Positions 1 through 32,659 of a stretch of DNA of 32,659 bases are shown here, piece after piece. The DNA comes from Candidatus Sumerlaeota bacterium (lineage in GTDB: Bacteria > Sumerlaeota > Sumerlaeia > JAPLSS01), in the NCBI GenBank assembly GCA_026398515.1, contig JAPLSS010000502.1, positions 1 to 32,659 on the forward strand, written 5' to 3'. How positions within the stretch are numbered: position 1 is the first letter of the stretch; each line of letters begins with the position of its first letter. Under the pieces are notes generated by a model, which saw only the letters and a list, made by a program, of their open reading frames with translations, was not told the DNA's origin and made no database searches. Position numbers and translations under genes: made by a program.

Positions 1-66
1 AATGGCGATGATCGCCACCACGATCAACAGCTCAATCAGCGTAAAAGCGTTCCCTTTCTTACTCAT
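1..66 (-). CDS. Type IV pilin-like (pseudopilin) protein, N-terminal fragment
   Basis: The gene runs off the left edge; only the first 22 codons are present. They encode a short basic leader (MSKKGNA) followed by FTLIELLIVVAIIAI, the class III pilin signal in which prepilin peptidase normally cuts just before the Phe; the helix that follows anchors the protein in the membrane and packs the pilus core. The start at 66 is supported by a strong AGGAGGGA ribosome-binding site just upstream. It shares its orientation with the pilin-like gene at 276-848, so this is a small pilin-like cluster. Whether it serves type IV pili, type II secretion or another pseudopilus cannot be told from the fragment. 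Confidence 0.85.
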   Translation of the reverse strand, partial: MSKKGNAFTLIELLIVVAIIAI

Positions 67-104
67 CGTCTCCCTCCTGAAGCAAATGGCGTAGAAACCT
101 CGCT

Positions 105-260
105 CTAGTTTTCCAAGGTGCGCAGCTCGCCCTTGTTCGTCCGGTAGATCTTGCCCGCCGAAACAGTCCCATTGGTGGGTCGTCGATGGTCCCCATGCCG
201 CTGGCGCTTTTCGCCGGGTTGGAGTTCCAGTTCGGAAGCGGGAGAATCCAGCGGCCTTGA
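105..260 (-). pseudogene. Frameshifted C-terminal remnant of a pilin-like gene
   Basis: On the minus strand this stretch reads like the tail of a second pilin-like protein but is split between two frames. The upstream part, in one frame, contains NWNSNPAKSASGMGTIDDP. The downstream part, in another frame, contains TNGTVSAGKIYRTNKGEL and ends at a TAG at 107-105. The phrase 'DPTNGTVS.G' also occurs near the C terminus of the intact pilin at 276-848, which supports homology. The frames join if one C is restored in the run of three at the DDP/TNG junction. No pilin leader or ribosome-binding site precedes the fragment. It is either a decayed duplicate or a sequencing error in a partly deleted gene; the left boundary of homology is approximate. 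Confidence 0.5.
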
Positions 261-275
261 CGGCCGGCGCGGATC

Positions 276-848
276 TCACCAGCCGACTCCACCGCCTTCC
301 AGGAGGATGATGTCCCCCTCGCTGACCGTGCCGTTCGTCGGATCGTAGATCCGCAGCTCTTGCCAGCTCCCCGTGCCGAAAGTCTGGATTCGGTCGGGGC
401 CCGCCGAGGCCAGCCGCCACTTGCGCCCGAAGTACGTGTTGGGCCCGATGTTCGCCGAACGTTCATCGATATAGTCGAAGGTGTCGTCCTCCGTCTGAGG
501 GAGCGACGGATTCGGAGCATTGGCCCCGTGTTGGTTGGGAGGGAAAGGATCGTGGGGCAAGCTGGACATATACGCCACAGGCGTCGTGAGCGGGACCAGC
601 CGTTGCGTCAGAGGCCACTTCCATGCCCCCGTTCTCGGCGGGCTATACTTCACCCTCGCGATGGGGTACATATTCCATTCCGTGGCATACGCCTCGAGGG
701 CCACGCCGACGGACCGCATGTCTGACTTCGCCCGCGAAACCTTGGCCCGGACCTGGGCCTCGAGGAAGTTGGGCACGGCGATGACCGCCAGAATGGCGAT
801 GATGGCCACTACGATCAGCAGTTCGATCAGCGTGAATCCTCTTTTCAT
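276..848 (-). CDS. Type IV pilin-like (pseudopilin) protein
   Basis: This 190-aa protein has a short MKRG leader and then FTLIELLIVVAIIAILAVIA, the prepilin-peptidase site and N-terminal helix of class III pilins. It continues with VPNFLEAQVRAKVSRAKSDM, a helix typical of the large pseudopilin families of Planctomycetes-like bacteria. The remainder is a globular head with a 'LASAGPDR' motif near residue 150 and the ending DPTNGTVSEGDIILLEGGG. The start at 848 is preferred over an upstream in-frame ATG because it has a GGAGGAGAA ribosome-binding site and gives the correct short leader. The likely location is the inner membrane or a pseudopilus. The specific system is unknown, since no assembly ATPase, platform protein or peptidase lies in the window. 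Confidence 0.85.
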   Translation of the reverse strand: MKRGFTLIELLIVVAIIAILAVIAVPNFLEAQVRAKVSRAKSDMRSVGVALEAYATEWNMYPIARVKYSPPRTGAWKWPLTQRLVPLTTPVAYMSSLPHDPFPPNQHGANAPNPSLPQTEDDTFDYIDERSANIGPNTYFGRKWRLASAGPDRIQTFGTGSWQELRIYDPTNGTVSEGDIILLEGGGVGW

Positions 849-993
849 GGCTCTTCTCCTCCTCGTCCCTGTTGCCTCGAATGAGGCAGCGTTTATTAGA
901 GCCGACTGGACATCGGCGCTGCCGCGCTCCGACAACCGCCTTGCGGACGCCCTCCGACAACGGCGCTTTCGAACCCCCCTTTCTCTCCCGCAT

Positions 994-2022
994 TTATGTT
1001 GAACCGGTGGATTCTCTCTTGATGATTTCCACCGGGAACTCCCGAACCCGTCCCTCCAGCGCGGGATTCTCGATGCGTTCCACGACCATCTGCGCGAGCG
1101 CCTCCCCGATGCGGGCCGTCGGAAGGCGAATGGTGGTCAAGGGAACACGCAACATGCGGGAATGCCAGCTATCGTTGACCCCCGCGATGGCGACGTCTTC
1201 GGGAACGCGATAGCCGGCGTCGAGCAACTCGGTCATGAGTTCGGCGGCCAGGTCGTCCGTATTGCAGAAAATGGCCGTGGGCGGCTTCTGGAGCGACATG
1301 AGCTCCTTACGTAGCTCATTCAATGGCTGGTATTGAAAGTGAAGGGGGATCGCCAATCTCGGATCGGGCGCCACCTCGAATTCCCGCAACGCCCGGAGAC
1401 ACCCTTCCATCTTCCTCTCCGAGAATCCGATCAACGCGATTCGGCGATGATTTAAGCCAAGAAGATGGCGTGTCATCTCGTAACAGGCCTGGGCGATGTG
1501 GCAAACGGCGAAATCGACCTTGAGGCCCTTAAAGGTGGACGGCGAATAGAAATCGCCGTACAGGGCCATCCGCGCCCCCTGCCGCACCAAGGCCGCCAAT
1601 TCCTCCTGGCACGCCGGGTCCGCTCCGATGCCCACGCAGGCAATGCCATCGGCGAACCGGTTCAGCAGGCTTCGAAGGGTCTTGACCTCGCTGCCGGGCT
1701 CCCCGTTATGGTGGGTCACCGCCAGGAGCGAGGAGAATCCGTGCTCCTGCAGCCACTGCTCCATGGCGGCCAGGACGTCCACGTAGAACTGGTCCTTGAG
1801 AATCGGCACAAGCAGCCCGACCGACTGAGTCGGCTGCCCCTTCAGCCCGCGGGCCAAGTAATGGGGGGAGTAATCCACCTGCTCGGCGACTTGGCGAATT
1901 CGTTGGCGCGTCCGCGGCGCAATCCGCTTGTTGTCGTTCAGCGCCATGGAGACCGTCGAGCGGTCGACGCCGACGATCCTGGCGATATCCTTATGGGTGA
2001 TCCGGTGATTGGGCTTGGCCAT
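994..2022 (-). CDS. LacI/GalR-family transcriptional repressor
   Basis: This 342-aa protein has the two-part LacI layout. Residues about 6-60 form the helix-turn-helix and hinge (ITHKDIARIVGVDRSTVSMAL, then a YSPHYLARGLKG hinge). Residues about 65-335 form a periplasmic-binding-protein-like effector domain, with SVGLLVPILKDQFYVDVLAA opening it and a 'PTAIFCNTDDLAAELMTELL' segment near residue 255. Such proteins bind palindromic operators and release them on binding a sugar or related ligand. The ligand cannot be read from sequence. The two glycosidase-like genes at 2947-5709 make a carbohydrate role plausible. No strong ribosome-binding site precedes the ATG at 2022, so the start rests on the intact HTH. 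Two palindromes upstream could be autoregulatory operators. Confidence 0.93.
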   Translation of the reverse strand: MAKPNHRITHKDIARIVGVDRSTVSMALNDNKRIAPRTRQRIRQVAEQVDYSPHYLARGLKGQPTQSVGLLVPILKDQFYVDVLAAMEQWLQEHGFSSLLAVTHHNGEPGSEVKTLRSLLNRFADGIACVGIGADPACQEELAALVRQGARMALYGDFYSPSTFKGLKVDFAVCHIAQACYEMTRHLLGLNHRRIALIGFSERKMEGCLRALREFEVAPDPRLAIPLHFQYQPLNELRKELMSLQKPPTAIFCNTDDLAAELMTELLDAGYRVPEDVAIAGVNDSWHSRMLRVPLTTIRLPTARIGEALAQMVVERIENPALEGRVREFPVEIIKRESTGST

Positions 2023-2049
2023 GCGAACGCGCCTTTTTCACCCTGGATT

Positions 2050-2059
2050 CACTCGAGTG
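2050..2059. promoter_or_regulatory. Perfect 10-bp palindrome upstream of the lacI-family gene
   Basis: CACTCGAGTG is a perfect palindrome with a central CG, the symmetry seen in many LacI-family operators. It lies about 28 bp before the start codon of the repressor gene at 994-2022, where autoregulation would act. This is position and symmetry only; a 10-bp palindrome can arise by chance. Confidence 0.3.
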
Positions 2060-2144
2060 GAACCCGCCCCCAAAAAAACAGGCCGACGGAAATCCCCGCC
2101 ACACCGAGCGCACAGTCGACGCATGTGCACCCTCTTGACACCCA

Positions 2145-2154
2145 ACCGATCGGT
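2145..2154. promoter_or_regulatory. Perfect 10-bp palindrome ACCGATCGGT
   Basis: ACCGATCGGT sits about 123 bp upstream of the repressor gene and 4 bp after a plus-strand TTGACA (2135-2140). A repressor bound here would cover promoter spacer DNA. No convincing -10 follows the TTGACA on the plus strand, so a functional promoter is not established. Confidence 0.25.
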
Positions 2155-2225
2155 CTTTTTCGGGGCCTTTCAGTTTTGAATGACGCAGGATAGAATCAGA
2201 GGGCTCGGCTCGTCAAGGCGGAAAT

Positions 2226-2520
2226 TCACTCGTGTTGCAATTCGGTCAAATTGTTCCGCAGCCTCTCCTCGCCGACGCGGGCTGCACGCCGTAGCGCGCC
2301 ATCAGCCGGGGCAAGGCGAGGGGAGCCGCGCGGAGGACAGGCCACCCCGGCGTCGTCCGCGATCTGCTTCCGCAGAAACGCGTCCAGACGCTTGACCACC
2401 TCCTCGCGTTGCACCGGATCGCCGTTCTCCGCCCGGGTCTTGCACGGGTTGACGTTTTGCAGGAGGTAGTCGATCGTCAGGGACATCCGCTCGAGCGAGG
2501 CTTTCGTCCCCGGCGTTTTC
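2226..2520 (-). pseudogene. C-terminal remnant of an unrecognised gene
   Basis: The minus-strand frame ending with TGA at 2228-2226 contains a protein-like stretch, including TKASLERMSLTIDYLLQNV and VVKRLDAFLRKQIADD, with helical periodicity. No start codon, ribosome-binding site or N-terminal domain precedes it. The resemblance to protein fades upstream of about 2515-2525, close to where a plus-strand remnant begins. The last 35 residues are Arg/Ala-rich and may be out of frame. I cannot assign a family. It looks like the 3' end of a gene cut off by a deletion or rearrangement. Confidence 0.35.
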
Positions 2521-2529
2521 GCCCTTGCC

Positions 2530-2837
2530 CGCGCGCCATCCTGGGCGAGCGGCTTCTGTTGCAGAACAACAGCATTCGCTATCCCCTGGAGAAGATGGGG
2601 CCGCAGTATGGCCAGATGTATCGGAAGATGGCCGAGGCTTCGCGGGAGGGACTGACGATCGGCTTTCAATGCGCGGCCATGAAACGCGTGGGCGACCTGG
2701 GCAAGACGTTTCAGATCGCCGTTGATCTCGGCGCCTCGTACGTGGAAGCTCCCGGTGGCTATGAAAAGAAACTGACCCGCGCGGAATTGGAGAGTTTCGA
2801 TGCGGCGCTGCGGGGCGTCAAAGCGAAGGAAGAATAG
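2530..2837 (+). pseudogene. C-terminal remnant of a TIM-barrel glycosidase-like gene
   Basis: The open frame ending at TAG 2835-2837 reads LGERLLLQNNSIRYPLEKMG, then GLTIGFQCAAMKRVGDLGKT and GASYVEAPGGYEKKLTRAEL. This parallels the last third of the neighbour at 2947-3993 in order and spacing (NPIFFCQSNGW, then the Asp-rich segment, then VTYCEVYAPSFTLEHKDQL), so it looks like the final barrel strands of a paralogue. There is no plausible start codon, ribosome-binding site or N-terminal two-thirds. It therefore appears to be a truncated duplicate just upstream of the intact gene. The similarity was judged by eye. Confidence 0.5.
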
Positions 2838-2865
2838 TCATGCGTCAAAAGAGAAGTGGAACGTC

Positions 2866-2879
2866 CCGCCTTTAGGCGG
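2866..2879. repeat. Short hairpin repeat (CCGCC-TTTA-GGCGG)
   Basis: A five-base-pair stem with a TTTA loop lies in the gap between the truncated remnant and the glycosidase-like gene. The same stem-plus-TTTA design occurs in the GACC-TTTA-GGTC unit near 14071, suggesting that related palindromic elements are scattered through the genome. Confidence 0.45.
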
Positions 2880-2946
2880 AACGGTGTTTACTTCAGGCGC
2901 CTGGAAGAGAGGGGCGGAAAGCGCGATATGTGAGGAGACAGGCAAA

Positions 2947-3993
2947 ATGCCGACGATAAGGACCAAGGGAATCGTCCTGTGCGGCCTGGCGGCGCTTGGG
3001 GGATCCCTCGTGAGCGCCACCGCGGCGCAATCGGCGAAGAAGATGACCAACGCCGAAGCTATTTGTGGCACGTGGGTGTTGCAGCAGGCGGGCAGCATCG
3101 CCGAACTGGACAACGCGTACAAGAAATGTGTCAAGCAGGCGCTGGAGACCCCGGAGATCCGCGGCTTTTCCTTGCGCGTTCCGTGGAAGGCCATCGATGC
3201 GGACTTCGCGTTGCTCGAAGCGGGGCTGAAGATCGCGCGGGAACACAAGGTATCTTTCTCCGTGCGCTTCATGGGGGGGCGGCACACGCCGGCCAGCGTC
3301 TTCGAGAAAGGCTCGCCCTTCTACACCAAGCAGGGATCGCAGGAGAAGGTGCCCGCGCCGTTCAAGCTCGACGGGTCGCCTAATGACGTATTTGAAGCCG
3401 AATACGATGCGTTCGTCGCCCGTCTGGCGAAATGGTGCCGCGCGAACGACGTCAGGCTATTGCACCTGGCTTGGTATGGGCAGGAATGGGCCGAACTCAA
3501 TCATGGCAAGGAAGTGCGCGCTCTTCCCGGATATACGTTTGATAATTGGCTGAACGCGCACAAACGCCTGATCGACATCGGGCTCAAACACGCCGGCGAG
3601 GACCTGGCGGTCGAGTTTCCCTTCTCGGGCTATGGGCCGTGTGCCGACGCCGCGTCCGCCTTCGCTGATCATGTTGTGGAGAAGATCGGTCCGGTGAATC
3701 CAATCTTCTTCTGCCAGTCCAATGGGTGGGGCGCAAAGAAAGATTGGGGCGCGCCGACCGACGAAGTCGAAGCAGCTTTCGACAAGGTATGGGCGAGGCC
3801 GATATGCCGTGGTGAGCAAATGATCCAGCCGCGCGACTATGACTGGACGGCGTGCTACGCGAACCTATATAAGAACAAGGTGACCTACTGCGAAGTGTAT
3901 GCTCCCAGTTTCACCTTGGAACATAAGGATCAACTGGCCGAAGAGATTCGCAAGTTCGCCGAAACCGGGAAAGAGAAGCCATTGTTGCCGTAA
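2947..3993 (+). CDS. Putative secreted TIM-barrel glycoside-hydrolase-like protein
   Basis: This 348-aa protein starts with a Sec-type signal peptide (MPTIRTKGIVLCGLAALGG, cleavage probably after the Ala-rich stretch near residue 25). The ATG at 2947 has a GAGGAGAC ribosome-binding site. The mature part looks like a beta/alpha barrel, with RGFSLRVPWKAID near residue 75, LLHLAWYGQEWAEL near 178 (a possible acid residue at a barrel-strand end), AVEFPFSG near 220, and VTYCEVYAPSF near the C terminus as the last strand. This arrangement recalls GH5/GH42-like hydrolases, but I cannot assign a family or substrate, and the catalytic pair is not certain. It lies 54 bp before another glycosidase-like gene on the same strand, so the two are probably co-transcribed. 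Confidence 0.6.
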   Translation: MPTIRTKGIVLCGLAALGGSLVSATAAQSAKKMTNAEAICGTWVLQQAGSIAELDNAYKKCVKQALETPEIRGFSLRVPWKAIDADFALLEAGLKIAREHKVSFSVRFMGGRHTPASVFEKGSPFYTKQGSQEKVPAPFKLDGSPNDVFEAEYDAFVARLAKWCRANDVRLLHLAWYGQEWAELNHGKEVRALPGYTFDNWLNAHKRLIDIGLKHAGEDLAVEFPFSGYGPCADAASAFADHVVEKIGPVNPIFFCQSNGWGAKKDWGAPTDEVEAAFDKVWARPICRGEQMIQPRDYDWTACYANLYKNKVTYCEVYAPSFTLEHKDQLAEEIRKFAETGKEKPLLP

Positions 3994-4047
3994 GCAGATC
4001 CGGTCCGCCGCACGGGGTTTCGTCGATCCGATGGAGAGGTGAGAAAT

Positions 4048-5709
4048 ATGAGCGGGCAGTTCATCGGAAGGATATCCTCCTTTGCGGGGTTCGTTGCGAT
4101 GTGTATGACAACACGCGGAGGATCTGGCCCAGCGGCGGAGGGATCGAAGGCGCCCAAGCCGCTTGACAAGCCGTATGCGCCATTGATGACGCTCTTCGGC
4201 GGCGGGCCGCTGGAGCGGACGCCGAGCGACGCTGATCTGGCCCGTATCGCCTCGACCTATCAATTCGTGAACGGTCATGCGGGGCGTTATACCGTGCCGG
4301 GGAAGGATCAGATCGCCGCCTTCTGGGCGGGTCCGAGTTCCGGCCGGGATGAGCAGGGACGCACGATCGCCGAGCGGATCAAGGCCATCAACCCGGCCTT
4401 CACGCTGAGCAACTACCGGAATGGCTCGTATGTCTCGCAGTATTGCCCGAACGAAGCGGCGGAGGTGGAGACGCGCTTCCCGCTGGGCATTGCGGTTTCC
4501 GACAGCGGGACCAAATTGGTTAAACCCGTCGGCGCGGAAGACGAAGTTCTGCTCCTCGCCGCGCCGTCGGAGAAGCCGAGGGGGGCGCCGGCTATCTATC
4601 CCTTCAAGGCGAGCACGACCACCGAGGAACACACCCGGACGACCAAGGCGTATGTGGCATGGCTGCGGCTCGGCGACGAGATCCTGCGAATCGACAAGGC
4701 CGAGACGGGGGAGGAGAGGACGATCCAACTGAGCGTCCGGCGCGGGATCTGGGGCACGAAGGCCTCGGCGCATGACGCCGCGGCGCGCGTGCTGGCGCCG
4801 GTTCATATTGGCTCGGTTCGCCAGGGCTCCGACACCTCTCTGGCCGGACTGCCGGACGGCAAGGCGCCGCAGCCGGGGATTCGTTATGCGTTGCAGCCGC
4901 AGGACCCGAAGTTCTGGGAATGGCTGGCGGAGAAGTGCAAGATCATCTTCGACGAGGGGTATGATGTGACATGGCTCGATGTGAGCGTGTCCACCTGGTA
5001 TAATAATGGAGACGCATACGGCCAGCCGGTGGTTCCATGGAACATTGAGGCCGATAAGCCGCTGGACAATCCAACATATCGCGAGTATCAGCAAAGAAAG
5101 ACGGACTATCTGTTCCAGCGTTTCCCCGACAAGAGGTTCTTTATCAACAACGTGAAGGGCAGCTGTTACTTCAAAGACGGACAGGACCGCAAGCAATTCA
5201 CCGGTGAGGTCGGCCACCATCCCATCTCCGGGGGCAGCATGGAGTTCTATGTTCATGTCAACAGCGAGGCCCAATGGCGTGAAGTGGCGGAAATGACTCT
5301 GGACATGGTCCGCAACAACTTTTGGGGTGTGGCCTGGGCGAAAAGCGAAGGAAAGAAGATGGCGGGCTATCGGCAGTATGCGTATTGCACATATCTAATG
5401 GCGTACGAGCCAGGATCGCGCCTGTTGTTCGGCGCGCAGTGGCCTCTGCTCGGCCGGCCGGACGAAATGTTATACTGGGACGTGGGCGAGCCCTCGCAGC
5501 ATTTTCAGTCGATCGACGAGGCCAAGCGCGCCGACGCGCCGGGGGTATATGAGCGGCAATTTGCGAAAGGCTTGGTCTTAGTCAATGCGACGCCGGAGAA
5601 GTCCAAGAGCGTCCGTCTGGGCAAGGAATATTATGATCCCGAGACGGCGAATGTGGCAAGCGAAGTGGCGCTCGGACCTTTCAGCGGCAAGCTGTTGCTT
5701 GCTCCGTAA
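4048..5709 (+). CDS. Putative glycoside hydrolase, GHL15-like
   Basis: This 553-aa protein has the order of features I associate with the hypothetical glycosyl hydrolase family 15 (GHL15): an N-terminal barrel half (LARIASTYQFVNGHAGRY near residue 70), an inserted beta-rich segment around residues 205-260 (AWLRLGDEILRID ... RRGIWGT), a barrel strand with DVTWLDVSVSTWYNN near 310 that offers candidate catalytic Asp residues, and a beta C-terminal domain with YERQFAKGLVLVNATP ending in SGKLLLAP. The ATG at 4048 is chosen over the GTG nine bases earlier because GGAGAGG lies at a good distance. The N terminus has a hydrophobic stretch but no textbook signal peptide. Substrate unknown; co-transcription with the preceding gene is likely. 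Confidence 0.6.
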   Translation: MSGQFIGRISSFAGFVAMCMTTRGGSGPAAEGSKAPKPLDKPYAPLMTLFGGGPLERTPSDADLARIASTYQFVNGHAGRYTVPGKDQIAAFWAGPSSGRDEQGRTIAERIKAINPAFTLSNYRNGSYVSQYCPNEAAEVETRFPLGIAVSDSGTKLVKPVGAEDEVLLLAAPSEKPRGAPAIYPFKASTTTEEHTRTTKAYVAWLRLGDEILRIDKAETGEERTIQLSVRRGIWGTKASAHDAAARVLAPVHIGSVRQGSDTSLAGLPDGKAPQPGIRYALQPQDPKFWEWLAEKCKIIFDEGYDVTWLDVSVSTWYNNGDAYGQPVVPWNIEADKPLDNPTYREYQQRKTDYLFQRFPDKRFFINNVKGSCYFKDGQDRKQFTGEVGHHPISGGSMEFYVHVNSEAQWREVAEMTLDMVRNNFWGVAWAKSEGKKMAGYRQYAYCTYLMAYEPGSRLLFGAQWPLLGRPDEMLYWDVGEPSQHFQSIDEAKRADAPGVYERQFAKGLVLVNATPEKSKSVRLGKEYYDPETANVASEVALGPFSGKLLLAP

Positions 5710-5817
5710 GGGGCACATTGCGGAGGGTCAACCGCGACAGAGGCGGCGCCATCAGACTCGACTAGTTCGACAGGCTCACTACAGGTCGCTCGCGCTCGTC
5801 TCGTCTATTGATCGCGC

Positions 5818-7275
5818 CTACGGGTGGGTAAGCACACGTTTGACGGCGTCGCGCCAGCGGGAGAGCAGTTCTTCGCGGCGCGCGTCGGAGATTCGCGGCT
5901 CAAAAACGCGATCGACGCGGCGAAGACGCTCGATCTCGCCGGCGTCGCGCCAGACGCCGAGCTGAAGGCCGGCCAAATAAGCGGCGCCGAGCGCGGTTGT
6001 CTCCACGTTCACGGGACGATTGACTGGCACGCCGAGGACATCGGCCTGGAACTGCATTAGGAAGTTGTTCTGACACGCGCCGCCGTCGACGCGCAATTCG
6101 TTGAGATTCTTGTTCAGGCTGGGGATGGAAAGCAAATCGGCTGTCTGGTAAGCGATGCTCTCCAGCACGGCGCGCACGAGGTGGGCGCGTCCGGCGCCGC
6201 GCGTGAGACCGAAGATGGCGCCGCGCGCGTCCGGGTCCCAATGCGGCGCGCCCAGGCCGACGAACGCCGGCACGACCACCACGCCGGATGTGTCGGGCAC
6301 GCTTTCCGCGATGGCTTCCGTCTCGGCGCTGGTCTGAATGATCTTCAACTCATCGCGCAGCCATTGGACGGCGGCGCCGGCGATGAACACTGAGCCTTCG
6401 AGGGCGTAGGCGGGCTCAGCGGCCGGCGAGGAGGCGGCGGTGGCCAGCACAGGCTCCACGGGAATCGCCGCTTTCGCGCCCTGGAACGACAGCAGGAAAC
6501 AACCAGTGCCGTAGGTGTTCTTCGTCAGGCCAGGCCGCACGCATCCCTGCCCGAACAGCGCCGCCTGTTGGTCGCCGGCGATGCCCGCGATGGGCAGCCC
6601 GTCCGGCAGGCCTTTGACGCGGCACTCGCCGAAGGCGTGGCGCGAGGGATGAATGGCGGGGAAAAGGGAGCGCGGGAGATTCAACTTAGCTAACAGATCG
6701 ATGTCCCAAGCGCCCGTATGAATATTGCAGCAGAGAGTGCGCGAGGCGTTGGTGACGTCGGTGACGTGCGAGGCGCCGCCCGTCAGATTCCACACGAGCC
6801 ACGTGTCGATCGTGCCCGCCAACAGATCGCCGTTTTCCGCCGCCGACCGGATGCGCGGATCGGAATCCAACAGCCAGACGATCTTCGTCCCCGAAAAATA
6901 GGGATCAAGGAACAGGCCGGTGCGTTGGCGAAATAGAGATTCGTCCGTCTTGAGGGCGCGGCAGAGGTCCGCGGTGCGCCGGTCCTGCCAAACAATGGCC
7001 CGGTGCACGGGGCGCCCCGACTTGCGGTCCCACAGAAGGACCGTTTCACGCTGGTTTGTGATGCCGATCCCACGAACGCGGGACGGAGCGCGGGAAATGA
7101 TTTGGCCAGCCAAATCCAACACTCCGGCCAGAATCTCTTCGGGGTCGTGCTCCACCCAGCCGGGCCTGGGGTAATACTGTGTAATCTCTCTGTATGCGCG
7201 ATCGACAATCTCCCCCTCTTCATTCACGAGCAGGACAGTGGTTCCCGTAGTGCCTTGGTCGATGGCCAGGATCAT
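5818..7275 (-). CDS. glpK: Glycerol kinase
   Basis: This 485-aa FGGY-family kinase phosphorylates glycerol to sn-glycerol 3-phosphate using ATP in the cytoplasm. Seen directly: the N-terminal phosphate-binding loop DQGTTGTTVLLV, GITNQRET near residue 77, IVWQDRRTADLC near 95, GTIDTWLVWNLTGG near 155, GIAGDQQAALFGQ near 232, the NTYGTGCFLL ATP-site segment, and VDGGACQNNFLMQFQADVL near 395. The length is slightly below that of E. coli GlpK (about 500). It is immediately followed in the opposite reading sense by nothing coding; upstream, 60 bp away, lies glpD on the same strand, so both are probably one transcript with glpD first. No glpF or glpR is visible. Confidence 0.97.
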   Translation of the reverse strand: MILAIDQGTTGTTVLLVNEEGEIVDRAYREITQYYPRPGWVEHDPEEILAGVLDLAGQIISRAPSRVRGIGITNQRETVLLWDRKSGRPVHRAIVWQDRRTADLCRALKTDESLFRQRTGLFLDPYFSGTKIVWLLDSDPRIRSAAENGDLLAGTIDTWLVWNLTGGASHVTDVTNASRTLCCNIHTGAWDIDLLAKLNLPRSLFPAIHPSRHAFGECRVKGLPDGLPIAGIAGDQQAALFGQGCVRPGLTKNTYGTGCFLLSFQGAKAAIPVEPVLATAASSPAAEPAYALEGSVFIAGAAVQWLRDELKIIQTSAETEAIAESVPDTSGVVVVPAFVGLGAPHWDPDARGAIFGLTRGAGRAHLVRAVLESIAYQTADLLSIPSLNKNLNELRVDGGACQNNFLMQFQADVLGVPVNRPVNVETTALGAAYLAGLQLGVWRDAGEIERLRRVDRVFEPRISDARREELLSRWRDAVKRVLTHP

Positions 7276-7317
7276 GGTTGGAGGCTCCGGTAGGGAGTAT
7301 AAGACTCATAGGACATA

Positions 7318-7345
7318 TACGACCTGAAGGTCGCACTACGAACTC
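7318..7345. repeat. Dispersed palindromic repeat, copy 1
   Basis: This 28-bp element contains the inverted core GACCTGAAGGTC followed by GCACTACGAACTC. A perfect 28-bp match occurs at 14115-14142 and an inverted near-copy at 14058-14085. Here it overlaps the end of glpD: the glpD TAG stop (7338-7336) and the two codons before it are part of the repeat. The core can fold as a short hairpin. Confidence 0.85.
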
Positions 7346-8817
7346 GTGTGTGGCAACTCTCTGTCGGCGATTTGGCGATAGCGTTGGAGCTCCCTGTCAC
7401 ACTGCGCGGCATTCCAACTTAAAACGCCCGCCATCCCGTGGGCGGCTTGTTGAGCGACCGCCGCTTCATCATCCATGTAATGCAGCCAGTTGCTGCGGCG
7501 GATCATGACGTCGTCCAAATGAAGCGCCCACTCCTGCTCGCAGTAATGACGAACCGCCTCCAGGGATGGATCAGGCGGAATAACGGCGCTGAAAAGCGAC
7601 GCGGCGCTATCGCCCAGCAGAGGCTCGACCGCGGTGGCGGACGCGGAACGGCGCCGTCCGAGGCAATGGTAGACGCGATCGACCGTCTGCTCGGCCATCA
7701 ATCGATAGGTAGTAAGTTTCCCGCCGGCGACGTCGATCCAACCGTCGCGGCCGACGAGTATCTTGTGAGCGCGCGAGATGTCGGAGGGCGCGCCTTTTCG
7801 GTTCGCGAGCAAAGGCCGCAGCCCCGCCCAGGCGCTTCGGACGTCGGCGGGGCCAAGCGCCGTGCGTGGGAAGTATTCGTTGACGGGTCGCAGGATATAT
7901 TCGACATCCCGCGGGTCGGCGTAAACCTCCTCCAAGGGTCCACGGTGGTCCGTGTCGGTCGTGCCGAGAATGACGCGCCTTCCCCAGGGGATGAGAAAGA
8001 GGATGCGCGCGCCCTCGACGAGGACCACTGGGTCTTCCACGGGCAAGCGGGCGTGGTCGATCACGAGGTGAACGCCTTTGGTCGGGCGCAGGCGGAGGCG
8101 GCTTTGGGAAAATGTATCAGCCCACACGCCCGCGGCGTTGATGACACAGCGGGCGCGAATCCGAAGGCCGCGGCCCTGATGCGCGTCTTCGGCGTGGGCG
8201 AGCCAGACCCCTGACTCGCGCTCGACGCGCTCCACGCGGAGATAGTTGCAAACCCGCGCTCCGTGCGCCGTAGCGGAATGCAGGGTATCAATCACCAACC
8301 GCGCGTCGCTTGTCAGCGCGTCGGAGTAACATACGGCGCCAGCCAATTCTTGCGGACGCAACTGGGGAATATGCTGAAGAGCATCGGCGGCGGTCCATCG
8401 GCGGGAAGGGATAAAGTTATGACCGCCGCAGAGCAGGTCATATAACTTGACGCCGATCGTTAATTCCCACAAAGGCGGCCCCGCGCCGCGATAGGCGGGA
8501 AAGACGAACCGCGCGGGCATAGCCAGGTGCGGCGCAATGCGGTGGATGATCTTCTTCTCGCGGCTGGCCTCGCGGACCAATCCCAGGCGGCCCTGGGCGA
8601 GATAGCGCAGCCCGCCATGCAGCAGGCGGCTGGAGCGGCTGCTTGCGCCGAACGCGAAATCGAACTGCTCCGCCAGGCCGACGCGCAGTCCGCTCATGGC
8701 GGCCTCGCGCGCCACGCCCGCCCCGACGATCCCGCCGCCAATGATGAGAACATCGAGAACGCCATCCGTCAGAGCGTCGATGGCTTGAGAGCGGCTGGAA
8801 AAGGGGCAAGACGACAT
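7336..8817 (-). CDS. glpD: Aerobic-type glycerol-3-phosphate dehydrogenase (FAD)
   Basis: This 493-aa flavoprotein oxidises glycerol 3-phosphate to dihydroxyacetone phosphate and passes electrons to the quinone pool at the inner membrane. The N terminus has the FAD-binding fold DVLIIGGGIVGAGVAREAA (residues about 22-40), then the family signature SSRSSRLLHGGLRYLAQG and the REASREKKIIHRIAPHL segment. A second conserved block, GVHLVIDHARLP and ILGTTDTDHRG, is followed by DVRSAWAGLRPL. The C-terminal domain carries EWALHLDDVMIRRSNW. The ATG at 8817 is chosen over 8886 because it places the FAD motif at the usual distance from the N terminus. The last codons and stop fall inside a dispersed repeat. 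glpK follows 60 bp downstream. Confidence 0.95.
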   Translation of the reverse strand: MSSCPFSSRSQAIDALTDGVLDVLIIGGGIVGAGVAREAAMSGLRVGLAEQFDFAFGASSRSSRLLHGGLRYLAQGRLGLVREASREKKIIHRIAPHLAMPARFVFPAYRGAGPPLWELTIGVKLYDLLCGGHNFIPSRRWTAADALQHIPQLRPQELAGAVCYSDALTSDARLVIDTLHSATAHGARVCNYLRVERVERESGVWLAHAEDAHQGRGLRIRARCVINAAGVWADTFSQSRLRLRPTKGVHLVIDHARLPVEDPVVLVEGARILFLIPWGRRVILGTTDTDHRGPLEEVYADPRDVEYILRPVNEYFPRTALGPADVRSAWAGLRPLLANRKGAPSDISRAHKILVGRDGWIDVAGGKLTTYRLMAEQTVDRVYHCLGRRRSASATAVEPLLGDSAASLFSAVIPPDPSLEAVRHYCEQEWALHLDDVMIRRSNWLHYMDDEAAVAQQAAHGMAGVLSWNAAQCDRELQRYRQIADRELPHTSS

Positions 8818-9047
8818 GAAGAAAGGACATCTCCGCACGAGTATGCGATTTGATGCGTTGATAGCATGGTGGAAACCGAGATGCAAGAGAGGCGACTTGG
8901 AACACCGGGCGCATCCAAATGCCGGTCAGGCTTTCGGTCTTGGCGCGCCAGGGCGGGCCGTGTGGAGGAATGGCGCGACTCGACTGGCTGTCGCTCGTCT
9001 CGTCCCGTGGGAGCGCGGAGACCGAGCAGGCGCGGCACGGCCTGAAA

Positions 9048-9069
9048 TCACAGGCTGGAAAGCCTGCGC
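9048..9069. repeat. Palindromic repeat, CAGGCT-GGAA-AGCCTG family, copy 1
   Basis: The 22-bp unit has a perfect CAGGCT/AGCCTG stem with a GGAA loop, a GNRA-type tetraloop if transcribed. Two further copies, in inverted orientation to each other, lie at 11870-11891 and 11920-11941. This copy is in the roughly 290-bp gap between glpD and the VWA gene. I see no gene in that gap. Confidence 0.8.
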
Positions 9070-9106
9070 CACTCGGCAATGCGCGGGCTGGGCAGACTAC
9101 GCCACG

Positions 9107-10231
9107 TTAGATCTCTTTCCGCCGGTTGCGGACGTAGTCGACCAGCACGAACTTGCCGAGGTTCTGGAGATCGGCGTAGTAGGCGCGGCCCTTGTTCGCC
9201 TCGGTCAGCCGGTCGACAAATTCCTGCAGGTAGGGGTCGGAGGCGATCATGAAGGTGGTGATGATGATGCCTTTGCGGCGGCAGGCCTGCGCTTCCTCGA
9301 CCGTTTTGTTGACGATGCGCGCGTCGAGCCCGTACGAGTTCACGTACAGGCGCCCGCCGATCGTGAGGGCGCTCGGCTTGCCGTCGGTGATCAGGACGAT
9401 CTGCTTGTTGGCGTGTTTGCGCCGCGCGAGGAGGCGCTGGGCCAATTCCAGCGCGGCTTTGGTGTTGGTGTGATACGGGCCGACCTGGATGTAAGGCAGG
9501 CGCGCAGGATCGATGATCGCCGCTTGGTCGCCGAACACGATGACATCCAGCGCATCCTTCTGGAAGCGCGATTGAATGAGTTCAGTCAACGCCAGCGCCA
9601 CGCGCTTGGCCGGGGTGATGCGGTCTTCGCCATAGAGGATCATCGAGTGCGACACGTCGAGCGCGAGGACGGTGGCGCAACTGGTCGTCTGCTCGACCTC
9701 AAAGACCTCGAGATCCTCCTCGGCCATCCGAAAGCGGCCTCGCCCGCTGTGGCGAATGCCGTTGGCGATGCTATGGACGAAATCGATGTCCTGCACGCGA
9801 TCGCCGAACTCGTACGGGCGGGTTTCCGGCAGGCGGTCGCCGCCCCGGCCGGCGTACGGGGTGACGTGTTCGCCGCCGAAGGCGTCCTGCTTCAGGCTGG
9901 CGAACAAATCCTCGAACGCGTCGTGGCGGATGGCGCGTTCAGCCTTGGCGGTCGGCTTGAGCGCGCCGGGCGGCCCTTCGCCCTGGCCGGCGCGTCCGGG
10001 ACGGCCCTCGGGGGCGAGATAGCCTTCGTCGATCAGCAGCTGCTTGAACTTCTCCAGATCCAGGTCGTCGCCCCAGAGGTTGTAGCGTTTGGCCAGCAGG
10101 TCGAGCCATTCCAGCGCCTCTCCGACGTTGCCGCCGGTGTGCATCAGCAGTTGAAGGAATAGATTCTTCAACTGCTCCAGGCGCTCCATCTGGCGAAAGC
10201 GTTCGTCGAATTGGGTGTAGCGGTAGCGCAT
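9107..10231 (-). CDS. VWA-domain protein (partner of MoxR/chelatase-type ATPase)
   Basis: This 374-aa protein has an all-helical N-terminal part, a flexible Gly/Pro-rich stretch near residues 75-95, and a von Willebrand factor A domain from about 185 to 365. The MIDAS metal site is visible as DVSHS (Asp192, Ser194, Ser196), with the later conserved segments DVIVFGDQA and QIVLITDGKPS. In this type of pair the VWA protein recruits targets or metal to an AAA+ ATPase that remodels other proteins; the ATPase gene is 100 bp upstream on the same strand. There is no signal peptide, so it is probably cytoplasmic. The target is unknown. Nearness to the psp locus might hint at a membrane or stress role, but that is inference. 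Confidence 0.9.
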   Translation of the reverse strand: MRYRYTQFDERFRQMERLEQLKNLFLQLLMHTGGNVGEALEWLDLLAKRYNLWGDDLDLEKFKQLLIDEGYLAPEGRPGRAGQGEGPPGALKPTAKAERAIRHDAFEDLFASLKQDAFGGEHVTPYAGRGGDRLPETRPYEFGDRVQDIDFVHSIANGIRHSGRGRFRMAEEDLEVFEVEQTTSCATVLALDVSHSMILYGEDRITPAKRVALALTELIQSRFQKDALDVIVFGDQAAIIDPARLPYIQVGPYHTNTKAALELAQRLLARRKHANKQIVLITDGKPSALTIGGRLYVNSYGLDARIVNKTVEEAQACRRKGIIITTFMIASDPYLQEFVDRLTEANKGRAYYADLQNLGKFVLVDYVRNRRKEI

Positions 10232-10262
10232 GGGTCAGGGCCTTCGCGGACCGGAGGAGCTG

Positions 10263-10307
10263 ATGGACGGAGTGGACGACATGGACGGGATGGACGTCAT
10301 GGACTTG
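10263..10307. repeat. Five tandem 9-bp units (RTGGACGNN)
   Basis: Five consecutive 9-mers begin ATGGAC or GTGGAC in the 100-bp gap between the AAA+ and VWA genes. Only the third-codon-like positions vary. It is not in an identifiable coding frame of a gene. It looks like a minisatellite that can change copy number. Confidence 0.75.
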
Positions 10308-10331
10308 TGAGTTCTGCGAGCGGCTCCGGCG

Positions 10332-11798
10332 TTACTCGGCCTCCTGCTGCATTTCGGTCAACTGGTCGGCGTAGCGCGTGCCGGAGGCCACCTTGAATTT
10401 GGAAAGAACGAAATTCTGCGCCAGGCCTTCCAACAGGAACTCCATGGCGGCGGACAACTGCGGATCGCGCACAGCGGGAAACGCGCGCTGCGCCTTGCGC
10501 CGCAGTCCGGGAATGGCGTTGAGGCGCGTCGCGTACTCCTGCTGCGGCTGTTCGTCGTTCAAGTCGATGGTCTGTCCGCTCTCGAACCAGCCGACCACCT
10601 CGGAGAACTCGGCGAACGAATGCTTCGGATCGCGCCCGCGCTTGTAGTTCGGCACAAACATCCCGTTGAACAGTTCCTTGACCGCCTTGCCGATCAGGTG
10701 CTCGGCCACCTGGCCCGCGCCTTGTTGCTCGCCTTTGTACACCAGTTCGATTTTGCCCGTGATCGCCGAGAGCGACGCATAGAGATCGCAAACGCGCGGC
10801 AACGCTTCGGTCTCGCCATTCAGAAGCGCGCGGCGTTCCATCGAACTGAGGACGGTCTCCAGAAGGGAGATCGGCATGCGCGCCGACACGCCGCTGTTGC
10901 GGTCGACGAAATCGCTCACGCGCGCCTCGGCCGCCGTCTGCTCGATGAGCGTGTAGAACAGGTCGGGCACGGTGAGTTTGACGCGTCCGTCGCGTTCGGA
11001 CCACGACTCCTGCTTGATGATGGCGATCCCCTCTTCGAGCGAGCGCGGGTAGTGGGTCATGATCTGCGCTTCGATGCGGTCCTTGAGCGGGGTGATGATG
11101 TTGCCGCGGTTCGTGTAGTCCTCGGGGTTGGCGGTGAAGACCATCAGCACGTCGAGCGGCATGCGGATGGGGAAGCCGCGGATCTGGAAGTCTTGCTCCT
11201 CGAGGATGTTCAGCAGGCCCACCTGGATGCGCGGCTGGAGGTCGGGCAGCTCGTTGAGGGCGAAAATGCCGAGGTTGCTGCGCGGCACGATCCCGTAGTG
11301 GATAACCTCTTCGTTGGCGAAGTCGAGTTTCTGGTTCATCGCCTTGATCGGGTCGATGTCGCCGATCAGGTCGGCGATGGTCACGTCGGGCGTGGCCAGT
11401 TTCTCCTGATAGCGGTCCTGGCGTTCGAGCCAGGCGATCGGCAGGTCGTCGCCCGCTTCGCGCACGAGGCGGCGTCCGGTCGGCGTGACGGGCTTGAGCG
11501 GGTCCTCGTGGATGGGCGAATCAGCGATGACGGGGACCGCGTCGTCGAGGAAGGCGACCAACTGGCGAAGGAGGCGCGTCTTGGCCTGGCCGCGCAGGCC
11601 GAGGAGGAGGAAATCGTGCCGGGCCAGCAGCGCGTTGATGATCCTCGGGATGACCGTCTCCTCGTAGCCGACGATGCCGGGGAAGAGCGGCTTCCTGGCG
11701 CGCAGGGCGGCGACGACGTTCTCGCGCATCTCCTCGCGCACCGAGCGCGGCCGCCAGCCGTGGCGCTTCAATTCCCCCACTGTCGCGGGCAACCCCAT
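10332..11798 (-). CDS. AAA+ ATPase, MoxR/magnesium-chelatase-like
   Basis: This 488-aa protein has an N-terminal helical segment and an AAA+ module. Walker A is GLRGQAKT (residues 67-74), Walker B is FALNE (179-183), and DVLMVFTANPEDYTNRG near 220 holds sensor 1. Next come ITPLKDRIEAQIMTHYP and, near 300, SGVSARMPISLLETVLSSMERRAL. The 'NELPDLQPRIQVGLLNILEE' segment marks a chelatase-I-like subgroup usually encoded beside a VWA protein, as here (100 bp upstream of the VWA gene). It presumably couples ATP hydrolysis to remodelling of a protein chosen by the VWA partner. The Walker B Asp is replaced by Asn; I believe this is common in the subgroup. The start at 11798 has a GAGGAAA ribosome-binding site. 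Confidence 0.9.
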   Translation of the reverse strand: MGLPATVGELKRHGWRPRSVREEMRENVVAALRARKPLFPGIVGYEETVIPRIINALLARHDFLLLGLRGQAKTRLLRQLVAFLDDAVPVIADSPIHEDPLKPVTPTGRRLVREAGDDLPIAWLERQDRYQEKLATPDVTIADLIGDIDPIKAMNQKLDFANEEVIHYGIVPRSNLGIFALNELPDLQPRIQVGLLNILEEQDFQIRGFPIRMPLDVLMVFTANPEDYTNRGNIITPLKDRIEAQIMTHYPRSLEEGIAIIKQESWSERDGRVKLTVPDLFYTLIEQTAAEARVSDFVDRNSGVSARMPISLLETVLSSMERRALLNGETEALPRVCDLYASLSAITGKIELVYKGEQQGAGQVAEHLIGKAVKELFNGMFVPNYKRGRDPKHSFAEFSEVVGWFESGQTIDLNDEQPQQEYATRLNAIPGLRRKAQRAFPAVRDPQLSAAMEFLLEGLAQNFVLSKFKVASGTRYADQLTEMQQEAE

Positions 11799-11869
11799 GG
11801 CGATTTCCTCGTCGCATCTTCTCCGGACCGTTTTGAATGAAGCACTTTACATGCCACGCGCGGCTCATA

Positions 11870-11941
11870 GCGCAGGCTTTCCGGCCTGTGAATCCTCGGA
11901 TTACGCCCGATGCCTGGAATCACAGGCTGGAAGGCCTGCGC
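11870..11941. repeat. Inverted pair of CAGGC...GCCTG palindromic repeats
   Basis: Two 22-bp units at 11870-11891 and 11920-11941 are inverted copies of each other with two differences, and match the unit at 9048-9069. Each can form its own small hairpin, and the pair can form a larger one with a 28-nt loop. They fill the 147-bp gap between the pspF-like pseudogene and the AAA+ gene. Confidence 0.8.
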
Positions 11942-12128
11942 CGCTTTAGGCCGTTCTCTCCAATTTCGCCCGATACTTGCGGAAATACCCCCGAAACTGG
12001 TGATAGGTCAGCCCCAATCTCTCCGCCGCTTTGCGTTGATTGTAACGGCAGTCTTCGAGCGCCTCGCGAATTCGCCGGATTTCCAGCGCCCGCACCGCTT
12101 CGGCCAGCGGCAGGCGTTTCAGATCGTC

Positions 12129-12168
12129 GGCCAGGTCGGACTTATTGGCCAGGTCGGACCGGTCGGAC
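12129..12168. repeat. Tandem GGCCAGGTCGGAC / GGTCGGAC repeats inside the pspF-like gene
   Basis: GGCCAGGTCGGAC occurs at 12129-12141 and 12147-12159, followed by a partial GGTCGGAC at 12161-12168. In the coding frame they give repeated 'SDLA' peptides in the linker before the DNA-binding domain, a region tolerant of length change. The design resembles the GGAC-rich 9-mers at 10263-10307. Confidence 0.65.
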
Positions 12169-12893
12169 GCGCCGGACTCCGGTTGTTCGAAAGCCTCCCG
12201 CGGCGCGTAGGGCGACTCGAAGGGGTCGAACACGGTTTCTGCGATGAGCGGCCCGTCCGAACGATAGACCATTCGCTCCACCACGTTCTTCAGTTCCCGA
12301 ATGTTTCCCGGCCAGTCGTGGGCGAGGAGCGCCGCCTGCGCCGCTTCGGAGAAGACCGGCGCGGCCTCGCGGCGGAGTTCGCGCGCCATGCGAAGAGCGA
12401 AATGGTTGGCCAGCAGCAGGATGTCTTCTCGCCGGCGCCGCAGCGGCGGCAGCGTGATGACCTCGAACGACAGGCGATCGAGCAAATCCTGACGGGCCGT
12501 ACTCGACGGTGCGCAGGATCTTCTCCTGCACCGTCATCGGGATGTTGGCCACCTCGTCGAGGAAGAGCGATCCGCGGTGCGCCAGTTCGAACCGGCCCTT
12601 GCGTTGGCGCACCGCCCCGGTGAAGGCCCCCGCCTCGTGGCCGAAGAGTTCCGACTCGATGAGCGACGGGGTCAGCGCCGCGCAGTTGAGGGCGACATAG
12701 GGCAGGTTCCAGCGCGCCGACAGGAGGTGAAGGCGCGCGGCGGCCAGTTCCTTGCCGGTCCCGCGTTCGCCGATGAGAATGACCGGCCGGTCGGTCTTGG
12801 CGGCGCGGGAGATCTGCTCCTGGACCGAGAGAAAGGCCTCGGATTGACCGAGCGCCTGTTTCTCGTCAAGCGAAATGGGTTCGGTGGACATGT

Positions 12894-12906
12894 GCGTATA
12901 ATACGC
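12894..12906. promoter_or_regulatory. Perfect palindrome GCGTAT-A-ATACGC in the pspF-pspA divergent region
   Basis: Six-base-pair arms around one central base, located across the candidate pspF starts in an unusually A+T-rich stretch. It could be an operator for autoregulation. I did not find a clear GG-N10-GC sigma-54 promoter in front of pspA, so the regulatory logic is not established. Confidence 0.3.
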
Positions 12907-13117
12907 CATAATATGGTAAAATCAACTAAAATACGCCCTATATGACTTGTATGTCGCATCGGAAGAGAAACCATGTGTTGTTACATAACGCTGATATGAC
13001 TGATTTTGCACGAAATACGTCAGAATGGCCCATTCCGTGTAATTGGATTCCGCCAACACCGGCCGGGATCAGCGCCAACGCCGCGGCCGAACGAATGCTA
13101 CGAAGAGGTGGGCTGCC

Positions 13118-13795
13118 ATGGGCATTTTCACTCGCTTTCGCGACATTGTCGCCTCGAACCTGAACGCCATTCTCGACCGGGCCGAGGACCCTGAGAAAAT
13201 GGTTCGTCTCATGATCCAGGAAATGGAAGACACGCTGGTGGAGGTCAAGGCTTCCTGCGCCGGGGTGATCGCCGAACAGAAAAAGCTCGAACGGGCGCTC
13301 GATCACGCCCGCTTCCTGGAGAAGGAATGGGCGTCCAAAGCCGAACTGGCGGTGGCGAAGGGCCGCGACGACCTGGCCCGCGGCGCCTTGGCCGAGAAGA
13401 GCCGCTTCGCCCGGCGCGCCGAGTCCCTGGGCAAGGAGATCGAACAGATCAAGGAGACGGTCCTCCACTTCCAGTCCGAGATCGCCCAGTTGGAGGCCAA
13501 GCTGAACGAGGCCCGCGACAAGCAGCGCACGATCCTCCAACGCCGCGCCGCCGCCATGGCCAGCCGCGAAGCGCAGGCGCGCATCCGCAAGGTCGACACC
13601 TCGGAGGCGTTCACCAAATTCGAGGCCTTCGAGCAGCGCGTCGACCGCATGGAGGCCGAAGCTGACCTGGTCAATTCGCTCCGGCCCAAGGACGCGCTGC
13701 GCGAGGAGTTTTCCGCCCTTGAACGCGCCGAGTCGATTGAGCGAGAATTGGAGGAGTTGAAGCAGCGTCTGGCGAGCGCGCCGCGGCAGGCGTAA
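13118..13795 (+). CDS. pspA: Phage shock protein A (PspA/IM30 family)
   Basis: This 225-aa protein matches the usual PspA length (about 222) and begins with the amphipathic membrane-binding helix MGIFTRFRDIVASNLNAIL, followed by EDPEKMVRLMIQEMEDTLVE. The rest is a long alpha-helical hairpin rich in Glu, Lys, Arg and Ala (residues about 25-220) with no enzymatic motif, as in the ESCRT-III-like family. PspA assembles on damaged inner membrane to limit proton leakage and, in Enterobacteria, restrains PspF. The ATG at 13118 follows a GAGGTG ribosome-binding site. It is divergent from the pspF-like gene and leads a plus-strand run of pspB-like and pspC-like genes ending at 16117. Confidence 0.96.
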   Translation: MGIFTRFRDIVASNLNAILDRAEDPEKMVRLMIQEMEDTLVEVKASCAGVIAEQKKLERALDHARFLEKEWASKAELAVAKGRDDLARGALAEKSRFARRAESLGKEIEQIKETVLHFQSEIAQLEAKLNEARDKQRTILQRRAAAMASREAQARIRKVDTSEAFTKFEAFEQRVDRMEAEADLVNSLRPKDALREEFSALERAESIERELEELKQRLASAPRQA

Positions 13796-13804
13796 GACCG
13801 ACCC

Positions 13805-14059
13805 ATGTTGCGATTCCTCCTCATCGACGTGCCGTTCTTCATTCTGTTCGTGGTGATCATCGTTCCGCTTCTCATCGGGGGGTTGCTGGTCGCGCTGGGC
13901 GCCGCCGCGACGCGCAGGGCGTTTTGGCGGCCGGATGAGATGGGCGAACGCGAGATGGAGACGTTGCGCGGGCTGGCGCTGGACATGCAGAGGTTGGAAA
14001 AACGGATCGAGAATCTGGAGGCGATCCTGCTGAATTCCACTCGCAGGCCGGGGCCATAA
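13805..14059 (+). CDS. pspB: PspB-like small membrane protein 1
   Basis: This 84-aa protein has one N-terminal transmembrane helix (residues about 4-32, LLIDVPFFILFVVIIVPLLI) followed by a cytoplasmic coiled coil containing LDMQRLEKRIENLEAILL. That is the PspB layout, including the ERI.NLE.IL ending, although overall sequence differs from E. coli PspB. With PspC, PspB senses membrane stress and binds PspA. It begins 9 bp after the pspA stop, so translation is probably coupled. It is the most divergent of the three PspB-like proteins here. Confidence 0.8.
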   Translation: MLRFLLIDVPFFILFVVIIVPLLIGGLLVALGAAATRRAFWRPDEMGEREMETLRGLALDMQRLEKRIENLEAILLNSTRRPGP

Positions 14060-14142
14060 GTTCGTAGTGCGACCTTTAGGTCGTATAAGGGAATCCAGGA
14101 TTGCGACCGGATTGTACGACCTGAAGGTCGCACTACGAACTC
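14058..14142. repeat. Inverted pair of dispersed palindromic repeats
   Basis: The unit at 14058-14085 (core GACCTTTAGGTC) and the unit at 14115-14142 (core GACCTGAAGGTC) are inverted copies of one another. The second is identical over 28 bp to the copy at the end of glpD (7318-7345). They lie between the first and second pspB-like genes and start at the stop codon of the first. A degraded copy (GCGACCTGAAGG) follows the second pspB-like gene near 14429. Confidence 0.85.
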
Positions 14143-14168
14143 ATCTATCGCAAAGAGGCGCCACGCAG

Positions 14169-14420
14169 ATGCCCACCTCCGATTACTTCGCCGTCCTAGT
14201 CATGGCGGTAGTGTTGTTGGCATGCATCAGGCTGGTTCTGTCGATCGCGCGCATGAAATACGAGCATGACGCGCGACTGAAGACGAACGCCGCCCATCAG
14301 TTGGACGCCGACGAGGTGGAAACCCTGCGGCGCCTCGTCGAGAAGTTGAACCGCATGGAAGAGCGCATTCGCAATCTGGAGACCATCCTGATCGACGCCG
14401 AGTGGCGCTCGCGGATTTGA
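14169..14420 (+). CDS. PspB-like small membrane protein 2
   Basis: This 83-aa protein has an N-terminal transmembrane helix (YFAVLVMAVVLLACIRLVL, residues about 5-24), a charged turn, and a coiled coil ending KLNRMEERIRNLETILIDAE. The last 36 residues differ from those of the next gene at only a few positions, and the DNA is nearly as similar, so the two arose by recent duplication. The ATG at 14169 is chosen because it leads directly into the membrane helix and follows AGAGG. The role is presumably stress sensing with PspA and PspC. Confidence 0.78.
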   Translation: MPTSDYFAVLVMAVVLLACIRLVLSIARMKYEHDARLKTNAAHQLDADEVETLRRLVEKLNRMEERIRNLETILIDAEWRSRI

Positions 14421-14462
14421 GTTCGTCGCGCGACCTGAAGGACTACAAACAGGGTGAATTCC

Positions 14463-15050
14463 ATGATGAACTCTTTACGAAAGAAACACTGGCGGAGTTC
14501 AAGGTCCGCGCGCGTCCTGGGTCGCGGGCTTCCGTGGTTGGCGATTCTGGGAGGCCTCGGCTTTTTCTGCCTTTTCTCGATGCGGGTTTCGGTCTCGCAC
14601 TTTCACGAGGTCAATGCCCCGCCCCGCGCCGCGGTGGCCGCTGCCGCCAAAGCCACGCCCCGATCGAAGAGCGAGCGTCAACCGCTCATGGCCGAGGCGG
14701 AAGGGCCCGAGGAAATCGCGACCCCGCCCGCGACAGCCAAAACGGGGACGCCGAAACCGAAGGCCAACGCTCGCGTTTCCCCGCCGCGCCGACCTCAACA
14801 GGAGTCATCGCACATGAGCGACGGATCCATATTCCTCTTGGCCATGATGTCGATTCTTCTCGTCTTCTCGTTCCTTACCGGTGTTGTGCGGATGCACTAT
14901 GACGCGCGGAAAAAGACCGCCGCCCAGACGCTGGACGGCGATGAAGTGGAAACCCTGCGACGCCTCGACGAGAAACTGAACCGCATGGAGGAGCGCATCC
15001 GCAATTTGGAGACGATCCTGATCGACGCCGAGCGGCGCTCGCGGGTGTGA
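14463..15050 (+). CDS. PspB-like protein 3 with an extra N-terminal membrane and linker region
   Basis: This 195-aa reading frame fuses an additional region to a PspB-like protein. Residues 1-22 are basic, about 23-39 form a transmembrane helix (LPWLAILGGLGFFCLFSM), and 45-115 are a Pro/Ala/Lys-rich linker. From residue 118 comes a complete PspB-like unit with its own membrane helix (IFLLAMMSILLVFSFLTGV) and the coiled coil KLNRMEERIRNLETILIDAE. The start at 14463 has an AGGGTGA site. An internal ATG at 14814 follows its own AGGAGT and would yield a plain 78-aa PspB-like protein, so two products are possible. Alternatively the front part is a decayed gene fused in frame. Confidence 0.7.
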   Translation: MMNSLRKKHWRSSRSARVLGRGLPWLAILGGLGFFCLFSMRVSVSHFHEVNAPPRAAVAAAAKATPRSKSERQPLMAEAEGPEEIATPPATAKTGTPKPKANARVSPPRRPQQESSHMSDGSIFLLAMMSILLVFSFLTGVVRMHYDARKKTAAQTLDGDEVETLRRLDEKLNRMEERIRNLETILIDAERRSRV

Positions 15051-15051
15051 A

Positions 15052-15132
15052 GTAGCGCTGGCTGTCTAGCCGGCAACCTGCTGGCGGGTGTCAGCGCAAA
15101 GGACGACATACCGGCTGGACAGCCGGCGCTAC
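15052..15132. repeat. Inverted pair of GGCTGTCNAGCC-type repeats
   Basis: A 22-bp unit at 15052-15073 and its inverted copy at 15111-15132 match at 20 of 22 positions. Each contains a short palindrome (CCGGCT-GGAC-AGCCGG in the right copy). They occupy the gap between the third pspB-like and first pspC-like genes and belong to a different family from the repeats in the adjacent gaps. Confidence 0.8.
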
Positions 15133-15167
15133 TCGACAGGCGGCGTTACTCGAAGAAAGGTGTCGAA

Positions 15168-15398
15168 ATGTTCAATCCATATCGCACGCGAGGGTTCTAC
15201 CGCAGCCGCCATGGCATCTTCCTGGGCGTATGCCGGGGATTGGCCGAACGGTTCGACCTGTCGCCGTGGGGCGTGCGGCTGCTGTTCGTCGCCCTGCAAT
15301 TCACCGTCGTGCATTTGATGTTCCTGATCTACATCGTCCTGGCGCTGCTCATGAAGAGGGGGCCGGAGAGGTCGTGGAAGCGCTACGCGGCGTGGTAA
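15168..15398 (+). CDS. pspC: PspC-domain protein 1
   Basis: This 76-aa protein is a minimal PspC domain. FYRSRHGIFLGVCRGLAERF near the N terminus is the family signature, followed by DLSPWGVRLLFVALQF and a second membrane segment (VVHLMFLIYIVLALLM) with a short basic tail. PspC is an inner-membrane sensor that acts with PspB to relieve PspA inhibition of PspF. Here it lacks the C-terminal coiled coil found in the second copy at 15731-16117. The start follows AAAGGTG. Confidence 0.92.
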   Translation: MFNPYRTRGFYRSRHGIFLGVCRGLAERFDLSPWGVRLLFVALQFTVVHLMFLIYIVLALLMKRGPERSWKRYAAW

Positions 15399-15437
15399 GG
15401 CGTGAATCCGTCCGCCTCCCGCGCTTAACGGGCTGTT

Positions 15438-15632
15438 GTTCCCCAAAGGGGAACTATATGAATAGCCGTGGGCGCCAGCCCACGGAAAGGGATTGGAAAG
15501 GAACCAGACCCTGAAGGGGTCAAACAGCATTGCCGTGCGCCACGGTTCGACCCCGTCAGGGTCGGGATTCTCCGTGCGCCATTTCCGTGGGCTGGCGCCC
15601 ACGGCTACTCACATTGTTCCCCTTCGGGGAAC
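15438..15632. repeat. Nested inverted-repeat cluster between the two pspC genes
   Basis: Three pairs are nested in mirror order. Outer: GTTCCCC/GGGGAAC hairpins at 15438-15454 and 15616-15632. Middle: 15465-15488 and 15582-15605, exact reverse complements over 24 bp. Inner: GACCCTGAAGGGGTC at 15507-15521 and its counterpart at 15549-15563. A small CCGTGCGCCACGG palindrome (15533-15545) sits near the centre. The whole could form a long cruciform or RNA stem with side hairpins. There is no coding frame I trust here. Confidence 0.85.
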
Positions 15633-15730
15633 GAAGCGGATTTGTGATTGCACGTGCAGGACGGTGTTTTTCCGAGAATGCGCGCCTCGGCGCTTGTGTA
15701 ACTTCCTTTAACGCTTCGGAGTCCAACCCC

Positions 15731-16117
15731 ATGAGATATTTCGCCCATCCCCATCTCCACCGCAGCCGGCGCGACCGTGTATTCACCGGCCTGTGCGGGG
15801 GCATCGCGGAACGGTTCGACTTCTCGCCGCTCGGAACGCGGCTGCTGTGCCTGCTGTTGATCTTCCTGACTTGGCCCATCACATTGCCCGCTTACATCAT
15901 CCTCAGCATCATGGTCCCGCTGGAGCCGCTCGGGGTCTCCTGGCCCGGAGAGGAAGGCGACGTGTTCGACCGCGGCCGCGTCTCCCGCGCCGAGATGCTG
16001 ACGCGCCTCGAAGAGCAGTTCGATACCTTGGACAAACGCCTGCAGCGCATGGAATCCGTCGTCACCCGCCCGGGGTTTGACGTGGAGCAGGAATACCGCA
16101 ATCTGCGGGAGCCGTGA
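15731..16117 (+). CDS. PspC-domain protein 2 with C-terminal coiled coil
   Basis: This 128-aa protein has an N-terminal PspC domain (HRSRRDRVFTGLCGGIAERF, then DFSPLGTRLLCLLLIFLTW and TLPAYIILSIMVPL as membrane segments). A C-terminal cytoplasmic helix follows, with MLTRLEEQFDTLDKRLQRM, resembling the coiled coil of PspB. It therefore combines PspC-like and PspB-like features. The ATG at 15731 gives the usual short basic lead-in before the signature; CGGAG lies upstream. It is the last recognisable gene of the psp block and is preceded by the nested repeat cluster. Confidence 0.9.
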   Translation: MRYFAHPHLHRSRRDRVFTGLCGGIAERFDFSPLGTRLLCLLLIFLTWPITLPAYIILSIMVPLEPLGVSWPGEEGDVFDRGRVSRAEMLTRLEEQFDTLDKRLQRMESVVTRPGFDVEQEYRNLREP

Positions 16118-16193
16118 GGGCAGGTCCTCGCGGCGCCCCGCCTTCCCGCCTCCGATCATCCACGACAGTCTACTTCGGCGCAATCGCTGCAAT

Positions 16194-16215
16194 CTCCGGG
16201 GCCGCGCCCCCGGAG
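16194..16215. terminator. GC-rich hairpin downstream of the psp block
   Basis: CTCCGGGG and CCCCGGAG form an 8-bp stem with a 6-nt loop about 75 bp after the stop of the second pspC gene. It lacks a T run, so it is a weak terminator candidate that might instead stabilise the 3' end. Confidence 0.35.
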
Positions 16216-16294
16216 CCGACCGCCAACGCCGGCCTAACGCCTTCTTTGCCGCGCGCGGGTTGTTCTCCTTCCAGGGCGAGGCCCAAATTCGAAC

Positions 16295-16332
16295 TTGACA
16301 GCGCGGGACGATTGTACTATTGTTCTAGTACA
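16295..16332 (+). promoter_or_regulatory. Candidate promoter overlapped by a palindromic operator
   Basis: TTGACA at 16295-16300 is followed after 17 bp by TATTGT at 16318-16323, a reasonable sigma-70-type pair. A perfect inverted repeat, TGTACTA-N6-TAGTACA, spans 16313-16332 and covers the -10 and expected start point, a typical place for a dimeric repressor to block transcription. The regulator is unknown. The stretch is A+T-rich compared with its surroundings. Confidence 0.5.
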
Positions 16333-16366
16333 GAAGATCAAAAAGGCGCCGCGACTCCTGAGAGTT

Positions 16367-16400
16367 CGCCGTTCGGCTGCCGAAGGCCGGGCGTTTTTTT
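16367..16400 (+). terminator. Rho-independent terminator-like hairpin with T7 tract
   Basis: CGCC and TTCGG pair with CCGAA and GGCG (with an internal bulge) to form a stem at 16367-16393, followed directly by seven T residues at 16394-16400. It lies about 70 nt after the candidate promoter, so the two could delimit a short RNA or act as a leader terminator for the hydrolase gene at 16663. The rest of the 16118-16662 gap shows no gene that I trust. Confidence 0.55.
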
Positions 16401-16662
16401 CGCGGGCGATTGAACTTTTTAGGCGTCCCCGCGTCCTATAGGAATAGGGAGAAGGCCCCGTGCTGGATTTTCATCCCCTTTGACATGGGGAGAAAGCTGT
16501 CCCGGCAGGAGGCAAGATTGACTTGCGTCGGCTTGTTTGTCGAGGCACAGGCTGTCTCACCGTCTCGTAGCCGCTCTCTCGCTTTTCACGGGTTTTCTTC
16601 CGCCGCCTCCGAATAAACCGGAAGGCGGGCGCGTATTCAGTTTCAATGGAGGTCGCAGGGAG

Positions 16663-18684
16663 ATGAAGCATCTGTGGGCGCTCGTTCTGGTCATGCAGGT
16701 CGCGCTGGCAGCCCATGCCCAACAGGAGGAGACGGCGGCGCCGTGTCCCACGGAGCGGTCGCCGGCGCGCCGCGCCGAAGCGATTGCCGCTGATGTGCTG
16801 GCGCTTTCGAAACAAGTTCCGAAACATCCGGCCGCCGCACTTCCGGCTGCGCCGCAGGCCGGACCAAGCCGGTCGAAGTCGCAGGAAGCCGCGCCGACGC
16901 AGACGCTGAGCGACGATTTCAACGACGGCCTCATCGACACGGCGCTATGGTCGATCTCTGGGAACGTGACGGAGCAAGGCGGCGCGCTGCATCTCAGCTC
17001 GTCGAGCGGCGCCGGCGCCTACGCGGAGGCGAAGACCTCCCTGATGGGCGCGGATCAGGACGTCGAGGTCAGCGTGGACTACTCCAATCTGACCGGAATG
17101 GACCAGGGCGCCGCTTACCTATATATGCAGCAGGGCGGCTACCAGACCTACGGAGTCCTCTATCTCAGTGGCGTCGCGCCGGTCCAGGCCATGTTCCTCT
17201 TCCAGACACCCGTGGATTCCACGGCCCAGTGGATCAGCCTTTCCGGCTCCGCCGGCCGGCTCAAGATCGTCCATCACTACGCCACCGGCGTGGTCGAGGG
17301 CTTGGTCGACGAAGGCGCGGGGTGGGTCGCCGTGGGCAATTCCGGGAGTCTGCGGTTCGACACCGCCCAGTCGGTTCGCGTGGAAGTTGACGCATATAAC
17401 CCTTCATCGACAACAACGGTTGCTTTTGACAACTTCTTCGCGCAGGGCGGTCAGTACGTCCCGCCACAGCTGGGCGACAAGGGCCTGTTCGAGGACTACA
17501 CCTATTTCTACAACGCCGATCAGCGCGACGTGCGAATGGTCGTTCCGGCGAACTACGACCCCGGCCGCCCGATCGGCATTCTGTTTGGCTTCCATGGCTC
17601 GCTGGGCAGCACGCCGCAGCCCGATCCGTACCTGGAGTATCTGTTGTACTCCGGCTACGAAGCCCGGGCGGCGCGCGGCTATTTCATCACCGCCTCCATG
17701 TCCAATCGCAAGAAGACGGACGGCTGGTCCGGCGGCTGGACCAACAACGACCTGACCTCCGGGAATCGCGACGCCCAGGCGGTCCTGACCCTGTACAATA
17801 CCCTCAAAGCGCATTACGCCATCGACGATGACCGCATCTTCATCACCGGCTTCTCGGCGGGCGCCAACTTCAGCCTGACCCTTCCGGTTTGCCTGCCGGA
17901 TTTCGTCGCCGTCACCTCTCCCGGATGCCCTACGTTGGGGGCTCTGAACCTGCCGCCCGCCGGGGCGCGGCACGCCTGCATCGGCACGGGCGGCCTGACC
18001 GACACCTACAACACCGACACGAGCATGCGCAACGTTAGCAATTGGCACCGGACGAACGCCACCGACGCCGATTGCTACGTCTTCGACATGCCTCATTCGG
18101 GCGAGCCGGCGGACCCGACGGTGACGCCGCCGCGCCCCTGGGAGGACATCGCCCTGGACTACTTCCTCACGCATCCCCGCGGCTATGCCACGATCCACTA
18201 TCCTCCGCCCTTCTACGCCGACGACTGCCAGGACGAATTCTCCGGTTCGGCGGGCGTGCCGAGCGCGGCGGACTGGCGCGTCGAATTGTTTGATGGCCCC
18301 GGGGTGATGTACGGCCCGGTCAAGACGGACGGCAGCCCGGGCGTCGGCGTCTACGGCTACAAGTTCCGCCAAGAGGACGGTTGGCTGCACAGCGAGCCGG
18401 TGGGGACAGGTCTGCAAGGCGGCATTTGCGCCGGGCGCTTCCTTCATCGCCCCTCCACGTGGGAGACCGCTTTTGTGGCTAACACGGTCGGCGCGGACCT
18501 GATCGTCTGGCCGGCGATCTTGCGCGACATGACCGGCCGATGCGTGGCGCTCCAGATGACCGGCGCGGGGTGGCAGTGGGTGGCCGCCGACACTCATCTG
18601 GCGCTGCGCAGCCAGCACGGGCCTTCGCTTCATACGCTGGCCCGCCTTCGGACTGCGCGGGACAAACGCGTCGGTGAAGTTTGA
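16663..18684 (+). CDS. Secreted multidomain esterase-like alpha/beta hydrolase
   Basis: This 673-aa protein begins with a signal peptide (MKHLWALVLVMQVALAAHA, cleavage near residue 19) after a GGAGG site. Residues about 83-255 look like a beta-sandwich, possibly lectin-like (DDFNDGLIDTALWSISGNVT). Residues about 270-510 resemble polyhydroxybutyrate-depolymerase or feruloyl-esterase hydrolases: GILFGFHGSLGS as the oxyanion-hole strand, nucleophile elbow GFSAG with Ser398, and MPHSGE near 476 as a candidate catalytic His. A third part from about 525 (CQDEFSGSAGVPSAADW...) resembles the first beta-sandwich. The substrate may be a plant or microbial polyester or esterified polysaccharide, which is inference. 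The start at 16663 is preferred because upstream codons give no signal peptide. Confidence 0.75.
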   Translation: MKHLWALVLVMQVALAAHAQQEETAAPCPTERSPARRAEAIAADVLALSKQVPKHPAAALPAAPQAGPSRSKSQEAAPTQTLSDDFNDGLIDTALWSISGNVTEQGGALHLSSSSGAGAYAEAKTSLMGADQDVEVSVDYSNLTGMDQGAAYLYMQQGGYQTYGVLYLSGVAPVQAMFLFQTPVDSTAQWISLSGSAGRLKIVHHYATGVVEGLVDEGAGWVAVGNSGSLRFDTAQSVRVEVDAYNPSSTTTVAFDNFFAQGGQYVPPQLGDKGLFEDYTYFYNADQRDVRMVVPANYDPGRPIGILFGFHGSLGSTPQPDPYLEYLLYSGYEARAARGYFITASMSNRKKTDGWSGGWTNNDLTSGNRDAQAVLTLYNTLKAHYAIDDDRIFITGFSAGANFSLTLPVCLPDFVAVTSPGCPTLGALNLPPAGARHACIGTGGLTDTYNTDTSMRNVSNWHRTNATDADCYVFDMPHSGEPADPTVTPPRPWEDIALDYFLTHPRGYATIHYPPPFYADDCQDEFSGSAGVPSAADWRVELFDGPGVMYGPVKTDGSPGVGVYGYKFRQEDGWLHSEPVGTGLQGGICAGRFLHRPSTWETAFVANTVGADLIVWPAILRDMTGRCVALQMTGAGWQWVAADTHLALRSQHGPSLHTLARLRTARDKRVGEV

Positions 18685-18822
18685 TCGCGCGGTGATGGCC
18701 CATTTCGCCCCGGCGGCCGTCAGACCGGCGGTCTGGACGCGATACGAATGAGGGGAGCCGAAGGGGTGTGCATCCCGTAGTGTAGTTCCGCGCACGAATC
18801 CGGAAATACGGTGACGTTGATT

Positions 18823-18841
18823 TTCGCCCCTTCGGGGCGAA
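18823..18841. repeat. Hairpin TTCGCCCC-TTC-GGGGCGAA
   Basis: A perfect 8-bp stem with a TTC loop in the 356-bp gap between the hydrolase gene and thiC. It shares the C4-TTC-G4 core with the outer hairpin at 15616-15632. The gap also holds a CGCCCGGCCGGGCG palindrome at 18919-18932, but no coding frame that I trust. Confidence 0.6.
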
Positions 18842-18986
18842 GGAAACGCTGACCAGAAAGCCGTGCCGCTCTTTCGAAAGACGGAATGGACGAGAAGCAT
18901 CAGCCACCATACGGGATGCGCCCGGCCGGGCGGACCGACTGTGGAAGTCATTGACCCGGCTCCTTCTCCGCGCGAAAATCCGGTGA

Positions 18987-20612
<1,626 letters not shown>

Positions 20613-20677
20613 AGAGGGTTGCGAGTTTGCCGTTTCTAGTGAATCGATGGGACGCGACACGGATGAAGGACAAGAAG

Positions 20678-20944
20678 ATGAGCTCTCAGAGGATGGTGAA
20701 GACGCTTGGCCGTTTCATTGTTGCGGATCCGCGGGTTTGCCACGGGCAACCCACGTTCCGGGGAACGCGGATCTTTGTGGCGGATGTGCTCGAACAAGTC
20801 GGCCGGGGGCTTGACTGGGAGGCGATTATCGAGGAGTGGGACGGGAGCATTACATCAGAAGCCATCGCAGAGGCCGTGCATCTGGCTTCGCAAGCGCTTC
20901 TCAAACATGCAGGCGAATTCGCCCTCGTCTCCACCGCGCCATGA
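20678..20944 (+). CDS. DUF433-family protein, probable antitoxin
   Basis: This 88-aa protein matches the short DUF433 fold: GRFIVADPRVCHGQPTFRGT, then RIFVADVLEQVGRGLDWEAI and an SITSEAIAEAVHLASQAL helix. These small helical DNA-binding-like proteins are usually encoded just before a DUF5615 PIN-like protein and are considered antitoxins. The start at 20678 has AAGGA seven bases upstream and gives the family length. A longer form could start at 20609 (ATG overlapping the thiC stop), adding 23 unconserved residues. Its stop overlaps the start of the next gene by four bases (ATGA), indicating translational coupling. Confidence 0.88.
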   Translation: MSSQRMVKTLGRFIVADPRVCHGQPTFRGTRIFVADVLEQVGRGLDWEAIIEEWDGSITSEAIAEAVHLASQALLKHAGEFALVSTAP

Positions 20945-21339
20945 ACCTTTTGGACGAAAACATCATGGCCAGTCAGCGTGAACGCTTGCGCGCCTGGCGG
21001 ATCCCGGTCCGGCAGATCGGCCACGACCTTGCGCACAAGGGTCTGCAAGACGCCGAGATTCTGCCATTCCTGCATCATTTGCAGCGCCCTACTTTCTTCA
21101 CGCGCGATCTGGGGTTTTACGCGCGGGAAATCTGCCACGCACGATATGGGATTGTCTGCTTGGCGGCGGCCCCGGATGAGGCGGGCGTCTTTATCCGGCG
21201 TGTGTTGCGTCATCCTCGCCTGAACACGCAGGCGAAGCGCATGGGAACCGTGGCGCGGGCCTCCCGCAGAGGGGTGTCGCTGTGGCGGCTGCGCGCCGAG
21301 GTCGAGGAATTCCTGCTCTGGCAATCGTCAGGAGTCTAG
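20941..21339 (+). CDS. DUF5615 PIN-like protein, probable RNase toxin
   Basis: This 132-aa protein starts with LLDENI, the DUF5615 signature carrying the first acidic residue (Asp5), followed by IGHDLAHKGLQDAEI (Asp37) and TFFTRDLGFY (Asp56). These are the positions expected for a PIN-type metal site that cleaves RNA. The C-terminal part (RRVLRHPRLNTQAKRMG...) is basic and could bind RNA or the antitoxin. It overlaps the DUF433 gene by four bases, the usual order antitoxin then toxin. Activity and target are not shown by sequence. Confidence 0.85.
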   Translation: MNLLDENIMASQRERLRAWRIPVRQIGHDLAHKGLQDAEILPFLHHLQRPTFFTRDLGFYAREICHARYGIVCLAAAPDEAGVFIRRVLRHPRLNTQAKRMGTVARASRRGVSLWRLRAEVEEFLLWQSSGV

Positions 21340-21397
21340 GAAAGGCCGCGGATTTGCTCGAAGGTCGGGCATCCAAGATCCCTAAAGGAGACCAGTC

Positions 21398-21748
21398 ATG
21401 AAAGAATCGACGTTCTGGAAGGTCATCGCGTTGGCCGCGGTTCTGGGGTTGTTCTATGTGGGATGGGGGCTGTCGAACCAGCGGCAACCGGCCGCGCCGT
21501 CGCTGGATTGGCTGACGACGCCCGCCTTCGCCGACGCGCCGAAGATCGACGAGTTCGAGGAGACCGGCCACACCTTCCTGCGCGTGTGGAACGACGACGG
21601 TGAAGGCAACCTGTTCTACCGCATCATCAAACTGCCCGGCATCACGGCCAACAGCCGCGACCTGCGTTCGACGGTTCTGCCCGAGCTGATCTCGGAAGTT
21701 GAGTTCTTCACCGACGGTCGGGCCCTGATCATCAAATCGCCGAAGTAG
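21398..21748 (+). CDS. Small membrane-anchored protein of unknown function
   Basis: This 116-aa protein has an N-terminal hydrophobic helix (VIALAAVLGLFYVGWGLS, residues about 9-26) after MKESTFWK, suitable as a membrane anchor or uncleaved signal. A Pro/Ala-rich spacer follows, then a compact mixed region with EETGHTFLRVWNDDGEGNLF and SEVEFFTDGRALIIKSPK. I recognise no family. The AAGGAG site 7 bases before the ATG strongly supports the start. It follows the toxin-antitoxin-like pair by 58 bp on the same strand. It would be exported and face the periplasm. Confidence 0.75.
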   Translation: MKESTFWKVIALAAVLGLFYVGWGLSNQRQPAAPSLDWLTTPAFADAPKIDEFEETGHTFLRVWNDDGEGNLFYRIIKLPGITANSRDLRSTVLPELISEVEFFTDGRALIIKSPK

Positions 21749-22011
21749 GCCGGCCTTGCCGAGGCGGGCTTTGGGCTGGTCCGACAGGCCGGGCGTCCCA
21801 GAAGCAGAGACCTGAAATGCGCAAGGCGCGCAAGACGACTGAACCCCCCCGCGTTGCCGCGCTTCCGCGGATCGGAAGCGACTGAAACATCCTGTCATGG
21901 AAGGCGCGAAACGTCGGGCTGATCACGACCGGGAGATCGCCGCGGAGCGGTTCTTTCTGGACGAGGAAGCGGCGCGGAAACACAGTCGTTGACGACGGCG
22001 GAATCATGGTT

Positions 22012-22054
22012 GGCGGAATCATGAAAGACAGCTTTTTGTCGTCATGATTCTGCC
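22012..22054. repeat. Hairpin of GGCGGAATCATG-type repeats
   Basis: GGCGGAATCATGA at 22012-22024 pairs with TCATGATTCTGCC at 22042-22054 (12 of 13), with a further GACA/TGTC pairing inside the loop. A direct copy of GGCGGAATCATG precedes it at 21997-22008. It lies in the 552-bp gap between the small membrane protein and the first transporter. The gap otherwise holds only a 31-codon frame at 21897-21992 without a ribosome-binding site. Confidence 0.7.
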
Positions 22055-22127
22055 GTTCGTTTATCTATCGTCCTCTGATTTAGGCCCTTGATCGGCTTCC
22101 TGGCGAAACGGCATAGACCGGACCCTT

Positions 22128-22149
22128 GCGGGACAGGACGCTGTCCCGC
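22128..22149. repeat. Hairpin GCGGGACAG-GACG-CTGTCCCGC
   Basis: A perfect 9-bp stem with a 4-nt loop about 150 bp before the first transporter gene. It has the same design (short GC-rich stem, small loop) as the repeats found in other gaps of this window, but a different sequence. Confidence 0.65.
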
Positions 22150-22300
22150 CTTCCTGGCTTTCGGCGTCGCTCGCGGCGCCGCCGAATCCCCGCAAGAAAG
22201 TCATTGATCGCTCCGAGGGATTATTCGAGAGTTTGGCGTTTTGCGCCGCCGGGCAGGACGGAGCGGCTTCGAACCGTCACGCAACAGGACATGGGCCGTC

Positions 22301-23674
22301 GTGATCGTCACACAACGGAAGCGCGTCCCGTGGGTGTGGGTCTTCTTAATGGCCCTGCCGTATTTCTCCAACAGCCTCGTGGAGGGGGTCAGCGGGTCGG
22401 CGCTCACGTTCACGATGAAGAAGTTCATCTCGAACCCGGCGCTGATCACTTTTCTGGGGAGCATCAACGTCCTGTTCAACTTCATGGTCGGTCCGTTTGT
22501 CTCTTACACCAGCGACCGCAACTGGACGCGCTTTGGACGACGCAAGCCGTTCATCATCACGGGTTGGATCGGCCTGATTCTCTCGCTCATCGTCACTCCC
22601 CTGGCGCCGAACATCTGGCTCCTGGCTGTCGCGATTGTCTTCTATCAGTTCTTCCAGGATTTCGCCTTTTCCGGCCCGTACGATCCCTTGTACTATGAAA
22701 CCGTCCCCTTGCCTCAGCGCGGACGCGGCCAGGCGCTCGTGGTATTGATGAACAACTGTGCAGGTTTGTTTTTCAACTACGTGCTCATCGGGCATTTTGA
22801 CGAAGTCTACAATCTCCGGCTGAACCTGGGCGTTCTGCATGTGCCGGTGGCGCTCACCGGCGAGCAGATGATCTACCTGGTCGCCGCTTCCGTCGTGACC
22901 TTCATGGTCTTTCATATCGGCTGGAACGTCAAAGAGACGCCGGTCCAAAGTTCGGTGATCGGCGAGCGGTTCTCGATGCGCCGCTTCCTGAAGGGCGTGT
23001 TTGGCGAGAGGCAATGGATCGTCATCTACATCCTGATCTTCTCGCAGGTGGCGATGAACCAAGGCCTCAATCAGCTCGGTCCGCTCCTCATCACCGAGCA
23101 ATTCGGCTACTCGAAACAGGCGCTGGGCGAGCTGGGCGCCATCACGACGCTCCTTCGGATCGTCGTGCTCATCCCCATCGCCGGCTATTTCGCCGACAAG
23201 ATCGATCGCGTGCGGATGTTTCAGACGGTGCTGATCCTGTCGACTCTGCACCACATCATTTACTGGGGTTTTGTGCACTTTATCGCGCCGAAGCCGACGT
23301 TCTGGGCGATCGTGGCGTTCGATTGTCTCGGCTCGTTCGTCTCCGTCGCCGGGAACATCGCGGTCGGCCCGCTGTTCTTCGACTTCGTTCCCCGGGATCG
23401 GATGGGCACGGTGTACGCCGGCATGAGCTTTGTGCGCGGGCTCGTCAAGATCACGGTGATGAATGGAGTCGGAATCTGGATCACCTGGTATGCAAAGATG
23501 TTTCTTCCTGCCGGGCAGTACGACTACATGAGCGGCTTCCTCTATACCTTCCTGTTGGGTTGCATCGGCTGCGCGGCCAGTTTCTACTTCATTTCGCAGC
23601 GGAAGAAAGGCCGCATCATCGAATACGGACGCCTGGACCAGGAGAGGCCGACCCCCGGACCGGACGCGACGTGA
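22301..23674 (+). CDS. MFS / GPH-type sugar transporter, copy 1
   Basis: This 457-aa polytopic protein has about twelve membrane segments. It carries the loop 2-3 motif SDRNWTRFGRRKPFI, characteristic of the glycoside-pentoside-hexuronide and related sucrose-type transporters, and FADKIDRVRMFQ in the second half as the repeated motif. Substrate and coupling ion cannot be read. The GTG start at 22301 is chosen because it aligns exactly with the ATG of the tandem paralogue at 23780 (both begin IVTQRKRVPW after the first residue) and yields the same 457-aa length; AGGA lies upstream. It is followed by the paralogue after 105 bp. The two diverge mainly in membrane helices and in the loop near residue 225. 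Confidence 0.88.
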   Translation: MIVTQRKRVPWVWVFLMALPYFSNSLVEGVSGSALTFTMKKFISNPALITFLGSINVLFNFMVGPFVSYTSDRNWTRFGRRKPFIITGWIGLILSLIVTPLAPNIWLLAVAIVFYQFFQDFAFSGPYDPLYYETVPLPQRGRGQALVVLMNNCAGLFFNYVLIGHFDEVYNLRLNLGVLHVPVALTGEQMIYLVAASVVTFMVFHIGWNVKETPVQSSVIGERFSMRRFLKGVFGERQWIVIYILIFSQVAMNQGLNQLGPLLITEQFGYSKQALGELGAITTLLRIVVLIPIAGYFADKIDRVRMFQTVLILSTLHHIIYWGFVHFIAPKPTFWAIVAFDCLGSFVSVAGNIAVGPLFFDFVPRDRMGTVYAGMSFVRGLVKITVMNGVGIWITWYAKMFLPAGQYDYMSGFLYTFLLGCIGCAASFYFISQRKKGRIIEYGRLDQERPTPGPDAT

Positions 23675-23779
23675 CCCCATCCGAGGAGAGTATGGAGTCC
23701 CTGCTGGTTTGCGCCATCCAGCAGAGGCGCTCGCGGAGTGGGCCGCCCAACCCTTTTCAGAACAGGATGACCGTCCCCA

Positions 23780-25153
23780 ATGATTGTTACTCAACGGAAA
23801 CGCGTTCCTTGGCTATGGGTCGTCCTGATGGCCGTGCCGTTTTTCTCCGACACCTTCGTGGAACAATGCACGTTGCAGGCGCTGCCGTTCACCCTGAAGA
23901 AGTTCATCTCCAACCCGGCGCTGATCACCTTCGTGGGCAGCTTCAACATCCTGTTCAACTTCCTGGTCGGGCCGTTCGTCGCCTACAAGAGCGACCGCAT
24001 TTGGACGCGGTTCGGCCGGCGCAAGCCGTTCATCATCGGCGGGTGGATCGGCTTGGCGAGCGCGCTGGTCTTCACCCCCTTTGCGCCCAATTTCTGGGTT
24101 CTGGTGGTTGTGGTTGTTGTTTATCTGTTCTTCCAGGACCTGGCTTTTTCGGGGCCTTATAATCCGTTGTTCTACGAAGTGGTCCCGCTGCCGCAGCGCG
24201 GGCGCGCCGCGGCGTTCAACGTCTTCATGCAAAATATCGCCGGCTTGTTCTTCAGCGCCTTTTTCATCGGCCATTTCGACGAGGTCTTTCACCTGGGTTT
24301 GGGTCTGTCGTGGCTCCACGTTCCGGTCTCGGTGACCGGCGAGCAAGTCATCTACTTCACGGCCTCCGCGATCGTGGTGGGCATGCTTTTGCTCATTGGC
24401 CTGAACGTGAAAGAGACGGAGGTGGAAAGCCCGCTGCTCGGGGAACGGTTCTCCCTGCGGATTTTCCTCAAGAGCGTGTTCGGTGAGAAGCAATGGGTCC
24501 TCATTTACTTCCTCATTTTCTCGCAGATCGTCCTGAATCAGGGGCTCAACCAGCTGGGGCCCCTGCTGATCACCGAGCAATTCGGCTTCTCGAAACAGAT
24601 GCTCGGCTACATGGGCTTCATCAGCGGCATGCTTCGCATCCTGGTGGCCATCCCCATCGCCGGCATCTTCGCCGACAAGGTCGACCGGGTGCGCATCTTC
24701 CAGGTGGTGCTCATCCTGGCGACCCTCCACCACATGATTTACTGGACGTTCATCCATTTCTTCGCGCCTCACCCGACGTTCTGGGTCGTCGTCGGCTTCG
24801 ATATCGCGGGGACGTTCATCAACGCGACGGGGAACATCGCCGTCTGGCCCCTGTTCTTCGATTTCGTTCCGCGCGACCAGATGGGCACGGTGACCGCCGG
24901 CATGGGGTTCGTTCGCGGCATCGTCAAGATCGTGGTCATGAATTTCGTCGGCGTCTGGATCGCCTTATACTCCAAATTCCTGATGCCGCCGGGCACGTAC
25001 GACTACATGAGCGGCTTCCTGTGCACCTCCCTGCTGGGCGTTCTCGGCTGCGCCGCCAGTTTCTATTTCATGGCCGAGCGAAAGAAGGGCCGCGTCGTGG
25101 AATACGGACGCCTGGAGCAGGAAGGCCCGTCGCCCAGCGCCGAGACGGAGTGA
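23780..25153 (+). CDS. MFS / GPH-type sugar transporter, copy 2
   Basis: This 457-aa protein is a close paralogue of the transporter at 22301-23674, with the same length and collinear motifs: SDRIWTRFGRRKPFIIGGWI after helix 2, VVPLPQRGRAAAFNVFMQN near residue 135, NQGLNQLGPLLITEQFGFSK near 255, and FADKVDRVRIFQ near 298. The family is most likely a sugar/cation symporter in the inner membrane. Conservation of exact length suggests selection on both copies rather than decay. The ATG at 23780 follows AGGA by about 13 bases, as in copy 1. A GC-rich hairpin at 25184-25216 follows. Confidence 0.88.
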   Translation: MIVTQRKRVPWLWVVLMAVPFFSDTFVEQCTLQALPFTLKKFISNPALITFVGSFNILFNFLVGPFVAYKSDRIWTRFGRRKPFIIGGWIGLASALVFTPFAPNFWVLVVVVVVYLFFQDLAFSGPYNPLFYEVVPLPQRGRAAAFNVFMQNIAGLFFSAFFIGHFDEVFHLGLGLSWLHVPVSVTGEQVIYFTASAIVVGMLLLIGLNVKETEVESPLLGERFSLRIFLKSVFGEKQWVLIYFLIFSQIVLNQGLNQLGPLLITEQFGFSKQMLGYMGFISGMLRILVAIPIAGIFADKVDRVRIFQVVLILATLHHMIYWTFIHFFAPHPTFWVVVGFDIAGTFINATGNIAVWPLFFDFVPRDQMGTVTAGMGFVRGIVKIVVMNFVGVWIALYSKFLMPPGTYDYMSGFLCTSLLGVLGCAASFYFMAERKKGRVVEYGRLEQEGPSPSAETE

Positions 25154-25183
25154 CGGGACGGTCGTCACGGCTCAACAGGGCGG

Positions 25184-25216
25184 GCGCGGCCATGGGGGCT
25201 GTCGCCATGGCCGCGC
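25184..25216 (+). terminator. GC-rich hairpin after the second transporter
   Basis: Perfect 12-bp arms (GCGCGGCCATGG and CCATGGCCGCGC) with a 9-nt loop begin 30 bp after the transporter stop. There is no T run, so it may be a factor-assisted terminator or a stabilising structure. The remaining part of the 25154-25488 gap shows no gene that I trust. Confidence 0.5.
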
Positions 25217-25488
25217 AACAGCCCGGAACGCTGCCTCTCTGCGGGAGTGCCAACGAGACTGGACGGTTCGACACTCTCGGTCCGAGCTGCGGGCTTCTGG
25301 CGGGGCCGGCGGCGCGCCGATGGCGACCGTCGCCTAAACTCGCTCAACACAAACAGCGTCCGCATTGCGGCTGCCGGCATCTTCACCATTGCCTTGTCTT
25401 GCCGCCCGGCTTATTCTTCCTCGGTATTCACATGTAGGCGGGCCAACGGCGTCGAGGTTGCCGATCCTTCGATAGCGGCGGGGCGGCG

Positions 25489-27390
25489 ATGCGCGCTCGT
25501 GTTCTGGTCGTTTGGGCGGCGATGGCGGCCTTTGTCGTCTGGGCGCGCCTTGGCGGCCTCATTCGTGTCGGCTTCGGGCAAGTCGCCTTTCAGTTCCCCC
25601 GTCGAAGCATCTACACTCTAGCGCTGAGTCCGACGATTCCGCTTCTCGCCGTCGCGTGGGTATTGTTGACGGCGGCGGCTTTCGCGCCCACGCTGCGGCG
25701 CGCTCTGGCGAAGGCGGCCGGCCGGGTATCGTCGCGCCTGCCGGCGGCGCTCCTGCTGTTCCTTCTGGGGTTGAGCGCGTGGGATGCGCGGGAACGATGG
25801 GGCTGCTGGTTCGCCGCGCCGCTGACGGCGGGGCTCCTCGCCGCCGCGGCGGCCTTCTCCCCGCGGCGCGTTCGGTTTCGCGTCGCCTGGAGAGTGAAGC
25901 GGGCCTCCCGATGGCTTCGCGCCTTCTCCGTCCGCGGCGGCGCTTGGCTGGTTGGGGCCGTGTCGCTGCCCGTCTTGTTGGCCATTCGCTTCTTGCTCTA
26001 TCAGAACATCCCCTACACGGGCGACGGCGCCAGCGCCCTGTTTGAGGCGCATCTGATGGCCATGGGCCGCTTGAAACTGCCGTCGCCGGAATTCCCCGAG
26101 TTTTTCATGGGCACGGGGATCATCGTCGACAACGGGTGGTATTCCATGTATCCGCCGGGGCATTCGCTGCTCCTGGCGGCCGGCGTTTTTCTTCACGTTC
26201 CCTGGCTGGTCGGGGCGCTGTCGGGAGCGGCGACGGCGGCGCTGGTGTACAGCGTCGGCGCGCGCTGGTTCGGGAAACGGTGCGGCGCGCTGGCGGCGTT
26301 GCTGCTGATGACGTCGCCTCAGTGGCTGGCGATGTCGCCGTCGTGCATGAGCCATACGACCGCCAGCCTGTGGCTCGCCGTGGCTCTGGCCGCCCTGTGT
26401 TGGAGCGAAGGGGGCCATTCCACGCGTAATGGCGGGCTGGGCGGGCTGGCGATTGGATTGGCCTGCGCAACGCGCCCGGCGACGGGTTTGGCGGTGGGCG
26501 CGCCGCTGGCGGTCGCGTTTTGGGCCCGGCAGTGGAAACGCCCGAACGGGCGCCGGGCGATCCTGGCCGCCGCGCTGGCCCTCGCCGCCGTGGGAGTCCT
26601 GGGCCTGCTGTACAACTGGGGGACGACGGGCGATCCGTTCGAATTGGGGTATCGCCACGCAGGCGCGTATCCCCGGTTGGGATTCGGCGCGCCGAACGGA
26701 CACACGCCGCTGAAAGGGCTGTTTCAGACGCTCAACAATCTGTGGGCGCTTTCGGCGTGGGGCGCGGGGACCTTTCCCGGCCTGTACGTTTTTCTCGCGC
26801 TGTGGTGGCTCCTCGGCCCCTTCGGCTGGCGCGAACGGACATTGGCCGCTTGCTGGGTGGCGCTGCCCTTTGTGTATTTCTTCTATTATTATCAGGATTA
26901 CTGCATCGGGCCGCGTCTTCTGTATGAGAGCGGGCCGGCGGGGGCGCTGCTGGCGGCGCGCGGCGTCGAGGCGCTGTTTGCCCGGCTGGCCGCCGCCGCG
27001 CCCCCCGGCGCGCGCCATCGACTCGGCGCCCGGGCGTTCACCGCCTGCGCGGCGGCCTTGGCCATCGGCGCGATTCCTTCGGACCTGAACTGGCTAGACC
27101 GCATCAGCGGCATCCACGCCGGCAATGTGGCGCTCATGCAGGGATGTCGCCAGTTCGAGAGCGATCCGAAAGCGGTGGTGTTCATCTACGATTTTCGCCA
27201 GGCGATCACCGTGGCTGAGAACCTTCGGCATCCTGACGGCCCCCTGTTTCTCAAGGGGCAGGGGAAGACGCGGGATGGACAGTTTGTCGCCGCGCATCCC
27301 GACCGGCGCTATTGGCTGATTACCGGCGGTACGACCGTGTCGTACGAAGAGGCGCTGAAAGGCTCGCAAGAAGCGAATGCGACGGATTGA
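25489..27390 (+). CDS. Polytopic GT-C-like membrane glycosyltransferase (putative)
   Basis: This 633-aa protein has ten or more hydrophobic segments. The soluble loop after the first membrane segments of the main domain holds YTGDGASALFEAHLMAMGRL and NGWYSMYPPGHSLLLAAG (residues about 182-235). 'YPPGHS' after an acidic loop is seen in PMT/ArnT-like GT-C enzymes, which move sugars from lipid carriers onto acceptors outside the inner membrane. The C-terminal part (VVFIYDFRQAITVAENLRHP near 565) would be a periplasmic domain. Donor and acceptor are unknown, and catalytic acidic residues are not certain. The ribosome-binding site is weak. It ends 5 bp from the stop of the convergent permease gene. 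Confidence 0.6.
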   Translation: MRARVLVVWAAMAAFVVWARLGGLIRVGFGQVAFQFPRRSIYTLALSPTIPLLAVAWVLLTAAAFAPTLRRALAKAAGRVSSRLPAALLLFLLGLSAWDARERWGCWFAAPLTAGLLAAAAAFSPRRVRFRVAWRVKRASRWLRAFSVRGGAWLVGAVSLPVLLAIRFLLYQNIPYTGDGASALFEAHLMAMGRLKLPSPEFPEFFMGTGIIVDNGWYSMYPPGHSLLLAAGVFLHVPWLVGALSGAATAALVYSVGARWFGKRCGALAALLLMTSPQWLAMSPSCMSHTTASLWLAVALAALCWSEGGHSTRNGGLGGLAIGLACATRPATGLAVGAPLAVAFWARQWKRPNGRRAILAAALALAAVGVLGLLYNWGTTGDPFELGYRHAGAYPRLGFGAPNGHTPLKGLFQTLNNLWALSAWGAGTFPGLYVFLALWWLLGPFGWRERTLAACWVALPFVYFFYYYQDYCIGPRLLYESGPAGALLAARGVEALFARLAAAAPPGARHRLGARAFTACAAALAIGAIPSDLNWLDRISGIHAGNVALMQGCRQFESDPKAVVFIYDFRQAITVAENLRHPDGPLFLKGQGKTRDGQFVAAHPDRRYWLITGGTTVSYEEALKGSQEANATD

Positions 27391-27395
27391 CTCCG

Positions 27396-28943
27396 TCATT
27401 CGCCTTTCTTGCCTTCCGCTACCCATTGCCCCAGCGCCCAGAGGAGCGCGCTCAGGGCGAGCGACAATGCGCCGTACATCAGGCTGAAGGCGGCCACGTG
27501 GCTCGCCGGGCCGATGTGCAACCGGCTGTGCAGGCGGTGCGAAAGCAGATCGATCCCCGGCGCCGAGAGAAGAGTGGTCGCGCCGACCTCGCCCAGGACT
27601 AGCGCCAGGCACCCCGCCGCCGCCGCCGCGATCGTCGCGCTGAGGGCCGGCCCCAGGAGCCGCGTCTGGCGGATGCGGTCGGGAACCGCGGCTAGCCGCG
27701 CCGTTTCCAGGAACTCGCGCCCGAGCAGTCGGCGCGCCGCTAGAAACGCCAATAGCGCGAACGGCAGGAACCGCGCCGTCCACGCCAACACCCACGCCGC
27801 GCTCGTCCCGTAGACGGCGCCCTGAAAGAACGGCTGGTTCCAAAAACGGATGATCCCAATGCCTACGATGGCCGGAGCCACCGCGGCCGGGGCGACCGCG
27901 GCGCACACGGCAAACGCCCCTGTCCGCCGCCAGCGCGAGGCCATGTCGGCCAGCGCCCAGCCCAGCCCCAGGCAGATGGCCATTCCCGCCATGTACGGGA
28001 GCATCGTGTCGCGCAGCCCGTCCCAGACGTCGGGCGCCATGGCGCGCAACGCCTGCCGGTCGAGGCCCTGGCGGAAAAGCCCGACCATCGGCGCCGCGAA
28101 CGCCGCCGCGACGAACGCGCCCCAAACCACCCACGGCGCCCGGCCCGGGACGTACAGCGCGCGCCAGCGCGTGGCCGAGCGGTCGGTCGGGCGCGCGGCC
28201 TGGATGCGGCGCCACGCGTAGAATCCCAAGGCCAGCGCGGGAAGGACGGGCAGGAACGCCAACGCTGCCGGCGCGCCAACGGAGAACGTCGCCTGGAAGC
28301 TCGCGTAGATCTCCAACGGCAAACTCGGATGGTTCAACGCGGCGGGGATTTCGAACTGCGATAGCGCTAGGGCGGCGATCGCCAGAAACGCCGCCCCCAG
28401 CGGACCGGCCAGGTGGGGCAGCTCGATGCGCAGGAGCCGGCGCCAAGAACGGACGCCGGACAAACGGGCCGCCTCGACGCCGGAGGCGTCCTGCCAGCGC
28501 CGCGCGGCCAACGCGAAGGCCGCGGCCAGCGGCGCGTAGGACAAGCCCATGGCCGCCGCGCAGCCGACGCTGGCCAGCCAAGCCGAGTGGAGGACCGGCC
28601 AGGCGGGAACGAACGAATCGGCCACGGCCTTCCATCCGACGCCGTAGACGGTCGGGGGCGTGGCCAGCGGCCCCAGGGCCAGCGCGGCCAGCCAGCGCCC
28701 GCGCCGGGGAATCCCCGCCAGCGCGAGCGCGGCCGCGGCTGAAATTGCGACGGCGCCCGCGCCCAAGGCGACCGCCGCCGTGCGGCCAAACAAGCGCCAC
28801 GCCGACGGGTCGAGAAAGACGGCCGCCGCCCGCCGCCGCTCTTCCCCCGTTCGCAACAATTCCCCCGCCACCGTGAGCAGCGGCGCCAGGCTGATCACGG
28901 CCAGCGCCGCCAAGGCCAAGGAATAGAGAATTCGTCTAGGCAT
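27396..28943 (-). CDS. Two-domain ABC transporter permease (FbpB/ThiP-like)
   Basis: This 515-aa protein consists of two similar membrane halves, each with about six segments, as in permeases for ferric iron or thiamine. Both halves carry the EAA-type loop that contacts the ATPase: EAARLSGVRSWRRLLRIELP near residue 180 and ETARLAAVPDRIRQTRLLGP near 420. The ATG at 28943 is chosen because the preceding in-frame codons are not hydrophobic and MPRRILYSLALAALAVISL gives the first helix. No ATPase or substrate-binding protein lies nearby, so the substrate is open; thiC is about 8 kb away and not evidence of thiamine transport. The protein is unusually Ala-rich. Confidence 0.85.
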   Translation of the reverse strand: MPRRILYSLALAALAVISLAPLLTVAGELLRTGEERRRAAAVFLDPSAWRLFGRTAAVALGAGAVAISAAAALALAGIPRRGRWLAALALGPLATPPTVYGVGWKAVADSFVPAWPVLHSAWLASVGCAAAMGLSYAPLAAAFALAARRWQDASGVEAARLSGVRSWRRLLRIELPHLAGPLGAAFLAIAALALSQFEIPAALNHPSLPLEIYASFQATFSVGAPAALAFLPVLPALALGFYAWRRIQAARPTDRSATRWRALYVPGRAPWVVWGAFVAAAFAAPMVGLFRQGLDRQALRAMAPDVWDGLRDTMLPYMAGMAICLGLGWALADMASRWRRTGAFAVCAAVAPAAVAPAIVGIGIIRFWNQPFFQGAVYGTSAAWVLAWTARFLPFALLAFLAARRLLGREFLETARLAAVPDRIRQTRLLGPALSATIAAAAAGCLALVLGEVGATTLLSAPGIDLLSHRLHSRLHIGPASHVAAFSLMYGALSLALSALLWALGQWVAEGKKGE

Positions 28944-28994
28944 GCAGGAAAGCCTGCTAAGATCCCCGGGGCGCCGAGAGCCGCTTTCAGGAAT

Positions 28995-29053
28995 CGCCGC
29001 GGAGACGCGGGGACGCAAAGGAAGACGGGAGGAGCCTCAGCGTCTCCGCGGCG
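28995..29053. repeat. Inverted repeat CGCCGCGGAGACGC overlapping the sulfatase stop
   Basis: Perfect 14-bp arms at 28995-29008 and 29040-29053 with a 31-nt loop. The right arm encodes the last residues of the sulfatase (RRR) and the loop contains its stop codon. The structure could act as a terminator for the sulfatase transcript, though it lacks a T run. Confidence 0.7.
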
Positions 29054-30545
29054 TGATGTCCCCCGTCGGGCGGAATGGGTTCGTCTCCGGATCGTGCCAG
29101 ACGAACAGCCGGTCGCGCAGTTCCTTGCGGACCTTCTGCAATCCGGGATCGGCGATCCGATTCACGTATTCGCCCGGGTCCGCCTCGTGGTCGTACAACT
29201 CATCCGTCGTGCCGTGATTGAAGATGTACTTGTACCGCCGCGTGCGGACCATATAGGAGCACACCGCGGCGCGCAGGTTGTATTCGCTGAACGCGGCCTC
29301 GGGGCCTTCGAGACCGGGATCGCGCGCCACGTCGGCGAAACTCCGGGCATCCATCCGCGCCGGGGCGCCGGGCATTTCCATCAGCGTGGTGTGCTTTGGC
29401 GGTTCAAGCCCCGTCAATTCCAGCAAGGTCGGGTACAAGCCGATCAACTCCGTCAGCGCGTCCGTGGTCTTCCTCTGCGGGATGAGCTTCGGATAACTCA
29501 CAACCAGCGGCATGCGAACCGACGACTCGAACAGGCAGAACTTCTGATACATGCCGTGGTCGCCGTCCAGTTCGCCGTGGTCGGACGTGTAGACGAGGAT
29601 CGTATCGTCGAGCAGCCCTGTTTCCTCCAGCGTGTCCAACACCTGCCCGATGCGCGTGTCGACGAAGGCGAGGTTGCCGCGATAGCCGGCGCGATGGGCC
29701 TTCAGGCGCTTCTCGCCCAGTTTTTGGAAACCCTGGCTCTTCTGCTGCAAGTGCGGCGGGTAGGTCGAAATATCGCCCACCGGCGGCAGCGTCATCCGGT
29801 CCACCGGGTAGCGCGCCGCCCACTCGCGCGGCGGAAAGAGCGGCGTGTGCGGTTTCATGAAGCTGGCGATCAGGAAGAACGGCTCGCCGCGGCGGGCGCG
29901 CAGGAACTTCGCCGTCTCGCGCGCGATGAACGAGTCGAGATGGTCTTCCGCGTCCAGCGCCGAGGCCACGTCGTCGAACGTGAACCGCTCGACGTTGCCG
30001 CGCCACGGCGACTTCCCGTCGATCCACAAGCCCGAAACATCGGGAAAGCCCGCGCCGTGGTCGTCCACCGTGTTGAAGAAGTTGGGCCCGATCGGGTTGT
30101 TGGCGATCTCGTTGGCGTAGTGTTGCTCCTTCGGCCCCAGATACATCAGCCAGTCGTTGATCGACAGGTAGTATTGAAAGCCGTGTTTGAACCCGTCGTT
30201 GAAGTGCATCTTGCCGATGAGGCCCGTCAAGTAGCCGTGGTCGGCGAAGTGGTGGGCCATCGTGCGATAGCGCCAGTCGAGCCGGTCGGTGTTGTTGATG
30301 GAGCCGGTGGTGTGGGAATACAGCCCGGTGAGCATGGCCATACGCGAGGCGACGCAGACGGGGTAGGGGCAGTAGGCGTGGGTGAAGCGCACCCCGCGGG
30401 CGGCGATGCGGTCGATGTTCGGCGTCGGCGCGTCGTCGCGGCCGGCGCAGGTCATCATGTCCCAGCGATGCTGGTCGGTCATGATGACGAGGACATTCGG
30501 ACGGCCCGCGGCGGACGGCCGGATTTCACCAGGGGAGGAAGGCAT
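29037..30545 (-). CDS. Cys-type sulfatase (arylsulfatase superfamily)
   Basis: This 502-aa alkaline-phosphatase-superfamily sulfatase hydrolyses sulfate esters, probably of polysaccharides. The N terminus has NVLVIMTDQHRWD with metal-ligand Asp24. The active-site motif is VCVASRMAMLTG, with Cys64 as the residue normally converted to formylglycine; Ala occupies the place of the usual Pro, a variant accepted by anaerobic maturases. GKMHFN near 115 and YTSDHGELDGDHGM near 315 supply further active-site and metal-binding residues. The ATG at 30545 has AAGGAG seven bases upstream and is preferred over 30596. No signal peptide is visible. No maturase gene lies in the window. Substrate unknown. Confidence 0.93.
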   Translation of the reverse strand: MPSSPGEIRPSAAGRPNVLVIMTDQHRWDMMTCAGRDDAPTPNIDRIAARGVRFTHAYCPYPVCVASRMAMLTGLYSHTTGSINNTDRLDWRYRTMAHHFADHGYLTGLIGKMHFNDGFKHGFQYYLSINDWLMYLGPKEQHYANEIANNPIGPNFFNTVDDHGAGFPDVSGLWIDGKSPWRGNVERFTFDDVASALDAEDHLDSFIARETAKFLRARRGEPFFLIASFMKPHTPLFPPREWAARYPVDRMTLPPVGDISTYPPHLQQKSQGFQKLGEKRLKAHRAGYRGNLAFVDTRIGQVLDTLEETGLLDDTILVYTSDHGELDGDHGMYQKFCLFESSVRMPLVVSYPKLIPQRKTTDALTELIGLYPTLLELTGLEPPKHTTLMEMPGAPARMDARSFADVARDPGLEGPEAAFSEYNLRAAVCSYMVRTRRYKYIFNHGTTDELYDHEADPGEYVNRIADPGLQKVRKELRDRLFVWHDPETNPFRPTGDITPRRR

Positions 30546-30721
30546 GAAGGATCTCCTTGCCGGGGGCGACTCGCGATCCCGGCGCAACCGCGACAAGGAA
30601 GTGTAGGGGGAGCGCTCGACGGCGAGTCAATGGCAAATCGAGATTTCAAGCAGTCAAACGCAGGGGCGGCTGCTTCGCCCCTGCCCGTTTTGCGGACATC
30701 ATGCGCATCGGCGCGCTTGTC

Positions 30722-31375
30722 TCAATAGAAAACCCGGGGAATGATGAACTGCCGCTGGTTCAGGATGACGCCCTGCACGGGACAGCCGTTGCTCTGCAGA
30801 TCCGTCAACGCCCGCTTGACCACCTCGCGCTGCGTCGAATGGGCGCGCACCACGACGTAGAAATCGTCGATCTCCGACACCCCGCGGTAGACGTGAATGT
30901 TGACCAGCACGGGCGAGCAATCCACTACGATCAGGTCGAACCGCGTCTTGAGTTCCGAGAGCAACTGTGGAAGGCGCGTCGACACCTGCAGCGGCGCCGA
31001 GGCGATGGAATTCAGATTAAAGGGAATCAACGCCACCGAGGGGCCGATTTGCGTCTCGTGCAGGATCTCCTCGACGCTGACGTTGCCCATCACGTAGTCC
31101 GTCAGTCCGGGATGGCCGGTCTGCTCCAGCAGCCGGTTCAGCTCCGGATTGTCGTAGTTGGCGTCGACCAGGCAAATCCGATAGCGTTCGCCGTTCTCCA
31201 TGGCGATGCGCCGGACGAGGTTGAGCACGATGGTCGTGGTCCCCTCGCGGCGAGTCGAGGACACGAACGCCACCGCCAGCCCCACACCCGCCGGCGCCTT
31301 CTCCGCGCGGCGCCGATAGATCCGCGTCAGCAGCGCATCGAGCTCCGATTCGATGTTGACGACGCCCGGGCTCAT
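30722..31375 (-). CDS. CpsD/CapB-like exopolysaccharide ATPase with degenerate P-loop
   Basis: This 217-aa protein has the fold of bacterial tyrosine kinases that regulate polysaccharide polymerisation with a Wzz-like partner. Walker A is SSTRREGTTTIVLNL, with Thr46 where Lys is expected in GK[ST]T. Walker A' is ICLVDANYDNPEL (Asp71), and Walker B is DLIVVDCSPV (about 138-147). The C terminus has a single Tyr as last residue rather than a Tyr cluster. The Lys replacement suggests weak or absent ATP hydrolysis, so it may be structural or use another residue. Its start overlaps the stop of the Wzz-like gene by four bases, so the two are translationally coupled. Confidence 0.82.
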   Translation of the reverse strand: MSPGVVNIESELDALLTRIYRRRAEKAPAGVGLAVAFVSSTRREGTTTIVLNLVRRIAMENGERYRICLVDANYDNPELNRLLEQTGHPGLTDYVMGNVSVEEILHETQIGPSVALIPFNLNSIASAPLQVSTRLPQLLSELKTRFDLIVVDCSPVLVNIHVYRGVSEIDDFYVVVRAHSTQREVVKRALTDLQSNGCPVQGVILNQRQFIIPRVFY

Positions 31376-32659
31376 GGGTCCGTCCTCTGCTTGGAGATCG
31401 CGGCGATCACGGGAATCTCCAGGCGCCGTTCCGCGTCATACACCGTCTTGATCGAGTGGTCCCAACTATCCACCAGGAACGCCATCCCGAACGCCAGCGC
31501 CAGGCCCAACACGAGTCCCAGCGCCATGTTCAGCTTCTTGTTGGGCCGCGTCGGCGCGATCGGCGCCAGCGCCGGGTCCAGCACGCGGATGTTGGCCTGG
31601 TCCTCGGGACGCAGGTTCGTGGCCAGGCGCGCCCGCTCGTGTTCGTCGATGCGCGTCCGGTAGATCTGATCGGCCACCGCCACCGCCCGCGTGAGCGCGC
31701 TGTATTGGTACTTTTGCTCGGCGAGGCGCTTCAGCCTCTCCTGGTACGTGCCGATTTCCTTCTTCAGCGAGTCGCGCTCCTCGACGGTGGCCACCCGCTT
31801 GGTCTCCCGCGCCGCCAGGTCCTGCTCCAGGAGATCGGCCACGATGGTCAGCGCCTCTTTGATCTGATCGCGCACATCCTGCAGCGGGCGGTACTCCTCC
31901 GTGAACTTCGATTGCAGCGACATCAATTGCAGGCGCAGCTCGTTGAGCCGGTTCATGGACGTCGTCAGCGAGGGGTTCTCGATCGCCGCGTCCGGAGGCA
32001 GGAACAGCTTGCGACTCAGGTCGCGTTCGTCGGTTTCGGTAAGATTCTCGGGGTGTTGGACCAGTTCGCGGACGTACTCCTGGCGCTTGATCAGCTCGTT
32101 GAGCACCCGCTCCTGGCGCGCGATGTCGGCGTCCAGCCGGCCCACCTGCGCCTCGAACTCCGTCAGCTGCGCATAGACGCGCACGCCGCCCTTCTCGTCG
32201 TTGAGAATCTCGGCCAGGTCGCGGCTGTTGGCCTCCTCGTATTGCCGCAACGCCTCTTCGGCCTTTTGCAGGTCGGCGCGGGCTTGTTCCGCCTGGGTGT
32301 TGAGGAACTGGCTCTGGGACGAGGCGTCGCTGCGCTCCATCTCCCAATAGCGCTGGATGTACTGGTCGGCCACGGTGTTGGCCAGCAGCGCGGCCAGGTC
32401 CGGTCGGTTGAAGTTCGCGGCGATGTTGATGATATAGCTATCGCCGATGTCCGACGCGCCCAGAAGCCCTCCGGTCGCCCCGGAACGCGAGTACACCGCC
32501 AGCATCGCTTGAAGCGCCGCCACCTGTTCGCGGTCGCTCGCCTGGCCGAAGCGCTTCTCGAACACCTCCTTGAACGCCGGGGAGTCGGCTTTCAGGCGCT
32601 CCAGAACGCGTCCGGCCACAGTGGCCGAGATGATGATCTCCTTCTGGGTCTCCAGGAAG
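31372..32659 (-). CDS. Wzz/GumC-like polysaccharide chain-length protein, N-terminally incomplete
   Basis: The gene enters from the right edge; 428 codons are visible and the first membrane helix lies outside. The visible part starts with LETQKEIIISATVAGRVLER, typical of the early periplasmic domain. It continues with long coiled-coil segments (about residues 110-310 of the visible part) and ends with the second membrane helix (LNMALGLVLGLALAFGMAFL) followed by the cytoplasmic tail DSWDHSIKTVYDAERRLEIP. Such proteins control exopolysaccharide chain length or export together with a CpsD-like ATPase, which follows with a four-base overlap. The apparent GTG at 32619 is not a start because the frame stays open to the edge. 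Confidence 0.92.
   Translation of the reverse strand, partial: FLETQKEIIISATVAGRVLERLKADSPAFKEVFEKRFGQASDREQVAALQAMLAVYSRSGATGGLLGASDIGDSYIINIAANFNRPDLAALLANTVADQYIQRYWEMERSDASSQSQFLNTQAEQARADLQKAEEALRQYEEANSRDLAEILNDEKGGVRVYAQLTEFEAQVGRLDADIARQERVLNELIKRQEYVRELVQHPENLTETDERDLSRKLFLPPDAAIENPSLTTSMNRLNELRLQLMSLQSKFTEEYRPLQDVRDQIKEALTIVADLLEQDLAARETKRVATVEERDSLKKEIGTYQERLKRLAEQKYQYSALTRAVAVADQIYRTRIDEHERARLATNLRPEDQANIRVLDPALAPIAPTRPNKKLNMALGLVLGLALAFGMAFLVDSWDHSIKTVYDAERRLEIPVIAAISKQRTDP

Follow-up and report, generated by a model that had tools for sequence, protein, structure and literature searches.

In Wzc and CapB, kinase subunits that are not phosphorylated assemble into an octamer, with the Tyr tail of a subunit inserted into the active site of its neighbor, an arrangement that is loosened by phosphorylation (PMC8285477, PMC11986026 and PMC3795738, from the available portions of their text). 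According to the accessible part of PMC3795738, the EX2RX2R motif contributes roughly half of the canonical ring interface, and the mutant CapA1B2(K55M) is an octamer with bound ADP-Mg; for Wzc, the available text of PMC8285477 describes K540M as a homogeneous octamer, and its authors state that neither kinase nor phosphatase activity is dispensable. These laboratory mutants are BY-kinases (BYKs) deprived of the Walker A Lys that nevertheless form octamers, and Wzc K540M variants supplied with ADP and Mg, like CapA1B2(K55M), contain ADP-Mg. BY pseudokinases paired with polysaccharide co-polymerases of the PCP-2 class have also been described already, namely EcpK with EpsV and HfsB with HfsA, in PMC12004946, the available text of which credits earlier sequence-based examples of pseudokinases to Cuthbertson et al. 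In M. xanthus, EcpK is a stand-alone protein with the BYK fold and no catalytic residues that accompanies EpsV, a PCP-2 lacking a BYK domain; as described in that text, all three Walker motifs are missing from it, and its C-terminal region, a helix with several Lys/Arg residues, contains no Tyr. HfsB/HfsA of the Caulobacter crescentus holdfast, compared here through its description in the same text, likewise comprises a stand-alone pseudokinase without a Tyr-rich tail and a PCP-2, both of which are needed. In PslE of Pseudomonas aeruginosa (PDB 9v6l and 9v75, eight chains each) a BYK-like part instead forms the end of a chain of 660-670 residues; the accessible portion of PMC6813494 mentions neither a Walker motif nor a kinase in connection with PslE, and no paper on the PslE structure was found in the literature searched.

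The locus described here lies in the window, that is, the whole 32,659-nucleotide stretch of DNA that was analyzed, which is one complete contig (C813) of a 7.6 Mb genome assembled in 1012 contigs. We judge that a gene at its right end quite probably encodes a catalytically dead BY-kinase, or BY pseudokinase, acting as the cytoplasmic subunit within a PCP-2 polysaccharide co-polymerase encoded by two genes. The observations behind this reading are that the protein has the BYK fold, that Lys46, the second Walker A' Asp, the EX2RX2R motif and the Tyr cluster are lost, that the gene overlaps one for a PCP, and that such losses recur in homologues with the same tail. The features concerned are the following.

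30722..31375, minus strand: BY-kinase-like protein (CpsD/CapB fold) of 217 aa, Lys-less, a predicted BY pseudokinase (profiles, AlphaFold2 model and Foldseek).
31372..32658, minus strand: PCP, a Wzz/GNVR-type polysaccharide co-polymerase (GNVR PF13807, E 9.7e-11; TIGR03017 and TIGR03007, both below cut-off).
31232..31267, minus strand: degenerate Walker A, FVSSTRREGTTT (residues 37-48; translation and codons).
31238..31240, minus strand: residue 46, Thr (ACC), in the place of the catalytic Lys (codons and homologue rows).
31151..31177, minus strand: Walker A', ICLVDANYD (residues 67-75), with the first Asp kept and the second replaced by Asn73 (translation and homologue rows).
30911..30934, minus strand: Walker B, LIVVDCSP (residues 148-155), with Asp152 kept (translation and homologue rows).
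31328..31348, minus strand: place of the EX2RX2R octamer-interface motif (residues 10-16), where residues 10, 13 and 16 are S, D and L.
30725..30760, minus strand: C-terminal tail, NQRQFIIPRVFY (residues 206-217), with Tyr217 11 residues past Asn206.

Both genes read leftward and share 4 bp, the stop codon of the PCP gene overlapping the ATG of the gene for the predicted pseudokinase. The 5' end of the PCP gene is cut off by the end of the contig; the part that lies within the contig contains no BYK domain and has, on its C-terminal side, a short stretch after the last hydrophobic segment. As with EcpK and HfsB, the predicted pseudokinase is thus encoded separately from, and paired with, a BYK-less PCP-2. 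Elsewhere in the window, two adjacent membrane-transporter-like ORFs on the plus strand (22241-23674 and 23780-25153) are evidently alike by eye, and two adjoining ORFs on the minus strand (1-420 and 276-935), one of which reaches the contig end, each contain a prepilin-like FTLIELLIVVAIIAI stretch.

Assignment of the 217-residue protein to the P-loop BYK fold follows from its sequence and from a structural model. It matches TIGR03018 (E 2.5e-23, 82.5 bits against a cut-off of 230.65) and TIGR01007 (E 1.7e-21, 76.7 bits against a cut-off of 108.05), and among solved structures the closest to it in sequence are VpsO, BceF, CapB1 and Wzc. The autokinases that these two profiles describe (CpsD, CapB and XrtA-associated proteins) share the fold and the position of the gene beside one for a PCP, but the window protein scores below both cut-offs and lacks the catalytic residues. 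An AlphaFold2 model prepared from a four-row alignment has a mean pLDDT of 80.9 and a pTM of 0.83, with pLDDT below 50 in the last five residues; its top Foldseek match is the Wzc kinase octamer (E 1.9e-10), and VIA-align gives Z values of 23.6 to Etk and 23.5 to Wzc K540M. A MinD/ParA/BcsQ-type identity was rejected, as VIA Z values are 21-24 for BYKs versus at most 17 for MinD-like chains.

Comparison with active BY-kinases shows which parts of the catalytic apparatus are missing. The Walker A Lys is replaced by Thr46, the Walker A' DxD reads DAN at residues 71-73, the EX2RX2R interface motif is absent, and the tail carries a single Tyr where the active enzymes have a cluster; the Walker B Asp (Asp152) is present. 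The preliminary description had reported a Walker A without the P-loop Lys and a Tyr cluster reduced to one Tyr, both of which are borne out (Thr46 is encoded by ACC at 31240-31238, and Y217 is the terminal residue), as well as retention of the Walker A' and B Asp residues, which holds for Asp71 and Asp152 but not for the second Walker A' Asp, now Asn73. The additional loss of this Asp makes the case for a dead kinase stronger. Having the BYK fold without Lys46 and the second Walker A' Asp, and a single Tyr in place of a Tyr-rich tail, the protein resembles the described pseudokinases; unlike EcpK, it keeps Thr47, Asp71 and Asp152 and ends in Pro-x3-Tyr, and is therefore a variant of this type and not an EcpK orthologue. 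The gene arrangement differs as well, since epsV and ecpK are not neighbors by their locus tags (MXAN_7421 and MXAN_7447) whereas the window genes overlap.

A search of 193 related genomes with the window protein gave matches in 123, the best of them ~31-34% identical; no close orthologue was found among these genomes, and the 'orthologues' compared are distant members of a subfamily. Among the homologues a tail of the form N-[KRQ]-R-x3-[IV]-P-x3-Y recurs, often followed by 2-3 further residues, and mostly in proteins that read EGT, EGV, EGA, EGC or EGR instead of EGK. A profile (A1) was run over 386 genomes, and sequence was obtained for 113 of the 150 listed matches, including all of rows 1-86; as A1 was built from tail-bearing, mostly Lys-less sequences, the sample leans towards such sequences. 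The other classified rows come from the genome searches with the window protein and from a plasmid search. Rows with identical last 60 residues were merged, and the tail class was defined as N, 5-7 residues, [IVL][PS], 3 residues, Y and no more than 6 residues before the stop. MinD-like rows from the window's own genome were omitted from the counts while two of them are present in the tree, which therefore has 96 tail-less rows versus 94 counted.

Among the matches listed, Lys is absent from 24/30 of the homologues with the tail motif versus 2/94 of those without it, a contrast between mutually related rows for which no p-value is given. One sequence with Thr for Asn and Lys kept (L091) lies outside the tail pattern, and its inclusion would make the first count 24/31. 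The preliminary description had named Lys in the orthologues at residue 46 as the outcome that would speak against it; the distant homologues aligned here did not bear this out, since most of the tail-motif rows lack Lys, and the second copy in the window's own genome is among the 24 Lys-less proteins. The tail does not require loss of Lys, as six of the 30 tail-motif rows among the matches listed keep EGK[ST], four with a typical tail (L004, L008, L009 and L079) and two with a more Tyr-rich one (L014 and L094). The two tail-less, Lys-less rows in the matches listed are L149 and L151, of which the former reads DGATT and has a truncated tail and the latter is a longer protein with EGTST. A Lys-bearing BYK in which an IPDFIYK stretch is followed by a Tyr cluster (L093, the same protein as L174:9007-9822) is possibly an intermediate between the two tail types. 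A scan of genome contigs added three distant loci, of which one, from Zixibacteria (L037), is Lys-less and tail-bearing. The plasmid search gave 657 matching records; the two sequences inspected among the 40 listed, from Deinococcus (L158) and Paraburkholderia (L159), are both Lys-bearing; a second plasmid search, with L116 as the query, gave no matches.

The residues around the missing Lys are not lost evenly. In the 24 Lys-less tail-motif rows among the matches listed, S/T47, Asp152 and Asn206 are each present in 24/24 and Asp71 in 23/24, Asp152 being likewise present in 92/92 of the Lys-bearing tail-less rows. Between these same two sets of listed matches, the second Walker A' Asp, D73, falls from 87/92 in the Lys-bearing tail-less rows (the other five of which also have N at 73) to 2/24 in the Lys-less tail-motif rows, D161 from 91/92 to 7/24, and the EX2RX2R columns from 81/92 to 7/24 (E10), from 78/92 to 2/24 (R13) and from 78/92 to 5/24 (R16). 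In the tails of the 24 rows, again among the matches listed, Arg208 is found in 22; Pro213 and Tyr217 are found in all, which the selecting pattern largely demands; the Tyr stands at +11 from Asn206 in all, although any place from +11 to +13 would have satisfied the pattern; and in 20 the tail extends 14 residues past the Asn. Nucleotide binding without kinase action would fit this residue pattern of the 24 listed rows, and its conservation suggests that the window protein may itself bind nucleotide.

Retention of so many residues is also what could be expected of a kinase that is still active, with the role of Lys46 taken by some other basic residue, such as Arg208 of the tail, possibly acting in trans, and with Tyr217 as the acceptor. 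In WNK kinases, another basic residue does the job of the catalytic Lys. The conserved columns at 47, 71, 152 and 206, the near-constant Arg208 and the constant Tyr217 (a residue that the selecting pattern requires), together with an Arg in place of the Lys in L005, are compatible with such an enzyme; however, D73, D161 and EX2RX2R are mostly lost along with the Lys, and residue 46 is variable in the Lys-less tail-motif rows among the matches listed (T8 V7 A5 C2 R1 I1). Moreover, Arg208 is also found in 4/6 of the listed tail-motif rows that bear Lys, and thus tracks the tail and not the loss of Lys. An active kinase of this kind is accordingly regarded as improbable. A relocated Lys is not favored either, as the columns inspected contain no newly conserved Lys, only the tail-linked Arg208.

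When the tree is calculated with column 46 and the tail left out of the alignment, the Lys state requires at least 9 changes, versus 20-26 in 20 label shuffles, and thus follows descent. One clade with an SH-aLRT of 96 in a quick tree unites proteins with Lys (L004 and L008) and with Arg (L005). An independent-pair test yielded one usable supported pair, and most deep branches of the tree are weak; separate losses of Lys are therefore not demonstrated.

Gene neighborhoods were analyzed with a local PCP profile grown from the window PCP, for the 22 of the 24 Lys-less tail-motif proteins that had a wider contig. A PCP gene is adjacent in 12 cases and two genes away in four, and is fused in two; none was found nearby with this profile in 4/22 loci. 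Seven of the PCP/Lys-less gene pairs overlap by 4 bp. OPX genes (Poly_export/SLBB by Pfam) lie near seven loci, five of them Lys-less (L042, L050, L054, L055 and L056) and two Lys-bearing, the candidates having been picked by position, and Wzy_C, flippase and sugar transferase genes are Pfam-identified neighbors in single loci. At L051:7429-9081, a protein with AAA_22 and SPOR domains is encoded between the PCP and the Lys-less gene; this pairing is typical of XrtA/exosortase clusters. The window's own genome contains a second Lys-less copy (on contig C193, reading EGVTQ), which overlaps another PCP gene by 4 bp (pair at L040:3723-6055). In this copy the Walker A' region is degenerate (VRWTPP) and Asp71 is lost; the pocket is thus not kept in every member.

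The genomes also bear on the alternative that the Lys-less protein serves as a regulatory subunit in assemblies shared with a canonical, active BY-kinase of the same cell, as has been proposed for CapB1/CapB2 in the available text of PMC3795738. A TIGR01007 match above cut-off is present in 13/21 genomes with Lys-less copies, as a mixed assembly would need, but some of these matches are the Lys-less copies themselves: five Lys-less members (L187, L205, L206, L207 and L208) score 128.8, 125.5, 114.4, 111.2 and 110.5 bits, and would probably be named 'tyrosine autokinase' automatically. The search of the window's genome revealed no BYK with the Lys, the six family matches there being the two Lys-less copies and four KGGVGK[ST] proteins of MinD/ParA/Mrp type; in 7/21 genomes the Lys-less copies are the sole matches at E <= 1e-12, save for one MinD-like protein in G000. 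A further genome, G093, would join these seven but for two weak matches besides its two Lys-less copies (128.8 and 125.5 bits to TIGR01007); the eight genomes are 72-96% complete. For EcpK, the authors of PMC12004946 argue in the available text for independence from active BYKs. Mixing with an active partner thus seems to us an unlikely role. A sequencing error or decaying pseudogene, for which it may be said that the gene lies on a single draft contig and has no close orthologue, is very improbable, and error as the cause was rejected, because ACC is at least two substitutions from the Lys codons AAA/AAG (which rules out a single base-call error), 217 codons are open with the start overlapping the PCP stop, and many homologues, including the second copy in the same genome, have lost the Lys as well.

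On the reading as a pseudokinase subunit, the closest man-made counterparts are CapA1B2(K55M) and Wzc K540M, which apart from the Lys have an intact kinase site and still carry the Tyr tail, whereas the window protein additionally lacks EX2RX2R, the Tyr cluster and the second Walker A' Asp. Part of the subfamily tail appears to occur in a known PCP: the C-terminal INRRRFEVPS of PslE aligns with it at the same N-to-P spacing, the alignment with L041 running through RRRFEVPS and ending before the Tyr position, where the window protein reads NQRQFIIP. PslE, as a single long chain unlike the stand-alone window protein, was compared through this tail stretch. The tail itself was not met in the literature searched, where the motif is unnamed and the searches were directed at other terms. 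Pseudokinase partners of PCP-2 are thus already known, and what the sequences suggest to be distinct here is the fixed, Tyr-ending tail together with the retention of much of the nucleotide pocket.

A mechanism can be proposed in which the pseudokinase, with no phosphorylation by the window protein expected, would bind the cytoplasmic tail of the PCP and help to build or stabilize the PCP ring. More tentatively, by analogy with the laboratory CapB K55M mutant, the old site may still hold nucleotide-Mg, and the fixed tail (Arg208, Pro213 and Tyr217) might stand in for the phosphorylatable tail by docking either on the PCP or on a neighboring subunit. On this scheme, binding or nucleotide state, and not phosphorylation cycles, would govern assembly. 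A bolder version, which we consider doubtful, would make the PCP-2 subfamily, across many lineages, the natural counterpart of K540M and K55M, that is, nucleotide-bound, kinase-dead rings in which the fixed Tyr (+11 from the last-strand Asn) sits permanently in the dead site of the partner as an unphosphorylatable latch, with assembly switched by nucleotide or PCP binding. Loss of EX2RX2R, given its share of the ring interface as described in the accessible part of PMC3795738, argues against a simple copy of the Wzc ring. Since, in the available account of the Wzc authors, kinase and phosphatase are both needed (PMC8285477), a ring like that of K540M alone would not work in Wzc. The likeness to K540M-type mutants is therefore partial, both on account of this kinase/phosphatase cycle and because the window protein has lost more than the P-loop Lys: the second Walker A' Asp and the two elements of the canonical interface, the Tyr cluster and EX2RX2R, are gone as well.

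The suggestion in the preliminary description that polysaccharide control here differs from the CpsCD/Wzc scheme fits these results, although the idea itself has already been published for EcpK/EpsV and HfsB/HfsA, as the available text of PMC12004946 makes plain; taken as a whole, the earlier reading of nucleotide binding without kinase activity and of a different control is partly supported. The prevailing model of capsule and exopolysaccharide export rests on cycles of Tyr phosphorylation. The sequences suggest that systems with Lys-less, short-tailed relatives may run without phosphorylation, and a group that keeps a partial pocket and a single Tyr, without the Lys, the Tyr cluster and usually the second Walker A' Asp, would be a good natural system in which to ask what the phosphorylation cycle is for.
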